Assembly: GCF_963675585.1 (NCBI RefSeq)
Contig: NZ_OY776414.1
Span: 3,265,001 to 3,329,000 of the forward strand
Direction: 5' to 3'
From: an uncultured Draconibacterium sp.
GTDB lineage: Bacteria > Bacteroidota > Bacteroidia > Bacteroidales > Prolixibacteraceae
DNA: 64,000 nt
Both the position numbers and the translations under genes were made by a program. Numbering within the stretch: position 1 is the first letter of the stretch; every line of letters begins with the position of its first letter. Below the pieces are notes generated by a model, which searched no databases, was not told the origin of the DNA, and saw only the letters and a program-made list of their open reading frames with translations. Of the stretch, positions 1 to 64,000 are shown one piece after another.

Positions 1-2467
1 TATTTCGCTCGGAATAGTACACCAGTAGTTCGCCGGCATAACGGTATTTTGTTTCGGGCAAAGTAGTTGGTCGTCCTGATATGTAAACAAAATTTCCGGA
101 GAGACGCCATCTGCGACTAATGTTGTAAGTAGCAGTTGCCGAAAAGTCGTGTGGCTTGTCGTAAATGGAAGGATAGTAATCGCCTTCCCAAAAGTTTTCT
201 TCATCAAACTCGCTTTCGTTTTTACGCATGGTTCTTGAATACACATAGCTGGCATACCCCGTTAAACGGCCAAAAGTTTTTTTAGCGCTGAGCTCAACTC
301 CATACGAATATCCTTTGGTTGGAATTAAAGCGGTTTCAATGTGATCGTTCATAATCAGCTGTGCGCCGTTTTTGTATTCAATTAAATTCTGAAGATTTTT
401 GTAATAGAGCTCCACCGACAGATCCATATTTTCGATCCACGAATTATTTTCGAGCCCAAAAGCAATTTGATCGCAGAGCAAAGGTTCCAGGTGGTAATCT
501 GCAGCTTTCCATGTTTCGGCCGGCGAGATTACAGCATTGTTGCTCATTTGAAATACATTTTGACGTGTTCGCTGGTAACTTACTTTTATCGAAGTATTTA
601 AATTTAAATCGTAGTTAAATGCCAATCTTGGCTCGAATCCGCCATAAGAAGCGGAAACTTCGTTGGCACCAAACAACAACGAATCAATAACCGTTTCTGG
701 GGCTTTGGGTTTGTCCGGATCGTACAAATAAACTACCGGTGTGCCAATGTTGCTAAAATGACTGTATCGTACTCCGGCCACCACCGAGAACTGGGGAAGA
801 ATTTGAAATTCGTCGCTTACAAAAACGGCCCATTCCAACAGCTTTTCCTTGTTCATTTTCCGTGGAACAATAACCGTAACATCGTCGGTCGGAACAATTT
901 CTCCGGGATTAATTTCATTGTAAACCACCTTTGTCCCGGCTTCCACAATGTGTCTCGACTCGGGATGCCATTTAAAATTATAAGCGCCCGAACTGTATTC
1001 AAGATTATTGTCGAGGTAATAGGCTTCGTATGGTTTTCCGTTGGCGTAATCGGTTAAACGGTAGTTGTAATTGCTATACGATAAATCCAATTCGCCATAT
1101 ACTTTTTCGGCCCAACGCGAATTTAATTTTAAGTTGCCCATTGTATTTCCATACTCAGTAACCGATTGCGAGCTTGTACTAAACTCATCGTTACTTGAAT
1201 AGCCCATCAAACTAATTTTATTGTGCTGATTAAATTTATAGGTTGCTTTCCCCGAAACATCGTAAAAATGCGTAACACTTTGATTTAAATCGGTATTTGG
1301 AAGCTTTTTTAAAATCCAGTCGGTGTAGGAACTACGGCCGCCTGCAATTACAGTTAGCTTTTTGTTTTTTGTAAGCGGCCCGTCAATTGTTAAACGCGAA
1401 TTAATAACGCCAATACCTCCGTATAATTTTAGCGTTTCGTTGTTGCCTTCTTTAAAATCAACCTCCATCACCGATGAAACGCGTTCGCCGTAACGTGCAG
1501 GCATTCCTCCTTTAAACAATCGGACATCTTCAACCACGTCGGGATTAATCAAGGACAAAAAGCCAAAAAGATGCGAGGAATTAAAAACCGGGCTTCCGTT
1601 TATTAATATCAGGTTTTGATCGGTATTACCACCACGCACGTTAAACCCGGATGAAAGTTCGCTCACGGTTTGTACACCTGCAAGCATTGTTAAACCTTTT
1701 AAAACATCAACCTCGCCCATTAAAGCCGGAAGTTGTTTCATTTCTTTCCCGCTCATTTGAACCATACTCATTTGGGCACGCGGCAAATCGGTTTCTTTTC
1801 CCAGTACTGTTACTTCTTCAATACTATGGCTTTCTTCAAAAAGTTGAAAATCGGCAAAACCATTTTCGATGAGTTTAATTTTTAAACCCGAACTCTCGAA
1901 ACCGATAAATGAAATATCTAAAAGATGCTCTCCTGTTGGAATATCAATTTCAAATTCGCCGTTGCTCCCCGATGTTGTTCCTTTTTGTAGTTTATTATTA
2001 AATACCACTGCTCCGGCCAATGGTTCTCCGGTTTTACCATCAAGTACGCGTCCCGAAAGTTTTGCCTTTTTGTAACGCCCCTGGTTTATCGGATCGCCAA
2101 TCACAAGCGTTTGCGAAAAATCATCAAATTTAGAGCGTGTATCGGCAATACGACGAAATACTACTATGCCGTTATTCTGAAAAAAATCGTAACTCAGTTC
2201 GTGCTCAAAAAACACATTATTAAGGGCTTGTGCCAGTGGTGTGTTTTCAAATTTTTTGGTAATGGTATAGGGTTCAACCCAAGTATCTTTGTAAAAAACT
2301 TTTAGTTTGTACTTATTTTGTAAATCTAAAAGAAAGTCTTTTAAGGGCCGGTTCTGATAATTTTCAGTCAACATTACCCCTTCAGTTGTTTGAGCCACAA
2401 CAAACTGACTACCTACTAATAACATTAAAGTAAGTATGAGGATGGAAATAATATGATTGCTTTTCAA
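1..2467 (-). CDS. TonB-dependent outer-membrane receptor with STN and carboxypeptidase-regulatory-like domains (partial, 3' end off the left edge)
   Basis: I translated the minus strand by hand: the frame is open from 2467 to the window edge, about 822 residues, and lacks its C-terminal end. Order of domains: a hydrophobic signal peptide ending near VVAQ (residue 26), a short STN domain (about 38-100, RPLKDFLLDLQNKYKLKVFY), a carboxypeptidase-D regulatory-like beta-sandwich (about 135-215, LSGRVLDGKTGEPLAGA), a TonB plug with FNVRGGNTDQN and INGSPVFNSSH (about 230-345), then aromatic-rich barrel strands. Such receptors import ligands across the outer membrane using TonB energy. An STN domain often means signalling to an anti-sigma factor, but none is visible here. 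The start is probably TTG at 2467, because the only early ATG lies inside the signal peptide. The ligand is unknown. In related genomes such receptors often sit next to a DUF4249 lipoprotein, which cannot be checked here. Confidence 0.9.
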   Translation of the reverse strand, partial: MKSNHIISILILTLMLLVGSQFVVAQTTEGVMLTENYQNRPLKDFLLDLQNKYKLKVFYKDTWVEPYTITKKFENTPLAQALNNVFFEHELSYDFFQNNGIVVFRRIADTRSKFDDFSQTLVIGDPINQGRYKKAKLSGRVLDGKTGEPLAGAVVFNNKLQKGTTSGSNGEFEIDIPTGEHLLDISFIGFESSGLKIKLIENGFADFQLFEESHSIEEVTVLGKETDLPRAQMSMVQMSGKEMKQLPALMGEVDVLKGLTMLAGVQTVSELSSGFNVRGGNTDQNLILINGSPVFNSSHLFGFLSLINPDVVEDVRLFKGGMPARYGERVSSVMEVDFKEGNNETLKLYGGIGVINSRLTIDGPLTKNKKLTVIAGGRSSYTDWILKKLPNTDLNQSVTHFYDVSGKATYKFNQHNKISLMGYSSNDEFSTSSQSVTEYGNTMGNLKLNSRWAEKVYGELDLSYSNYNYRLTDYANGKPYEAYYLDNNLEYSSGAYNFKWHPESRHIVEAGTKVVYNEINPGEIVPTDDVTVIVPRKMNKEKLLEWAVFVSDEFQILPQFSVVAGVRYSHFSNIGTPVVYLYDPDKPKAPETVIDSLLFGANEVSASYGGFEPRLAFNYDLNLNTSIKVSYQRTRQNVFQMSNNAVISPAETWKAADYHLEPLLCDQIAFGLENNSWIENMDLSVELYYKNLQNLIEYKNGAQLIMNDHIETALIPTKGYSYGVELSAKKTFGRLTGYASYVYSRTMRKNESEFDEENFWEGDYYPSIYDKPHDFSATATYNISRRWRLSGNFVYISGRPTTLPETKYRYAGELLVYYSERN

Positions 2468-3090
2468 AATTCTGAACTTAGGTTAGTTATTGTTTAGAAA
2501 ATAAAAATATTAAAACTTAGACTTAAACAGGACAAAATGGATTAACAACAGTTAATTATTTTATAGTTATGTTCTTATTGTCTATTACAACAATCCATTT
2601 GTTAACCCTAATTAATTTTCAATTTTACAAAATATTTCGGTCATTCTGTTCTGTTCGTCCAAATATCATTAGTAATAAAACAGGAAGCTATATTACACTA
2701 TTTTGGATTCAATTTTTGTAACATTTGTTATCCTTCAAAAAAAATATTGGTTGGGAATCCGCTTTACATAGTGATGCATTCAGATTCATTTGCTGCATTT
2801 CACTTTTAAACGCCAAATCAGAATCGATTATTCAAAATTAGAATAAGACTCTTCATTTTTCGAATTCAGTATTTTGGATGAGAACAACTCAGCAATAACT
2901 CTAATCAATATAGGCACTTTGGAGGGTTACCTTTTTCGACTTTTCAGAATATTATTATGTTGGACGTTAATAAATCAAAGAATATTTCATTTTCGACAAA
3001 AAGATAAAATATACCTTTTAAAGGTAAAATTGAAACACCTATATGGTAAGTTGCCTGCATGTGTATTGTTGAACCAATAAATATGTGTAC
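2468..3090. other. AT-rich intergenic region, no gene seen
   Basis: About 620 bases between the divergent receptor gene and the first small paralog. Short open frames exist (for example 2874-3080) but show no recognisable protein character. The stretch must hold the promoters of both flanking genes. I could not place a convincing TAnnTTTG box with an upstream TTTG. Confidence 0.4.
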
Positions 3091-3459
3091 ATGAAAAAAG
3101 TAGCAAAACTTATCCACCAAACCTATGTTTCGTATCTGCCGACAGCATTTCCTGCCCATTATTACGGAATGCCAAACGGCAAAATCTATTTGGTTTTTTC
3201 GCGATTTTACGAAGTCGACTATGGAAAAACCGGTTTGGAATTTGTTTTTGCCGAGCACAAAGATTTTTCATTCGATTACGACTCGGATACCATTCTGGCA
3301 CTCGGTCAACAGCAAAACCAAAGCCCGGTTTTTGCTGAACACATTGACAATCCGAATACGCAATACATTATTTTTTCGATTAGCAGAGAATTAAACTCAT
3401 ACGGTGAAGCTCGTATTTTTCTAAACCACGAAGCTTTAAAAATGAAAAACTACGCCTAG
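3091..3459 (+). CDS. small protein of unknown function, tandem paralog A
   Basis: Encodes 122 residues and is clearly homologous to the gene at 3868-4236. The two share YLPTAFPA.YYGMPNGKIYLVFSRFY (about residues 16-38), LEFVFAEH.D.SFDY (about 49-63) and PVFAE.IDNP (about 80-90). The ATG at 3091 is chosen over the GTG at 3085 because the paralog begins at the same position and has the same length. There is no signal peptide or membrane segment, so it is probably cytoplasmic. The conserved aromatic and glycine pattern suggests a compact alpha/beta domain. I do not recognise the family. It is a real gene because two copies conserve protein sequence while the DNA has diverged. Confidence 0.75.
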   Translation: MKKVAKLIHQTYVSYLPTAFPAHYYGMPNGKIYLVFSRFYEVDYGKTGLEFVFAEHKDFSFDYDSDTILALGQQQNQSPVFAEHIDNPNTQYIIFSISRELNSYGEARIFLNHEALKMKNYA

Positions 3460-3609
3460 AAAACAAAAAAAGGCAATTCTCTTCATCTATTTACCTATCT
3501 GAAAATCAGCAAATCAGAAGAACACTTTCAGTAGTTGTGCAAAGTTAATATCCTGCCATTATGCGTAGTTTTGAGAGACAACATAAACAATTATTTAAAA
3601 CGTTGGTAA

Positions 3610-3807
3610 ATGAGAAGAGTATCTGTTAACAGCAAAATGGAAATTACAAGGATGGAACTAGTGGATACCAAATTCATAAATAATCGGGGAAATGCCATAT
3701 CGGCACACCTGGTTCCTGAGACTATTAATACAAGAATGTTTGTTGAACTATTTACAGAGCTAAAGTATCAGGATCTGTTTGCACAAAAAATTTTTAGTCG
3801 CAATTAA
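3610..3807 (+). CDS. possible small protein between the two paralogs
   Basis: A 65-codon frame starting ATG with a second ATG ten codons in. It contains a plausible amphipathic C-terminal segment (MFVELFTELKYQDLFAQK). It resembles neither neighbour and has no recognisable domain. Support is limited to an ordinary amino-acid composition and a position between two related genes. It could be a decayed piece of the same duplication or chance. Confidence 0.25.
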   Translation: MRRVSVNSKMEITRMELVDTKFINNRGNAISAHLVPETINTRMFVELFTELKYQDLFAQKIFSRN

Positions 3808-3867
3808 CGGCTATTGTATTCATTTTTATGCCTACGATTTTGAGTAAAACAGCAACAACAAATACGA

Positions 3868-4236
3868 ATGAAATCAATCGCAAAATTAGTATATCAAACG
3901 TATATAACCTACCTGCCAACAGCTTTCCCGGCGTATTACTACGGAATGCCAAACGGCAAAATATACCTTGTATTTTCGCGATTTTATAAAGCAGCCATCG
4001 GAAAATCGGGATTGGAATTTGTTTTTGCCGAACACAACGATTACTCCTTTGATTACGAAAAAGAAACCATACTTGCGTGTAACGATAATTCAGGAACAAC
4101 TCCTGTGTTTGCAGAATGTATCGATAATCCCCATTCGAAATTCAATATCGTATCAATAAGCCGCAAATTAAGGTCATACAGTGAAGCCCAACATTTTGTA
4201 AATCGGCGGGCAAAAAAAATGAAAAAGGCTGTTTAA
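3868..4236 (+). CDS. small protein of unknown function, tandem paralog B
   Basis: Encodes 122 residues and is the second copy of the family at 3091-3459, with the same core motifs YLPTAFPAYYYGMPNGKIY, SGLEFVFAEH and PVFAECIDNP. The tail is lysine/arginine-rich (NRRAKKMKKAV), unlike copy A. There is no export signal. The copies are 408 bp apart in the same orientation, so they may be co-transcribed or separately promoted. The stop overlaps the stop of the convergent pectinase gene by four bases (4233-4236), leaving no room for a separate terminator. Function unknown. Confidence 0.75.
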   Translation: MKSIAKLVYQTYITYLPTAFPAYYYGMPNGKIYLVFSRFYKAAIGKSGLEFVFAEHNDYSFDYEKETILACNDNSGTTPVFAECIDNPHSKFNIVSISRKLRSYSEAQHFVNRRAKKMKKAV

Positions 4237-7211
4237 AGTTTATTTACCTTAAACGACCTGTTCAGGTTTTTATCATCCGAAATCAAAAAGATATACACTC
4301 CTGATTTTAAATTATCCAGATTAAATTTACTTACATTATTTTTCAAAACCAGCTCTTGTCCCACAACCGAATAAACCCTGCAGGTAACAGGTGTTTCAAA
4401 CCAAATGGCTCCGTTTTCGATTTTTGGCACATACCCCTGTTTGATATTCTTTTCGCTTATTCCAACATTTATAATCGGTTCATCAATGGCTTCGGTAATA
4501 CTTTCTACGGTAAAATCTTCGGTTTCACCGTTGTTTACACTTAAATTTCCGTGTGGGCCAACTGAGCGAACCGAATAAACCGGCGCAGTGTCGTAACTCA
4601 AAGTATCGGTAAAATGATTGATTGTATTAAAACCGATTGCAGAACCATTTGCATAAATTACATATCCAACAGCATTGTCTTCGGCTGACCATGTCAGGTA
4701 GTTTTCATCCACGTTTAACCATCCCGGCGCATCTGGAGCAACAACCATTGGAATTGGATTGTATGCCACAACATTTACTGCCCGGTAGAATCGTGTAAGC
4801 ATCAGACGACCATTTACATCATCGGTAGTCAACTGTTTGCTCCAATCCACCCTTTTTGAAACGTCAGCAAGTGACGATCCGTCTGCATTCATACTTTTAT
4901 ATTCGGCAAAACATGCACTTTCTTCATTTCCATTCCAGGCGTCCCATCCTTCTTCGTTGATGTGGCTTCCCAACCGGCAATTCAGGAATACAGAACCACA
5001 TTCAATGTTCCATGGACGTCCTAAATAAACACTGCCGTCGGCAACTTCATCGGTGGCTAAAACATCACAATCCTTAAAAACGAAACCATATCGGAGTGTT
5101 CCGCCTGATGGTAAAGTTGCTTTGTAAGGAACATCTTCGGGAGCTGTGATATATCCACTTCGGTTACTTATCAAATTGCATTGATAGAAATAATCAGTAC
5201 CTCCGGCATATATAAAGTCAACGCCTCCTTCAATGGTTGTTCTGAACGTAAAATAACGCCTTCCTTTTTTTGTTCTGTGCGTATCCTGATGTCCCAGAAT
5301 TTTACAATTTTTAAGTACCTGCTTGTCTCCAGCCTGATAAAGCGCAATGGCCTGTGCCTGAGTGTATGGATTAGTTACTGTTATATTTTCCATATAAAAA
5401 TTAGGCGAAGTAACTATCATTGTTGCACAAGTCTCACCTCCGGCAATAATGGTTCCGTCCTGCCCCGGATAAGAAATTTCTTTTCCAACATAATCGTCCC
5501 ACTGAATAATTACGCTATCCACATTTTCGCCTATCAGACTAAGTATTTTGTTGGTGGTTTGCCACTTATTTCCAACAAATATTTTTTCCTCGTAAAGTCC
5601 CTTTTTGATAAAAATGGTAGTTCTGGTCCCATTATCTGGTGCGGCTTCAATTGCTTCATTAATCGATGTAAAATCACCTGTTCCATCTTTGGCAACCACA
5701 AAACTGTGCACTTTTGGAACCGATATTGTAAAATTCAGATCGATGCTTTCGCCCACCAGACTATTTAAATACACTTCCAAACACGTATATCCCGATTGTG
5801 TAATTTTGTTTCTGTCATCGGCATTTTCAGGATCCAATCCATTGCTTGCTTCCCACTGGTCATCCATTCCGTCTTTGTCGTTATCGGTAATGGTGTCGTA
5901 TGTATTGTACTCCGGATATCCTCCGGCATCTGAAGGTTTATCAATAATACCTTTCAGCTCTCCCAGACTTCCTCCGTAAGTCGCAATTCCGGTAATAACT
6001 TCATTAATAATTCTGCGGTCAACGGTATCGCGCGGAAAAGCTCCTGCACCGTCCAGCACACTTTCGTATGCCTCCTGCGCTGTTTCAATGTTCAAATTGT
6101 ATGGTACTTCGAACGCTTCATCAGAGATCAATGCCGATTTCTCAATTCCTTTTGCTTCGTAATATTTGTCATCCAGTCCGAGAGTATTGTCGCTGTTTAA
6201 AGCTTCGTTGGCACTTCCTTCCATGTAATTTCCACTCATATACCATTTAGCAATTTTTGATGTGGACTGTTCTGAATGGAACGAAGACTGAACAAAATAC
6301 GACGAGGATGTTCCCGGGCGTGCCGGTCCGGGTTTGTAGTAATTATTAATCATATTACACCGATGAGTCTGACCGCTAAAGTCAAGGTCGCCACCGTAGG
6401 CTGAATTTTCTTTTCCCCAGTTGTAATTTACGTTGTTAACGTAATCCATTAAAACATTGATGTCGTTGCTGCGAGCCCCGTTTACACGAGGAGTTCGGTT
6501 GTAATTGTTTGCAAGCAAATTATGATGATAAGTAGAAGTTTGACCTCCCCACTGACTTCCGTATCCTCGTAATCCTTTATTGTGTCCTGCGTCGTACAAA
6601 CCTTCATGAACCACACACCACTGAACCGTAGTTAGATTGTTATCGTAAATGGTCATGTTTTCTTCACCCGACCACCCAAAAGTGCAATGGTCGATAATCC
6701 AGTTGCTTGCATTCTCAATTCCAATGGAGCCACCTTCAATAAATTCGGTACTCCCGTCTTCCAGTTCTTTTAAACCAATTCTAAAACGTATATGTCGAAT
6801 AACCAGATTCTGACTTCCACCAAAGTTACACTTGGCACCGCGAATACAAATACCATCGCCCGGAGCTGTTTGCCCGGCGATTGTTAATCCTGTTTTTCTG
6901 CTGCTTCGTAATTGTGCCACAAGTTCAATTACGCCTGAAATCCGAAATACCACGGTAAGCGGTTCAGTTGAATGCTGTTTTAGTGCCCAACGAAAACTTC
7001 CTTCGATGGTACCGTTTACATCATCTTCAAGATTGGTGACTTCCACTACTTTACCTCCACGTCCTCCGGTGGCCCACATGCCATAACCTTCGGCAGTTGG
7101 AAAGGCCGGCGTTTGAGCATTCACAAAGGACGTGCTCCCCATTAAAACAATGAATAGTAGCAATTTTAAATAGGTACAAGTCGATTTACCATTTAGTTTT
7201 AAATGATTCAT
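4233..7211 (-). CDS. secreted bifunctional pectate lyase (PL1-like) / pectin methylesterase (CE8) with T9SS sorting domain
   Basis: Residue numbers count from the upstream ATG at 7235 (1000 aa). A signal peptide ends near residue 41 (FVNAQ). Residues about 42-430 form a PL1-type parallel beta-helix pectate lyase (FPTAEGYG, GGRGGKVVEVTNL, DHCTFGWS, YHHNLLANNYNRTPRV). DNDKDGMDDQWE near 453 is a calcium-binding TSP3-like spacer. Residues about 511-800 are a pectinesterase with the CE8 motifs GHQDT (about 646), GGVDFIYAGG (about 671) and LGRPW (about 740). A fibronectin-like domain follows, then a T9SS type A tail (about 938-1000: VYSVVGQELV, LKSGVYIFLI). It should remove methyl esters and then cleave homogalacturonan outside the cell or at the cell surface. 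The ATG at 7211 is preferred because the 7235 ATG lies only four bases from the LacI-like operator. Regulation by a LacI-family sugar sensor is inferred from that site. Confidence 0.92.
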   Translation of the reverse strand: MNHLKLNGKSTCTYLKLLLFIVLMGSTSFVNAQTPAFPTAEGYGMWATGGRGGKVVEVTNLEDDVNGTIEGSFRWALKQHSTEPLTVVFRISGVIELVAQLRSSRKTGLTIAGQTAPGDGICIRGAKCNFGGSQNLVIRHIRFRIGLKELEDGSTEFIEGGSIGIENASNWIIDHCTFGWSGEENMTIYDNNLTTVQWCVVHEGLYDAGHNKGLRGYGSQWGGQTSTYHHNLLANNYNRTPRVNGARSNDINVLMDYVNNVNYNWGKENSAYGGDLDFSGQTHRCNMINNYYKPGPARPGTSSSYFVQSSFHSEQSTSKIAKWYMSGNYMEGSANEALNSDNTLGLDDKYYEAKGIEKSALISDEAFEVPYNLNIETAQEAYESVLDGAGAFPRDTVDRRIINEVITGIATYGGSLGELKGIIDKPSDAGGYPEYNTYDTITDNDKDGMDDQWEASNGLDPENADDRNKITQSGYTCLEVYLNSLVGESIDLNFTISVPKVHSFVVAKDGTGDFTSINEAIEAAPDNGTRTTIFIKKGLYEEKIFVGNKWQTTNKILSLIGENVDSVIIQWDDYVGKEISYPGQDGTIIAGGETCATMIVTSPNFYMENITVTNPYTQAQAIALYQAGDKQVLKNCKILGHQDTHRTKKGRRYFTFRTTIEGGVDFIYAGGTDYFYQCNLISNRSGYITAPEDVPYKATLPSGGTLRYGFVFKDCDVLATDEVADGSVYLGRPWNIECGSVFLNCRLGSHINEEGWDAWNGNEESACFAEYKSMNADGSSLADVSKRVDWSKQLTTDDVNGRLMLTRFYRAVNVVAYNPIPMVVAPDAPGWLNVDENYLTWSAEDNAVGYVIYANGSAIGFNTINHFTDTLSYDTAPVYSVRSVGPHGNLSVNNGETEDFTVESITEAIDEPIINVGISEKNIKQGYVPKIENGAIWFETPVTCRVYSVVGQELVLKNNVSKFNLDNLKSGVYIFLISDDKNLNRSFKVNKL

Positions 7212-7239
7212 AATCTGTTTTCTTAGTTTTATCATCCTT

Positions 7240-7255
7240 ATGTAAACGTTTACAT
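7240..7255. promoter_or_regulatory. LacI-family operator palindrome upstream of the pectinase gene
   Basis: ATGTAAACGTTTACAT is a perfect 16-bp palindrome with the central CG typical of LacI/GalR/CcpA-family operators (TGTAAACGTTTACA core). It lies 4 bp upstream of the 7235 ATG and 28 bp upstream of the preferred 7211 ATG. A weak minus-strand -7-like TAATATTG sits just beyond it near 7262-7270, which would put the operator at about +1 to +16. No LacI-family gene is in the window. Confidence 0.6.
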
Positions 7256-7472
7256 TTTAGACAATATTATACACAAATTTCCTATAATCGAAGCAATATT
7301 CAAATTGATTCATAAAAATTAAGGTTCAAAAAATATTAAAACAAATAAAGATGAGATAAAAAGAACCATTAATCAAGTTGAAACATTTACTCAATATAAA
7401 ATAGTAGAATCCAAAATAATACCTGGCTCATTAGCGCTATTTTAAAATCTGGGGGATTCGTTTGAATAAAAT

Positions 7473-7510
7473 CAAAAAAGAAGGTTAGCGATAACGCTAA
7501 CCTTCTTTTT
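7473..7510 (-). terminator. intrinsic terminator downstream of the DUF1080 gene
   Basis: GAAGGTTAGCG (7480-7490), loop ATAA, CGCTAACCTTC (7495-7505): a perfect 11-bp stem. On the minus strand it is followed by six T residues. There is also a T-run on the plus side, so it can act in both directions. Confidence 0.85.
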
Positions 7511-7558
7511 ATACTTACTAATACAAGTTTCTGTCTAAATCAAATCGATAAACGAATC

Positions 7559-8545
7559 TTAATTTACAGCCGGAGTAACAGTAAAATTGCGGAATTCTAC
7601 CGGTCCGTGATCTCCCTGAATCTGAAATGGCCCGGGTTCGCCTTCTTTACTATCAAGCGAGCCACCTGTAATTCCGGGAATAGGACGGTTCGAAATAACT
7701 TCTTTTCCATTAAGCGAGACTGTAACATGACGCCCTACAAGTGTCACGTCATAGGTTTGCCATTCGCCCGGGGCATTAGCTGCATAAACCGCTGGAGCAA
7801 TAAATCCGTAAATACCACCGATACTTACATCGTCGGTTCTTCCTTTTGAATCTTCAATTTGAAGTTCGTGACGGCCACGAAGATAAATTCCACTGTTACT
7901 TCCTGCAGGGTAACGGAACTCAACGTGGAGTTTGAAATCGTTAAATTTCTGAATGCTAACCAGGTTACCACCTGATTCTGTGTTAACCATTACACCATCA
8001 ATCATCTGAAATTTGTTGTTGGCCGGAATTATCCATTTGTCCATGGTTTCAGTGATCAGGTTTACAGGGCTTCCCCAGATTGGTGGCGCTGTTCTTTCCA
8101 ACGAAGGAGCACGAACACCGGTCCATTCCAATTTATTGCCTTTAAGCATTTGATAACCCGTAAGTTTATCGTCTTTTAATGAAAACTCAAAATACAGGTC
8201 TTCAATATCCATCCATTGCGGAGGAATAGTAAAATGATATTTATCCGTAGCTTCATCATAAATAACTTCAGCAATTGGTCTTGCACTGCCCTCGTATCCA
8301 ACATAGTAACCGGTTAGTGTAGAGAAACCCGATAATTTAACCATAAGCCATCCCGGAAAACCGTCAGAAGCCATTAAACCATGACGGAAAAGTCCGAGAC
8401 TTTCAATCTGAGCAGGAGTCATATTTATGGTTAGGTCCCACTTGCCAATTAATGGTGAGTCACTTTCGACACGCTGTGCCTGCGCCGGAGCAAAAGCAGT
8501 TATTGCCAATACAATTAATAAAATAATAGGTTTTAGTTTGTTCAT
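7559..8545 (-). CDS. secreted DUF1080 (3-keto-disaccharide hydrolase domain) protein
   Basis: 328 residues with a Sec signal peptide (MNKLKPIILLIVLAITAFAPAQAQ). The N-terminal half (about 30-150) is a small beta-rich domain (GKWDLTINM, TGYYVGYEGSARPI). The C-terminal half (about 165-325) is a DUF1080 jelly-roll with FKLHVEFRYPAGSNSGIYLRG, HELQIEDS, GEWQTYDV and a terminal GPVEFRNFTV. Members of this family are periplasmic or surface carbohydrate-binding or hydrolysing proteins, and some hydrolyse 3-keto-glycosides. It lies upstream of the pectinase on the same strand but a strong terminator separates them, so they are probably separate transcripts. Substrate unknown. Confidence 0.85.
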   Translation of the reverse strand: MNKLKPIILLIVLAITAFAPAQAQRVESDSPLIGKWDLTINMTPAQIESLGLFRHGLMASDGFPGWLMVKLSGFSTLTGYYVGYEGSARPIAEVIYDEATDKYHFTIPPQWMDIEDLYFEFSLKDDKLTGYQMLKGNKLEWTGVRAPSLERTAPPIWGSPVNLITETMDKWIIPANNKFQMIDGVMVNTESGGNLVSIQKFNDFKLHVEFRYPAGSNSGIYLRGRHELQIEDSKGRTDDVSIGGIYGFIAPAVYAANAPGEWQTYDVTLVGRHVTVSLNGKEVISNRPIPGITGGSLDSKEGEPGPFQIQGDHGPVEFRNFTVTPAVN

Positions 8546-8739
8546 AGTATATCTTTTTATGATTAATAAGATGACAATATATTTTTATCAAACACAAATC
8601 TACTCAAAAACTGTTTTAGATTAAACCTAAAAATTCATAATATCCCAACCGAATTTATTTTTAGCGAGAAACCATACCTTAAATCACGAGTATTCCCACA
8701 CTGCGATTACAAACTACGGAGCATAAAAATGTCGAACCT

Positions 8740-8934
8740 TTAGCAGCAAATCCAATCTGTTTTAGCACATCCATCATCATAAATAGTACACTGTTACGAG
8801 AAGTTCTCACCCGAAAACAGTGGACCTGACATATGCCCCATATATCCCTTTCTATCATCCTTTTGCGCCATCATATTACTACACAGTAAAACGAATAAAA
8901 AGTTACTATACATTTTTTCATTTTTGAGTAGCAT
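8740..8934 (-). pseudogene. probable remnant of an outer-membrane beta-barrel protein gene
   Basis: The minus strand from 8934 reads a start and signal-like peptide (MYSNFLFVLLCSNMMAQ after a short lead) followed by KGYMGHMSGPLF. This resembles the first strand of small Bacteroidota outer-membrane beta-barrels (KGYIGxSxGPSxPxGDF). The frame stops at 8794-8796 after about 46 codons. Beyond that a different frame gives DDGCAKTDW, similar to the next conserved piece (GYAKTG) of such proteins. I read this as a frameshifted, decayed gene. The match is by eye and weak. Confidence 0.3.
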
Positions 8935-9422
8935 TAAAAATCGATGGACGAACGTTAAAGCCTGGCAAAAACCACTTCTTTAAGCAATTTATATACGTAA
9001 AACCGAATGCGATGCTGTACTATTTTTAAGCAATTTTCATACAATACTCCAATCAAATAAACTGTGATTAATTTATATTATCAAAAGCTTTTTTAACCTG
9101 AATTCTGAGCGTATTTACAGAAAGGATTTTCTTTTGCTGAATTGAAAATATATTTTCAGGATTAAGAAGGATAGACAATGGAAAAAAGAAAGTAGCAAGC
9201 TAACCTTTAAGAGGCTGTTGTGAATTATTACCTTTCTCGCACTGGGCTTTTTTGAGATTCTGTCATTTTAATCGCACTTTAACTTATTATTGCTAACCAA
9301 ACACACATAATTACCAACAATCTATTACCATCAACTAGGTAATATCTAACATATTTATATATTTACAATATCTCAAAAAACTAAATTAATATTAATTACA
9401 ATCAAAAACTTTTATTTAAAAC
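8935..9422. other. AT-rich leader region of the tryptophanase-like gene
   Basis: About 490 bases without a supportable gene. I looked for a TnaC-like leader with tryptophan codons and found none: the short frame near 9177 encodes only MEKRK. No clear terminator or operator is visible. Confidence 0.35.
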
Positions 9423-10871
9423 ATGGCAAATATTAAGTACCACCTGGGTGAAGAGCTTCCTCTGGAGATGCATAAAGTAAGAATGGTTCAACGTCTCGAC
9501 CTGGTTCCAATTGAAAGAAGACTTAAAGCGATTGAAGAAGCAGGAAACAATACCTTTCTTCTGTACAACAAAGATATTTTTCTGGATATGCTTACCGACA
9601 GTGGCGTAAACGCAATGAGTGACAAACAAACAGCTGCAATGCTCACTGTTGATGACAGTTATGCAGGCTCTGCAACATTCACCAGGCTAAAAGACAAAAT
9701 ATCTGAAATATTCGGAAAGGAATATTTTCTACCGGTCCATCAGGGACGTGCCTGTGAAAACCTGCTCTCACTGGCATTTGTAAAGAAGGACACCTTTATT
9801 CCAATGAACTATCACTTTACTACAACAAAAGCTCATATTATGATTAATGGTGGTAAAGTGCTGGAATTGTTTTTACCTGATGCACTTGATTCAGTAAGCT
9901 CATTACCGTTCAAAGGAAATCTTGACATCACTCAGTTACAGAAATTAATTGACGAAGAAGGTGCAGATAAAATTTCATTCATTCGCATTGAAGCCGGCAC
10001 CAATCTAATTGGAGGACAACCTGTTGCGTTGGACAACTTTATCGAAACAGGCAAATTAGCAAGAAAACACAAGATACCGTTTATTATTGATGCAAGTTTG
10101 TGGGCTGACAACTTACATTTTATCAAAACGCGCGACGAAAAATACAAAAACCATTCCACCCGAGAAATTACCAGAATTTTATCGGACTCTGCTGATATAG
10201 TATATTTTTCGGCACGCAAATTAGGACACGTAAGAGGTGGAGGAATAATTACCAATGATGAGGCAGCTTATAAAAAGCTATTGGAAATGTTGCCTCTGTA
10301 CGAAGGATTTTCTACTTATGGAGGTATGTCAACCCGCGAAATGGAAGCTATGGTAGTTGGCTTAGACGAAACCATGGACGAAGAAATGATTAACCAAGGC
10401 CCTATTTTTATCAAGTATATGATAGAACAGCTTGTTAAACTTGGAGTTCCTGTAATAACGCCTCCGGGGGGATTGGGAGCCCATTTAGATGCTATGGCTT
10501 TTCTTTCTCATGTGCCTCAAAAAGAATACAGGGCCGGATCGTTGGCAGCGGCGTTATACATTGCAAGTGGCGTGCGAGGAATGGAAAGAGGTACTATTTC
10601 GGAGGAAAGAGAAGAGGATGGCAGCGATCATTTTGCAGCTGTTGAACTTTTAAGGCTTGCACTTCCACGCCGTGTTTTTACCTTATCGCAGGTAAAATAC
10701 ACAGTCGACCGAATTGCCTGGCTATACGAGAACAGAGAACTTATTGGCGGACTCGAATTTTACGAGGAACCTAAAGTTCTAAGGTTTTTCTTTGGTAAGT
10801 TAAGACCAACCTCAGACTGGCAAGAAAAACTTGCAGCAAAATTTAAAGCAGATTTCGGAGATAGTCTGTAA
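9423..10871 (+). CDS. tryptophanase / tyrosine phenol-lyase family PLP enzyme (beta-eliminating lyase)
   Basis: 482 residues, aspartate aminotransferase fold. Family motifs: LLYNKDIFLDMLTDSGVNAM (about 47-66), DDSYAGSATF, PVHQGRACENLL (the glutamine-arginine phosphate cradle), FIIDASLWADN and the PLP-lysine segment YFSARKLGHVRGGG with Lys near 266, matching the SAKKD/SGKKD lysine of TnaA and TPL. These enzymes split L-tryptophan or L-tyrosine to indole or phenol plus pyruvate and ammonia in the cytoplasm. The context around the lysine (SARKLGH rather than S[AG]KKD) and the N-terminus differ from classic TnaA, so the substrate is uncertain and cysteine or another amino acid is possible. It is monocistronic, with a terminator 30 bp downstream and no permease or TnaC next to it. 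Confidence 0.82.
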   Translation: MANIKYHLGEELPLEMHKVRMVQRLDLVPIERRLKAIEEAGNNTFLLYNKDIFLDMLTDSGVNAMSDKQTAAMLTVDDSYAGSATFTRLKDKISEIFGKEYFLPVHQGRACENLLSLAFVKKDTFIPMNYHFTTTKAHIMINGGKVLELFLPDALDSVSSLPFKGNLDITQLQKLIDEEGADKISFIRIEAGTNLIGGQPVALDNFIETGKLARKHKIPFIIDASLWADNLHFIKTRDEKYKNHSTREITRILSDSADIVYFSARKLGHVRGGGIITNDEAAYKKLLEMLPLYEGFSTYGGMSTREMEAMVVGLDETMDEEMINQGPIFIKYMIEQLVKLGVPVITPPGGLGAHLDAMAFLSHVPQKEYRAGSLAAALYIASGVRGMERGTISEEREEDGSDHFAAVELLRLALPRRVFTLSQVKYTVDRIAWLYENRELIGGLEFYEEPKVLRFFFGKLRPTSDWQEKLAAKFKADFGDSL

Positions 10872-10900
10872 TTAATACAGATTGTTACTTTTAGATATTC

Positions 10901-10940
10901 AAAATCCTGTTCCTTTCTTTAGAACAGGATTTTGTTTTTA
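10901..10940 (+). terminator. intrinsic terminator of the tryptophanase-like gene
   Basis: AAAATCCTGTTC (10901-10912), a 9-nt loop, then GAACAGGATTTT (10922-10933): a perfect 12-bp stem running into GTTTTTA. Confidence 0.85.
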
Positions 10941-11342
10941 ATGAAGCTTCCCCCAGACAACCAAAGAGTGATAAGGATTAACTAATTCCTGGAACCAAGG
11001 TTTGTTTAAATGGTGCATTTTCAACTGCAGTTTTTTAAGGTCACATATTCTGCAATCCGAATATTGCTTCAATATTCCATTTCACCGAAACAATAATTTT
11101 GATGGATTTTTATGGTTTTCAATTTTGTGCTCCCCTAATGCCGATAGCTATCTGGACAAGTTGCATTAGCTGAATAAGTTTGGGCTGAATAACTTGCCCC
11201 ATCCAATCCAAAACCGGATAATGAAATGAATTAGCTCAGCGTTAGAGAATTCGCCAAACGAATATTTTGTTTGGATATCTGAAACATCAACCGGGATGTT
11301 TTTGTACTCCTCCGACTTTTTCATTTTCAAGGGACATTTTAA
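10941..11342. other. intergenic stretch without a recognisable gene
   Basis: About 400 bases. A minus-strand frame (11166-11411) is open but I cannot relate it to any protein, and its right half is the antisense of the SDR remnant. The stop codon TAA at 11340-11342 lies directly before the SDR homology, so the breakpoint of that gene is here. Confidence 0.35.
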
Positions 11343-11615
11343 GTGGACGTCAGAGATAAGGGGATTAAAGTTCAGGCATTGTGCCCCGGATTTACCAAAA
11401 CCGATTTCCATAGCAAATTAAAAATGAACGCAAGTGAACGGGAGAATATGGGAAAATTTAAACTAATGTCAGCTGATGAAGTTGCAGAATATTCTTTGGA
11501 AAGTTTGAAGAGCAATAAGGTGATTTGTATTCCGGGTTACAGAAAGCGAATGATTGCAAAATTAATTTCAATATTACCGAAATCATTCTATTACAAAATG
11601 CTGGAAAAATATTAA
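11343..11615 (+). pseudogene. C-terminal fragment of a short-chain dehydrogenase/reductase
   Basis: 90 codons reading GIKVQALCPGFTKTDFH and then MSADEVAEYSLESLKSNK and VICIPGYRKRM. This is the C-terminal third of an SDR of the YdfG/DltE-like type, covering the segment after the catalytic YxxxK. The Rossmann glycine motif and catalytic residues are absent, and an in-frame TAA precedes the fragment directly. The nucleotide-binding part has therefore been lost by deletion or insertion. It is not expected to be functional. Confidence 0.7.
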
Positions 11616-11667
11616 TCAGATGTTGCTGAAAGGCAGCAAATAAGGGTCGTAGCTAAAAATTTATTAT

Positions 11668-11820
11668 TACATATTGGAAGAACTTTCAATCCCATGATCG
11701 ATATTTTGAAGTAATCGAATTTTCAAAAAGTCAATTGTGTTCTTCGAGCCGTCAATGTATATTATTGGTATAACCAACACAATATTTTTGAGCATTTTCG
11801 GCATATAAAGTACGGATCAC
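11668..11820 (-). pseudogene. decayed GIY-YIG endonuclease-like gene fragment
   Basis: On the minus strand from 11820 one frame reads TLYAENAQKYCVGYTNNIH, then RLEEHN, then ENSITSKYRSW, interrupted by three TGA codons. This matches the UPF0213/GIY-YIG pattern (LYS...YYVGYTNDLxRRLxEHN...FTSKYRPWE). The conserved glycine-tyrosine and arginine positions remain, but the stops make it non-coding. It lies directly upstream of repeat copy 1. Confidence 0.5.
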
Positions 11821-11910
11821 ATTTAAATGCCGGTGGGGGAATTATTAACTCACCGGGATAAACCATTTTTCTCGCTTCGCTGCGACTGACTTTTTTCTTC
11901 AGCAAAAAAA

Positions 11911-12509
11911 GGGATCACATGAAATTTCAGGTGGAGTAATTTTTCGAAGTTTGTATAATCCTGCAACAATAGATATTATAATGCGCCTTTGCCTTATCAG
12001 GCCGATTCTACTCTTTGGTTTGGCCCAAAGAGTAGACAGAAAACCCAAGGCTGCGCCCGCTTCACTCGGAAAAGCTACGCGATGCCGGCTAAAATTCCTG
12101 AAACTCGTCGTACCTCCTCAAACAGCAGTAATTTTTTAACGCATTTTCCTGAAGGCGGACTTGCGGGCTACAAACCATGCAATATTTTATACCATCCGAT
12201 CGTGAGTCGGCCTCTTTTGTTCGAGTGCTGAATCAAAACAAAGCCTTACGGAGAGCGGGAAGCTTCGAATGTATGAGAAGATCACCCGTCCGAAGTTAGG
12301 TTTTGTAATGATGATGTGCGAAGAGCAAAAGCTGCCTTGATCTTTGTGCATACTATTTGGATTAAGCTAAATAGTATGGCCTCCGGCAGGAAAGAAAGCA
12401 CTACTTTTAAACAATCTGTTTGATAATTAATTTATATTTCTGGCCAGAATAGTAGCGAAAATAATCGCATAAAAAACTGAAATCCACCGGACTTTACGGG
12501 TGAGCCTAA
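11911..12509 (+). repeat. dispersed repeat element, copy 1
   Basis: Bases 11911-12142 are identical to 61286-61517 over 232 bp except one base (GGTTTGG here, GGGTTGG there). The block starts GGGATCACATG and holds two inverted repeats: CACATGAAATTTCAGGTG and CTACTCTTTGG...CCAAAGAGTAG. After a divergent middle with scattered matches (GAAGCTTCGAAT, GCCTCTTTTG, CAAAAGC.GCCT), a second conserved block follows at 12481-12506 (AATCCACCGGACTTTACGGG, then TGAGCC). Open frames inside are also nearly identical between copies but look non-protein. Nature unknown: possibly a non-autonomous mobile element or a structured RNA. Confidence 0.85.
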
Positions 12510-12540
12510 AGTACAGATGAAAAACATCGTTTAAAGGAAT

Positions 12541-12575
12541 AAAAAAAAGGTCAACCAAAACTGATTGACCTTTTT
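12541..12575 (-). terminator. intrinsic terminator of tRNA-Asn
   Basis: AAAAAGGTCAA (12544-12554) and TTGACCTTTTT (12565-12575) form an 11-bp stem with a 10-nt loop, directly 3' of the minus-strand tRNA and followed by T residues on that strand. Confidence 0.8.
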
Positions 12576-12576
12576 G

Positions 12577-12650
12577 CTCCCCAGGTAGGACTTGAACCTA
12601 CGACCTACGGATTAACAGTCCGCCGCTCTAACCAACTGAGCTACTAGGGA
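12577..12650 (-). tRNA. tRNA-Asn (anticodon GUU)
   Basis: The minus strand folds into a 74-nt cloverleaf. The acceptor arms TCCCTAG and CTGGGGA pair with one G-U. The D arm is AGCTCAGTTGGTTAGAGC, the anticodon loop CTGTTAA has anticodon GTT, and the T arm contains GTTCAAGTC. The discriminator is G and CCA is not encoded. The anticodon-arm sequence is the same as in E. coli tRNA-Asn. Confidence 0.95.
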
Positions 12651-12861
12651 ATTTATTTGTTGTTCTCAGAACGTTTGCTTTTCAAAAGCGATGCAAAAGT
12701 AATAGCTTTTCTGAAAACTCAAAACTTTTTTTCGAAAAAAATCAATCATTTCCCATCTGTAAATTTTATGTAAATCGGCGACACAGCAAAACCAAAACTG
12801 TGTTTTCTTGTTATACAGTCAGTTAATAATTCGAATACCTAAAATTTAAAAAAATAATAAA

Positions 12862-13341
12862 ATGAAAAAAATTACACATTTGTTATCGGCTGCTTTTGTT
12901 ATCGGCATTTTAACACTCTCAGGTTTTCAGGCAAAAGCACATTGCGAAATTCCATGTGGCATTTATGGCGACTCGGTTCGCATTGCTCTTTTGTACGAAC
13001 ACATTGAAACCATTGAAAAATCGATGAACCAGATCAACGAACTTTCGAAAGCCGAAAGTCCGGATTACAACCAGCTTGTACGTTGGGTTATGAATAAAGA
13101 AGAGCACGCAAAAAAAATACAGGAAATCGTTAGCCAGTATTTTTTACATCAAAGGGTAAAACCGGTATCATCCGACGACGATGCAGCCTACCGTAAATAC
13201 ACGAAACAACTCGAATTGCTTCACCACATTTCGGTTTTTGCCATGAAAAGCAAACAAAGTACCGATTTGGGCATTATAGATACCCTGCGCGAAAAAGTAC
13301 ATTTATTCGAACATGCCTATTTTGACGAGCACAAACATTAA
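12862..13341 (+). CDS. sodN: nickel superoxide dismutase with N-terminal Sec signal peptide
   Basis: 159 residues. A signal peptide (residues 1-26, ending FQAKA) is followed directly by HCEIPCGIYGD, the nickel hook of Ni-SOD (consensus HCxxPCGxY). Mature His1, Cys2 and Cys6 are the metal ligands and Tyr9 gates the active site. The rest (about 133 residues after cleavage) is helical with family-like segments VMNKEEHAKKIQ and SQYFLHQRVKP. Ni-SOD converts superoxide to oxygen and hydrogen peroxide. In most known systems a dedicated peptidase, SodX, removes the leader to free His1. Here the A-K-A site should let signal peptidase I do so, which would place the enzyme in the periplasm. No sodX is nearby. 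It is monocistronic, with a terminator after it. Confidence 0.88.
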   Translation: MKKITHLLSAAFVIGILTLSGFQAKAHCEIPCGIYGDSVRIALLYEHIETIEKSMNQINELSKAESPDYNQLVRWVMNKEEHAKKIQEIVSQYFLHQRVKPVSSDDDAAYRKYTKQLELLHHISVFAMKSKQSTDLGIIDTLREKVHLFEHAYFDEHKH

Positions 13342-13359
13342 AAACAAGTGATAAGCCAT

Positions 13360-13392
13360 AAAAAGGGAGTACAAATTTTGTATTCCCTTTTT
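13360..13392 (+). terminator. intrinsic terminator of sodN
   Basis: AAAAGGGAGTACAAA followed by TTTTGTATTCCCTTTT, a nearly perfect hairpin with one G-T pair and a T-run, 20 bp after the sodN stop. Confidence 0.8.
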
Positions 13393-13445
13393 TTATACCT
13401 GCACCGAAAAATCAGTATCTTTAGTTCTCATCTAAATCAATTGTT

Positions 13446-14375
13446 TTGAAAAAGATTTTTATTCTGACCGTCATTTTTATTGCAATAAATCTGTATTCGT
13501 TTTTAGGCAGCGCCCAAACCTACACGCTAAAAATAGAAGCCAGCGAACAACCCGCACAAAAAGTAATTTTAGGAACAGTAAGCGGCGATAATTTTACTCC
13601 ATGTGACAGTATTTTAGCCAAAAACGAAGTCCTGATTTTTACATTTCCGGAGAATAGCCAGACGGGAATGTACAGAGTTATTTTTGGCCAGACTCCTTAC
13701 GCAAGAATAATGAATGAAGCTCCCCAACAACTTGATTTTATTTTTAATCGGGAGAATATTGAATTAAAAACCAATTTTAAAACTCCGCTAAAAAGTATCG
13801 AAGTGGTGCAATCGGAAGAGAATAAACTCTGGTTTGCCTTTTTAATGTACGATGATGAGTACCGAAAACAATTTTCCGTTCTTGAAAAAGAGATGGATTA
13901 TTTATGGACACAAAAGGACACATTAAATGCGCTCGAAAAAAGCAACGAATTTAACCGTTTGCAAATGGCCCGCGATTTATTTATCGGTCAAAATGCCCAG
14001 CAAAACAACACACTCCTCGCAGCAGAACTAATTTCCGTTTTTCGCGAACCCGTGGTAGATGGGTATTTGAATCTCACCGAGCGAAAAAACTTCTTTCAAA
14101 CCGAATTCTTTAATACAAGCGATTTTTCAAACGAACGAATCGTAAACACCTCTGTTTATACCGATAAGATCTTTCAATATCTGCTCACTTTTAATCAACC
14201 CGGCCTCACCCAAACCGAACGTGAAACGGCCTACAAAAAAGCAGTTGATACAATTCTGGATCACACAAATAAAAACGAAAAGGTGTACGCTTTTATCTGT
14301 GCCTATTTAATTCACGGCTTTGACGTATTACAAATGCAAAACCTGGTTAATTATATCCACTCAAAAGCCGAATAA
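13446..14375 (+). CDS. secreted protein of unknown function, DUF4369-like N-terminus
   Basis: 309 residues from a TTG start (TTGAAAAAG, giving MKKIF). The signal peptide ends near LGSAQ (residue 24). Residues about 25-110 are beta-rich (TYTLKIEASEQPAQKVILGTV, GMYRVIFG), like the DUF4369 domain that precedes thioredoxin domains in Bacteroidota. The rest (about 115-309) is helical and holds no CxxC, so it is not itself a thiol oxidoreductase. It probably resides in the periplasm. The sodN terminator lies between it and sodN, so it likely has its own promoter. Function unknown. Confidence 0.7.
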   Translation: MKKIFILTVIFIAINLYSFLGSAQTYTLKIEASEQPAQKVILGTVSGDNFTPCDSILAKNEVLIFTFPENSQTGMYRVIFGQTPYARIMNEAPQQLDFIFNRENIELKTNFKTPLKSIEVVQSEENKLWFAFLMYDDEYRKQFSVLEKEMDYLWTQKDTLNALEKSNEFNRLQMARDLFIGQNAQQNNTLLAAELISVFREPVVDGYLNLTERKNFFQTEFFNTSDFSNERIVNTSVYTDKIFQYLLTFNQPGLTQTERETAYKKAVDTILDHTNKNEKVYAFICAYLIHGFDVLQMQNLVNYIHSKAE

Positions 14376-14564
14376 AAGGTAAACCCACATTCTACTCAAT
14401 TTCCCCTCGTAATTGAGGATACTCTTAAACAAATCCGAAAAAGCAGATGCTACATTTTATTCGCTTTAAACGTTTTTCGTATTAACAACACGCTGTCAAC
14501 TGTTTCGCTCAAATGTTTCGGTCGTACAAGTTTAAATCCTTATTTTAGCCTAAAATTTAAAGGT

Positions 14565-15995
14565 ATGATTCCAACAATTTCAAAAGCAGCAGCTTTAAAC
14601 AATACAATATCAACAGCAGTTCTGTTCGAAGACCTTTCGCAACTTTCGAACCTGAATCTCAACGAAGCGGAAACCAATCATCTGGAAAAACATTTTGAAA
14701 AAGAAACTTCGTGTACCATTCATCATTTTCCAAACTTGTTATTCCTCGAAAAAATTAAACCGGAGAAACAAAATTATTTGGAAGTGGAAGCAGCGCGTAA
14801 AGCTGGATCGAATCTTTTCGATGCACTAAAAGCGCTCAAATCAAATACCGTTCAACTGATAAATTATGGGAAACCGGAGTTAATGCCGGCATTTCTGGAA
14901 GGGCTGCTCCTTTCGTCCTATACTTTCGACAAGTACAAAAAAGAGAAGGAAACATTTTTTCTTGAGGAGGTACTTGTTTCTGATTCAACAACATCGGAAG
15001 AGCAAATTGCTGAAATTGCCAACCTCTGCAAAGCCGTTTTTGTTGCACGCGACCTGGTAAACGAACCACTTTCGTTTTTAACAGCCACACAGTTTTCGAA
15101 GGAATTTGAAAAACTAAGTAACGAGTCGGGTTTTACCCTGGAAGTATTCAACAAACAAAAAATTGAAACACTAAAAATGGGTGGTTTACTGGCAGTAAAC
15201 AAAGGCAGTATCGATCCTCCCACCTTTAATATTCTTGAATGGAAACCTGAAAATTCGAGCAATTCGGCACCCATTGTTTTGGTTGGCAAAGGTATTGTTT
15301 TTGACACCGGTGGATTAAGTTTAAAGCCCACAGCCAACTCGATGGACTACATGAAATGCGACATGGCCGGCGGTGCTGTGGTTGCAACCACCGTTTACGC
15401 AGCAGCTTTAAACAAACTGCCTTTGCACATTATTGCTTTGGTTCCTGCCACCGATAACCGCCCCGATGGAAATGCTTATGTACCGGGCGATGTAATTACA
15501 ATGTACGACGGTACTACCGTTGAAATAAAAAATACCGATGCCGAAGGAAGGTTGATCTTAGCAGATGCGTTGAGTTATGCTAAAAAATACAAACCTCAGC
15601 TGGTGGTTGATTATGCAACTTTAACCGGAGCGGCTGTTATGGTTGCCGGTGCTCATGCGGCAGTTGCCATGGGAAATAGCGGTGAACACATGCAAACCAT
15701 GAAAGAAACAGGTTTTGAAACCTACGAACGGATTATTGAGGTTCCGCTTTGGGAAGAATATGCCAAACCGCTAAAATCGCAAATTGCCGATTTAAACAAC
15801 CTGGGTGTTCGCGAAGCACAATCAACCATTGCAGGAAAATTTCTGGAACATTTTACCGACTACAACTGGATTCATATCGATTCGGCCGATACTCCGTTTT
15901 TTAAAGAAAAGAGCAATTATCTGCCGGCCGGCGGCACCGGATATGGCACCCGATTACTCTTTAACTTTCTGAAAAAATTAAGCGTCTCCAATTAA
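14565..15995 (+). CDS. pepA: leucyl aminopeptidase (M17 family)
   Basis: 476 residues. The C-terminal catalytic domain carries the M17 signatures: GKGIVFDTGGLSLKP (about 241-255, metal-binding aspartate and catalytic lysine region), MKCDMAGGA and NTDAEGRL (about 322-329, two metal ligands and the catalytic arginine). The N-terminal 150 residues are the variable macro-like domain. It removes N-terminal residues from peptides in the cytoplasm using two divalent metals. There is no signal peptide. It is followed by pdxA, which has its own promoter-like box. Confidence 0.93.
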   Translation: MIPTISKAAALNNTISTAVLFEDLSQLSNLNLNEAETNHLEKHFEKETSCTIHHFPNLLFLEKIKPEKQNYLEVEAARKAGSNLFDALKALKSNTVQLINYGKPELMPAFLEGLLLSSYTFDKYKKEKETFFLEEVLVSDSTTSEEQIAEIANLCKAVFVARDLVNEPLSFLTATQFSKEFEKLSNESGFTLEVFNKQKIETLKMGGLLAVNKGSIDPPTFNILEWKPENSSNSAPIVLVGKGIVFDTGGLSLKPTANSMDYMKCDMAGGAVVATTVYAAALNKLPLHIIALVPATDNRPDGNAYVPGDVITMYDGTTVEIKNTDAEGRLILADALSYAKKYKPQLVVDYATLTGAAVMVAGAHAAVAMGNSGEHMQTMKETGFETYERIIEVPLWEEYAKPLKSQIADLNNLGVREAQSTIAGKFLEHFTDYNWIHIDSADTPFFKEKSNYLPAGGTGYGTRLLFNFLKKLSVSN

Positions 15996-16118
15996 ATTTA
16001 AAGTTGTGCGTTTATACAAAACCGACTCAAAAGGATGTATAAAAAATGAGTTTGAAAGCTTAAGAAAGCAAACACATGAAGCAGAAGTAGCAACAATATA
16101 CTTTTCAATTAAAAAAAT

Positions 16119-16126
16119 TAACTTTG
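16119..16126 (+). promoter_or_regulatory. Bacteroidota -7 box upstream of pdxA
   Basis: TAACTTTG matches the Bacteroidota -7 consensus TAnnTTTG. Transcription would start near 16131, which rules out the in-frame TTG at 16124 as translation start and supports the ATG at 16169. Confidence 0.5.
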
Positions 16127-16168
16127 CACGGCCCACAGAAATGGCAATTTATTCGAAAAAATAATAGA

Positions 16169-17275
16169 ATGGCAAAACAAGATACAATACGCATAGGAAT
16201 TACACACGGTGATATAAATGGAATTGGATACGAGGTAATTATGAAAACCTTAAATGATCCGCGAATTTTAGAAATGTGTACTCCAATTATTTACGGTTCG
16301 CCCAAAGTAGCAGCTTACCACCGAAAAGCACTAAACATTAACGACTTAAGCTTTAACCACATTCGCTCGGCAGACGAAGCGTTTCACCGAAAAGCAAACA
16401 TTATAAATTGCATCGACGAGAACATTCGGGTTGAGTTGGGCAAATCAACTGCCGAGGCAGGAATGTCGTCGTTTAATGCTTTAGACCGGGCTACTTCGGA
16501 TTTAAAAATGGGATTCATTGATGCGTTAATTACAGCACCAATCAACAAAGACAACATTCAAAACGAAGAGTTTAAATTTCCGGGGCATACCGAGTTTCTG
16601 GCTGAGACATTCGAGGCTGAAAACTATGCCATGCTAATGGTGAGTGAAACCATGAAAGTGGGTGTTGTAACCACACACATTCCAATTTCGGAGGTGGCAC
16701 AAAGCCTGAGCAAAGAATCCATTCTTTCAAAAATCAGGATTATTGCAAAATCGCTTCAACAAGATTTTGCCATCACCAAACCCCGCATTGCCGTTTTCGG
16801 ATTAAATCCGCATGCCGGCGACAATGGTTTGTTGGGAAATGAAGAAAAAGACATTATTATTCCTGCCATTAATCAGGCTAAAAAGGAGGGCATTATTGCC
16901 TTGGGGCCTTATCCTGCCGACGGCTTTTTCGGTTCGGAAGACTACAGGAAATTTGATGCCATTTTAGCCATGTATCACGACCAGGGTTTGATTCCGTTTA
17001 AACTGGCCTCGTTCGATCGGGGAGTGAACTACACTGCAGGACTGCCGGTTATCAGAACTTCTCCGGCGCATGGTACTGCCTATTCGCTGGCCGGCGAAGA
17101 CAAAGCATCGCCCGAATCGTTCAGACAAGCCTTGTACCTGGCAATCGACATTTTCAAAAACCGCGAAATTTATTCCGAGATTACAAAAAATCCACTTCGC
17201 AAATACGAAATCAATCCCAACCAGATTGACGAAAGTGTTGACATTGAAGCAACTGAAGAAGAAGATAATTTATAA
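16169..17275 (+). CDS. pdxA: 4-hydroxythreonine-4-phosphate dehydrogenase
   Basis: 368 residues from the ATG at 16169 (MAKQDTIRIG). PdxA motifs: THGDINGIGYEVI (about 11-23), APINKDNI, FPGHTEFLAE (histidine metal ligand), GLNPHAGDNGLLG and AMYHDQGLIPFK (second histidine ligand), then TSPAHGTAY. It oxidises 4-phosphohydroxy-L-threonine with NAD in the deoxyxylulose-5-phosphate-dependent pathway to pyridoxal phosphate. It lies 12 bp from ruvA and is probably co-transcribed with it. Pyridoxal phosphate is the cofactor of TrpB and of the tryptophanase-like enzyme in this window, though no regulatory link is visible. Confidence 0.94.
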   Translation: MAKQDTIRIGITHGDINGIGYEVIMKTLNDPRILEMCTPIIYGSPKVAAYHRKALNINDLSFNHIRSADEAFHRKANIINCIDENIRVELGKSTAEAGMSSFNALDRATSDLKMGFIDALITAPINKDNIQNEEFKFPGHTEFLAETFEAENYAMLMVSETMKVGVVTTHIPISEVAQSLSKESILSKIRIIAKSLQQDFAITKPRIAVFGLNPHAGDNGLLGNEEKDIIIPAINQAKKEGIIALGPYPADGFFGSEDYRKFDAILAMYHDQGLIPFKLASFDRGVNYTAGLPVIRTSPAHGTAYSLAGEDKASPESFRQALYLAIDIFKNREIYSEITKNPLRKYEINPNQIDESVDIEATEEEDNL

Positions 17276-17287
17276 ACACCAGATCGT

Positions 17288-17869
17288 ATGTACGAATACA
17301 TCCGCGGAAACATTGCCGATATTAGTCCGGCAAATATTATTGTTGAAACAGGTGGAATTGGCTACTTTATCAATATCTCTTTAAATTCATACAGCCAGTT
17401 AAGTGGCAAAAAAGAGACAAAGCTTTTTTTACACCAGATAGTACGCGAAGATGCTCATACTTTATATGGTTTTTCAAACGCGGCTGAACGCGAATTATTC
17501 CGAAATCTAATATCAGTAAACGGAGTTGGAGCAAGTACTGCAATTATGATGCTTTCATCGTTAAATCCGGATGAATTGCGAATTGCTGTAACAACCGAAA
17601 ACGTTGCGGTTTTAAAAGCAGTGAAAGGCATTGGAGCCAAAACCGCCCAACGGATAATTATTGATTTAAAAGATAAACTCGGAAAATTGCCTGAATCAGG
17701 CCAAATTTTACTTTCTCCAGACAATACTATCCGAAATGAATCGTTATCAGCATTAGTCATGCTTGGATTTGTAAAACGCGATGCAGAGAAGACAGTAACA
17801 AAGATACTTCAGGAACAACCTGAAGCTACCGTGGAGAGCGTTATAAAACAAGCATTAAAAAGGTTGTAA
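17288..17869 (+). CDS. ruvA: Holliday junction branch migration protein RuvA
   Basis: 193 residues: an N-terminal OB fold (MYEYIRGNIADISPANIIVE), two helix-hairpin-helix motifs (LISVNGVGASTAIMML about 78-93 and LKAVKGIGAKTAQRII about 113-128) and a short C-terminal UBA-like domain that contacts RuvB. It binds four-way junctions and loads the RuvB motor. The position after pdxA and before sprA is an order I know from other Bacteroidota. Standard length for the family. Confidence 0.95.
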   Translation: MYEYIRGNIADISPANIIVETGGIGYFINISLNSYSQLSGKKETKLFLHQIVREDAHTLYGFSNAAERELFRNLISVNGVGASTAIMMLSSLNPDELRIAVTTENVAVLKAVKGIGAKTAQRIIIDLKDKLGKLPESGQILLSPDNTIRNESLSALVMLGFVKRDAEKTVTKILQEQPEATVESVIKQALKRL

Positions 17870-17887
17870 GTACAACAAAAAAGGCAC

Positions 17888-17929
17888 GAATTTTAAAGAG
17901 ATCAAAACCAAATCTACTCTTTAAAATTC
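17888..17929. other. 13-bp perfect hairpin between ruvA and sprA
   Basis: GAATTTTAAAGAG (17888-17900) and CTCTTTAAAATTC (17917-17929) pair perfectly around a 16-nt loop. There is no T-run, so it is not a typical terminator. It could be an operator, an mRNA stabilising stem or a weak terminator. Confidence 0.5.
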
Positions 17930-17982
17930 AACTAAAATTATGGCGGGGAATTACACCTTTTGTCGTAAGTAATTTGAATGAA

Positions 17983-20900
17983 ATGACACTGAACCGAAGT
18001 TTACGAAAAATATACTTCATCTTTATCGCACTAATTGTTCTGGCCATTCCTCTGAAAGGACTTGCTCAGGAAGCTGCTGATATTGATACTACGGGTACAC
18101 TACCCTATCCATTTAAAGATCAGCCTGCGTTTGGATATTCCGATCAGGATTCGGGAAAAATCTATCTGAACAAACCCGGCAACATTAAATACGAAATTGA
18201 GTACGACCCGGTACTTGGGCAATATGTTTTTTACGAAAAAGTAGGAAAGCTGAATTACCGTTTGCCACAAAGTATGTCGCTGGATGACTACATCGATTAC
18301 GACTTCGACAAATCGGTAAAAGAATACTGGAGAACCCGCTCGCAACTGGAATCAATGGATCAGCGGGGTGGATTGATCCCAAAACTCACCATTGGCAGCG
18401 AAGCTTTTAACCGCATTTTTGGTGGAAATACCATTAACATTCAGCCCCAGGGTTACGTGGAAGTAAGTTTTGGTTACCAAATGAACAAAACCGACAATCC
18501 ATCGATTCCTGAACGTTTACGAAAAGTTCCGACATTCGACTTCGATGAAAAAATTCAAATGAATGTTACCGGACAAATCGGAACGAAAATGAACATGAGG
18601 GTGAACTACAACACCGAAGCCACCTTCGACTACGAAAATAAAATGAACCTTGAATATACCGGCGACGAAGACGAGATTCTGAAAAGAATTGAAGCCGGTA
18701 ATGTTTCGTTACCATTAAACGGTTCGTTAATTACAGGTGCCTCCAACCTTTTTGGGGTAAAGGCCGAAATGCAATTTGGGAAATTAAATGTAACCACCAT
18801 TTTCTCGCAACACAAAGGAGAATCAAAAACGGTTGAAACCGAAGGAGGAGCACAAGTAGCCACCTTCGAAATATCGGCAGCCAATTACGATGCCAACCGC
18901 CACTTTTTTCTGGCGCAGTATTTCCGCGATCATTACGACGAATGGTTACAAAACACAGCAGTTCCGCGTTCGCCAATTACAATTAACAAAGTTGAAATCT
19001 GGGTAACAAACAAATCGAGCGATTTCAAAGAATCCCGAAACATTCTGGCCTTTCAGGATTTAGCAGAACACGATCCGAACATTTACAACAATATTCCGCA
19101 ATTTCAGCAAACACCCGGGTTGCCCTATCCGCAAAGTATTTATCCAAACAACGGAGCCAACGGCTTATATAGCGAAATGAGCAATACGTACTCCGATGTA
19201 CGTCAGGTTGAGAATATTACATCAACCATGGCACAATTCGGACAGGATTTTGTTGGCGGTACCGACTTCGAAAAAATTGAACAGGCACGGAAACTGAATG
19301 AATCGGAATATACGATCAACCAAACGTTGGGTTATGTTTCGTTAAATACCTCGTTAAATGCCGACGAAGTTTTAGCAGTAGCTTTTAACTTTACATCAAA
19401 CGGGCAAACCTACCAGGTGGGTGAATTCTCAACAGATGGTATTGACGCGCCAAATACCTTATTCCTGAAATTATTAAAAGGAACCAATCTGTCGCCGGGC
19501 AAACCAACCTGGAACCTGATGATGAAAAACATTTATAACCTAAATGCTTACCAGCTTTCCAGCGACGATTTTGAGTTAAACGTGGTGTATCAGAACGACT
19601 CGACCGGTACTTACATTAACTATTTGCCAAGCAGTCGTATCACCGGTCACATTCTGCTTGAAGTAATGCGTTTAGACATGCTGAACAAGCAGCTGGATCC
19701 AACCAAAGACGGTGTTTTTGACTATGTAGAAGGAATTACGGTAAACTCCAACTCCGGTCGGATTATATTTCCGGTAATCGAACCTTTCGGAAAACATTTG
19801 GCCGATTCGTTAATTGACCAGGCGGACATCGATCAATATACTTTCCAGGCACTTTACGACTCGACCCGAGTTAAAGCAGAACAAGATGCGGAACACAATA
19901 AATTCCGACTTATTGGTAGCTACAAAGGCTCCTCCAGCTCCGACATTTCGCTGGGGACTTTAAACCTTGCACAGGGATCGGTAAAAGTTACTGCCGGAGG
20001 ACAAGTACTTGTTGAAAATGTGGATTACACCGTTGACTATACACTGGGACGGGTAAAAGTAATTAACCAGGCTCTACTCGAAGCCGGAACGCCAATTTCG
20101 GTTTCTACGGAAAGTGAAGACTTGTTTACCATGCAACGAAAAACGTTGATGGGAACCCACCTGAATTATGCGTTCTCCGATAATTTTAATATTGGTGCAA
20201 CTGCATTGTACATGCACGAACGACCACTTACGCAAAAAGTAGACTACGGCGAGGATCCGATTTCGAACCTTATGTATGGTTTGGATATGAATTACTCCAC
20301 CGAAACAATGTTAATAACCAAAGCGCTTGACAAACTGCCTTTTTACAGTACAAACACGGCGTCGTCAATCGACATTGAAGGTGAATTTGCCAAACTGGTA
20401 CCAAGTAGTTCGAAGGCCATCGACGGAGCGGCATACATCGATGATTTTGAAGCAACAAAAACAGCTATCGATTTACGTTCGCGCCAATCGTGGATGCTGG
20501 CCAGTACGCCGCAGTATCAAAACAATCTGTTTCCGGAGGCAAATCTTAACAACACACTGGAATATGGTATCAACCGTGCAAAACTGGCATTTTATACCAT
20601 CGACCCGCTTTTCCTGAGAAACAACTCATTAACACCCGACCATATTAAAAACGACAGGGACATGCAGTCGAACCACTTTGTTCGTGAGGTTTTTGAGCAA
20701 GAGCTATTTCCTGAAAAAGAATTTAGTACCGGTGAACCAACAAATATTGCTGTACTCGACCTCGCCTATTATCCAAAAGAACGCGGTCCCTATAACTTTG
20801 ATGCTGCACCCAGTAGTTATTCAGCAGGGGTAAATGCCGACGGAACTTTAAAAGATCCGGAAACACGCTGGGGAGGTATTATGCGCGAAATTAGTACCAG

Positions 20901-23900
20901 CGACTTTGAAACGGCAAACATTGAATACCTGGAATTTTGGTTGATGGATCCATTTGTGTACGATACAATGGAAAACCTTAGTGGTGGTGACTTGTATTTC
21001 AACCTGGGAGACATTTCGGAAGACGTACTGAAAGACTCGCGAAAGGCATTTGAAAACGGGCTTCCGACTACGGCGGAAGTTACCAACGTTGATACAACAA
21101 TCTGGGGACGTGTTTCAACCTTACAATCGCTGGTTAATGCATTCGACAACACCGACATTTCGCGTCAGTACCAGGATATTGGGTTCGATGGATTAAATGA
21201 TGAAGACGAGCAGAAACATTTTGAAACTTACCTTGAAGAACTAAAATTAAAGGTTAACAATGATGTGTACGAAGAAGCTTTAAAAGATCCGGCAACCGAT
21301 AACTTTCATTATTACCGGGGAACCGATTACGATGATGCTGAAATGGATATTTTATCGCGTTACAAAAAATACAATGGTCCTCAGGGCAACTCGCCAACAT
21401 CAACCATGTCCACTGAAAGTTACCCAACTTCGGCAACAACATTACCCGATGTTGAGGACATAAACCGCGACAATACTTTAAATGAATACGAACGTTATTT
21501 CCAGTACAAAGTAAGTATTCGTAAAAAAGACATGGTGGTTGGGCAAAACAACATCACCGATAAAAAGCACAGTAGAGTTGAGCTAAAAAATGGTACAATT
21601 GGAGAAGTAGACTGGTACCAGTTTAAAATACCAATTAACTCTCCCGATGCCGCCATTGGCAACATCAACGACTTCAAATCAATCCGTTTTTTAAGGATGT
21701 TTATGCGAGGATTTGAGGACTCTACCATCATGCGTTTTGCCACGCTCGACCTTGTTCGTGCCGACTGGCGCCGTTACACCGGCGATATAAGCGATGTGGA
21801 TGCAACTCCGTCGGTTGACGCTGAATTTGAAATTTCGGCCGTAAGTATTGAAGAAAACGGAAGTCGCCAACCAATTAACTATATTTTGCCTCCCGGAATC
21901 GACCGTGTAATTGATCCGGCCAATCCACAATTAAAACAATTGAACGAGCAGTCGATGGTATTAAAAGCCATGAACATCGATCAGGGAGATGCCAAGGCTG
22001 CATACAAATCGTTGTACATGGATTTTAGAAGGTACAAAACCTTAAAAATGGATGTACACGCCGAAGAGATTGAAGGTTACCCGCTGGATGACGAAGAAAT
22101 GTATTTCTTTATCCGCCTGGGATCCGACTACAATTACAACTATTACGAATACGAAGTTCCTTTGGCCCTTACACCGCCACCTCCATTGAATGGATACTAT
22201 AATAACGACAGCGAAGCTGACCGCTATATTGTTTGGCCCGATGCCAACCGCTTGAACATTCCGTTGGAGGTGTTTACCAACTTAAAACTTGAACGAAACG
22301 ATGCCATGCGTGCCGGAGGATCGAATATCTCCATTCAGGATGTATACGAAACCACACACGCTGATTGGAATGACGGCAAAAACCGGGTTAAAATTAAAGG
22401 TAGTCCAAACCTTGGAAACGTGCAGGTATTTATGATGGGGGTACGTAACAAACGGGGTCAGGTAAACACCGGGCCAAAATCGGTTGAAGTTTGGACCAAC
22501 GAATTGCGTTTGTCCGATTTCGACGAATCCGGCGGCTGGGCTGCCAATGGTCGTATTTCTACCCGACTGGCCGATTTGGGAAGCGTTACTGTTGCAGGAA
22601 GAACACGTTCGGCAGGTTTCGGAAGCATCGATCAAAATGTAAACAGCCGCCAGTTGGAAGACCTAAATGAAATTGACGTGGCTGCGTCCATTGATTGGGG
22701 ACGATTCTTCCCGGATAAAGCAGGTGTGCGAATTCCGATGTACTATGGATATTCAAAAAGTACGGTAAAACCAAAATACAATCCGCTCGAACCGGACATT
22801 GAGATGGATCAGTCGCTGAGCAGACTGGACACCAAGCAGGAAAAAGATTCATTAAAAAATTTGGTGCAGGATGTAATTGAACGAAAAAGTATAAACTTTA
22901 CCAATGTTAAGGTTGAACCTCAAAAACAAAAAGAGAAAACTCATTTATGGGATCCTGAAAACTTTGCGGTAACCTACTCATACAACGAAATTTCGAAACA
23001 CAATGTAACTACAGAATACAATGTGGATAAAACCCACCGTGTTATGTTCTCGTACAATTACAGCAGCCGCTCGAAACTAATAGAACCACTAAAAAAGGTC
23101 AAACTACTTCAAAAAGGGCCTTTAAAACTTATTGGTGATTTTAATTTTTATCCGCTGCCAACGCAAATTTCGTATCGTACCGATTTGTATCGGAAATACA
23201 ACGAAAAACAATCGAGAAACATAACCAATCCGAATTTAATTTTACCGGCCACCTTCGAAAAAGATTTTCTGTGGAACAGGTATCTCGATATTCGCTATGA
23301 TCTTACCCGTTCGTTAAAATTTGATTTCTCATCACGAGGAACTTCCAGAATTGATGAACCGGAAGGCAGGATCAATAAAAACGATGACGATTACGAGTGG
23401 AAAAGAGACTCGATACTTACCAATTTGTGGGATTTGGGTAGGCCAACTTTATACAACCACAGTTTTAACATGACTTACCAGGTTCCGCTGCGAAGTATTA
23501 AAGCTCTGAGTTTCCTATCCTCATCGGTACGTTATTCCGGAACCTACGAATGGATTGCCGGCCCGCTTACCGAAGAAACCATTAATTTAGGAAACACCAT
23601 TGCCAATACCCGAAACCTAACGATTACGGGTAATGCAAACTTGCAGTCAGTGTACAATAAAGTGCCTTATTTTAAAGAGGTCGATCAGAAATTTAAACGA
23701 ACCGGGCGTGGTCGCGGAAGTTTAAACAGTCGGGCAACAGGAAGTCGTAGCAGAAGTACTGCCAACCAGCAACCCATTCAGAAAAAGGAAATTGAAACCT
23801 TTACCCAGAACCTTAAACTAAGTGCCAACAATGTACAAAAGGTTAATCACAAGCTAAATACTAAAAAAGTAAAAGTGTTAATTACCGATGTTGACGGGAA

Positions 23901-25473
23901 AGTAGTACCTGGAAAACTAACGATTATTGATGCCAACAACATTGAATTTACCCCGAATGCGGATGCCAACCAGGTAATGCTTTCGGTTACCGGGAAACGT
24001 GGCGATCAGTCGTTCGCAAAAGATATGCTCGATTTAACTACCCGAATGTTAATCGGGGTGCGCACCATTTCGGTGAATTACAGCAGAAACGGAGGAAGTG
24101 TTTTACCCGGATATTTGCCGGAACCTACTTTGTTTGGTGCAGGCAACTACACCGGCGATCAGGTTTGGGGAGGTGTTCCGAATATTGAATCGAATTTTGC
24201 TCCCGGACTTCCATTTTTATTTGGTTGGCAAGACCGTGACTTTGCGGTTAAGGCAGCCGACAATGGATGGCTGACAATTGATTCAACATTAAATCAACCC
24301 TTCCAGATTCGGGAGAATGAAAAAATAAGTTTTAGAGCAATGCTTGAGCCGCTGCCTGATTTACGAATTGATGTAACGGCAAACCGTTCGTTCTCGAAAA
24401 ACATTACCGAATTTTACGATTACGATTATAGCTCCGGTTTATTTGTTGCCAACAGTACCACCGAATCGGGTAACTTTAGCATGTCAACTTTAACCTGGGG
24501 AACTGCATTTTTTGCCATCGGGAAAGAAGATGTAAGCAGTTCGGCGTCGTTTGAAAACTTAAAAGAATACCGCCAGGTTATTGCGCATCGTTTGGCAAAC
24601 CAACGTGGTTCCGGTGGTGGTTACGATCCATCTTCGCCACATTCGCAATACCCGGGTTATCCCGATGGATATGGCCCCAACTCGGTGGAAGTATTGGTTC
24701 CGGCCTTTTTAGCTGCGTATCAAAATAAAGATCCGGAAAAAGTTCCTTTAAGTTTGTTCCCATCGGTAAAATACATGCGTCCGAACTGGAGTATTCGTTA
24801 CGAGGGAATGGTATCTAAAATTCCGGGACTGAATAAAGTAATGCGTTCTTTAAATTTCCAGCACACTTACCGCTCGAGTTATAATGTTGGTTCGTATGCA
24901 ACCAACCTTAACTACGATGCCTCGTCTGACGGCTTAAGTTACATTCGCGATTTAGCCGATAACTTTGTTCCGGGTTACGATTTTAATTCGGTAAATATTG
25001 TAGAGGCTTTTAGTCCGCTAATCAACATGGATATAATGTGGCAAAGCGATTTAACCACACGTGCCGAAATTAAACGAAACAGAAACCTAAACCTTTCGTT
25101 TGCCAACAACCAGCTTACCGAAGTTATAGGTAGCGAATACATTTTAGGTGTTGGGTACCGTTTTACGCACATGGATTTAATTATTAAAACCAAAAATTCG
25201 CAACAGGCCTATTCAAACGATTTAAACATTCGTGCCGATGTTTCGTACCGGAAAAGTAAAACCATACTGCGCCAGTTAGACGATGACGACAACCAAATTA
25301 CGGCCGGTCAGGGGAACTTTACCATTAAAACATATGCCGATTACCGTTTAAGCGACAAATTCGAAATGCGTGTTTTCTACGATCGTATCATAAACGATCC
25401 GTTTACATCGCTATCGTACCGCACTGTAAATGCCAACTTTGGTGTTAGTTTCAGGTTTACTTTGTCGAATTAG
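17983..25473 (+). CDS. sprA: cell-surface protein SprA, T9SS outer-membrane translocon
   Basis: 2496 residues from the ATG at 17983 (a TTG at 17974 is also possible). Signal peptide near residues 5-30 (IFIALIVLAIPLKGLAQ). The length and opening motifs (NRIFGGNTINIQPQGYVEVSFGYQ cut by conserved gaps, FDFDEKIQMNVTGQIG, MRVNYNTEATFDYENK) are those of SprA. The middle has galactose-binding-like repeats (EYLEFWLMDPF, VEVWTNELRLSDFDESGGW), and the C-terminus ends in barrel strands (NANFGVSFRFTL). SprA is the giant 36-stranded outer-membrane channel through which T9SS substrates leave the periplasm. It is also needed for gliding in flavobacteria. Expected cargo in this window: the pectinase at 4233-7211. 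Confidence 0.95.
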   Translation: MTLNRSLRKIYFIFIALIVLAIPLKGLAQEAADIDTTGTLPYPFKDQPAFGYSDQDSGKIYLNKPGNIKYEIEYDPVLGQYVFYEKVGKLNYRLPQSMSLDDYIDYDFDKSVKEYWRTRSQLESMDQRGGLIPKLTIGSEAFNRIFGGNTINIQPQGYVEVSFGYQMNKTDNPSIPERLRKVPTFDFDEKIQMNVTGQIGTKMNMRVNYNTEATFDYENKMNLEYTGDEDEILKRIEAGNVSLPLNGSLITGASNLFGVKAEMQFGKLNVTTIFSQHKGESKTVETEGGAQVATFEISAANYDANRHFFLAQYFRDHYDEWLQNTAVPRSPITINKVEIWVTNKSSDFKESRNILAFQDLAEHDPNIYNNIPQFQQTPGLPYPQSIYPNNGANGLYSEMSNTYSDVRQVENITSTMAQFGQDFVGGTDFEKIEQARKLNESEYTINQTLGYVSLNTSLNADEVLAVAFNFTSNGQTYQVGEFSTDGIDAPNTLFLKLLKGTNLSPGKPTWNLMMKNIYNLNAYQLSSDDFELNVVYQNDSTGTYINYLPSSRITGHILLEVMRLDMLNKQLDPTKDGVFDYVEGITVNSNSGRIIFPVIEPFGKHLADSLIDQADIDQYTFQALYDSTRVKAEQDAEHNKFRLIGSYKGSSSSDISLGTLNLAQGSVKVTAGGQVLVENVDYTVDYTLGRVKVINQALLEAGTPISVSTESEDLFTMQRKTLMGTHLNYAFSDNFNIGATALYMHERPLTQKVDYGEDPISNLMYGLDMNYSTETMLITKALDKLPFYSTNTASSIDIEGEFAKLVPSSSKAIDGAAYIDDFEATKTAIDLRSRQSWMLASTPQYQNNLFPEANLNNTLEYGINRAKLAFYTIDPLFLRNNSLTPDHIKNDRDMQSNHFVREVFEQELFPEKEFSTGEPTNIAVLDLAYYPKERGPYNFDAAPSSYSAGVNADGTLKDPETRWGGIMREISTSDFETANIEYLEFWLMDPFVYDTMENLSGGDLYFNLGDISEDVLKDSRKAFENGLPTTAEVTNVDTTIWGRVSTLQSLVNAFDNTDISRQYQDIGFDGLNDEDEQKHFETYLEELKLKVNNDVYEEALKDPATDNFHYYRGTDYDDAEMDILSRYKKYNGPQGNSPTSTMSTESYPTSATTLPDVEDINRDNTLNEYERYFQYKVSIRKKDMVVGQNNITDKKHSRVELKNGTIGEVDWYQFKIPINSPDAAIGNINDFKSIRFLRMFMRGFEDSTIMRFATLDLVRADWRRYTGDISDVDATPSVDAEFEISAVSIEENGSRQPINYILPPGIDRVIDPANPQLKQLNEQSMVLKAMNIDQGDAKAAYKSLYMDFRRYKTLKMDVHAEEIEGYPLDDEEMYFFIRLGSDYNYNYYEYEVPLALTPPPPLNGYYNNDSEADRYIVWPDANRLNIPLEVFTNLKLERNDAMRAGGSNISIQDVYETTHADWNDGKNRVKIKGSPNLGNVQVFMMGVRNKRGQVNTGPKSVEVWTNELRLSDFDESGGWAANGRISTRLADLGSVTVAGRTRSAGFGSIDQNVNSRQLEDLNEIDVAASIDWGRFFPDKAGVRIPMYYGYSKSTVKPKYNPLEPDIEMDQSLSRLDTKQEKDSLKNLVQDVIERKSINFTNVKVEPQKQKEKTHLWDPENFAVTYSYNEISKHNVTTEYNVDKTHRVMFSYNYSSRSKLIEPLKKVKLLQKGPLKLIGDFNFYPLPTQISYRTDLYRKYNEKQSRNITNPNLILPATFEKDFLWNRYLDIRYDLTRSLKFDFSSRGTSRIDEPEGRINKNDDDYEWKRDSILTNLWDLGRPTLYNHSFNMTYQVPLRSIKALSFLSSSVRYSGTYEWIAGPLTEETINLGNTIANTRNLTITGNANLQSVYNKVPYFKEVDQKFKRTGRGRGSLNSRATGSRSRSTANQQPIQKKEIETFTQNLKLSANNVQKVNHKLNTKKVKVLITDVDGKVVPGKLTIIDANNIEFTPNADANQVMLSVTGKRGDQSFAKDMLDLTTRMLIGVRTISVNYSRNGGSVLPGYLPEPTLFGAGNYTGDQVWGGVPNIESNFAPGLPFLFGWQDRDFAVKAADNGWLTIDSTLNQPFQIRENEKISFRAMLEPLPDLRIDVTANRSFSKNITEFYDYDYSSGLFVANSTTESGNFSMSTLTWGTAFFAIGKEDVSSSASFENLKEYRQVIAHRLANQRGSGGGYDPSSPHSQYPGYPDGYGPNSVEVLVPAFLAAYQNKDPEKVPLSLFPSVKYMRPNWSIRYEGMVSKIPGLNKVMRSLNFQHTYRSSYNVGSYATNLNYDASSDGLSYIRDLADNFVPGYDFNSVNIVEAFSPLINMDIMWQSDLTTRAEIKRNRNLNLSFANNQLTEVIGSEYILGVGYRFTHMDLIIKTKNSQQAYSNDLNIRADVSYRKSKTILRQLDDDDNQITAGQGNFTIKTYADYRLSDKFEMRVFYDRIINDPFTSLSYRTVNANFGVSFRFTLSN

Positions 25474-25575
25474 TGTTAATCGAATCTTATTTTGAAAAAC
25501 AGATTGTAAAGCTTCTGACAACTTTATTTTGATTTTTCAAAAAAATGGGTTTTCTTGCAGTAGAATTTAGAAAAA

Positions 25576-25626
25576 ATGAAAAAAACAAATACAATATGGC
25601 TTCCGTGGTGGGGTCTTCTTACGTAA
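25576..25626 (+). CDS. trpL: trp leader peptide 1
   Basis: A 16-codon frame, MKKTNTIWLPWWGLLT, with three tryptophan codons (one single, one pair) in a position that must be transcribed ahead of trpE. CAATATGGCT (25592-25601), which spans the first Trp codon, is a perfect 10-bp complement of AGCCATATTG (25641-25650), the 1:2 stem of a classic attenuator. A ribosome stalled at the Trp codons would prevent that pairing. Peptide function is regulatory only. Confidence 0.85.
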   Translation: MKKTNTIWLPWWGLLT

Positions 25627-25673
25627 GTTAGGAGTTAAAGAGCCATATTGGTATTTTAAAGATATTCAAAAGG

Positions 25674-25700
25674 CCTGCTCCTAAAAAGAGCAGGTTTTTT
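25674..25700 (+). terminator. trp attenuator 1 (terminator hairpin)
   Basis: CCTGCTC (25674-25680), loop CTAAAAA, GAGCAGG (25688-25694), then six T residues. A competing antiterminator can form: AGGAG (25630-25634) with CTCCT (25678-25682), and GCC (25642-25644) with GGC, using the strand freed when the ribosome stalls on leader peptide 1. Confidence 0.85.
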
Positions 25701-25720
25701 ATTTTAAAGACAAAATTACA

Positions 25721-25777
25721 ATGATGATTAATAATAATATTTGGTGGTGGCGTAGCAACTTTTTACAAAATTCGTGA
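25721..25777 (+). CDS. trp leader peptide 2
   Basis: An 18-codon frame, MMINNNIWWWRSNFLQNS, with three consecutive tryptophan codons (25742-25750), located between attenuator 1 and trpE. GTAGC (25752-25756), just after the Trp codons, can pair with GCTAT (25789-25793). GCT at 25789-25791 is also needed for the alternative stem CGCT (25788-25791) with AGCG (25807-25810), so the two folds exclude each other. This is the logic of ribosome-mediated attenuation. Confidence 0.85.
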   Translation: MMINNNIWWWRSNFLQNS

Positions 25778-25808
25778 AGAGAGGTAACGCTATTGCATAA
25801 ACTGAAAG

Positions 25809-25843
25809 CGGCTCATCGAAATCACGATGAGCCGTTTTTTTTT
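25809..25843 (+). terminator. trp attenuator 2 (terminator hairpin)
   Basis: CGGCTCATCG (25809-25818), loop AAATCA, CGATGAGCCG (25825-25834), then nine T residues: a perfect 10-bp stem 31 bp before the trpE start. It would stop transcription when tryptophan is plentiful and leader peptide 2 is translated without stalling. Confidence 0.88.
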
Positions 25844-25874
25844 GAATCTGAAATAATACAATAAAAATATAAAA

Positions 25875-27284
25875 ATGGAAAAATTAACTTTTAAACCCGT
25901 CGTTCGGAAGCTGCTTGCCGACACAGTTACACCGGTAAGTATTTACCTGCGACTTCGTACGCTTTATCCAAAATCGATCCTTTTGGAAAGTTCGGATTAC
26001 CACGGAAATGAAAACGCCTATTCGTTTATTGCATTTCAACCCATTGCCTGTTTTACTGTGAACAACGGAGTGGCTGTAAAATCACTTCCGGGAAGAGAAC
26101 AGGAAGAATTTGAGCTTTCGAAAGAGCGGATTTTACACGACGAACTGGATAGCTTTTTTAAAACCTTTGATGTTGATTCGAATGAAATTAGTTTACCGGC
26201 CAATGGTTTATTTGGGTACGTAAACTTCGATGCCATCCAGCACTTCGAAAACATTAAATTCACATCAGACAAAATAGAGGAATACCAGATTCCTGAAGTG
26301 AAATACTGTTTTTACAAATATGTTGTAGCAATCGACCACCACAAAAACCAGATATTAATGGTGGAAAACCTGTTGGAAGGTGAAAGTTCGCAAATGGACT
26401 ACATCAACCATTTACTGGTTAACCTGAATTACACCACTGCCAGGTTTGAATTGTCGGGAGACGAAACTTCGAATATTACCGACGACGAATACAAACACAT
26501 GGTAACAAAAGGAAAAGAACACTGTTACCGTGGCGATGTTTTCCAGATTGTTTTGAGCCGCCAGTTTGCTCAGGAATTTAATGGCGACGATTTTAATGTT
26601 TATCGTTCACTTCGTTCCATTAACCCATCGCCATACTTGTTTTATTTCGATTACGGCGATTATAAAATATTTGGATCGAGCCCGGAGGCAGAGATCAGGA
26701 TCAAAGAAAACAAAGCCTACATTCACCCCATTGCCGGAACCTTTAAACGTACCGGAAACGATGAACAGGACCGCGAACTGGCAGCACAGTTGAGCAAAGA
26801 TCCAAAAGAAAATGCCGAGCATGTAATGTTGGTTGATTTAGCCAGAAATGACCTAAGCAGAAATGCGGATAATGTAGTTGTGGAAACGTATCGCGAAGTG
26901 CAGTTTTTCTCGCATGTCATTCATTTGGTGTCTCAGGTTTCGGGGCAAATAACCGACGATACCAACCTGATTAAAGTATTGGGCGAAACATTTCCGGCGG
27001 GTACACTTTCGGGCGCTCCAAAATACAAGGCTATGGAATTGATTGACAAATACGAAAATCAAAACCGCGGATATTACGGAGGTTGTATTGGTTATTTGGG
27101 CTTCGACCGAACTGTAAATCATGCCATCATGATTCGTTCTTTCCTGAGTAAAAACAGCAAACTTTTTTACCAGGCCGGTGCCGGAATTGTTGCCGACTCG
27201 AAAGAAGAAAGCGAGTTACAGGAAGTGAATAATAAACTAGCAGCGCTTAAAAAAGCCATTGAAATGGCACAGGAAATTAGTTAA
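25875..27284 (+). CDS. trpE: anthranilate synthase component I
   Basis: 469 residues, chorismate-binding fold. The N-terminal LLESSDYHG (about 38-46) matches the LLES element that forms the tryptophan feedback site. Catalytic-domain motifs: GDVFQIVLSRQF, FGSSPE, HPIAGTFKRTG, HVMLVDLARNDLSR, VLGETFPAGTLSGAPK and YQAGAGIVADS. With TrpG it makes anthranilate from chorismate and glutamine. It is the first gene of the operon and is controlled by the two upstream attenuators. The start is the ATG 31 bp after attenuator 2. Confidence 0.96.
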   Translation: MEKLTFKPVVRKLLADTVTPVSIYLRLRTLYPKSILLESSDYHGNENAYSFIAFQPIACFTVNNGVAVKSLPGREQEEFELSKERILHDELDSFFKTFDVDSNEISLPANGLFGYVNFDAIQHFENIKFTSDKIEEYQIPEVKYCFYKYVVAIDHHKNQILMVENLLEGESSQMDYINHLLVNLNYTTARFELSGDETSNITDDEYKHMVTKGKEHCYRGDVFQIVLSRQFAQEFNGDDFNVYRSLRSINPSPYLFYFDYGDYKIFGSSPEAEIRIKENKAYIHPIAGTFKRTGNDEQDRELAAQLSKDPKENAEHVMLVDLARNDLSRNADNVVVETYREVQFFSHVIHLVSQVSGQITDDTNLIKVLGETFPAGTLSGAPKYKAMELIDKYENQNRGYYGGCIGYLGFDRTVNHAIMIRSFLSKNSKLFYQAGAGIVADSKEESELQEVNNKLAALKKAIEMAQEIS

Positions 27285-27289
27285 CCAAC

Positions 27290-27362
27290 TGTCATTTCGA
27301 CGAGGAACGAGGAGAAATCTTTCCTTTTAAGATACAGATCTCTCATTACATTCGAGATGACA
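27290..27362. repeat. palindromic repeat in the trpE-trpG spacer
   Basis: The spacer is mostly an imperfect inverted repeat. It opens TGTCATTTCGACGAGG with GAGAAATCT further in, and closes with AGATCTCTC...TTCGAGATGACA. The ends TGTCAT/ATGACA are exact complements. A related half element is at 59603-59640. It looks like a small REP/MITE-type element and would fold in the trp mRNA. Confidence 0.7.
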
Positions 27363-27377
27363 ACAAATTTGAAACAA

Positions 27378-27947
27378 ATGAAAATATTAGTAATAGATAA
27401 CTACGATTCGTTTACCTACAATCTGGTACATGCAATCAAAAAAATATCCGGCCTGCCGGTCGATGTATTTCGCAACGACGAAATAACCCTAGAAGAAATT
27501 GACAAATACGATAAAATTGTTCTTTCGCCCGGACCTGGTATTCCGGAAGAAGCAGGTTTGCTATTGAATATTATAAAAGAATACGGACCAAAAAAAAGCA
27601 TGCTCGGAGTATGTTTGGGACATCAGGCAATTGGAGAAGCATTTGGAGGAAAACTGCGCAACATGAATCGAGTTTTGCACGGAATTGCAACACCGGTAAT
27701 GCTTACCAAAAACAAATCGGTTTTATTCAACGGATTACCCGATACATTTGAGGTGGGACGTTACCATTCGTGGATTGTGCGTTCGGAACAATTGCCACAG
27801 TGTTTCCAGGTTACCAGCTACGACAAAGATGGTTTAATAATGTCGATGAAACACAAAAAATACGATGTGGAAGGTGTTCAGTTTCACCCCGAATCGGTAC
27901 TGACACCGCTGGGCGAAAAAATGATTGAAAACTGGCTGAATAAATAA
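27378..27947 (+). CDS. trpG: anthranilate synthase component II (glutamine amidotransferase)
   Basis: 189 residues from the ATG at 27378 (MKILVIDNYDSFTYN). The upstream in-frame ATG at 27357 lies inside the palindromic repeat and gives a non-conserved lead of seven residues, so it is rejected. Class I amidotransferase triad: Cys in GVCLGHQAIGEAFGG (about 76-90), His-Pro-Glu in VQFHPESVLTP near the C-terminus. It releases ammonia from glutamine for TrpE. Confidence 0.95.
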   Translation: MKILVIDNYDSFTYNLVHAIKKISGLPVDVFRNDEITLEEIDKYDKIVLSPGPGIPEEAGLLLNIIKEYGPKKSMLGVCLGHQAIGEAFGGKLRNMNRVLHGIATPVMLTKNKSVLFNGLPDTFEVGRYHSWIVRSEQLPQCFQVTSYDKDGLIMSMKHKKYDVEGVQFHPESVLTPLGEKMIENWLNK

Positions 27948-28060
27948 TAGAGAACAGCATTCACCGCAACTCATAAAAATGCAACAGTAACAAACGGATC
28001 AATACAACTCAGGAAGAAAGTCTTAGAGTTTCTGACTTCCGGCTTCAAACTTTTTTTGAA

Positions 28061-29047
28061 ATGAAAAAAACATTAGAATACTTATTTGCAGGAAACAAAC
28101 TTACCCGCGAGCAGGCAAAATCCTCTCTATTGGAAGTGGGGAAAGGAGAGCACTCGGAAGCAGAATTTGCCTCTTTTCTCACGGTGTTTAAAATGCGTCC
28201 GCTTCAGTCCGAAGAACTGGCCGGCTTTCGCGATGCAATGGTGGAACTAAGCGCAAAAGTAGATTTATCTGAATACCAGGGAATGGACATTGTTGGTACC
28301 GGTGGCGATGGGAAAAATACCTTTAATATTTCTACACTTTCGTGTTTTGTTGTTGCAGGAGCAGGTGTAAATATCACCAAACACGGAAATTATGCTGCTA
28401 CCTCAAACAGTGGTTCGTCAAATGTTTTGGAATATTTGGGATACAAATTCAGTAACGACATTGAAAAATTAAAAAACGACCTGGACAAAGGAAATTTCTG
28501 CTTTTTACATGCACCACTTTTTCACCCGGCAATGAAACACATTGCTCCGGTGCGCAGAGCACTTAAAGTACCCACTTTCTTTAATATTCTGGGACCAATG
28601 ATCAATCCTTCGTCGCCAAAATACCAGGTACTTGGAGTAAATAATAACGAAAATTTTGAGCATTATAAAAATGTGTATAAAACACTGGATATTGAGTATG
28701 CCATTGTAAACAGTGTTGATGGTTACGATGAAATTTCATTGACCGATGCTACTCATTTCGCTTCAAAAACAAAAGACATATTAATACCACCCGCCGGTTT
28801 TGGAATGGAAAAGGTAAGCCCCAATAAATTATATGGTGGTGATTCGGTGGAAGATGCAGCCAAAATTTTTATTGATATTCTGGAAGGAAAAGGAACACCC
28901 GAACAAAATAATGTTGTGTTGGCAAATGCAGGACTGGCATTACAAGTGGTACATCCCGAAAAAGAATTGACCGAGTGTGTTGAAATGGCAAAAGAATCAT
29001 TACAGAGCGGAAAAGCACTAAATAAGTTAACGGCAATAACAAAATAA
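28061..29047 (+). CDS. trpD: anthranilate phosphoribosyltransferase
   Basis: 328 residues. Motifs: DIVGTGGDGKNTFNIST (about 81-97, PRPP pyrophosphate loop), ITKHGNYAATSNSGSSNVLE (about 107-126, anthranilate site) and FLHAPLFHPAMKHIAPVRR. It attaches anthranilate to phosphoribose. The KHGN followed by Y rather than R is familiar from Bacteroidota TrpD. The 113-bp spacer before it is unremarkable. It is separated from trpC by only two bases. Confidence 0.95.
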   Translation: MKKTLEYLFAGNKLTREQAKSSLLEVGKGEHSEAEFASFLTVFKMRPLQSEELAGFRDAMVELSAKVDLSEYQGMDIVGTGGDGKNTFNISTLSCFVVAGAGVNITKHGNYAATSNSGSSNVLEYLGYKFSNDIEKLKNDLDKGNFCFLHAPLFHPAMKHIAPVRRALKVPTFFNILGPMINPSSPKYQVLGVNNNENFEHYKNVYKTLDIEYAIVNSVDGYDEISLTDATHFASKTKDILIPPAGFGMEKVSPNKLYGGDSVEDAAKIFIDILEGKGTPEQNNVVLANAGLALQVVHPEKELTECVEMAKESLQSGKALNKLTAITK

Positions 29048-29049
29048 AA

Positions 29050-29832
29050 ATGAATATTCTTGAAAAAATTATAGAAACAAAAAAAGGAGAAGTCGCCAAT
29101 CAGAAAAAAGTGGTTAGCATTGCGCAACTCGAGAAATACCCCGCATATTCGAGAAAATGCAATTCGCTAAAAGCAAATCTTTTAAAAACCGGGGCTTCGG
29201 GAGTTATTGCTGAATTTAAACAAAAATCGCCATCAAAAGGTGAAATAAATTTTGCAGCAAAAGTAGAGGATGTAACCAAAGCTTATGTAGAAGCCGGAGC
29301 ATCGTGTCTTTCGGTACTAACTGACTACGAATACTTTGGTGGAAATTTAGCAAACCTGGTGAAAGCCCGCGAAACCAATCCTGAGATACCCATTCTACGC
29401 AAAGATTTTATGATTGACACCTACCAGATTGTGGAAGCCAAAGCGTATGGTGCCGATGTAATTTTACTTATTGCGGCTTGTCTTGACAAAGAGCAGGCGC
29501 TGAAACTGGCAAAAAAAGCCAAAGAACTTGGCCTCGATGTTCTCATGGAGATTCACAATGCCGAAGAACTGGAAGTAGTTAACGATTATGTTGATATTGT
29601 TGGTGTAAACAACCGCAACCTGAAAACTTTTGAAGTAAGCGTTGAAACATCAGTGGAGCTTTCGAAACTAATTCCTGAAAAATTTGTAAAAATATCGGAG
29701 AGTGGTTTAAGCGGTGCAAAAGAGATTCACTATTTGAGAGAAAATGGATTTAAAGGATTTTTGATTGGTGAAACGTTTATGAAAACCGACAATCCGGGAG
29801 AGGCATGTAAACAATTTATTTCAGAATTATGA
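29050..29832 (+). CDS. trpC: indole-3-glycerol phosphate synthase
   Basis: 260-residue TIM barrel. Motifs: IAEFKQKSPSKGEI (about 52-65, substrate-binding lysine), LSVLTDYEYFGGN, PILRKDFMIDTYQI (catalytic lysine), VGVNNRNLKTFEV and SESGLSG. It closes the ring of carboxyphenylaminodeoxyribulose phosphate to indole glycerol phosphate. It overlaps trpF by four bases (ATGA), so the two are translationally coupled. Confidence 0.95.
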   Translation: MNILEKIIETKKGEVANQKKVVSIAQLEKYPAYSRKCNSLKANLLKTGASGVIAEFKQKSPSKGEINFAAKVEDVTKAYVEAGASCLSVLTDYEYFGGNLANLVKARETNPEIPILRKDFMIDTYQIVEAKAYGADVILLIAACLDKEQALKLAKKAKELGLDVLMEIHNAEELEVVNDYVDIVGVNNRNLKTFEVSVETSVELSKLIPEKFVKISESGLSGAKEIHYLRENGFKGFLIGETFMKTDNPGEACKQFISEL

Positions 29833-30452
29833 GAGAATTAAGAATAAAGGTTTGTGGAATGAAGTTCACCGAAAACAGGGAGCAGGTAGAACAACTGGGT
29901 GTAAATTTTCTGGGATTCATTTTTTACGAGCCGTCAAAACGTTTTATTGGAGAAACTCCCGAACCTGGACTTTTCAACTCCGAAAAAACGAAAGTTGGAG
30001 TTTTTGTAGACGAAAATGCATTCGAAATTTTGGGTTTAGCAAAAAACCTGGGATTTGAATATGTTCAGCTTCACGGAAAGGAAAATCCAAAAACCTGCGG
30101 GATACTAAAAAGCCAGGGATTAAAAATAATTAAAGCATTTAGTGTAAACGAAAAGTTCAAGTTTTCCGAAACCAAAGCCTGGGAAAAGGTAGCCGATTTC
30201 TTTTTATTCGATACCAAATCGAGTCTGCCGGGTGGTTCAGGGAAAAAATTCGATTGGAAAGTTCTGGATAAATACCAGGGACACACACCATTTTTCCTGA
30301 GTGGTGGAATTGGTCCCGACGATGCAAAGGCCATTAAAGAAATCAACCATCCAAAACTAACAGGAGTTGATTTGAACAGCGGTTTTGAAGATGCTCCGGG
30401 GTTAAAAAACATTGAGAATTTAAAACGGTTTATAAACGAATTAAAAAAATAA
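29829..30452 (+). CDS. trpF: phosphoribosylanthranilate isomerase
   Basis: 207-residue TIM barrel. Motifs: IKVCGMKFTENREQV (catalytic cysteine near residue 9), FLGFIFYEPSKRFI, VQLHGKENP, FLFDTKSSLPGGSGKKFDW (catalytic aspartate) and FFLSGGIGPDDA, then GVDLNSGFEDAPG. It performs the Amadori rearrangement before TrpC. It is a separate gene rather than a TrpCF fusion. Confidence 0.95.
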   Translation: MRELRIKVCGMKFTENREQVEQLGVNFLGFIFYEPSKRFIGETPEPGLFNSEKTKVGVFVDENAFEILGLAKNLGFEYVQLHGKENPKTCGILKSQGLKIIKAFSVNEKFKFSETKAWEKVADFFLFDTKSSLPGGSGKKFDWKVLDKYQGHTPFFLSGGIGPDDAKAIKEINHPKLTGVDLNSGFEDAPGLKNIENLKRFINELKK

Positions 30453-30453
30453 A

Positions 30454-30555
30454 CACCCCCCATTTCGAAAATGGTCCGGTCAGGCCGTTCCATTTTTCTC
30501 AATTGTCCCCCTACAGGGGGACAGGAGTTCGTCAACTGACGGACGACAGGGGGTA
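30454..30555. repeat. palindromic repeat in the trpF-trpB spacer
   Basis: Opens CACCCCCCATTTCG and closes with GACAGGGGGTA, so the ends can pair (CCCCC/GGGGG). An inner hairpin GTCCCCCTACAGGGGGAC lies at about 30508-30525. A second copy fills the trpB-trpA spacer with the same order of blocks (ACCCCCCATTTCG, GGTCA.GCCGT, CTCAATTGTCCCCCT, AGGGGGACAG). Confidence 0.8.
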
Positions 30556-30581
30556 AAAAAAGAAGAACCAAAAAAAACATA

Positions 30582-31763
30582 ATGAAATATCAAGTTGACG
30601 AAAAAGGATATTACGGCGAATTTGGCGGGGCATGGATTCCCGAAATGATGTACACCAACATCGACGAACTAAAACGCCGTTATTTGGAAATTATAGAATC
30701 GGTGGAATTTAAAAGCGAATTCGACCAACTTTTAAAAGATTATGTTGGCCGCCCGTCGCCACTCTATTTTGCCAGCCGTTTAAGCGAACATTACGGTTCA
30801 AAGATTTACCTGAAACGCGAAGATCTGAATCACACCGGCTCGCATAAATTAAACAATACCATCGGGCAAATTCTATTGGCACAAAAGCTTGGAAAAACCC
30901 GTATTATTGCTGAAACCGGAGCAGGCCAGCACGGTGTTGCAACGGCAACTGTTTGTGCTTTAAAAGGAATTAAATGTATTGTATACATGGGAGCTCTGGA
31001 TGTTTCGAGGCAGGCACCAAACGTAAAAAAAATGAAAATGCTGGGTGCCGAGGTGATTCCGGTTCACAGTGGCAATAAAACCTTAAAAGACGCTACAAAC
31101 GAAGCCATGCGCGACTGGATTGCCAATCCGGTAGATACCCATTATATTATTGGTTCGGTGGTTGGACCACATCCCTACCCCGATATGGTGGCCCGTTTTC
31201 AATCGGTAATTAGTGCCGAAATGAAAAAACAACTTTTGGAGCAAACAGGGTCGGAACTCCCAACGCGTGTTTTGGCCTGTGTGGGTGGTGGAAGTAATGC
31301 CGCCGGTGCCTTTTACCATTTTCTGGAAGACGAAGCAGTGGAATTAATTGGCGTGGAAGCAGCCGGGAAAGGAATTGACACCGAAGAAACTGCAGCCACA
31401 TTAACAGTGGGTTCGCCGGGTGTTTTACATTCGAGCAAAACCATGTTAATGCAAAACAAAGACGGGCAAATTACCGAACCCTATTCGATTTCGGCAGGTT
31501 TGGATTATCCGGGAATTGGACCAATGCATGCCAACCTGCACAAAACAGGTCGTGCTAAATTTTTGGCTGCCACCGACGAAGAAGTTCTTCAGGCAGTGTT
31601 ATTGATCACTCAAAAAGAAGGAATTATTCCTGCACTTGAATCGGCGCATGCACTGGCAGTACTCGATAAAATTAAGATGAATCCTGATGATGTAAACGTA
31701 ATTAACCTTTCGGGAAGCGGCAACAAAGACATGGAAACCTACTTAGATTATTTTGGATATTAG
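30582..31763 (+). CDS. trpB: tryptophan synthase beta chain
   Basis: 393 residues. PLP lysine in HTGSHKLNNTIGQ (Lys near 88), glutamate in IAETGAGQHGVATA, phosphate loop CVGGGSNAAGAF and the C-terminal NLSGSGNKDMETY. It condenses indole with serine to tryptophan in the alpha2beta2 complex with TrpA. It is of the TrpB1 type by length and motifs. It is flanked on both sides by palindromic repeats and is therefore not tightly packed with trpA as in many operons. Confidence 0.96.
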   Translation: MKYQVDEKGYYGEFGGAWIPEMMYTNIDELKRRYLEIIESVEFKSEFDQLLKDYVGRPSPLYFASRLSEHYGSKIYLKREDLNHTGSHKLNNTIGQILLAQKLGKTRIIAETGAGQHGVATATVCALKGIKCIVYMGALDVSRQAPNVKKMKMLGAEVIPVHSGNKTLKDATNEAMRDWIANPVDTHYIIGSVVGPHPYPDMVARFQSVISAEMKKQLLEQTGSELPTRVLACVGGGSNAAGAFYHFLEDEAVELIGVEAAGKGIDTEETAATLTVGSPGVLHSSKTMLMQNKDGQITEPYSISAGLDYPGIGPMHANLHKTGRAKFLAATDEEVLQAVLLITQKEGIIPALESAHALAVLDKIKMNPDDVNVINLSGSGNKDMETYLDYFGY

Positions 31764-31771
31764 ATCAGCTG

Positions 31772-31892
31772 TACCCCCCATTTCGGAAGTGTCGCGGTCA
31801 AGCCGTGCCACTGTCCTCAATTGTCCCCCTGAATTAGGGGGACAGTTGAAGCTGCAGACTCGATTAATCGAGCAAAGCGCAAACAAGGGGTA
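31772..31892. repeat. palindromic repeat in the trpB-trpA spacer
   Basis: Second copy of the element at 30454-30555: opens ACCCCCCATTTCGG, inner stem GTCCCCCTGAATTAGGGGGAC, closes CAAGGGGTA. The right part differs from copy one (it contains a further small palindrome CTCGATTAATCGAG). It would fold in the trp mRNA ahead of the trpA start. Confidence 0.8.
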
Positions 31893-31920
31893 GATTTACA
31901 ATACTTAATAAAAACAAATT

Positions 31921-32703
31921 ATGAACAACAGAATCAACCAGCTTTTTGAAAAGAAAAGCAAAAACATATTCTCGGTATATTTTACAGCGGGATTTCCGAA
32001 TTTAAACGATACGGTAGAAATAATCCAGCAATTGGAGAAAAATGGAGTTGACCTCATCGAAATAGGAATGCCATTCTCCGATCCAACTGCCGATGGCCCA
32101 ACCATTCAACGCAGTAGCGAGATTGCACTAAAAAACGGAATGAGTTTAGAACTGCTCTTTACTCAATTGCAAACCATTCGCGAATCGGTTTCTATTCCTT
32201 TGGTTTTAATGGGCTATTTTAATCCTGTATACCAATATGGAGTAGAAAATTTCTGCAAAAAATGCAATGAAATAGGAATTGATGGCACCATTCTCCCCGA
32301 CCTTCCCTTAGACGAATTTGAGGCGCAGTATAGAACGACCTTCGAAGAAAACAATCTTCATAATATTCTGCTGATTACACCTCAAACTTCGGAAGCCAGA
32401 ATCAAACAAATAGACGAAGCCAGTTCGGGTTTTATTTATATGGTTTCGTCATCAGCAACAACCGGAGCAGGGAAAAAAGTGGAAGATTTTCAGAAAGATT
32501 ATTTTGAACGCGTATTAAGCATGAATTTGAAAAATCCGACCGTAATCGGCTTTGGAATTTCGGACAATGCAACCTTTGAAAATGCCTGTAAATATGCCAA
32601 CGGTGCAATTATAGGAAGTGCTTTTGTGAGTTCTTTTAATGCAGAAGTTATTTTGCAGGAATCAATTGCACAATTTGTTAAAAAGATACTTTCATCCAAT
32701 TAA
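31921..32703 (+). CDS. trpA: tryptophan synthase alpha chain
   Basis: 260-residue TIM barrel. Catalytic glutamate and aspartate in DLIEIGMPFSDPTADGP (about 43-59), followed by VLMGYFNPVYQYG, DGTILPDLPLDE, YMVSSSATTGAGK and VIGFGISD. It cleaves indole glycerol phosphate and channels indole to TrpB. Last gene of the operon; no strong terminator follows directly. Confidence 0.95.
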   Translation: MNNRINQLFEKKSKNIFSVYFTAGFPNLNDTVEIIQQLEKNGVDLIEIGMPFSDPTADGPTIQRSSEIALKNGMSLELLFTQLQTIRESVSIPLVLMGYFNPVYQYGVENFCKKCNEIGIDGTILPDLPLDEFEAQYRTTFEENNLHNILLITPQTSEARIKQIDEASSGFIYMVSSSATTGAGKKVEDFQKDYFERVLSMNLKNPTVIGFGISDNATFENACKYANGAIIGSAFVSSFNAEVILQESIAQFVKKILSSN

Positions 32704-32914
32704 TTTTAGCTTCTGCTACTCAGCTGAAATGTTCATTAAAAAAGAAGTGTTATCTAACATGATTGGTTTGAATACTTTCTAACTTACATACTTTCAAAGC
32801 AATAGAAATTGTTTGACAAGAGGGTGTAGTTAATTAGTGTTAAAGGATATTTTACAGCATACTTTTATTAAATTATCGTGGTTATATTCATAACAACAAT
32901 TTAAACAAAGTACC

Positions 32915-33106
32915 ATGCTGGAATATGCAAAAGTAATTCTACCTAAGGTAAGTTTTAGCAGAGAATTGTTCCGAAAAGAATTAAACAAATGCATTAGTTG
33001 GGTAGAAACAAATCAGGTTCAGGAATTACGCGCCTGGTGCTACAACAAATTTCAAAAAATGTATCCCGATGTTTTGGCAGAAGCTTTTGCCAACATTGCG
33101 GCTTAA
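32915..33106 (+). CDS. small conserved protein of unknown function
   Basis: 63 residues, helical, with motifs VILPKVSFSRELFRKEL and LRAWCYNKF. No signal peptide. I recall similar short cytoplasmic proteins in other Bacteroidota (pattern KVSF...LFxKEL...W/LxxWCYxKF), but no function. It has its own terminator 11 bp downstream and is 212 bp from trpA, so it is a separate transcript. Confidence 0.7.
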   Translation: MLEYAKVILPKVSFSRELFRKELNKCISWVETNQVQELRAWCYNKFQKMYPDVLAEAFANIAA

Positions 33107-33117
33107 AGTATTAACCT

Positions 33118-33143
33118 GGCGGGAATTATTTCCCGCCTTTTTT
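33118..33143 (+). terminator. intrinsic terminator of the small conserved gene
   Basis: GGCGGGAA (33118-33125), loop TTAT, TTCCCGCC (33130-33137), then a T-run. Confidence 0.9.
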
Positions 33144-33456
33144 ATTTCAACTCCTGTAAAAATCTACAAGTGTTCAGTTTTTATCTGCCAACAACACATA
33201 TAAACACTTCGAACACCATATCCATTTTCATCCTGCATTTACACGTCTGAAACCGTCGTTCGTTGATTAAAAAATACAGCTATTCTCCTATTTCATAAGT
33301 TTAAACAAAAGAATGTTCGGAAAACGGTTAATTCCCTAATCCGAACAACGAACAAAATATTTCAGGGGAGTTCGGGGAAAATCATATTAAAAAAAGCACT
33401 CCAATTTTTTACATAGAAATAGAAATAAACAGCGTTAAAAATGTAAAAAGTGCATG

Positions 33457-33514
33457 TATCTGGCCGGCTGGCAGATATCTAGACTCCCGTTTCCCCGGCG
33501 GGAGTTTTCTTTTG
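33457..33514 (+). promoter_or_regulatory. two hairpins in the SusC leader, the second terminator-like
   Basis: TATCTG...CAGATA (33457-33477) is followed by ACTCCCG (33483-33489), a 9-nt loop and CGGGAGT (33499-33505) running into TTTTCTTTT. The latter is a terminator-like stem about 65 bp before the SusC start. If transcription begins upstream, it could attenuate the operon. No known riboswitch motif was recognised. The rest of 33144-33456 shows no gene. Confidence 0.5.
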
Positions 33515-33569
33515 GAAAAAATTAAAGCGAAGGGTAATAAAGCTTTAGTGTTAATATAAATTTTAATCT

Positions 33570-36500
33570 ATGAAAAAACTACTTCTATTAGTTGTGGCTT
33601 TGAGTATTGGAGTGAGTACAATATTCGCCCAAACCAAGCAAATTAGAGGAACGGTCACCTCGTCTGACGATGGCTTACCGATTCCGGGCGTTTCGGTCGC
33701 AGTAAAAGGAACAACAACCGGAACAATCACTGATGTTGATGGGAAATACAGTTTAACAGTTCCCAATAATGAAACACTGGTATTCTCATTTGTGGGGATG
33801 CAAACCCAAGAGATAACGATTAGCCAATCTTCTACTTACGATATAGTTCTCAAAACGGAGACAATCGGTGTGGGAGAAGTGGTGGTTACAGCCATGGGTA
33901 TTAAACGAGAAAAGAAAGCTCTGGGATATTCGGTGAGTGAATTTTCGGGCGACGATTTTGGGAATGTTGGAAATAACGACGCTACCAAAGCACTGCAAGG
34001 AAAAGTTGCCGGGGTATCAATTTCTGCAGGTTCAGGAGCACCGGGTGCTGCAACCCGTGTAATTGTTCGCGGACTTTCGTCAATTACAGGAAGTAACCAA
34101 CCGCTGTACGTAGTTGACGGAGTTCCTATCAACAACTCCTTTTCCAGTGGAAATGCCACCGAAAATTCGATGAACGTAAATGCCAAAGTTGATTTTGGTA
34201 ACTCAGCGGCGGATATTAACCCCGCCGACATTGAAACCATTTCGGTATTAAAAGGGGCTGCGGCATCCAACCTTTATGGATCGAGAGCAGCAAACGGAGT
34301 TATTATGATTACCACCAAAAAAGGAGCAAAAAACAAAGATCTGGTTGTAAATGTTTCAAGTTCCGGGGCTTTTACCGAGGTAGGGAGATTGCCTTATTTC
34401 CAACAACGTTTTGGACAAGGTTGGAGTGGAACCTTTGATACAAAAGAAAATGGAAGCTGGGGACCGGTAATGGATGGGAAAGACCGGTTAACTGGTTACG
34501 TTGTTGATAATGTTCAGCAAATGGCTCCTTTTAGCTACAAAGAAAACGGCATACGAGATGTTTACGAATACGGCTATTCGCTAAATAACACTGTCGCACT
34601 TTCAGGAGGTAACAATTTTATGGGATGGTATGCATCTGCAACCAATTCAAAAAACGATGGAGTTTTACCCGGTGATGTTGATGTTTTAGACCGAAATACC
34701 TTAACCTTTAAAGGAAATGGAGGAACTGACAAAACAAAGATCAACTTTGGAATGACCTACATTAACAGAGTGCAAAAAACAATACCAACAGGTCAGGGCG
34801 ATGATGCAGGAACCGGTGCTGTTATTTATTCCGACATTCTATATCAGCCGGTAAACCATTACTTACCCGACTATCGCGACTACAACTATAAGTTTAATAA
34901 CATTGATAACTATTACAATGGATATGCTCAAAATCCATACTTCACATTAAACGAAACAGGTGCAAAAGCGGAACAAAACAGGGTTATTGGGAATTTAAAC
35001 ATTACCCAGGAACTACTGGAAGGATTAAGTGTCTCTTTTACCGGAGGGGTGGATACCTATTCTCAATTTTCGAAAGTGCATGGAGCCATTGCAAAGGTTA
35101 CACCTGGTGCAAATAACGACGGTACCATAAACGATGTTGCCGGCGCCGTAAAAGAAGAAGGAAATTACCAAACACAAATAAATGGCGACCTTGTTGTTAA
35201 TTACTCAAATAAAGTTGATGTATTTGGAGGAAATTTAAAATACAATCTTCTTGTGGGAAACAACGTTAACCAACGTTCATTTAAACGAGTAAATATTGTT
35301 TCAAAAGGACTGGTTGTTCCCGGGTATTACAATGTTGGAAACATTAGTGGCTCGGCCGAGGTTTATACCAATGAATACAAACGCAGACTGGTTGGTGTTT
35401 TCGGACAATTGGGTTTGGAATTTAATGATTACCTGTTTGTAAACCTGCAGGCACGTAACGATTGGTCATCAACTTTACCCATCGGAAGCAATTCATTTTT
35501 CTATCCGGGTGCTACACTGGGATTTATTTTTACCGACTTACTGCCTGACAACAAGATCCTATCGTATGGTAAGGCCAGATTAAGTTACGCATTTGCCGGT
35601 AATGATGCAGCTCCATTTATGACTTCCGAAATCTATCGACCATCAATTTTACGTGCCGGAGGTTTTGGGTCAACCAATTATCCGGTAGGAGGTGTTCCTT
35701 CTTATGAAAAATACCAACGATTGGGAAATCCTAATCTAAAACCTGAATTGTCGAAAGAATTGGAAATTGGTACCGACTTGCGATTCTATAACAACAGAAT
35801 CGGAATTGACCTTGCCTATTACAAGAAAACAACAACCGATTTAATTATGCTTGCCAATATTGCTGCTTCATCAGGATACAGGCAGATTACTTCTAATTTG
35901 GGTCAAATTACCAACGACGGAATTGAATTGATGGTAAACGTAACTCCAGTAAGAACAAAAGATTTTACCTGGGATTTTATCTATTTATTCAACAAAGCCG
36001 ATATGGTATTGGATGAATTATCGGAAGAATTGGGGGTTTCGGAATACCTGATTAATTCGGCCTATGAAACAGAATTTGTTGCCATACCGGGCGAACAACT
36101 GGGTATGTACCGAATACCTGACTTCAAATACTCACCAGATGGAAAAATAATAGTTGGAGATAACGGACTACCTGTTGAAGGTGATAAAATTCTGGCAGGT
36201 TCATCTGTGCCAGACTTTAACATGTCGTTTACCAATAATATAGCCTACAAGGGATTCAAATTCTCTTTCCTTATCGATTATCAAAAAGGAGGTATAATGT
36301 ATTCCAATACGGCTGATGCCACCTACTGGTCGGGCAACAACGAACAATCAACAACCAACGACAGACGTCCGTGGGTAATTCCCAATACTGTTACTGAGGT
36401 AAAAGACAATGATGGAAATGTAACCGGTTACCTTGAAAATACGACTCCCGTTGTTGACAACTGGCACGAATACTATTCGTCGAATACAAACAAACCTTTT

Positions 36501-36773
36501 GAAAGTTCGAGGTTGATTTCCCGTACGTTTATTAAACTCCGTGAAGTTTCACTTTCTTATCGGTTTAGCAATTCGTTGCTTGATAAAACGTTCCTGTCAT
36601 CAGCTAACATTTCGGTATTCGGAAGGAACCTATTTTTATGGACTCCTGCCGATAATAGTTATGTCGATCCGGAAACAACAACCTGGGACAACGATATTGA
36701 AGGACTGTTTGGAGAATTTAACGGAGCTCCCGGAGTCCGTACCTATGGACTGAAATTAGACGTAACCTTTTAA
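33570..36773 (+). CDS. SusC/RagA-family TonB-linked outer-membrane protein
   Basis: 1067 residues. Signal peptide to about 20 (STIFAQ), carboxypeptidase-regulatory-like domain (about 23-100: IRGTVTSSDDGLPIPGVSV, SFVGMQTQEI), TonB plug with ALQGKVAGVSI, VIVRGLSSI, PLYVVDGVPI and GSRAANGVIMITTKKG (about 120-245), then a 22-strand barrel ending TYGLKLDVTF. It forms the outer-membrane channel of a 'pedal-bin' importer with the SusD lid encoded three bases downstream. The accessory lipoprotein genes match the BT2264-BT2261 type, which binds oligopeptides, so peptide uptake is a reasonable inference. There is no glycoside hydrolase in the operon, which agrees. Confidence 0.94.
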   Translation: MKKLLLLVVALSIGVSTIFAQTKQIRGTVTSSDDGLPIPGVSVAVKGTTTGTITDVDGKYSLTVPNNETLVFSFVGMQTQEITISQSSTYDIVLKTETIGVGEVVVTAMGIKREKKALGYSVSEFSGDDFGNVGNNDATKALQGKVAGVSISAGSGAPGAATRVIVRGLSSITGSNQPLYVVDGVPINNSFSSGNATENSMNVNAKVDFGNSAADINPADIETISVLKGAAASNLYGSRAANGVIMITTKKGAKNKDLVVNVSSSGAFTEVGRLPYFQQRFGQGWSGTFDTKENGSWGPVMDGKDRLTGYVVDNVQQMAPFSYKENGIRDVYEYGYSLNNTVALSGGNNFMGWYASATNSKNDGVLPGDVDVLDRNTLTFKGNGGTDKTKINFGMTYINRVQKTIPTGQGDDAGTGAVIYSDILYQPVNHYLPDYRDYNYKFNNIDNYYNGYAQNPYFTLNETGAKAEQNRVIGNLNITQELLEGLSVSFTGGVDTYSQFSKVHGAIAKVTPGANNDGTINDVAGAVKEEGNYQTQINGDLVVNYSNKVDVFGGNLKYNLLVGNNVNQRSFKRVNIVSKGLVVPGYYNVGNISGSAEVYTNEYKRRLVGVFGQLGLEFNDYLFVNLQARNDWSSTLPIGSNSFFYPGATLGFIFTDLLPDNKILSYGKARLSYAFAGNDAAPFMTSEIYRPSILRAGGFGSTNYPVGGVPSYEKYQRLGNPNLKPELSKELEIGTDLRFYNNRIGIDLAYYKKTTTDLIMLANIAASSGYRQITSNLGQITNDGIELMVNVTPVRTKDFTWDFIYLFNKADMVLDELSEELGVSEYLINSAYETEFVAIPGEQLGMYRIPDFKYSPDGKIIVGDNGLPVEGDKILAGSSVPDFNMSFTNNIAYKGFKFSFLIDYQKGGIMYSNTADATYWSGNNEQSTTNDRRPWVIPNTVTEVKDNDGNVTGYLENTTPVVDNWHEYYSSNTNKPFESSRLISRTFIKLREVSLSYRFSNSLLDKTFLSSANISVFGRNLFLWTPADNSYVDPETTTWDNDIEGLFGEFNGAPGVRTYGLKLDVTF

Positions 36774-36776
36774 GAA

Positions 36777-38297
36777 ATGAAGAATATGAAAAAGTTATCT
36801 ATTATATTTAGTTTAGTCCTGTTATTATCTTCATGCGATAAATTTCTGGACATTAACGAAAATCCAAACTATCCAAGTGATGTTTCGGATGAATTGCTAC
36901 TTACTTCAGGTATTGCTGCTGTAACCAATGTATATTGTGCCGATTGGGGTTTAATTGGTTCTTTTTGGTCGCAACACTGGGCTCAAAACAATACATCATC
37001 GCAATACAAAATCTACGAATCGTATGCAATAAGCAGTAATACAAATGTTATTGAACGTTCGTACCGCGCCATGTTTGTCGACGGATTAAGCGATAATGAA
37101 ATCTTCCTGAAAAAGGTTGAAGCCAATGAAAACTGGGGGGCCTATTTAATGGGGGCTGTAATTAAAGCCTATGGTTTTCAGTATTTGGTTGATATGTATG
37201 GAAATGTTCCTTACACCGAAGCATTTCTTGGCCTGGATAAATTAAATCCGATTATTGACAGAGGAGAAGATATTTACGCAAATATCTACCAATTATTGAT
37301 TGATGCACTGGACAAAGATTTCTCGAATTATGTAATTGAAAACTACGAATTAAACGATATAATTTTTGAAGGAGACATTGATTACTGGGCTGAATTTGCC
37401 AACTCATTACGCCTTCGGATTCTGCTACGACAATTTGATGCTAATTCGGCTTTTGCAACTGCTGAAATCACCCAACTAATTGCCGATATGGAAGCCGAGA
37501 ACATTTACTTACTGGATAAAGATGTGGCAGTTACAAACTTTGAAGATGCCGACAGCAAATCGAATCCTTTGTACGAAAGCGATCAGCGACAGTTAAATAC
37601 AACCAATAATTTAAAAGCATGTGCCACATTTGTGTCGTATCTCGAAGCAAATGAAGACACACGTATCGAAAGTTTGTTTACACCTGTTTCCGGAGCCTTT
37701 TTAGGATTGGTTCCAGGGTCGTATAACGTTCCTTCTACCGAATTTGAAGCACCAAATTTAATCGCCTCACCAATAGTTGAACCCGAAATGCCCGTTTATT
37801 GGATGACTTTTGCTGAATCGGAATTATTAATTGCTGAAGCATATCTTAGACTTGGAAATGTAGAAATGGCAAAAGCATATTACGAAAGTGGTGTTGCCGA
37901 ATCATTCAGCCGAATGGGAGCCGACATTGGCGATTTACTTAGCGGAGCTTATGCATTCCCAACAAGCGGATTTAACGATCAGTTAAAGGCAATTATTATG
38001 CAAAAATGGGTAGATGCTGCCGAAGGTGGTCGCGGAATAGAATCGCACATTGAACGCGTAAGAACCGGTTATCCGGAAGAAACCACAATCAACGACCAAA
38101 TTCAAGTTGGCTATACATTACCTGCCGAATACATTCCGGGTACGCTAATTTACAGTAAAAAAGGTACCACCGGTGGAATTCTTCCACGAAGATTTCCTTA
38201 TCCCGACAGTGAGTTGAATTTTAACTCAAACGCTGCTGAGTACAAGGCACTATCCGATGCCGATGTGATTTTACAAAAAGTATGGTGGAAAAATTAA
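36777..38297 (+). CDS. SusD/RagB-family outer-membrane lipoprotein
   Basis: 506 residues with a lipobox (LLLSSC, cysteine near 20) followed by DKFLDINENPNYPSD. TPR-type helices (MGAVIKAYGFQYLVDMYGNVPYTEA, LRLRILLRQFD) and the typical C-terminal stretch with YWMTFAESELLIAEAYLRLG, RRFPYPDSELNFN and W at the end place it in the SusD-like 2 subgroup. It is the surface lid that captures ligand for the SusC channel; it starts three bases after it and is surely co-expressed. Confidence 0.92.
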   Translation: MKNMKKLSIIFSLVLLLSSCDKFLDINENPNYPSDVSDELLLTSGIAAVTNVYCADWGLIGSFWSQHWAQNNTSSQYKIYESYAISSNTNVIERSYRAMFVDGLSDNEIFLKKVEANENWGAYLMGAVIKAYGFQYLVDMYGNVPYTEAFLGLDKLNPIIDRGEDIYANIYQLLIDALDKDFSNYVIENYELNDIIFEGDIDYWAEFANSLRLRILLRQFDANSAFATAEITQLIADMEAENIYLLDKDVAVTNFEDADSKSNPLYESDQRQLNTTNNLKACATFVSYLEANEDTRIESLFTPVSGAFLGLVPGSYNVPSTEFEAPNLIASPIVEPEMPVYWMTFAESELLIAEAYLRLGNVEMAKAYYESGVAESFSRMGADIGDLLSGAYAFPTSGFNDQLKAIIMQKWVDAAEGGRGIESHIERVRTGYPEETTINDQIQVGYTLPAEYIPGTLIYSKKGTTGGILPRRFPYPDSELNFNSNAAEYKALSDADVILQKVWWKN

Positions 38298-38308
38298 AAT
38301 GAAATAAA

Positions 38309-38995
38309 ATGAAAGTATTAACATATTCAATCATTCTGATAGCTGCCGTTTTCACACTCGCCTCCTGCGAAAAAGATTACGAAAGTTATGTAACAGAAAC
38401 TCCTGCTCCTATAATGGAATTATATGGAAGCAATCCACTGGTTCTTTTTAAAGGCACACCTTATGAAGACCCGGGCATATATGCCGCTGAAATAGTAAAT
38501 GGAGAAGAAACAGAAATTAGTTACGAAATATTAAATGAGGTAAATGTTGATGTTACCGGAACATACAAATTACAGTACAAGGTTACCAATTCTCAGGGAG
38601 TTGATTTTTATATTTCCCGCAATGTAAGTATTGTAAGTTTTACCGGGTACGATGTGTTTGAAATCCCTTCAGGAACTTACGATGGAATTCGAGTGAACAG
38701 AGGGTTTGGCGGATTAGTGTACATCACAAAACTGGCACCAGGTGTTTACCAAATAAGCGATTTATTGGGCGGTTATTACGACCAATATGTTGGATACGGG
38801 CCATCAACAGCCGCTCCGGCGATTCTGGTTATAGAAGAAGATGGCACAATTAGAACTGAGTTGGGTAATGCTCCGGGATTTGGAGAAGATGTGTACGGCA
38901 ACAATTTTGCATTCGATGCAGAAAACAATGTGTTAACCTACACTGCTGTTTTCGAAGACGGATTTAATTTTGCAGTTCAATTAACCTTACAATAA
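38309..38995 (+). CDS. surface lipoprotein, BT_2262-like (DUF5012/DUF5011 Ig-like)
   Basis: 228 residues. Lipobox TLASC (cysteine about 20), then an Ig-like DUF5011 domain (about 35-115: PLVLFKGTPYEDPGIYA, VDVTGTYKLQYKVTN) and a second beta-rich domain (GGLVYITKLAPGVYQISDLLGGYY). In B. thetaiotaomicron the corresponding protein (BT2262) is an accessory subunit found with the BT2263/BT2264 SusCD complex. It is expected on the cell surface next to the importer. The role in ligand handling is not established. Confidence 0.8.
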   Translation: MKVLTYSIILIAAVFTLASCEKDYESYVTETPAPIMELYGSNPLVLFKGTPYEDPGIYAAEIVNGEETEISYEILNEVNVDVTGTYKLQYKVTNSQGVDFYISRNVSIVSFTGYDVFEIPSGTYDGIRVNRGFGGLVYITKLAPGVYQISDLLGGYYDQYVGYGPSTAAPAILVIEEDGTIRTELGNAPGFGEDVYGNNFAFDAENNVLTYTAVFEDGFNFAVQLTLQ

Positions 38996-39004
38996 AATAG
39001 TATT

Positions 39005-39481
39005 ATGAAAAAATATCTGATATATATGTTAGCGTTTGTAAGTATTGTTCTTTCATCGTGCGATGAAAAAGAGGACTACGAACAAATAAATTCACAGGTA
39101 GTGGATGCTGCCGGTGAATGGTGGATAAAATTCTCGAAGGCTGATTACGAAACGGGCTATTTAAAAGTATGGACTTTTAACACAGCCGATGATCTGGCTA
39201 CTGAAATGTGGATTTCGGATGAAGGCAACTGGAAAGACATTAAATTTAAGTGCCCGGTTAATATTTCTGCTCTTACATTTGGAGGAAGCAACCTGGATAA
39301 TGTAAATTCAGAGTCAATTGTTGAAGTAACAAACGGCAAAATTGAAATTGGTGCCGGCCTTTCAACTACCGGGGTTGTAACCGATAAAATTTCGTTTGAA
39401 ATTAAATTTAGCGACGAACCGGGAATTGTTTACACAGCCGAAGGAACAAGAAAAACAGGCTTTATCGAAGACGAACACTAA
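39005..39481 (+). CDS. BT_2261-like lipid-binding family lipoprotein (calycin-like)
   Basis: 158 residues with lipobox VLSSC (cysteine about 19) and DEKEDYEQINSQ, then a beta-barrel-like domain beginning AAGEWWIKF and rich in alternating hydrophobic strands. It corresponds in position and type to BT2261, fourth gene of the oligopeptide SusCD locus. Last gene of this operon, with a terminator after it. Function beyond association with SusCD is unknown. Confidence 0.78.
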   Translation: MKKYLIYMLAFVSIVLSSCDEKEDYEQINSQVVDAAGEWWIKFSKADYETGYLKVWTFNTADDLATEMWISDEGNWKDIKFKCPVNISALTFGGSNLDNVNSESIVEVTNGKIEIGAGLSTTGVVTDKISFEIKFSDEPGIVYTAEGTRKTGFIEDEH

Positions 39482-39501
39482 ATAATTGTGTTTGCCAAAT
39501 T

Positions 39502-39546
39502 AATAGAAAGAGGTTGTTCGCTGGAATAACCTCTTTCTATTTTATA
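39502..39546. terminator. bidirectional terminator between convergent genes
   Basis: AATAGAAAGAGGTT (39502-39515) and AACCTCTTTCTATT (39528-39541) form a perfect 14-bp stem with a T-run. The stop codon of the minus-strand cyclophilin gene (39537-39539) lies inside the right arm. Confidence 0.9.
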
Positions 39547-40115
39547 CACTCTGTTTTAAAAGCCACTTTTTCCACCAGCGTTTGCCCCTCATCTTTTAAT
39601 TGCTGAATTTTCCGAACCACATCCATTCCTTCCACAACTTGTCCAAATGCTGCAAAACCCTGACCGTCAGGATTACGTTTTCCTCCAAAATCAAGTTCGG
39701 GTTGGTCGTTTACACAAATAAAAAATTCGGTGGAAGCACTTCCGGGAGCCATACGTGCCATCGAAATGGTACCATCTAAATGCTTAATTCCGGTTTGCTC
39801 TGTTGTTTCATGTACAATCGGCGGAATTTTCTCAAATCTCACTTCTGTAAAAACACCTCCCTGAATCACTTCAATTTTCACATCGTTGTTGGGTTGGTTA
39901 TCCATTCGTACAACTCGATAAAAAACACCATTGTTAAAAGTGCCTTCCTTCACATGATTTAAAAAATTAAGAGCCGTAACCGGTGCTTTAATGGTGTCAA
40001 TTTCTACAATTATATCGCCCATTTGTGTTGCTATTTTTACCTGGGGCAAAGTTTGTGCCTGACTTTGTACAAACACCGCAAGAAAAAAAAGACTTAGTAT
40101 GATGTATTTCTTCAT
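39537..40115 (-). CDS. exported cyclophilin-type peptidyl-prolyl cis-trans isomerase
   Basis: 192 residues. Signal peptide ends VQSQAQ (about 21). Cyclophilin motifs: TQMGDIIVEID, APVTALNFLNHVKEGTFNNGVFYRVV split over residues 43-68, DGTISMARMAPGSASTEFFICVND (catalytic core, about 114-137, with the usual SxFFI) and FAAFGQVVEGMDVV. It catalyses proline isomerisation in protein folding, in the periplasm. Monocistronic. Confidence 0.92.
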   Translation of the reverse strand: MKKYIILSLFFLAVFVQSQAQTLPQVKIATQMGDIIVEIDTIKAPVTALNFLNHVKEGTFNNGVFYRVVRMDNQPNNDVKIEVIQGGVFTEVRFEKIPPIVHETTEQTGIKHLDGTISMARMAPGSASTEFFICVNDQPELDFGGKRNPDGQGFAAFGQVVEGMDVVRKIQQLKDEGQTLVEKVAFKTECIK

Positions 40116-40288
40116 TTTATTTAAAGAATAATAGTTTTTTACTTAAATGCTAATGTACGAAAAGCAATTCAAGTTGTAAAAACACACTCGAAATCTGGCT
40201 TGGTGAAACAGTAAACATAAAATAACGTAAAAATATTTCGCTTTTTACAAAGTGCTTTATACCTTAGGGCAAATTATCTAACTTAACT

Positions 40289-42349
40289 ATGATCAGCGAT
40301 AAACTGGGAAGGCGAAACTTTCTGAAATATTGTACTGCAACTGCTATAGGCAGTGGTCTAATGATCAACCCCTTGAGCGTGTTTTCGAATGAAAACGAAA
40401 AGCTCAAACAAAAAAAGGAAAAATTTAAACTATCAAAACCGCGGTGGATAATTTACGACAACGGGAGTTACGACCTGATTTCGAAGGAGATTATCCTGAA
40501 AAACTGCAGGCCTTCCATTGACGGTCAGGGTGTTATGCCAAAAAATGTCTTTCTTGGCGATTCTCCAAAAGGCAAGCGCATTGTATACGAACTTCCCGGT
40601 GGTTTTCTGATGCTCGATTTAAAAACCAACAAAGACAACATTTCGATTGGTGCCGAATTTAGCGGATTTTCAAGGGCTCCACGGTGGTTTTGCCCGATTT
40701 CGCAAGCCGAAGTGCTGGGTGTTAACCACTATTTTAAACAAGGTTTTGGCACCGATGGGAACAGTGGCGTTTTTCCAATTCAAAATGAGAAGAATAAGAA
40801 GCTGCCCCAAAGTTGGAGTTCGGACAGTTTTATGGCTTTTGGCTTTCTTGGCAATGAAGAAACCATTGCCATTGGAAATACAGTTCAAAACGATTTTTTA
40901 CAGCGTTTTACCATTTATAACCGGCCTCATTCAACCGGTATCAACAATAAAATTAACGAAAACCAGGTATTTCTTGAATCGGGAATGTTACTCGACGAAA
41001 TTGACATCGAGAATGAATACATAAAACTACCTGAGCTTCATTTTTATACCGGCAACCGACCGCTCGAAACATTTCAGGAACTTGCGTGGCAAACAAGTCG
41101 TCAATCCGGTGCCCGACAAGGCTCACCCACAAGTTACCACTGGATATCGCCGCAAACAACAAATCATGCTGATTGCTGCGAAAATTTAAAGACACAGATA
41201 GCAAATGCAAAGGAAAAATCGCTTTTACTACATACATTCTGTATTAAAAACTATTGTATTGAAGGAGATTGGCTTGAGCCATTTAAAGACTGGACCGGGG
41301 GATTAGATAATGCTGCACGAACCATTTATAAAGATGGATTTAGAGCCGGAATCTCACTTTCGCCTTTTCGGGTGTCGGAGAACAGTAAAATTTACAAAAC
41401 GCACATAGACTGGCTGATAAAAGACAATTACAACCAGGAAATAGTTGAAGACACCGTAAACGGAGAGAAATTTTATGCGCTGGATGCAAGCCATCCAGGA
41501 GTAGAAAAATACATTTCAAAGGTATTTCGTGCTTTACGTAAAATGGGTTTTATTTTTTACGAGACGCCACATTTGAGTTACGCATTTAAAGATTCGAACG
41601 AAGTTAACCGTAAAGTGGTTGCAAAATCTTCGGTTCAAATATTTAGAGATATATGTTCTCTTATCAGAACTGAAATTGGTCCTGGAAGTTTATGGATGGC
41701 CGGAGAAACTCCCTATTCTCCACTGCTTGGGTTTGCCGACATTGTAAAAGTTAACAGTCAACCGGAAGGAAACTGGACACGCGAAAAGCTAAATAACTTT
41801 ATGCGCGAAGCGTGGTACACACATTATTTCAATAATATTTATTGGCAAAACTCACCCGGAGAAATTACCTTATCGGAAGAAAATGGTTTAAATAAAGCTG
41901 AAATAGAAAGTTTTGCATTATGGACCGGCTTTTTAGGTGGTGCGGTTGGCACATCGGATAACTTTACTGAATTAAATGATAACCAACTTAATGTTTTTCG
42001 ATTTTTAGAGCCAAGTAAACAACAACAAAATGCTTACCTGCCCTTTTGGCCGAATTATGATTCGGTAAAAGTTGCCATTCGAACCTATAAAAATCCAACC
42101 GCCTGGGCAGTGCTTTTATTTAACGACAAATCAGAATCGGTGCAACAAAACTTTGAGATTTTTGATTTGATTGAAAAAGACGAGATTTTTGTGTATTCGT
42201 GGGACGAGCACAAAATGACATTTGGAAACCTGGAACAGCTTCGGGTTTCGTTAGAACCTTTTCAAACAAAGCTTTTCTATTTAACTGAAAAAGATGAAGC
42301 GCCGAATCAGGATTTGACTTTGGGAGGTAAAATGCCAAAAGAAAAATAA
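40289..42349 (+). CDS. Tat-exported GH36-like (alpha-galactosidase superfamily) protein with altered catalytic motifs
   Basis: 686 residues. A twin-arginine signal (GRRNFLKYC, residues 7-15) precedes a hydrophobic stretch. The N-terminal beta-sandwich (about 50-280) and central barrel (WISPQTTNHADCC, GFRAGISLSPFRVS, YALDASHPGVEKYI) resemble GH36/GH31-like melibiase proteins. In GH36 the nucleophile lies in a K-x-D-F motif. Here the matching strand reads MGFIFYETPH (about 418-427) with no Asp in that place. The segment usually carrying the acid/base Asp reads GFADIVKVNSQPEGNW (about 480-495), again without it. Alignment by eye, so a shifted or different mechanism is possible. Periplasmic; probably binds or acts on glycans. 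No carbohydrate operon around it. Confidence 0.6.
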   Translation: MISDKLGRRNFLKYCTATAIGSGLMINPLSVFSNENEKLKQKKEKFKLSKPRWIIYDNGSYDLISKEIILKNCRPSIDGQGVMPKNVFLGDSPKGKRIVYELPGGFLMLDLKTNKDNISIGAEFSGFSRAPRWFCPISQAEVLGVNHYFKQGFGTDGNSGVFPIQNEKNKKLPQSWSSDSFMAFGFLGNEETIAIGNTVQNDFLQRFTIYNRPHSTGINNKINENQVFLESGMLLDEIDIENEYIKLPELHFYTGNRPLETFQELAWQTSRQSGARQGSPTSYHWISPQTTNHADCCENLKTQIANAKEKSLLLHTFCIKNYCIEGDWLEPFKDWTGGLDNAARTIYKDGFRAGISLSPFRVSENSKIYKTHIDWLIKDNYNQEIVEDTVNGEKFYALDASHPGVEKYISKVFRALRKMGFIFYETPHLSYAFKDSNEVNRKVVAKSSVQIFRDICSLIRTEIGPGSLWMAGETPYSPLLGFADIVKVNSQPEGNWTREKLNNFMREAWYTHYFNNIYWQNSPGEITLSEENGLNKAEIESFALWTGFLGGAVGTSDNFTELNDNQLNVFRFLEPSKQQQNAYLPFWPNYDSVKVAIRTYKNPTAWAVLLFNDKSESVQQNFEIFDLIEKDEIFVYSWDEHKMTFGNLEQLRVSLEPFQTKLFYLTEKDEAPNQDLTLGGKMPKEK

Positions 42350-42358
42350 GATTTGTAA

Positions 42359-43270
42359 TTATAAGAAGAACATTGCCACACCAATAACAGTAATAACAGC
42401 TCCAAGAATTTCTTTCCAGTTCACTTTCTCTTTAAACAGAATTATGGCCGGGCCAATGATAAGCACCGGTACAATTGCCATTAAAGTAGCGGCAATACCA
42501 GCCTGCGTATGCTGAACAGCAAGCAATGAAAACGAAACGCCTAAAAAAGGTCCGAAAAATGCTCCTAAGGTAATTCGTTTCATGGCGGAAGTATGTTGAA
42601 GTGCCTCCCATACTTTTGGCCAGCGACGCATAAAAAAGAACAAAATGGTGAATCCCACAATACCTGTTAATACCCGAATTTGAGAAGCAGAAAACGCATC
42701 GTAATCGCCCATCCCCTTTTTGCTGATTACCAGGCCTGCGGCTTGACCGAGTGCTCCACCCAGGGCAAGTAAAATACCGCTTACCGAATAATTACTTTTA
42801 ATTTTCTTTACAATCTCGCCGTTCTCTTCCGTTTTTTCACGTTTCAGAATTACAATCACAATTCCAACCATTGTAATTGCCATTCCCAGCCAGCTCATTG
42901 GTTGTAGTACTTCGCCCAAAAGCAGCCAGCCAATTAAAGCGGCAAACGGTGGGGCCAAAGCCATCATCAACATCGAAATGCGGGCACCGATTACTACAAA
43001 AGCCTGAAACAACAACAGGTCGCCAATCACAAAACCAATTAGTCCGGAAAAGGCCAGCCATTTCCATTGAAACCAATTTGCATCGGTAGGAAAGAAAAAA
43101 CCACGTGCAATCCAACTGTAAATACCAATAAAAAAGAAAGCCATCACAAGCCGAATCAGATTCACTGAGAGCGATCCCACTTTTTTCCCTGCCGACTCGA
43201 AAGCCAGACTGGTAACCGTCCAGAAAATGGCGGTTAATACACCTGCTATTTCTCCAAAATGATTTTGCAT
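42359..43270 (-). CDS. EamA/DMT-family transporter
   Basis: 303 residues from the ATG at 43270 (a GTG two codons upstream is also open). About ten transmembrane helices in two EamA repeats: first repeat FGEIAGVLTAIFWTVTSLAF to LGMAITMVGIVIVIL, a charged linker (KREKTEENGEIVKKIK), and second repeat from SVSGILLALGGALGQAAGL to the C-terminal ILGAVITVIGVAMFFL. It is an inner-membrane drug/metabolite-type transporter. Substrate unknown. Not linked to neighbours. Confidence 0.9.
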   Translation of the reverse strand: MQNHFGEIAGVLTAIFWTVTSLAFESAGKKVGSLSVNLIRLVMAFFFIGIYSWIARGFFFPTDANWFQWKWLAFSGLIGFVIGDLLLFQAFVVIGARISMLMMALAPPFAALIGWLLLGEVLQPMSWLGMAITMVGIVIVILKREKTEENGEIVKKIKSNYSVSGILLALGGALGQAAGLVISKKGMGDYDAFSASQIRVLTGIVGFTILFFFMRRWPKVWEALQHTSAMKRITLGAFFGPFLGVSFSLLAVQHTQAGIAATLMAIVPVLIIGPAIILFKEKVNWKEILGAVITVIGVAMFFL

Positions 43271-43613
43271 GGACACAAAAGTAAAAATTACTGGGAATGT
43301 AAAACTCTTTTGTTGATTTTATTCAATAAGAGAATTTTATCGTGAGTATTGTTGAAAAATAGGCATCCGGTTATTGTGAAAACGAAACCATTATGGATTG
43401 AAAATCCATAGGTTTAATAAAGTGATTGAAATTCACGGTTAAACCACAAAGTCACGAAGAAATCTTTTATTCAATTCCTTAAACTTTGTGACTTGGTGTT
43501 CTTCGTGGTAAAAGATCTTGATACATTTATAGAAACTAAAGTAGCTGCCAAAACATGGCAGAGCCTGCCCCTGATTTAATTCGGGAGTAATAACCATTAA
43601 CTAGAAAAGAAAC
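43271..43613. repeat. intergenic region with a REP-like inverted repeat (43441-43516)
   Basis: One arm reads ACCACAAAGTCACGAAGAA (from 43442) and the other, about 45 bases on, reads TTTGTGACTTGGTGTTCTTCGTGGT. These are imperfect complements built from the same words. Repeats of this look are common between Bacteroidota genes. No coding frame is supportable in the region. Confidence 0.5.
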
Positions 43614-43764
43614 AAAAAAAAATCCCGGCGTCCACTCCGGGATTTTAATCCTCTTGTCCAAAAACAACTTAATTGTTCACCACACTCAATGGGATTGCAC
43701 CCCATCAACGAAATCTCCTCTTATTATCACTAACTAATTTCTCAAAAACTTAACTGGGTTTGTA
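43614..43764 (-). ncRNA. candidate small RNA with intrinsic terminator
   Basis: A minus-strand -7 box TATATTTG (complement at 43770-43777) matches TAnnTTTG. About 120-150 bases downstream on the same strand lies AAATCCCGG, loop AGTGGACG, CCGGGATTT and a T-run (43614-43646). The upstream minus-strand gene already has its own terminator at 43894-43919, so this second one is unexplained without a separate transcript. An internal stem ATGGG/CCCAT is also present. A similar layout occurs at 61824-61900. No coding frame. Confidence 0.35.
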
Positions 43765-43889
43765 TAATACAAATATATACCACGATTAAAATTTAGCCAT
43801 CATTCCTTTTCCTTAATTGCGCTTGGTAAAACGCTGATTTTGAGTTACAATTTTTCCGACAACAGCATTCAAAACCACGAATTACGGCA

Positions 43890-43920
43890 ACAAAAAAGCC
43901 TTCCCGAAGAAAGGCTTTTC
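43890..43920 (-). terminator. intrinsic terminator of the thioredoxin-like lipoprotein gene
   Basis: AAAAGCCTT (43894-43902), 8-nt loop, AAGGCTTTT (43911-43919), with a further T-run on the minus strand, 20 bp past the stop codon. Confidence 0.85.
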
Positions 43921-43939
43921 AGTATATCTGATCTCTATT

Positions 43940-45034
43940 TTATTTGTTCAGGAACTCGGCAACAGCTTCTCCCAGCTCTGCTCCGCGTTTGTTCTTAGCA
44001 AGTATTTTACCAGTTTTATCCACTAAAATACTATGTGGAATTCCGCTAACTGCATACAATTTGGCCGCTGCATTATCCCAGTATGCCAAATCAGAAACAT
44101 GTGTCCAGGTCAATTGGTCGTCTTCAATGGCTTGTAACCATGCTGTTTTATCTCTGTCGAGAGAAACACCAAACACGGTAAATCCCTGATCTTTGTATTG
44201 ATTATAAACGGCAACTACATTTGGATTCTCTGCACGGCAAGGACTGCACCACGAGGCCCAAAAATCAATCAAAGTAAGTTCGTTTTGCGAATACACATCC
44301 GAAAATTTAATTGGATTTCCATCGGCATCGTTTTGCGCAAAATCGGGTGCGATTTCACCTACCGCAACTTTTTTAAGTTTTGTTATTTTTTCTTTAATCT
44401 CAACGATTGAAGCTACTTCCTGCAATTTTGGATCCAATGCATTTACCAAAGTTTCCAGTTCATCGGCTTCTTTACCATATTGAATGCGGGAAAGTAAATA
44501 AGGAGTTACATACGATGCTGTTTTTTCCTTTACAAAATCTTCCTGAAGCGTATTTGTACTCTCATACAATTCTTCCACCTTTACCATCAGTGCATTTGCT
44601 GTGGCAGTATCTCCTGATGCACCTGCAGTTCGCGCCTCCTGGTAAAGCCCCATGTATTCTTCACTAATAGCCTGAATTTTTTTGTCAATTTCCATGTATT
44701 CGTCATGGGTTTTCGAACCGGTAATACTTGCCACATTAATCGAGTCAGCTTTTCCGGTCATGGTCATTTTTGTATTTTCAACAAAAATTAATGCCTTTGC
44801 ACGTTGTCCGGCTACCGAAATGTAATACAAACCTGGTGTCGCAACTTCGCCTTCCAAAACAGCAACTCCGTCAACAATATCTGCTGTATCCACAGCAATC
44901 CATTGACTTCCGCCACGTTCTTCCAATAAAATTTGTCCATCGGCACCATCAAGCTTTACTTCTATTTTGTACCCTTTTTGCTGAGAGCAGGCAAATAAAG
45001 CCACACCAAAAATTAAAATCAGAAACTTCTTCAT
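43940..45034 (-). CDS. TlpA/ResA-like thioredoxin-fold lipoprotein with DUF4369 domain
   Basis: 364 residues from the ATG at 45034 (MKKFLILIFGVALFAC); the frame extends 25 codons further upstream without signal-like character, so that start is rejected. Lipobox LFACS with cysteine about 16. An N-terminal DUF4369 beta domain (about 20-115) is followed by a helical linker, then a thioredoxin domain with DFWASWCSPCRAENP (CxxC near residues 261-264) and GIPHSILVDKTGKI with the cis-proline. It is expected to reduce disulfides in periplasmic proteins or cytochromes. Monocistronic. Confidence 0.9.
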   Translation of the reverse strand: MKKFLILIFGVALFACSQQKGYKIEVKLDGADGQILLEERGGSQWIAVDTADIVDGVAVLEGEVATPGLYYISVAGQRAKALIFVENTKMTMTGKADSINVASITGSKTHDEYMEIDKKIQAISEEYMGLYQEARTAGASGDTATANALMVKVEELYESTNTLQEDFVKEKTASYVTPYLLSRIQYGKEADELETLVNALDPKLQEVASIVEIKEKITKLKKVAVGEIAPDFAQNDADGNPIKFSDVYSQNELTLIDFWASWCSPCRAENPNVVAVYNQYKDQGFTVFGVSLDRDKTAWLQAIEDDQLTWTHVSDLAYWDNAAAKLYAVSGIPHSILVDKTGKILAKNKRGAELGEAVAEFLNK

Positions 45035-45146
45035 TATGTACAGTTTTTTTAAAATTTGTTTCGAAGATAAACAATCTAAAACATTTACAAACCAATTGTT
45101 TTGAAACAACTCCCCGGAAAACCTGAAAATATGTAAATTGCATTTC

Positions 45147-45154
45147 TAATTTTG
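45147..45154 (+). promoter_or_regulatory. Bacteroidota -7 box upstream of the patatin gene
   Basis: TAATTTTG matches TAnnTTTG, 11 bp before the ATG at 45166. Transcription would begin only a few bases before the start codon, giving a very short leader. Confidence 0.4.
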
Positions 45155-45165
45155 AATCAGAAATA

Positions 45166-46035
45166 ATGAGCAAAAAAGTAGCACTGGTATTGTCAGGAGG
45201 GGGAGCCCGGGGACTTGCACACATAGGAGTTATCGAAGAACTTGAAAAACAAGGTTACGAGATTACTTCCATAGCCGGCACATCGATGGGTGCTCTTGTT
45301 GGAGGCGTTTTTGCCAGTGGAAAACTCCAGGAATTTAAAGAGTGGATAACCGGACTTAGCCGACACGAAATGTTTTTACTGGTTGATTTTACCTTTGGTG
45401 GCGGAGGATTAATTAAAGGCGAAAAGGTACTGAATGCCATGAAAGAAATTATCCCCGATAAAAATATTGAAGATCTTCGAATACCTTATTCGGCAACAGC
45501 TACAGATATTATTAAACACGAAGAAGTTGTTTTCACATCAGGTAGTTTGTATTATGCAATCCGGGCTTCCATTGCCATTCCATCGGTTTTTACGCCCGTT
45601 TTAAAAGACGATTCGGTTATTGTTGACGGCGGTGTTTTAAACAATGTGCCAATTTCGAATGTAGAACGAAACGAAAACGATTTGTTAGTGGTTGTGAATG
45701 TGAATGCCGATATTCCGCAAAAAGCAATTAAAGTGCCCAAAAAGGAACTAAAAAAGAAAGAAAGTGCCTACCTGAAATGGATAAATGATTTTACCGAGTT
45801 TGTTGGAAAGAATCACCCCAGGGAAAAAAAGGAAAGTTTGAACTTTTTGACCTTAATAGACAAAACCATTTATACCGGAATGCAAAAGCTGGCACACCAT
45901 TCCATTAGTCAGGGCAAACCCGATATTTTAGTCAATATTTCAAGACACTCTTCGGGCACCTACGATTTTTACAAAGCAAAAGAACTGATTGAAACAGGAA
46001 GATTGGCCGCTATTGAAACACTAGCAAACAATTAA
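45166..46035 (+). CDS. patatin-like phospholipase
   Basis: 289 residues. Oxyanion loop SGGGARGLAHIG (about 10-21), nucleophile serine in GTSMGAL (Ser about 40) and catalytic aspartate in DGGVLNNVP (about 151). This is the RssA/YchK-type compact patatin fold. It hydrolyses acyl ester bonds of phospholipids or related esters. No signal peptide, so cytoplasmic. C-terminus is variable. The neighbour 50 bp downstream encodes a lipoprotein; a functional link is not evident. Confidence 0.92.
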   Translation: MSKKVALVLSGGGARGLAHIGVIEELEKQGYEITSIAGTSMGALVGGVFASGKLQEFKEWITGLSRHEMFLLVDFTFGGGGLIKGEKVLNAMKEIIPDKNIEDLRIPYSATATDIIKHEEVVFTSGSLYYAIRASIAIPSVFTPVLKDDSVIVDGGVLNNVPISNVERNENDLLVVVNVNADIPQKAIKVPKKELKKKESAYLKWINDFTEFVGKNHPREKKESLNFLTLIDKTIYTGMQKLAHHSISQGKPDILVNISRHSSGTYDFYKAKELIETGRLAAIETLANN

Positions 46036-46084
46036 CACGCAACCAAATCTTGCTTTTTCCCGTCTGCTCAGAAAACAAATCAAA

Positions 46085-46759
46085 ATGAAAACGTTCAAAT
46101 CTACCTTCTTACCATTTCTCGCAGTGCTTCTTTTCTCCGTTCCTTTACTGATGTTGCAAAGTTGCGACCCTGACGATTGCGATGATGATGAAAACGACAA
46201 CGACTGCGATACATGCATGATCGTGTACAAACCCAATATTTATATTTATCCTGAACAGGAGATTTTACTTGACGTGCAACTTGGTTTTCCTAAGGGAGGG
46301 AATGTAGTCGCCTCAATTCCGGAATACGTGAATGGCTGGACGGTTAACGTTACACCCGATGGGAAAATAGATGGCCAGTACGATTATTTGTTTTACGAAA
46401 GCGAGCAGCCCAATGTATGGCAAACCGATAAGGGGTGGTGTATAAAAACAGAAGATCTGGATGAATTTTTCAGACAAAACATGGCAGGTTTTGGTTTTCA
46501 AGGACGAGAAATAAATGACTTTACGGAATACTGGATTCCACGCCTTCAAAACTCCGAATATTACTTAATGTATCCGCAAACCAGTCAAATTATCGACGAA
46601 GTTATCGTACTTACTTTTTCCGAAACTCCTGATAACATTCAACGGCTGTTTTATCTTATTCAAGAGGCAGACTCTGCCATTGAAATGGAAGCTCCGGAGA
46701 TAAGCAGTTTTTCGCGCGAAGGCTTTTTCGTAGCAGAATGGGGCGTCATTCTTAAGTAA
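46085..46759 (+). CDS. lipoprotein of unknown function with Asp/Cys-rich N-terminus
   Basis: 224 residues. Lipobox LMLQSC (cysteine about 27) is followed by an acidic cluster DPDDCDDDENDNDCDTC, then a domain starting KPNIYIYPEQE with VQLGFPKGGNVVASIPEY, WTVNVTPDGKID and YDYLFYE. The pattern 'KPxIYLYP...' recurs in a Bacteroidota surface or periplasmic family I have seen, without known function. The four cysteines after the lipid-attached one could bind metal or form disulfides. Envelope-anchored. Confidence 0.7.
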   Translation: MKTFKSTFLPFLAVLLFSVPLLMLQSCDPDDCDDDENDNDCDTCMIVYKPNIYIYPEQEILLDVQLGFPKGGNVVASIPEYVNGWTVNVTPDGKIDGQYDYLFYESEQPNVWQTDKGWCIKTEDLDEFFRQNMAGFGFQGREINDFTEYWIPRLQNSEYYLMYPQTSQIIDEVIVLTFSETPDNIQRLFYLIQEADSAIEMEAPEISSFSREGFFVAEWGVILK

Positions 46760-46818
46760 TTGTTCCGGCTATTGATTTTATTTTGTACTTTACTTTTTCT
46801 GAAGGAAAATAGAAAATC

Positions 46819-47382
46819 ATGGCCAAAATAGTTATTGTAAATAACGCTGAACCCGGAATCAATGAATTTGTCGCACCCATCGATGACCTGGTAAAAGCGG
46901 CTGGTTCCTCATCGAAATGTATTGAATATGCGGACTGTTTAAGCATTGATTTGAATGATTTTGATGGAGTAATTTTAAGCGGGTCACCGCAAGGCGACGA
47001 TATTGTGGAACATCACCTGCCCTACTTTCGGTGGATTAAGGAATATGAAAAGCCTGTTCTGGGAATTTGTGCAGGTCACCACCTTACCGGATTTTTATAC
47101 GGTTCGGAATTATTACGCAGCGAAGAACCGGAAATGGGCGATTTTGAAGTTTTTAAAACAACAGAAGATCCGATTCTGAAACACATGCCGGAAACTTTTC
47201 GGGTGAAACAAATGCACAACGACTCAGTAACTCTTCCTGCCGGTTTTGAACTACTTGCCAGCTCTAAAACCTGTTTTAACCAACTCATGAAACACAAACA
47301 AAAACCCTTGTACACCTGCCAGTTTCATCCTGAATATTACAACCATCAACTCATTCAAAATTTTATATCTTTGTGCGAATAA
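46819..47382 (+). CDS. class I glutamine amidotransferase-like protein
   Basis: 187 residues. Nucleophile cysteine in GICAGHHLTG (about 75-84) and His-Glu in CQFHPEYYNH (about 171-180) give a complete class I triad. The sequence between (KQMHNDSVTLPAGFELLASS) is typical of stand-alone GMP-synthase-like amidotransferases. It would release ammonia from glutamine for an unknown partner, or act as a gamma-glutamyl hydrolase. It precedes an unknown secreted protein gene by 14 bp. Confidence 0.88.
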   Translation: MAKIVIVNNAEPGINEFVAPIDDLVKAAGSSSKCIEYADCLSIDLNDFDGVILSGSPQGDDIVEHHLPYFRWIKEYEKPVLGICAGHHLTGFLYGSELLRSEEPEMGDFEVFKTTEDPILKHMPETFRVKQMHNDSVTLPAGFELLASSKTCFNQLMKHKQKPLYTCQFHPEYYNHQLIQNFISLCE

Positions 47383-47396
47383 TACCCCGCAAAAGC

Positions 47397-48020
47397 ATGA
47401 AAAAAATTAGTTATACCCTGCTGTTCACAATCCTGTCGATCTTTTGTTTTGCCCAAAATTCTGAAGTGATGTACTTCGATGAAAACGCAACAGAAATCAG
47501 TAAAATTGAGTTTGACACAAAACTTGAGAGTCGTAATTATCTTGAAATTCCGGGAGAAAAAAGGTCTGTAAAAACACTTGTTTTACGCAAAAACCAGGGA
47601 GAGATAATTAATGTTGGCAAAATCTATTCACTTCTGAAAACCAGTACCGGACAAACTCTGAACCGCCAAAAACCACTTGTTGTAATTTTCTATCCCGGGA
47701 AGGATGAAAATAACTCAGGCGGACAAAACGACCGGATTTCCATACGAATTAGAAAGAAAGAATTGTGTAAAGGATTACAGGAAGTTGCTGGTGTTGAGCC
47801 AATTTATATTTACAAAGACAACACGGGTTTAGAAAAACAAAAAAACTTTATTACCTGGCACAAAGATCCCGAGGCGTTTTTTGAAAAGAACTTTTTCAAG
47901 CATCATTACCCGGGTTCAAGTTTTGTGGTTATTTCAGATAAAGGCGAATACATTAGTTATTACGGCGAATTTCCGAATGAATTTGTTTGGGATGCAGCCC
48001 AAAAGTTAAGTTCCAACTAG
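47397..48020 (+). CDS. secreted protein of unknown function
   Basis: 207 residues from the ATG at 47397, where a signal peptide begins (MKKISYTLLFTILSIFCFAQ). A start at 47373 is also open but would bury the signal. The mature part has DENATEISKIEFD, KPLVVIFYPGKDENNSGG and a C-terminal SSFVVISDKGEYISYYGEFP. The IFYPG...N stretch and last strand give a thioredoxin-fold-like impression, but there is no CxxC. I do not recognise the family. Confidence 0.7.
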   Translation: MKKISYTLLFTILSIFCFAQNSEVMYFDENATEISKIEFDTKLESRNYLEIPGEKRSVKTLVLRKNQGEIINVGKIYSLLKTSTGQTLNRQKPLVVIFYPGKDENNSGGQNDRISIRIRKKELCKGLQEVAGVEPIYIYKDNTGLEKQKNFITWHKDPEAFFEKNFFKHHYPGSSFVVISDKGEYISYYGEFPNEFVWDAAQKLSSN

Positions 48021-48112
48021 CCGCAAAATCCAGATTCGAACACCGCACCTGCTTTCAATGTGAAACTTGAATGAACAAATAGAAGAAAACGGTGTAGTAT
48101 TAGCAGAAAGTT

Positions 48113-48120
48113 TACCTTTG
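48113..48120 (+). promoter_or_regulatory. Bacteroidota -7 box upstream of the DEAD-box helicase
   Basis: TACCTTTG matches TAnnTTTG, giving a leader of about 60 bases before the ATG at 48186. Long AU-rich leaders are common for cold-inducible helicases (inference). Confidence 0.45.
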
Positions 48121-48185
48121 CAAACTTTTAAAATCCTCCCCATAAAGTATCAGACAAATATTTAAGACGGGAATAAATAATTTAT

Positions 48186-49457
48186 ATGCAATTTGAAGAT
48201 CTGGATTTAATAGAGCCCATTTTAAAAGCTCTTGACGATCAAAACTATACCGAGCCCACTCCCATTCAGGAAAAGGCCATTCCACTTGTTCTTAATCGCA
48301 AAGATGTTTTAGGGTGTGCACAAACAGGAACCGGAAAAACCGCAGCATTTGCCATCCCTATTATCCAGCATTTATATTACAATCAGCAACACAAACAACA
48401 TCATCGTAAGATTAAAGCCCTGGTTATTACTCCAACCCGCGAGTTAGCCATTCAAATTGGCGATAGTTTTAGCACCTACAGCAAATACACTCAACTTAGA
48501 AACACGGTAATCTTTGGGGGCGTAAAACAAGGAGCGCAGGTAAATGCTCTGAGAAATGGTGTTGATGTTTTAGTTGCCACACCAGGCCGTTTGCTCGATT
48601 TAATGGATCAAGGTTACATTCGTTTAAACGACATTGAATATTTTGTTTTGGATGAAGCAGACAGAATGCTCGACATGGGCTTTATTCACGACATTCGAAA
48701 AATTATTGACAAACTTCCACACAAACGTCAGTCCTTGTTTTTCTCGGCTACCATGCCCGGGAAAATTGTGGAGTTATCGCGTAAAATACTGAATAATCCG
48801 AAAAAAGTGGAAGTTACACCTGCCTCATCCACCGCTGAAACCATTCAGCAATACATCTATTTTACCAACCGCGAAGACAAAAAGAATTTGCTGAAACACA
48901 TTCTTGAGGATCAGAAAATGAAGCAGGTTTTACTTTTTTCGAAAACCAAACACGGAGCAGATAAAATTGCGCGGAACCTGGTAAAACAAAAGATTAAAGC
49001 CGCTGCAATTCACGGCGACAAAGGGCAAAACCAGCGTCAGAAAGCACTGGCTCAGTTCAAAGCCGGGGAAGTTCGGGTTTTGGTAGCCACCGATATTGCT
49101 GCACGGGGTATCGACATCGATAAACTTCAATATGTAATTAATTACGATATTCCGAATATTTCGGAAACGTATGTACATCGCATTGGCCGTTCGGGGCGGG
49201 CTGGCGAAAATGGTGTTGCCATTTCGATAAGCGAACCGGAAGAAAATTCATTTGTAAAAGACATTGAAAAACTGATCAATCAGAAAATCAGCGTTGTAAA
49301 AGACAATCCATACCCGCAAACCGATAAACCCATGACCGATTCGGAGAAAAAGGAATGGGAAAAGGAAAAACAAAAAAGGAAAAAAGAATTTTTTGCCAAT
49401 CGGAATTTACAAGGAGGGAAAGCAAAATCGCGGAATCACTCACGATCGCGACGATAG
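48186..49457 (+). CDS. DEAD-box ATP-dependent RNA helicase, RhlE-like
   Basis: 423 residues. Q motif EPTPIQEKAIP, Walker A AQTGTGKT (about 45-52), PTRELAIQ, VATPGRLLDLM, DEAD in YFVLDEADRMLDMGF (about 157-160), SAT, then the second RecA domain with LVATDIAARGIDIDKL and HRIGRSGRAG. A short basic tail (KRKKEFFANRNLQGGKAKSRNHSRSRR in pieces) is typical of RhlE. It remodels RNA structure in ribosome assembly or mRNA decay. It is 20 bp from rlmF, an rRNA methyltransferase gene, which fits a joint role in the ribosome. Confidence 0.93.
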   Translation: MQFEDLDLIEPILKALDDQNYTEPTPIQEKAIPLVLNRKDVLGCAQTGTGKTAAFAIPIIQHLYYNQQHKQHHRKIKALVITPTRELAIQIGDSFSTYSKYTQLRNTVIFGGVKQGAQVNALRNGVDVLVATPGRLLDLMDQGYIRLNDIEYFVLDEADRMLDMGFIHDIRKIIDKLPHKRQSLFFSATMPGKIVELSRKILNNPKKVEVTPASSTAETIQQYIYFTNREDKKNLLKHILEDQKMKQVLLFSKTKHGADKIARNLVKQKIKAAAIHGDKGQNQRQKALAQFKAGEVRVLVATDIAARGIDIDKLQYVINYDIPNISETYVHRIGRSGRAGENGVAISISEPEENSFVKDIEKLINQKISVVKDNPYPQTDKPMTDSEKKEWEKEKQKRKKEFFANRNLQGGKAKSRNHSRSRR

Positions 49458-49477
49458 AGGAAATATGACAGCGAATT

Positions 49478-50395
49478 ATGGATCGAAGCAAGAAAAATCT
49501 GCCGGAAACAAAGTCGCAACTGCACCCACGAAATAAACACCGCGACAGATATAACTTTGAGGCACTCTGCAAAGATTATCCGGCGCTGGCACCTTTTGTA
49601 ATTCGCAACAAATACAACAGCGAGTCGATTAATTTTTTCGATCCTCAGGCAGTTAAAGCCTTAAACAGTGCTCTGCTAAAGCACTTTTACAGTATTCAGT
49701 ACTGGGATATTCCTGATGGCTATTTGTGTCCTCCTATACCTGGCAGGGCCGACTACATCCATACACTTGCCGACTTGTTACGCGACAATGAAACCAATTT
49801 TGCAGACACGAACATAAAATGTTTGGATATTGGCGTGGGAGCAAATTGTATTTACCCCATTATTGGTTACAAAGAATACGGCTGGGCGTTTGTTGGCTCC
49901 GATATTGACAAACAGGCCATAAATTCGGCAAGGCAGATTATTGACCGGAATCCGGATTTAAAAGACCACATTGAGATTAGACTTCAAACCAATCCTGGCT
50001 CCATTTTTAACGGAATTATAAATCAGGATGAGAAATTTCAGTTTACAATTTGTAATCCCCCTTTTCACAGTTCAGCCGGCGAGGCTCGGAAAGGAACTTT
50101 GCGGAAACTGAGTAATTTGAAAGGGACTAAAACCCGCAAAGCAAAATTGAACTTTGGCGGACAAAACAACGAGTTGTGGTGCGAAGGTGGCGAAAAATTA
50201 TTTGTACGTAAAATGATTGAAGAAAGTGTTCAGTTTGCCAATTCGTGTGTATGGTTTACTACTCTGGTTTCAAAAGAAACAAATTTGCCGGGCATTTACA
50301 AAACGCTAAAAAAAGTAAAAGCCAAACAAATTAAAACCCTAAATATGGGACAAGGCAATAAAAAAAGCAGAATTGTTGCCTGGAGTTTTCAATAA
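49478..50395 (+). CDS. rlmF: 23S rRNA (adenine-N6)-methyltransferase RlmF
   Basis: 305 residues. N-terminal LHPRNKHRDRYNFEAL (about 13-28) and NFFDPQAVKALNSALLKHFY are RlmF hallmarks. SAM-binding CLDIGVGANCIYPIIG (about 108-123) and the catalytic N6-adenine motif NPPFHSS (about 193-199) follow. It methylates A1618 (E. coli numbering) of 23S rRNA. Probably co-transcribed with the helicase upstream. A hairpin after the gene serves as terminator for both strands. Confidence 0.93.
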   Translation: MDRSKKNLPETKSQLHPRNKHRDRYNFEALCKDYPALAPFVIRNKYNSESINFFDPQAVKALNSALLKHFYSIQYWDIPDGYLCPPIPGRADYIHTLADLLRDNETNFADTNIKCLDIGVGANCIYPIIGYKEYGWAFVGSDIDKQAINSARQIIDRNPDLKDHIEIRLQTNPGSIFNGIINQDEKFQFTICNPPFHSSAGEARKGTLRKLSNLKGTKTRKAKLNFGGQNNELWCEGGEKLFVRKMIEESVQFANSCVWFTTLVSKETNLPGIYKTLKKVKAKQIKTLNMGQGNKKSRIVAWSFQ

Positions 50396-50413
50396 TCCCT
50401 ACAACATAAAAAA

Positions 50414-50445
50414 ACCGCTAAAGAATAAATTCATTCAATAGCGGT
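50414..50445. terminator. hairpin between convergent rlmF and asnB
   Basis: ACCGCTA (50414-50420) and TAGCGGT (50439-50445) with an 18-nt loop that itself holds GAATAAATTCATTC. On the minus strand the stem is followed by a T-rich tract (complement of AAAAAA at 50408-50413). Confidence 0.6.
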
Positions 50446-50469
50446 CTTGAAAATTATCGAAGTAAAATC

Positions 50470-52161
50470 TTACTTGTCTTTTTTAATGTCGTCGAATTGT
50501 TTCGACTGGTCGTGTACTGTTTTAATTGAACGACCTGAAGGATCGGCATTTCCCTGGAACGATGCATCCCATGCCAGAGCAGTTTCGGTACTACACGCAA
50601 TTGAAGCATACGAAGGCACACAAGCTGCTGCCTGATCGGATGGGAAATGTTCGCTGTAAATCTGGCGATACATGTACTCTTCTTTATTCATTGGTGTGTG
50701 AACCGGGAAACGGAATTTGGCATTCTCCATCATTTCGTCGGAAACCTGCTGTTTTGCAATGTCTTTCAAAGTATCGATCCAGCCATATCCAACACCGTCA
50801 GAAAATTGTTCCTTTTGACGCCACGCAACACTTTCAGGTAAAATCGACTCAAAAGCTTTACGCAATGGATATTTCTCCATGCGTCCGTTTTTCGCCATTT
50901 TTTCTTCAGGATTAAAACGCATGGCAACATCCATAAATTCTTTATCGAGGAAAGGCACACGTCCTTCAACACCCCATGCTGCCAACGATTTATTCGCACG
51001 CAAACAATCGTACATGTGCAGGCGGCCAATTTTTGTTATACATTCTTCATGAAATTCTTTGGCATTTGGTGCTTTGTGGAAATACAAATAACCACCAAAC
51101 ATTTCATCAGCGCCCTCGCCGGTAAGAACCATTTTAATACCCATTGATTTGATAACACGCGCCAACATATACATAGGAGTTGAAGCACGAACTGAAGTTA
51201 CATCGTAGGTTTCAATATGATAAATCACATCGCGAATTGCATCCAATCCCTCTTGTATGGTATAATGAATTTCGTGATGAACCGTTCCAATATAATCGGC
51301 TACTTTTTTAGCCGCAGCCAAATCCGGAGCGTCTTTTAAGCCAATCACAAACGAGTGTAATTGTGGCCACCAGGCATCTTTTGTTCCATCTGCCTCAACA
51401 CGTTTACCCGAGAATTTTTTTGCCAAAGCAGAAGTAATAGACGAATCCAAACCACCCGACAACAAAACACCGTAAGGCACATCCGACATTAACTGACGTT
51501 GAACGGCATCTTCCAATGCTTGTCCCAATTCCTTAATATCGGCAGGAGTATCTTTTACATTATCGTACTCCATCCAGTCACGATTATGCCATCTTTTTAA
51601 TTCACCTTCTTTACTGTATAGATAATGTGCCGGTGGAAATTCCTGAATTTTAGTACAGTAACCTTCCAATGCTTTCAATTCGGAACCAACATAAAAATTT
51701 CCAAATTTATCCCAGCCCATGTAAAGCGGAATAATTCCAATGTGATCGCGACCAATCAGGTAAGCATCTTCATTTTCATCGTACAAGGCAAACGCAAAAA
51801 TTCCATTTAATTCATCCAGAAATTTTTCCTTTTTATCGTTGTACAAAGCCAGAATCACCTCGCAATCCGAGCCGGTCTGAAATTCATATTTACCTTCGTA
51901 TTGTTTACGTATTTCGCGGTGATTATAAATTTCGCCGTTAACACCTAATATCAGAGTTTTATCTTTACTATATAAAGGCTGGCCTCCTGATTCAGGGTCA
52001 ACAATTGAAAGACGTTCATGAGCAATTATAGCTTTATCACCACAATAAATTCCTGACCAATCCGGTCCACGATGACGCAATTTTTTTGACATTTCCAAAA
52101 CCATCGGTCTTAGTTCCTGCGAATTGGTTTTTAAATCAAATGCGCCTACAATTCCACACAT
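50470..52161 (-). CDS. asnB: asparagine synthase B (glutamine-hydrolysing)
   Basis: 563 residues. Starts MCGIVGAFDLK with the Ntn amidotransferase cysteine at residue 2. GATase-II motifs RHRGPDWSG, AHERLSIVD and NGEIYNH. The synthetase domain has the PP-loop LLSGGLDSS (about 231-239) and TGEGADEMFGGYLYF, VEGRVPFLDKEFM. It makes asparagine from aspartate, glutamine and ATP. Full length and class B. Monocistronic with its own long upstream region. Confidence 0.96.
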   Translation of the reverse strand: MCGIVGAFDLKTNSQELRPMVLEMSKKLRHRGPDWSGIYCGDKAIIAHERLSIVDPESGGQPLYSKDKTLILGVNGEIYNHREIRKQYEGKYEFQTGSDCEVILALYNDKKEKFLDELNGIFAFALYDENEDAYLIGRDHIGIIPLYMGWDKFGNFYVGSELKALEGYCTKIQEFPPAHYLYSKEGELKRWHNRDWMEYDNVKDTPADIKELGQALEDAVQRQLMSDVPYGVLLSGGLDSSITSALAKKFSGKRVEADGTKDAWWPQLHSFVIGLKDAPDLAAAKKVADYIGTVHHEIHYTIQEGLDAIRDVIYHIETYDVTSVRASTPMYMLARVIKSMGIKMVLTGEGADEMFGGYLYFHKAPNAKEFHEECITKIGRLHMYDCLRANKSLAAWGVEGRVPFLDKEFMDVAMRFNPEEKMAKNGRMEKYPLRKAFESILPESVAWRQKEQFSDGVGYGWIDTLKDIAKQQVSDEMMENAKFRFPVHTPMNKEEYMYRQIYSEHFPSDQAAACVPSYASIACSTETALAWDASFQGNADPSGRSIKTVHDQSKQFDDIKKDK

Positions 52162-52564
52162 ATTATCTGCTTTTAAATCTGTTACTAATTTTTTTCAAAA
52201 ATAATCACTTTGTCAACATGACCAAAATATGCCTGACATTTTTCCATCTAAAATAACATTTACAATACATTTTAAACAATTATCCACAAATAGAAAATCA
52301 TTTTAATATTAGGATTTTCGCAAAAACCCCTTATTTTCCATCCCCTATTGCTAAAATTACAAAACAATACCACCCTACTCCCTATAATGAATGGAGTCAA
52401 AAATAAATATTTACCTTTTTAAACACACATACCCCCATTCTAACCCATGTTGGCATTTTTATTTAAAAGTTTGCAAATAACAGTCAAAAAGTGACAATAT
52501 GATATAAATTTGCAGGCACTGCCAGTTTCTTCAATAATTTCTATTTTTGCGTGTAAATCAAACG
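52162..52564. promoter_or_regulatory. divergent promoter region; -7 box at 52505-52512
   Basis: About 400 AT-rich bases between asnB (minus) and the MBOAT gene (plus), without a gene. TAAATTTG at 52505-52512 matches TAnnTTTG and would give a leader of about 50 bases before the ATG at 52565. No palindrome of operator type was seen. Confidence 0.4.
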
Positions 52565-53968
52565 ATGCTTTTTAACTCACTCATATTTGTTCTTTTCGCT
52601 CTCATCTTTTTCCTAATCAACAGATTAATAGGAAAAAATGTGAATGGCCGCCTGCTTTGGTTAACGGCAGCATCGTTCTTTTTTTACGGTTGGTGGGATT
52701 GGCGTTTTATCTTTTTGATTGTTTTTAGCGGACTTATCGACTTTTATGCGGTATTGGCAATGCAAAAGTCACCCCAATACAAAAAACTATTCCTAATCAT
52801 TTCAGTAATCGGCAACATTGGGTCCTTGTCTGTATTTAAGTATTGGAGCTTTATTGCTGAAAACATCGATACACTGTTTGGATTAAGCGACGGCCAGAGT
52901 TTGCTTAGCCAAACCCCCGGTTTGTTTCTGATAACTCCAATTGGAATTAGCTTTTATACCTTTCAGAGTATGAGCTACACCATTGATGCCTACAGAAACA
53001 AATTAAAACCTACCAATAATTTACTGCACTTTTTTGCCTATTTGTCTATGTTTCCGCAATTGGTAGCCGGCCCAATAGTGCGGGCAAAAACCATGCTTCC
53101 ACAATTACTGCAAACCAATAAAGTGTCGAAAGATGAACGCTGGCACGGATTTCAACTTATTGTTCGGGGCTACTTTAAAAAAATGGTAATTGCCGATAAT
53201 CTGGCTCCCCTGGTGGTTACTGCCTTTAGCTCGGCCGAATTAAATCAGTCATCCTTATACTGGTGGGGCACATCTGTTGCTTTTGCCTTACAAATTTATT
53301 GCGATTTTGCAGGTTACAGCGACATTGCCCGTGGATTATCAAAATGGATGGGATACAATTTCCCTGACAACTTTAACCATCCCTATATTTCAACCTCCTT
53401 ACGCGAATTCTGGACTCGCTGGCACATTTCCCTTTCAACCTGGTTTAAAGACTACCTCTATATACCTTTGGGTGGCGGCCGGGTTTCAAAAGTCCGTTCT
53501 CATATTAACCTGTGGATAACCATGCTGGTTTCCGGGCTTTGGCATGGCGCAGCCTGGACCTATGTGATTTGGGGAGCTATTCATGCCTTTTTCTCATCGG
53601 TGGAACGAATTACAAACTGGCCCGAAAAACTATCAAAAAATACGGCGACCAAAATTATAGCCTGGTTTTTTGTTACCCTGCAGGTTTTGGTGGCCTGGAT
53701 TTTTTTCAGAGCCAATACAATTGGTCAGGCCTGGGAAATCGTAAAAATAATGTTCTCGTTTGTGGGAGATTTCAATTTGGCATGGGGATTAAACGGAACC
53801 ATTTTTATTTTAATAATTGTACTTCGGGAATTGGCGGTTGTTACCATACCCGAAAAACAGTTCAAAACCGTTAAACCAATTCCGGAGATGTTGTTTTATG
53901 CTGTACTGATTACACTAATCATTTATTTTAGGGGCGAAGGCAGCGAGTTTATCTATTTTCAGTTTTAA
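52565..53968 (+). CDS. MBOAT-family O-acyltransferase (AlgI/DltB-like)
   Basis: 467 residues from the ATG at 52565 (an in-frame TTG at 52547 is less likely). About ten membrane helices. Family signatures: PIGISFYTFQSMSYTIDAYR (about 127-146), PQLVAGPIVRAK, DFAGYSDIARGLSKWMGY, REFWTRWHISLSTWFKDYLY split over about 280-300, and the catalytic histidine in SGLWHGAAW (His about 326). It transfers an acyl group (often acetyl) from the cytoplasm to an extracytoplasmic glycan. The next gene, one base downstream, encodes the matching SGNH partner, as in alginate-type acetylation systems. The target glycan is unknown. Confidence 0.92.
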   Translation: MLFNSLIFVLFALIFFLINRLIGKNVNGRLLWLTAASFFFYGWWDWRFIFLIVFSGLIDFYAVLAMQKSPQYKKLFLIISVIGNIGSLSVFKYWSFIAENIDTLFGLSDGQSLLSQTPGLFLITPIGISFYTFQSMSYTIDAYRNKLKPTNNLLHFFAYLSMFPQLVAGPIVRAKTMLPQLLQTNKVSKDERWHGFQLIVRGYFKKMVIADNLAPLVVTAFSSAELNQSSLYWWGTSVAFALQIYCDFAGYSDIARGLSKWMGYNFPDNFNHPYISTSLREFWTRWHISLSTWFKDYLYIPLGGGRVSKVRSHINLWITMLVSGLWHGAAWTYVIWGAIHAFFSSVERITNWPEKLSKNTATKIIAWFFVTLQVLVAWIFFRANTIGQAWEIVKIMFSFVGDFNLAWGLNGTIFILIIVLRELAVVTIPEKQFKTVKPIPEMLFYAVLITLIIYFRGEGSEFIYFQF

Positions 53969-53969
53969 T

Positions 53970-54887
53970 ATGACAAAACATAAAAACATAGTATTTACAC
54001 TTATTACTGCAGCTTTAATTACTGTTGTACTAAGTTTTGTTTTTCCCAAAAACAAAGAGAAATACCTGGCCGACATGTTTTGGACACGCAAAACCTTTAG
54101 CTCGTCAAACAAAAATGTTGTGTTAATGGGAGACTCAAGAGTGTATCGTGGCCTGTCGCCCGACGCAATGCAAAACATACTTCCCCATTTTAAGCTGTAT
54201 AACTTTGCCTACTCCAACGGAGGGTTAAATGCAGAGATGTTTTTGGCAGCAGAGCAAAAACTCACAAAAACAGACGATGCAAAAGTGATTGTTTTAGGTA
54301 TTACAGCCAATACATTAACCGATTTTACCAACAACAACACACAATATGTACAGGAATTAAACCGTCCCCGGGAGGAAATTCTGGAGCGTTTGTATTTAAA
54401 TCCGGTATCGTACTGGTTTTCGGCCACAACACCCGAACAGCTGATCTCCTGGTTTTCGGCTAAAAAGGATACATCAGAAAATTATTATTTGAGCAATTAC
54501 AAAATGAATGGTTATGTTGAATCGGATAAATTCCCGATCGACACAACGGAAGCAATTGCATCGTACACCAAAGATTTCAGCAATTACCAGGTGGATGACG
54601 CTCATTTAAAAGGGCTTTTTTCACAGGTGAAAACCTGGACAGAAAAAGGAATTACGGTGCTCGCTTTTCGCCCTCCCGTTTCGGAGCCCATGGTAGAACT
54701 GGAAAACAAGATGGGATTGTACGATGAATCAAAGATTTCGGAGGGAATTAGAAACGCCGGTGGATATTGGATCCATTTGGACAACAGCCAATACCTTACC
54801 TACGATGGAAGCCATGTTGACCGGCCATCTGCAGAAAAGTTATCCCAACAAATTGCTTTAAAAATAAAAGAGCTCACCGGTAATTAG
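53970..54887 (+). CDS. membrane-anchored SGNH-type acyltransferase partner of the MBOAT protein
   Basis: 305 residues. One N-terminal membrane segment (IVFTLITAALITVVLSFVF), then an SGNH fold: nucleophile serine in VLMGDSRVYRGL (Ser about 56), NGGLNAE (block II-like glycine) and YDGSHVDRPSAEKL near the C-terminus with the Asp-x-x-His pair. This pattern is seen in AlgJ/AlgX/DltD-like proteins that complete O-acetylation of a polysaccharide in the periplasm. It begins one base after the MBOAT stop, so it is surely co-translated. Confidence 0.82.
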   Translation: MTKHKNIVFTLITAALITVVLSFVFPKNKEKYLADMFWTRKTFSSSNKNVVLMGDSRVYRGLSPDAMQNILPHFKLYNFAYSNGGLNAEMFLAAEQKLTKTDDAKVIVLGITANTLTDFTNNNTQYVQELNRPREEILERLYLNPVSYWFSATTPEQLISWFSAKKDTSENYYLSNYKMNGYVESDKFPIDTTEAIASYTKDFSNYQVDDAHLKGLFSQVKTWTEKGITVLAFRPPVSEPMVELENKMGLYDESKISEGIRNAGGYWIHLDNSQYLTYDGSHVDRPSAEKLSQQIALKIKELTGN

Positions 54888-54926
54888 TTCTACAAACCTT
54901 TTTAGTCGTTTTCTGTTCTTACAAAC

Positions 54927-55588
54927 ATGAATGAACAGATTAACTTTTACAAAGCCAAGCTACAATACGAGATAGATGCATGGGATCTATTTGAAAAACA
55001 GAGCAAAGCAGAAGAGATTGTAATAACCTGAGTTCGACACTAAAATATTTTCACAGAAAGTCAGATTTGTGTCAGATTTGTTTCGAAAATACTGAAGGAA
55101 TAACGGGTTATTTCAAAGGATTTTTGGGACAAAGATGGCGTAAGTATGACTTTTCATGTGGACTTTGCTCTTTTTGCCGTAAACTTCCTTCACTTTTTTC
55201 GAATTATCCCGATAATCCTTCAAAAACCGAAGAAAGTTTCTGACTAAAAATAGCGAAAGCTGTGGACATATTTTAAATCGAACTCAGGTTAATAATTGAC
55301 ACCCGATCGGAAGAAGCTTTTAAAAAGGAACATATTCCGGGTGCGGTTAATATTCCGCATCGTACCATGAGTGCTTCAACAACCGCACATTTAAACAAAA
55401 GTATTTTATGCATTACTTACTGCGATGGAATTGGTTGTAATGCTTCAACCAAAGGAGCATTAAAAATGTCGGAACTGGGTTTCCAGGTAAAAGAGTTGTT
55501 AGGCGGACTCGACTGGTGGAAAAGAGATGGATACAAAACGGAAGGAGAAAAAACATCACCTGGGCAAGAGATAGTTTGTGGATGTTAA
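54927..55588 (+). pseudogene. rhodanese-like gene interrupted by a MITE
   Basis: The frame begins MNEQINFYKAKLQYEIDAWD and reads to EEIVI before it runs into the element and stops at a TGA in its terminal repeat. Removing the 266-bp element and one copy of the 3-bp duplication restores one frame of 130 residues: ...AEEIVIIDTRSEEAFKKEHI, then GAVNIPH, active-site loop YCDGIGCNAS and a C-terminal VCGC. This is a single-domain rhodanese (sulfur transferase) with active-site cysteine. As it stands, only short fragments can be made; an internal ATG at 55367 would give the C-terminal 73 residues with the active site but without the first strand. Confidence 0.9.
55025..55290. mobile_element. 266-bp MITE with 13-bp perfect inverted repeats and 3-bp target duplication
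   Basis: Left end AACCTGAGTTCGA (55025-55037) and right end TCGAACTCAGGTT (55278-55290) are exact complements. The element is flanked by AAT at 55022-55024 and 55291-55293. It has no coding frame for a transposase, so it is non-autonomous. Excision restores the rhodanese frame exactly. A 3-bp duplication would fit an IS5-type (IS1031-like) or similar DDE transposase supplied in trans; the family cannot be fixed from this window. Confidence 0.92.
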
Positions 55589-55619
55589 TGCACGACCGCA
55601 AAACAACCAATATTAAAAT

Positions 55620-55627
55620 TACCTTTG
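55620..55627 (+). promoter_or_regulatory. Bacteroidota -7 box directly before the DbpA-like helicase
   Basis: TACCTTTG matches TAnnTTTG and ends four bases before the ATG at 55632. If used, the mRNA would be nearly leaderless. Confidence 0.45.
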
Positions 55628-55631
55628 CGCC

Positions 55632-56942
55632 ATGTCAGGAAAAAAGAAAAATCAGAAAAACATTCTCAGCAAATTGAATATTGAGAAGCTGAATCCCATG
55701 CAGGAAGAAGCAAAATCAGCTATTCATTCAGCAAATAATATAATATTGCTATCGCCAACCGGAACGGGAAAGACCCTGGCATTTATGCTTCCGATAGTGG
55801 CAGAGCTGGAAGAAAACAATCCACATGTACAAGTTCTGATTTTGGTACCATCGCGCGAACTGGCCATACAAATAGAACAAGTTACCCGCGATATGGGAAC
55901 CGGTTATAAATGCAATGCTTTTTACGGAGGACGCAATTTTAGCAAAGACCGCATTGATTTAAACCGGCCACCTGCAATTTTAATTGGCACACCCGGACGA
56001 ATTGCCGACCACATACGGCGCGAAACTTTTTATACCGGCGCCATTAAAACACTGGTTTTAGACGAGTTTGACAAATCGCTGGAAGTTGGATTCGAAAAAG
56101 ACATGGAAGACATTGTATCTTTTGTTCCCAAGGCAGAGAAAAAAATTCTTACTTCGGCTACTCATCGCGTGCGTATTCCTGAATTTCTGGGATTTAAAAA
56201 TCCGATAAGTGTTAATTTTTTAAAGGATGAGATACCGGAACTGGCCATAAAAACCATTGTTTCTCCTGAAAAAGACAAACTCGAAACTCTGGTTAAAGCT
56301 TTGAGTCATTTAGGAAATCAGCCGGGAATTATCTTTTGTAATTATAAAGAATCGATTCAGCGGGTAAGTGATTTTCTAACTGAAAAAGGCATCAACCATG
56401 GAACATTTTATGGGGGTATGGAGCAAATCGACCGCGAACGGGTACTCATAAAATTCAGAAACGGAACGCACCAGTTAATTGTGGCCACCGACCTTGCTGC
56501 CCGCGGATTAGACATTCCGGAGTTAAAATTTATTCTACATTACCACCTCCCCATTCGTTTTCAGGAATTTACCCACCGTAACGGACGAACTGCGCGTATG
56601 CACAGCGAAGGAACGGCTTACATTTTAAAATGGGCCGATGAAGAATTACCAGAATTTATTCCGGAAACAGAAGTTGAGGAACTAAAAGAGGCATCGCTTC
56701 CCGGTCAATCGGAATGGAGTACTTTATTCATTTCCGGCGGCAGAAAGGATAAAATTTCGAAAGGCGACATTGCCGGACTGTTTTTTAAACAAGGCCAACT
56801 CAAGCCAGATCAACTGGGCGCTATCGAATTGAAACACGACTGCGCTTTTGTTGCCGTTAAATCAGACAAAGTGGCGCAGGTTTTACATTCGACAAACAAT
56901 ACCAAACTGAAAAACAAAAAAGTGCGAATCAGTGAAATCTAA
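55632..56942 (+). CDS. DbpA-like ATP-dependent RNA helicase with DEFD box
   Basis: 436 residues. Walker A SPTGTGKT (about 41-48), PSRELAIQ, GTPGRIADHI, motif II LDEFDKSLE (about 143-146 DEFD instead of DEAD), SAT in ILTSATHRV, second RecA domain with VATDLAARGLDIPEL and HRNGRTARM. The C-terminal 75 residues (WSTLFISGGRKDKISKGDIA, FVAVKSDKVAQVL) form a DbpA RNA-binding domain that in other bacteria targets 23S rRNA helix 92. It likely acts in large-subunit assembly. Confidence 0.9.
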   Translation: MSGKKKNQKNILSKLNIEKLNPMQEEAKSAIHSANNIILLSPTGTGKTLAFMLPIVAELEENNPHVQVLILVPSRELAIQIEQVTRDMGTGYKCNAFYGGRNFSKDRIDLNRPPAILIGTPGRIADHIRRETFYTGAIKTLVLDEFDKSLEVGFEKDMEDIVSFVPKAEKKILTSATHRVRIPEFLGFKNPISVNFLKDEIPELAIKTIVSPEKDKLETLVKALSHLGNQPGIIFCNYKESIQRVSDFLTEKGINHGTFYGGMEQIDRERVLIKFRNGTHQLIVATDLAARGLDIPELKFILHYHLPIRFQEFTHRNGRTARMHSEGTAYILKWADEELPEFIPETEVEELKEASLPGQSEWSTLFISGGRKDKISKGDIAGLFFKQGQLKPDQLGAIELKHDCAFVAVKSDKVAQVLHSTNNTKLKNKKVRISEI

Positions 56943-56969
56943 AATCCGGTAGTTTTCAAGCCGCCTTAT

Positions 56970-57269
56970 TTATGAAAATTTGATTTGAATATTCTCACCC
57001 TGCTGTTCCAAAGTATATCCGCCTTTTAATTCCAGGGTTGCTTTCTTTTGAGAGGCTTCGTTTGATAAGCTGGCAAAAATATTTTCCCGGTCAACCGGGT
57101 TACACTCTTCCTGAAAATAACAAAAGAGGTTATCAGTGCTTGAGTCATCAAACTGAATAATAAAAACCCCATTGTCGGGGAAAACCAGATCATCGTAAGC
57201 ATAAGTTATTTCCAGACCGGTGGCATTGTTTACAATTTGCCGTACGGCTTCTAAATCCCGATAATTCAT
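56970..57269 (-). CDS. small protein of unknown function, last gene of the NifX/Nif11 cluster
   Basis: 99 residues, starting MNYRDLEAVRQIVNNATGLE. Mixed alpha/beta with FIIQFDDSSTDNLFCYFQEECNP in the middle and ELKGGYTLEQQGENIQIKF at the end. No signal peptide or membrane helix. It is 68 bp downstream of the Nif11-like gene and on the same strand, which suggests co-transcription. The two cysteines are not in a known motif. Family not recognised. Confidence 0.65.
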   Translation of the reverse strand: MNYRDLEAVRQIVNNATGLEITYAYDDLVFPDNGVFIIQFDDSSTDNLFCYFQEECNPVDRENIFASLSNEASQKKATLELKGGYTLEQQGENIQIKFS

Positions 57270-57337
57270 ATATTAAAAGTTGGAAGACAGAAGAACGAAG
57301 TCCGAAGACCGAAGTTCCTTTCTGACTTGATTACTAA

Positions 57338-57559
57338 TTAAAGCGATAAAAACCACATTCTGATTTGCTGATAAACCTCTGCCTCCTCGTAGGTTTGGCA
57401 TTTTACCAGCTGCATATTTATGGCATCGTCAAATTCTATCTCATCAAAACCGATTTTATCAATCAGTTCCTGTCGCGATTGACAGTTGTAACACTCTTTT
57501 CGAAATGCAATTTCGGTAGTGGCACGTTTTACAAAGGTTATTGCTTTTGATAATGCCAT
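57338..57559 (-). CDS. Nif11-like small protein
   Basis: 73 residues. MALSKAITFVKRATTEIAFR, then ELIDKIGFDEIEFDDAI follow the Nif11 pattern (S...FLKRxxxDxxFRxxC...GFDFxxxEL). Nif11 domains occur in nitrogen-fixation loci and as leader peptides of some RiPPs. Here there is no GG/GA cleavage motif and no separate core, so it is not an obvious RiPP precursor. It lies three bases from the NifX-like gene and is very probably co-translated with it. Cytoplasmic. Role unknown. Confidence 0.72.
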   Translation of the reverse strand: MALSKAITFVKRATTEIAFRKECYNCQSRQELIDKIGFDEIEFDDAINMQLVKCQTYEEAEVYQQIRMWFLSL

Positions 57560-57562
57560 ACG

Positions 57563-57961
57563 CTAGTTTTTACAAGATGTTGAACTACATGAACCGCACG
57601 ATGAGTTACATCCCCAGGTTTCGCGCGCAGCCTGAGTGGTAAACGACTCCAGCTGATTGTGTATAAAATAACTGATGTTTTCTTTCACATTCGTGCCACG
57701 TGCCCTGAATACTTCCAAACCACTTCTGGCAAAAATTTGCAGAGCCATGGGTGGCAAGTAGCCACTAATAACTGTATTTATTCCCATTCGCTGCAGCTCT
57801 TTGGTAAAATCGCCCGGATTTGGACTAACCTCTTTTACAGGCATCCAGTCAAACGATTTACTTTGACTATCGTAAATACAAACATAACTTGCATTGTGAA
57901 ATCCACGAGCTACAGTCTCTTTTCCTCTCTTCTTTTCCGCGATGGGTAGCATTACTTTCAT
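57563..57961 (-). CDS. NifX/NifB-family iron-molybdenum cofactor-binding-like protein with Cys-rich tail
   Basis: 132 residues. The NifX/NafY/VnfX ribonuclease-H-like fold spans about 1-105 (MKVMLPIAEKKRG, VARGFHNASYVCIYD, GDFTKELQRMGINTVISGY, LEVFRARGTNVKENI). The tail CNSSCGSCSSTSC holds four cysteines that could bind an iron-sulfur cluster or other metal. NifX-type proteins bind metal-sulfur cofactor precursors. No nitrogenase gene is present, so this must be a non-nif member of the family. It heads a tight pair with the Nif11-like gene; a radical SAM gene lies 153 bp upstream. Confidence 0.82.
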   Translation of the reverse strand: MKVMLPIAEKKRGKETVARGFHNASYVCIYDSQSKSFDWMPVKEVSPNPGDFTKELQRMGINTVISGYLPPMALQIFARSGLEVFRARGTNVKENISYFIHNQLESFTTQAARETWGCNSSCGSCSSTSCKN

Positions 57962-58114
57962 GACTCAATAATTTTTGTTTGGCACACAAAACGCAAAAGC
58001 AATACCAAAAAAGTCAGTCTTTTAAAAACCAATAATTTAGGTTCTTTTCAGAAGTTTAAAATCTTTCCTTTTTGTAAGAAAAACAGGCAAATCCTACAAA
58101 AATGTAGGACAAGT

Positions 58115-59485
58115 TTATGCGATAAGAATGGCATTTTTACCATCGAATGCCTTGGCCATTTGAAATGCTCCGTAGGCAGAAAGTTTAAAACGATAGCCCA
58201 AATTTAGCGGCAACATTACTTTTGTTACGGTACTTGCATCCAAATACGAAAATGCTTTTCGCACTCTCCGCGAGATGCTTTTATAAGCATAAAACTGACG
58301 TTGCAACCAGGCTGTTCCGTAATGCAGTGTTTCGGCATCCATATTCAAAGGGCTATGCACAACATGAAAAAAATCGTAATGGCTCCAGTCTTTTGTAACA
58401 ATCCGGCCCTCCTTATCCATTTTGTCAAAAAGCGGAGTTCCGGGGAAAGGAGTTAGCCGTGTTGACTGAAGTACTTCGATGTTCGCTTCCAGTAAAAAAT
58501 CAAAGGTATTACTAAAAACATCCGGGCCGTCGTTGTCGCTTCCAAATACAAAACCGGCAAAAATGCCAATCCCGGCATTGTGGATATTTCTAACCGCCTG
58601 GAGATAGTCGCGCCGGCGGTTACATTGTTTATTCCAACTTTCAAGACTTTCCTGCGACAAAGATTCAAAACCGATAAACAGCCCGCGGCACCCACTTTCA
58701 AATGCCAGGCGCAACAACTCCTCATCATCGGCAATCTTTATTCCGCACTGACTGAACCATCTTTTACCCAGTGGTTTCATGGCTTTAAACAACTCCTTTG
58801 CATACGCACGGTTCAAACCAATATTGTCATCCATAAACAACACACTGCGCCCCAATCCTTTTAGCTCTTCAATTACCTGTCCAATGGGTCGTGTTCTGAT
58901 TTGATACCGGTTAAAAGCTGCCACCGAACAAAATTCGCACTTATAAATACAGCCGCGCGTGGCTTGCATCGCATTGGTGGTTACATAGGCATTGTGGCGG
59001 ATAAGTTCGCGGTTTAGTTTGGGAAGTTTTTCCAGATCAACCAATTCGCTTTTATAAAACGGCTTTAATCCTCCGTTCATAAAATCATCTATCATTAGCG
59101 GAATATTGTTTTCCGATTCGCCCAGACAAATGGCATCGGCATGTTGTATGGCCTCTTCCTGCATAAATGTAGGATGATAACCTCCCAGTATTACTTTCTT
59201 TCCTTGCGCACGAAAACGGTCGGCAATTTCGTAAGCACGAGGGGCATTGTACGTCATAAACGAGATTCCTATTAAATCGGCATCGGTATTAAAATCTACC
59301 GCTTCCACATCCTCATCAATAATACGGCTTTCAACGTTTGATGGCATCGATGCAGCAACATACAAACTTGGAAGCATGGAGAAACGGAATACACTTGAAT
59401 TTACAGGACGTTGTTTGGCTTTTACCCGCCACAAAGGAGATGTAGGATTAATTAAATCGAACCTAATTTTTTTTGAGTTGTACAT
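58115..59485 (-). CDS. B12-binding-domain radical SAM protein
   Basis: 456 residues. N-terminal cobalamin-binding-like Rossmann domain (about 8-150: DLINPTSPLWRV, DLIGISFMTYNAPRAYEIAD, KVILGGYHPTFMQEEAI, LGESE). The radical SAM cluster motif is ATRGCIYKCEFCS (CxxxCxxC near 178-185), followed by FMDDNIGLN, GLFIGFESL and a C-terminal PFPGTPLFDKM. Members perform methylation or other C-C chemistry on lipids and natural products (HpnP/HpnR-type and others); substrate unknown. It precedes the NifX/Nif11 genes on the same strand and may form one transcription unit with them. Confidence 0.88.
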   Translation of the reverse strand: MYNSKKIRFDLINPTSPLWRVKAKQRPVNSSVFRFSMLPSLYVAASMPSNVESRIIDEDVEAVDFNTDADLIGISFMTYNAPRAYEIADRFRAQGKKVILGGYHPTFMQEEAIQHADAICLGESENNIPLMIDDFMNGGLKPFYKSELVDLEKLPKLNRELIRHNAYVTTNAMQATRGCIYKCEFCSVAAFNRYQIRTRPIGQVIEELKGLGRSVLFMDDNIGLNRAYAKELFKAMKPLGKRWFSQCGIKIADDEELLRLAFESGCRGLFIGFESLSQESLESWNKQCNRRRDYLQAVRNIHNAGIGIFAGFVFGSDNDGPDVFSNTFDFLLEANIEVLQSTRLTPFPGTPLFDKMDKEGRIVTKDWSHYDFFHVVHSPLNMDAETLHYGTAWLQRQFYAYKSISRRVRKAFSYLDASTVTKVMLPLNLGYRFKLSAYGAFQMAKAFDGKNAILIA

Positions 59486-59602
59486 CGGATTGAATTTAAA
59501 TTACCGGAGTATTGTCAATCATTTACCACCATTCAAAAACATCCTATATCCTTACTTACTTGATCTGCCACCAAATGTTACGTAAATGCATCAGACTAAC
59601 AA

Positions 59603-59640
59603 ACGGATTCCTCTTCGCCAGTCGACGAATCGGAATGACA
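59603..59640. repeat. half element related to the TGTCATTYCGA repeat
   Basis: On the minus strand this reads TGTCATTCCGATTCGTCGAC and then TGGCGAAGAGGAATCC, resembling the left arm of the palindrome at 27290-27362. The other arm is not clear here. Confidence 0.4.
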
Positions 59641-59703
59641 AGCTTTTAACGAACTTTACTACGCGCGAGGTGTGGATAAGCCCCGATTCAACACTTCCAA
59701 TTT

Positions 59704-60219
59704 CTATTTTGCCTTTAAAGTAACAACATAGAAACCGTCATCATTCCCGACTGTTTGCACAAACGAAACTTTCATGTAATCGGCCAGTGTTAAAAGCAAA
59801 GCTTCGGAGCACGACAAAAATTCATCGAACGTAATGCCATACATGGGTCCCTGTTTAAAAAGCAGATCAAGATTAGCCATTTGAAAGCGGATCATTTTAT
59901 CATTCTGCTCCAGAATCTTCATTTCTGAATACGGATTAACGCCTTTTAAAATAAACATGATTTGATTTACAAAGAACTCAAAACCGGCCTCAGGATTCCA
60001 GAATGCCTTAAATTGTTCGCCAATGTATTGCCCGTATTCTTCAACGGAAACATCCTGTGTTTTGGCAAAGGTTACACCGGCGGCAAAATAAGCCACAACG
60101 TGGTTGTACAAAATTTCCTTTTCCTGATCGGGAGTAACTGTGGGAACGGTAAACATCTGCTGTGCATTTATACTACTGAAAAAGAATAAACACAGCGCAA
60201 AAACAGCTAAATTCTTCAT
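59704..60219 (-). CDS. secreted protein of unknown function
   Basis: 171 residues from the ATG at 60219 (MKNLAVFALCLFFFSSINAQ, a clean signal peptide). The upstream in-frame ATG at 60243 is rejected because the signal begins later. The mature part is helical (EKEILYNHVVAYFAAGVTF, EYGQYIGEQFKAFW, GFEFFVNQIMFILKG) and ends with two strands (FVQTVGNDDGFYVVTLKAK). No known motif. Periplasmic. A hairpin with a T-run lies in its 5' region. Confidence 0.7.
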   Translation of the reverse strand: MKNLAVFALCLFFFSSINAQQMFTVPTVTPDQEKEILYNHVVAYFAAGVTFAKTQDVSVEEYGQYIGEQFKAFWNPEAGFEFFVNQIMFILKGVNPYSEMKILEQNDKMIRFQMANLDLLFKQGPMYGITFDEFLSCSEALLLTLADYMKVSFVQTVGNDDGFYVVTLKAK

Positions 60220-60250
60220 ACGTGTGATTTTTTGTGACAACAATTAACGA

Positions 60251-60281
60251 AAAAGACCCGCCCCGTAGGCAGGGGCGAGTC
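60251..60281 (-). promoter_or_regulatory. GC-rich hairpin with T-run upstream of the secreted protein gene
   Basis: On the minus strand AAGACTCGCCCC, loop TGCCTAC, GGGGCGGGTCTT is followed by TTTCG: a terminator-like stem placed about 30 bp 5' of the gene at 59704-60219. It could be a leader attenuator or block antisense transcription from the divergent SDR gene. Confidence 0.45.
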
Positions 60282-60429
60282 TTATGTTGCGATTTTTAGT
60301 TAGTGATTGATACGTGAATCATTCGCGAAAGTTATAGTGTGAGAAACCTGTCTGGAATAACACACGGAAAACCCTCCATTGCTTTTCAGTAAAATGCTTT
60401 TAACTTTAAATTACTTATTTTAAGAATGA

Positions 60430-61176
60430 ATGAAAAAGAATGTAATCGTTAGCGGAGGTGCGCAGGGAATTGGGAAAACAGTCTCGCTCCGCTTAATTGA
60501 ACAGGGTTTTGCGGTTTCTGTTTTTGAAATCGATGAAGAAGCCATTGATGAATTTCGATTGGAAACAGGGAATGCCGACATGGCTTTTTATACGGTTGAT
60601 GTGGCAAACGAAGTACAAGTTAAAGATGCCATAGAAAAGAGCTTTGCTGATTTTGGGAATATTTACGGCTTGGTAAACAATGCAGCCATTTCAATCAATA
60701 AAAACATTGTTGACCTGAGTTTTGAGGAATGGAAACGAGTAATCGACATCAATCTTTCGGGCGCTTTTTTATGCGCGAAATACGCCACTCCGTTTCTTCA
60801 GGCAGCGCAAGGCAGAATTGTAAATATGGCATCAACACGGGCTATACAATCGGAAGCCAACACCGAAGCTTATTCGGCAAGTAAGGGAGGAATTCTGGCA
60901 TTAACGCATGCCTTGGCAGCTAGTTTGGGGCCGCAGGTAAAAGTAAACAGCATCAGTCCGGGTTGGATCGATGTTTCGGCAGCAAAGAAAAAAGCCAATG
61001 CCACACAAGAAAACCTTACACCGGAAGATCATCTTCAACACCCTGCCGGAAGAGTTGGGAAAGCGGATGACATTTCAAACATGGTTTTATTCCTGCTTGC
61101 CGACGAAAACGATTTTATTACCGGGCAGAATTTTGTGATCGACGGGGGAATGACTTCTAAAATGATTTATGTGTAA
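60430..61176 (+). CDS. short-chain dehydrogenase/reductase (SDR)
   Basis: 248 residues, complete. Rossmann motif VSGGAQGIGKTVS (TGxxxGxG-type with S, about 7-19), NNAA (about 86-89), the catalytic Ser in MASTRAIQSE and YSASKGG with Tyr and Lys (about 152-156), then SISPGWIDV and the C-terminal FVIDGGMTSKM. A classical NAD(P)-dependent oxidoreductase resembling glucose 1-dehydrogenase-type enzymes; substrate unknown. Start ATG at 60430; an overlapping ATG at 60426 is out of frame. It is a different subfamily from the SDR remnant at 11343. Confidence 0.9.
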   Translation: MKKNVIVSGGAQGIGKTVSLRLIEQGFAVSVFEIDEEAIDEFRLETGNADMAFYTVDVANEVQVKDAIEKSFADFGNIYGLVNNAAISINKNIVDLSFEEWKRVIDINLSGAFLCAKYATPFLQAAQGRIVNMASTRAIQSEANTEAYSASKGGILALTHALAASLGPQVKVNSISPGWIDVSAAKKKANATQENLTPEDHLQHPAGRVGKADDISNMVLFLLADENDFITGQNFVIDGGMTSKMIYV

Positions 61177-61285
61177 CTGAATTTGCGCACTTTCGAATCG
61201 ATGAAAAAAACTTGATTGCCTGCAATTGTCCACTAGGTAGTCCTTTGAAACAGGGTATTCTTTGCAATACTAAAGACAAAAAAAT

Positions 61286-61800
61286 GGGATCACATGAAAT
61301 TTCAGGTGGAGTAATTTTTCGAAGTTTGTATAATCCTGCAACAATAGATATTATAATGCGCCTTTGCCTTATCAGGCCGATTCTACTCTTTGGGTTGGCC
61401 CAAAGAGTAGACAGAAAACCCAAGGCTGCGCCCGCTTCACTCGGAAAAGCTACGCGATGCCGGCTAAAATTCCTGAAACTCGTCGTACCTCCTCAAACAG
61501 CAGTAATTTTTTAACGCCGACACCACTTGTTTTCCGGCTCACCGAACGAGGCCGAAGCTTCGAATAAGGTCTTTGGTTTGCCATCCCCAGATCAGAGGAT
61601 CGGCCTCTTTTGGTCTTTATGAGAACGGAAGGTAAGGATCAAAAGCAGCCTGGATTTTTCTGCTTCGTCCCGATTGAATCAGGTTGAAGGCCTGCGGCAG
61701 CAATTTTAAAATCGACTAAAGGTCAAATTGACTTTTAGTGTGCACATGTACTTTTGATATATAAATATTCAAATCCACCGGATTTTACGGGTGAGCCATA
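61286..61800 (+). repeat. dispersed repeat element, copy 2
   Basis: 61286-61517 matches 11911-12142 with one mismatch in 232 bp, and 61772-61797 repeats the end block AATCCACCGGATTTTACGGG plus TGAGCC (one base different from copy 1). The middle is 84 bp shorter than in copy 1 and carries only scattered matches. Both copies lie in gene-free DNA in the same orientation, about 49 kb apart. The rest of 61177-62233 shows no coding gene. Confidence 0.85.
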
Positions 61801-61823
61801 AAATAAGTGGAAAAATAGTGCTC

Positions 61824-61900
61824 AAAAAAAACTCCCCGGCCACTCCGGGGAGTTAAAGTCTGTTAGTAGCACTTTTAATGCCTAACAAACTAAACCATGT
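61824..61900 (-). ncRNA. candidate small RNA with intrinsic terminator
   Basis: The minus strand has a -7-like TATATTTA (complement at 61906-61913) and, about 50-75 bases on, AACTCCCCGG, loop AGTGG, CCGGGGAGTT with a T-run (61824-61854). No minus-strand gene lies upstream that would need this terminator. The terminator shares the CCGGAGTGG core with the one at 43614-43646. No coding frame is present. Confidence 0.3.
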
Positions 61901-62233
61901 CTTACTAAATATAATATCTACCATTTTAAACATACCCGTATTTAAGACTTCTGTAAATTGTATTGGGCACCTGGATAAATTTTACCTCTAAATTGTTACA
62001 TCAAACGTAAAGCATGCTGCTTATAAAATCAAATTCCTGAGATGTATGTACTAAATCTTGCGACGAATGGTTATGATTGAGAAATATGGGTTGCGCTACT
62101 TTATTCGTAAAAATTCCTATTCTTTACGAACTACGTTTATTTACGAACAAACACCGCTAATTGTCTATTATTTATCGCAGGAATTTGTATGTCTGCGATA
62201 CAAAAATTAAGTTTAAAAAGATTATGTAATAAA

Positions 62234-63283
62234 ATGACTAAGAATCAGACTCCAATATTTTTAAGGTATCGGTTTTTGTGGCATGTCCTGTTTTGGGTGG
62301 TTGTGTTGCTTGTATTCTGGCTGATCTATGCCGGAATAAGGGGAGAATACTACCACGAGTTTATTATTAACATTATTCAGTTACCGGCTAAAATGATAGG
62401 TACTTACTCATTTATGTACCTGATACTGCCACTGGCCATTAAAAAAAAGAAGTATGTGTTATTTGGCGTTTTTGTGCTGATTCATTTTTTTCTGTATGGA
62501 GTTATAATCAGAGCGTCGGTTTATTATATAAATCCTTTCCATGATTCGATCCATTTTGCGAGAAATGAGTTTTTCAACCTTACCCGAATTCTCACCAAAG
62601 CTGCCTCAGATTATGTTTTACCGGGCACAGCCTCCGCCATTTACATCTTTAAAAGATGGTACATTGAAGAGCAGAAGAATAAAAAAATGGCAGAAGAAAA
62701 AACAGCAGCTGAACTGAATTTTTTGAAAGCGCAAATACATCCGCATTTTCTGTTTAACACCCTGAATAATTTGTACACTTTGATTTTATCAAAATCGGAA
62801 GAAGCTCCGGATATTGTTTTGAAATTATCGGAGCTGCTTGATTATATGATCTATAAAAGCAATGACGAATTTGTGCCGCTGGCAAAAGAACTGGAAATTG
62901 TAGAGGGATACATTGACCTTGAAAAAATAAGGTACAGCAAACGACTCGAACTATTTTACACGGTAAGTGGAGAAGCAGAGAAGCATCAAATTGCGCCCCT
63001 TATTTTACTTCCGTTTATTGAGAATTGTTTCAAACATGGTGCAAGCAAAAATCGTATAGATCCGGTGGTGAACATTGAAATAAACATTTTACCTGCCTAC
63101 CTTTCCCTGAAAGCCGTAAACTCTGTTTCTGAAAAAAACGTTCAGATAGAAACAGAAAAAGCCGGCATAGGCTTGAGCAATGTAAGAAGAAGACTCGATT
63201 TGATTTATACTGACAGGTATGAGCTTGAAATTAAATCAGGCAACAAATTATATGAAGTAGATTTAAAACTATTTTGGGTATAA
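62234..63283 (+). CDS. LytS-type sensor histidine kinase
   Basis: 349 residues from the ATG at 62234; an upstream ATG at 62189 is open but adds 15 non-conserved residues. Four membrane helices (about 15-135: FLWHVLFWVVVLLVFWLIYA and further), then the His_kinase domain with the phospho-acceptor in AQIHPHFLFNTLNNLY (His about 168) and an ATPase domain with LLPFIENCFKHG (N box) and GIGLSNVRRRL (G box). It senses an unknown envelope signal and phosphorylates the LytTR regulator encoded 32 bp downstream. Confidence 0.92.
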   Translation: MTKNQTPIFLRYRFLWHVLFWVVVLLVFWLIYAGIRGEYYHEFIINIIQLPAKMIGTYSFMYLILPLAIKKKKYVLFGVFVLIHFFLYGVIIRASVYYINPFHDSIHFARNEFFNLTRILTKAASDYVLPGTASAIYIFKRWYIEEQKNKKMAEEKTAAELNFLKAQIHPHFLFNTLNNLYTLILSKSEEAPDIVLKLSELLDYMIYKSNDEFVPLAKELEIVEGYIDLEKIRYSKRLELFYTVSGEAEKHQIAPLILLPFIENCFKHGASKNRIDPVVNIEINILPAYLSLKAVNSVSEKNVQIETEKAGIGLSNVRRRLDLIYTDRYELEIKSGNKLYEVDLKLFWV

Positions 63284-63315
63284 TATTTCAGAATGAAACG
63301 AAGCATTTTAATGAG

Positions 63316-64000
63316 ATGAAAACCAACGTACAATGTTTAATCGTAGATGACGAACCTTTGGCCATTAAGTTACTGACCATGCATTTGAGCAGATTTGACA
63401 GTATTAAAATTGCAGGTACAGTTGAAGATGCCGTTGAAGCAATCGATTTTTTGAATACGCACAAAGTTGATCTTATGTTTCTGGATATCCACATGCCCGA
63501 AATGAAAGGAACAGAATTGCTAAGGTCGCTAAAAAATCCTCCGGCTGTGATATTTACCACCGCTTATCGGCAGTATGCACTTGAAGGTTTCGATTTGAAT
63601 GTACTCGACTATTTAGTAAAACCGATTTCGTTTGGTCGTTTAACACAGGCCATTGAGAAATTTTTTGCTGCTCATCATACACAAGCTATTCCAACGCCAA
63701 ATACGGAAATAAAAGACGAATTTCTTTACCTCCAGGAAGGCAGCATCATTCATAAAATTCCCCTCATCGAAATTGTATATGCAGAAAGCATGGGAGACAA
63801 CCTGACCTTTTATCTCGATGATAAAAAAATTACAAAACGATGCACCATTTCTTCGGTGGAGAAATTTTTAGCACGGAACGGTTTTTTACGAATACATCGT
63901 TCATATATCGTTTCGCTTAAGCGGATAACAAGTATTGGCCCGGTAAGTATATTTATAGAAAACAAGGAGTTCCCCATCGGGAAAACGTATCGCGAAAGCG
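63316..64000 (+). CDS. LytTR-family response regulator (partial, 3' end off the right edge)
   Basis: 228 residues are present. I translated it by hand from the ATG at 63316. The receiver domain (about 1-120) has CLIVDDEPLA, phospho-acceptor Asp57 in LMFLDIHMPEMKG, and DYLVKPISFGRL with the conserved lysine. A LytTR DNA-binding domain follows (about 135-228: FLYLQEGSIIHKIPL, FLRIHRSYIVSLKRI, FPIGKTYRES) and is cut by the window end just before its stop. It pairs with the LytS-type kinase upstream. Target genes unknown. Confidence 0.93.
   Translation, partial: MKTNVQCLIVDDEPLAIKLLTMHLSRFDSIKIAGTVEDAVEAIDFLNTHKVDLMFLDIHMPEMKGTELLRSLKNPPAVIFTTAYRQYALEGFDLNVLDYLVKPISFGRLTQAIEKFFAAHHTQAIPTPNTEIKDEFLYLQEGSIIHKIPLIEIVYAESMGDNLTFYLDDKKITKRCTISSVEKFLARNGFLRIHRSYIVSLKRITSIGPVSIFIENKEFPIGKTYRES

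Follow-up and report, generated by a model that had tools for sequence, protein, structure and literature searches.

Attenuation at the trp leader of Escherichia coli operates through stalling of the ribosome at Trp codons, a 1:2 stem, an antiterminator and a terminator. This leader (Rfam RF00513) is a single unit, and the locus described here scores 18.2 against its model, the cut-off being 41. For the Bacteroidota, a Bacteroid-trp leader RNA (Rfam RF01692) is listed in a table row of PMC2864571. Serial arrangements of regulatory elements have been described in other bacteria: tandem T-box riboswitches are found on trp operons of Bacillota (PMC12452182, available text), the Salmonella mgtCBR operon has tandem attenuators that the available text of PMC3641672 calls a singular example, and some rimP leaders include a second terminator in tandem, according to the available part of PMC2965389.

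The window (the whole 64,000-nucleotide stretch of DNA analysed, from an uncultured Draconibacterium sp.) includes a trpEGDCFBA operon that is preceded by two short ORFs in series, each followed by its own intrinsic terminator (Table 1). Pfam matches agree with the gene order, and the relatives of its TrpE place the genome in the Prolixibacteraceae; the TrpE relatives and tree bear out the initial annotation, which had assigned the operon to the Bacteroidota. A long plus-strand ORF, which we take to be sprA-like, ends at 25473, about 100 bp upstream of unit 1 and about 400 bp upstream of trpE. The initial annotation had proposed two tandem Trp leader peptides with one attenuator each, and both ORFs and both terminators were found in place. 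The 7-bp terminator stem followed by T6 that it had described for unit 1 is CCTGCTC/GAGCAGG (25674-25680 with 25688-25694), which extends to 13 bp when the A-U flanks are included, and the 10-bp stem followed by T9 of unit 2 is CGGCTCATCG/CGATGAGCCG, or 15 bp with its flanks. The perfect 10-bp pairing that it had noted in unit 1 corresponds to the 1:2 stem CAATATGGCT/AGCCATATTG, and P1 pairs CAATATGGC with GCCATATTG. The 1:2 stem of unit 2, GUGGUGGCGU/ACGCUAUUGC, has 10 bp including G-U pairs and encloses an inner hairpin. Nucleotides 25576-25710 and 25722-25845 fold with z scores of -4.71 and -7.29, respectively, and for each of them none of 200 dinucleotide shuffles folded as well.

Table 1. 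Features of the leader region and the trp operon in the window
Feature	Position	Strand	Basis
Promoter-like -7 box TTTCTTGC, 25 nt upstream of unit 1 ATG	25551..25558	+	pattern match, post hoc
Unit 1 leader ORF MKKTNTIWLPWWGLLT	25576..25626	+	ORF list, codon positions
Unit 1 P1 stem, 5' strand AAATACAATATGGC	25587..25600	+	
Unit 1 Trp codons	25597, 25606, 25609	+	
Unit 1 antiterminator strand TTAGGAG, together with GCC at 25642-25644	25628..25634	+	pairing tests, mask folds; absent from aligned count
Unit 1 P1 stem, 3' strand GCCATATTGGTATTT, one bulged G	25642..25656	+	
Unit 1 intrinsic terminator, T6	25668..25700	+	
CTCCTAA, antiterminator partner inside unit 1 terminator	25678-25684	+	
Unit 2 leader ORF MMINNNIWWWRSNFLQNS	25721..25777	+	ORF list, codon positions
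Unit 2 Trp codons	25742-25750	+	
Unit 2 stem 1:2, 5' strand, over Trp codons	25744..25753	+	
Unit 2 antiterminator strand A, TCGTGA, over stop codon	25772..25777	+	
Unit 2 stem 1:2, 3' strand ACGCTATTGC	25787..25796	+	
Unit 2 intrinsic terminator, T9	25804..25843	+	
Unit 2 antiterminator strand D, TCACGA, terminator loop and upper 3' arm	25822..25827	+	
trpE, G, D, C, F, B, A genes	25875..32703	+	ORFs, Pfam

From this organization we infer a transcription start, ribosome stalling, termination and multiplied readthrough as follows. A single transcript would begin just upstream of unit 1 and run through both attenuators, which would respond alike to one and the same signal. Each leader would be translated as RNA polymerase transcribes the switch region behind it. 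When charged tRNA-Trp is ample the ribosome would get to the stop codon of either leader and the terminator would form, and when it is scarce the ribosome would stall at the Trp codons. A stall in unit 1 would block P1, so that TTAGGAG and GCC could pair with GGC and CTCCTAA in the 5' arm and loop of the terminator; a stall in unit 2 would free TCGTGA to pair with TCACGA in the loop and 3' arm of the terminator. The idea of an alternative pairing in both units, already put forward in the initial annotation, stood up to analysis, except that the best-supported pairing in unit 2 is that of TCGTGA with TCACGA and not that of the 1:2 partner strand with the terminator 5' arm. Since trpE would be reached only by RNA polymerase that has got past both attenuators, the repressed level should be the product of two readthrough values. 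The initial annotation had suggested a multiplied repression ratio or two thresholds, and unit 1 could be tuned to a different degree of Trp shortage.

Folding with masked nucleotides, for which a ribosome footprint of 15 nt before and 12 nt after was assumed, is consistent with such a switch. When the transcript ended in the terminator loop of unit 1, a mask on any of its Trp codons made the antiterminator the best fold (-16.2 kcal/mol), and P1 and the terminator formed when the mask was at the stop codon or there was no mask. In the full-length transcript the terminator was the best fold under every ribosome mask, so antitermination would have to be kinetic. In unit 2 of the window A:D was the best fold only when the third Trp codon was masked. 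With regard to the start of the transcript, promoter-like boxes matching a pattern drawn post hoc are found upstream of unit 1 in 53 of the 92 distinct loci with the unit 1 motif (2.1 being expected from shuffles). This strict pattern, drawn from sequences already viewed, is present in 0 of the 73 spacers between units, which speaks weakly against a start of trpE transcription downstream of 25700, one of the two observations that the initial annotation had named as refuting its reading. An internal promoter between the units, suggested by a loose motif in 21 of the 73 spacers, appears doubtful as the stricter post hoc pattern has no match there.

The antiterminator pairings were analyzed in related loci by means of shuffle tests, all of which, for both units, ignore relatedness among loci. 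The unit 1 antiterminator duplex within loci scored 15.74 in an alignment-free test on 61 distinct pairs (mean of 300 shuffles, 13.32; maximum, 14.33), and the loop with the 3' arm was without excess in the same test. In an anchored, ungapped count of 30 distinct pairs, 83.3% of the unit 1 cells were paired as compared to 76.8% in shuffles, and there were 26 double-changed cells versus 11.7, a value that none of 1000 shuffles attained; that double changes occurred in 4 pairs was ordinary, 142 of 1000 shuffles giving as many. A count on 22 rows aligned by MAFFT gave 75.0% paired and no excess (309 of 500 shuffles as high), but part of these rows look shifted, and the alignment-free and anchored tests were made instead. 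P1 is near-invariant in the 22 tandem rows and consequently has no covariation signal there. In unit 2, the 1:2 stem and the terminator have 42 double-changed cells versus 18.9 (0 of 500 shuffles as high), and RNAalifold recovered the inner hairpin and the terminator and did not recover the 1:2 stem. The A:D duplex of unit 2 scored 15.36 in 76 loci, a set other than the 76 tandem loci described below, versus a maximum of 13.77 in 200 shuffles, and 15.08 in 24 distant loci versus a maximum of 13.35 in 500 shuffles. In 26 aligned rows 92.9% of the A:D cells were paired versus 89.7% when shuffled, a value above that of every shuffle, and sliding the partner reduced the value to 55% or less. When 33 further loci of other lineages were tried, a terminator was found in 29, and in these the pairing was above all 500 shuffles both with the loop and 3' arm and with the loop and 5' arm; lineages differ as to which of the two runs longer. 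Trp leaders of other Bacteroidia (L222-L250) seemingly have two antiterminator layouts, one using the loop and 5' arm and the other the loop and 3' arm.

To collect related loci, the best 80 of 576 relatives in a TrpE scan were kept, and an exact unit 1 pattern was searched for in 140 family genomes, 96 of which matched, although a few of these matches look like chance. Seven fetched loci without a trpE hit were dropped, and the 136 with a unit 1 motif before trpE were reduced to 92 distinct loci. The tandem arrangement is present in 76 of these, down to 61% TrpE identity. An in-frame unit 1 ATG is found in all 76, the nearest one lying 18, 21, and 27 nt before the Ile-Trp codons in 47, 28, and 1 loci, respectively. 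Unit 1 has three Trp codons in 74 of the tandem loci and four in 2. P1 is separated from the Trp codons of unit 2 by 94-175 nt in 73 loci and by 715-727 nt in the other three. Since most of P1 and TGGTGGG was prescribed by the search pattern, selection partly accounts for their uniformity within the 92 loci. Among loci fetched by TrpE without this filter, two tandem ones (L191 and L192) have the diverged unit 1 leaders NWSWWQ and IWSWWR, and L197-L200 have P1 variants; as read by eye, that of L199, CGATATGGC with GCTATATTG, mostly pairs, and that of L200, CAATGTGGC with GCAACGTTG, has one mismatch. In the Prolixibacter group (e.g., L041, L042, and L045) three bases are missing and IWLWWG is still in frame. 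The other 16 of the 92 loci have neither a nearby ATG nor a terminator, indicating that the start codon and the terminator go together, a link that, like the sequences, their conservation and the covarying pairings, is observed directly.

Relatives have thus retained Trp codons, stems and terminators in either unit, contrary to the lack of conservation that the initial annotation had named as refuting its reading, and the antiterminator pairings covary (in unit 1 by two tests, the aligned count giving none). Both units consist of a short ORF with codons for the regulated amino acid before a biosynthetic operon, an intrinsic terminator downstream of the leader (detected for unit 1 in 75 of the 76 tandem loci, L114 having a weakened one) and a mutually exclusive antiterminator that covaries, the aligned count for unit 1 excepted. 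Judging from these sequence features they are most likely ribosome-mediated Trp attenuators in series, and the retention of the double unit in related genera suggests a working two-step control rather than an accident. We consider the full proposal, in which the two attenuators would be read in series on one transcript starting just before unit 1, to be highly probable.

In three loci (L008, L021, and L024) that had been candidates for lacking unit 1, it was located about 1 kb upstream, before two genes that are inserted between the units, some 250-910 nt ahead of trpE. The inserted genes of L024, the only ones run against Pfam, matched NTP_transf_2/Polbeta and HepT-like domains, which is the make-up of MntA-HepT pairs; the second inserted ORF of L021 is shorter. 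In these loci unit 1 should control the inserted pair and unit 2 should control trpE. The end of such an inserted gene is visible in L018, where the upstream DNA is too short to judge unit 1, and L013 and L029 have stretches that by eye resemble remains of the second inserted gene. The possibility that the unit 1 motif is a dispersed regulatory site was discarded, the only other exact copy in its own genome being inside a coding ORF. The pattern matched 15 of 295 genomes of the order, 13 of them outside the family, and a reversed control pattern matched 4; we judged the 13 matches to be probably due to chance.

The loci that retain the unit 1 hairpin without its start codon or terminator bear on the question of what this unit does. 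Compact leaders of this kind, found in Sunxiuqinia, Gaoshiqia, Mangrovibacterium and others, account for the 16 non-tandem loci (L034-L040, L043, L070, L073, L111, L134, L135, L155, L171, and L172). The hairpin, composed of P1, the inner loop UUCCGUGGUGGGG and a covarying P2, stands 52-59 nt upstream of the Trp codons of unit 2, and there is no in-frame ATG within the preceding 62 nt (L035 has one 85 nt upstream). Its loop in the compact leaders of Sunxiuqinia and Mangrovibacterium is GUGGUGGGG. Twelve of the 16 have identical 28-base and 15-base stretches while P2 has changed on both strands (e.g., L111 versus L034). Of these 43 identical positions, 24 were prescribed by the search pattern, but it was the TrpE scan that had initially yielded 10 of the 16 loci. 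Downstream of the hairpin, 12 of the 16 compact loci and 63 of the 76 tandem loci have a run of at least five T, making a pause or a weak terminator possible. In L073 and L201 the Trp frame of unit 1 is broken, TGGTGG being instead in frame with an ATG inside ATATGG; non-AUG starts in the compact leaders are disfavoured since stop positions vary and these two loci break the frame. A codon-counting leader does not explain the conservation in the compact loci, and the unit 1 hairpin may have an additional, translation-independent role. We tentatively entertain, as possible but not as the probable case, that the hairpin is a trp-leader RNA element of the Prolixibacteraceae that works independently of translation, either by binding a ligand or protein or by causing a programmed pause before unit 2, the compact form being bare and the tandem form having gained the start codon and terminator, or the compact form having lost both. 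If so, conversion between a structured RNA and a leader-peptide attenuator has taken place within one family. The stronger version, in which unit 1 would be mainly such an element or a pause hairpin with its ORF and terminator secondary and unit 2 would sense Trp, could draw on the bare hairpins, their identical stretches and the broken frames; we regard it as unlikely, because the tandem loci have the ATG, the Trp codons and the terminator jointly, the three-base difference of the Prolixibacter group preserves the frame, and the unit 1 antiterminator covaries in the alignment-free and anchored tests.

Two further explanations would leave the operon under the control of one unit, and ribosome-mediated attenuation by both still accounts better for the observations. 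The terminator of unit 1 might merely end transcription of the upstream gene, trp being controlled by unit 2 alone, as the closeness of the plus-strand ORF ending at 25473 would allow; yet there is a promoter-like box between this ORF and unit 1, unit 1 is present even in L013, L024, L027, and L029, in which the first long ORF upstream lies on the minus strand, and a plain terminator would not preserve the ATG, Trp codons and antiterminator, all of which makes this very improbable. It is equally hard to credit that one unit is a relic and that control of the operon lies solely with the other unit or with transcription starting between them: although L193 and L200 seem to have unit 1 only (a unit 1-like leader and terminator, with no unit 2 leader seen), 76 distinct loci keep both units, each with covarying pairings, and the promoter-like box is present in 0 of 73 spacers.

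The distribution of leaders in other lineages was surveyed by a TrpE-anchored scan of 64 loci, 30 of them from genomes picked for an RF01692 match and two of them compact (L070 and L073). RF01692 had been tried as a detector of tandems, giving one match in each of 34 of 295 genomes of the class, and was abandoned because, in this search as in that of the 140 family genomes, it detected just one unit in the genome of the window and so cannot exclude tandems elsewhere. The 61 loci with enough upstream DNA comprised 48 with one Trp leader, 11 with none passing the filter and 2 with a second candidate (L072 and L229), judged spurious; five of the 11 (L058, L069, L073, L075, and L076) show one leader in other scans. 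Within this sample a single leader is thus the norm, which is not proof of a rule. A quick TrpE tree of 97 rows separated 27 single-leader rows and one unscored row from 69 rows with a support of 84; the latter are made up of 49 tandem and 15 compact rows, 2 rows that have just unit 1 and 3 unscored rows. The compact rows need three changes on this tree, which does not separate gain from loss and in which long rows, e.g., L073, are uncertain.

No description of tandem trp leader peptides was found in the open-licence literature searched, which takes in few subscription journals, including the available part of PMC4833913, in agreement with the initial annotation, whose author knew of none. While the principle of attenuation is known, its use by leader peptides twice in series for one amino acid, as proposed from these sequences, appears to be new. 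The closest described family is RF01692, which shares with both units the occurrence in Bacteroidota before trp genes, Trp codons within the 1:2 stem and a terminator downstream. Both units align with its model in register; with 37.2 bits for unit 1 and 26.9 bits for unit 2 they miss the cut-off of 49, which 14 of 140 family genomes pass, and membership is therefore not claimed. The locus differs from RF01692 in having the unit twice, and the A:D antiterminator of unit 2 is outside the RF01692 model. The mgtCBR leader also has two leader ORFs in series on one operon, but there the signals are two, ATP and proline, and there are not two intrinsic terminators, as indicated by the comparison with metE in the available text of PMC3641672. 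Two leader-peptide attenuators responding in series to the same signal would constitute a natural cascade, and the existence of single, double and compact leaders among relatives makes the gain from the second attenuator measurable with natural variants. None of the 60 family genomes searched gave a Trp_repressor match, whereas the control detected E. coli and B. subtilis; a stack of translation-coupled switches may therefore supply the regulatory range that elsewhere comes from a repressor. The tandem T-boxes, as described in the available text of PMC12452182, are with the mgtCBR leader the nearest precedents; they comprise two whole switches in series, each with a terminator, and sense tRNA-Trp charging on a trp operon. 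T-boxes bind the tRNA directly and have no leader ORF, whereas the units described here have leader ORFs, and no T-box was among the matches obtained. The parallel between these arrangements in Bacillota and Prolixibacteraceae suggests a common pressure on the costly amino acid Trp.
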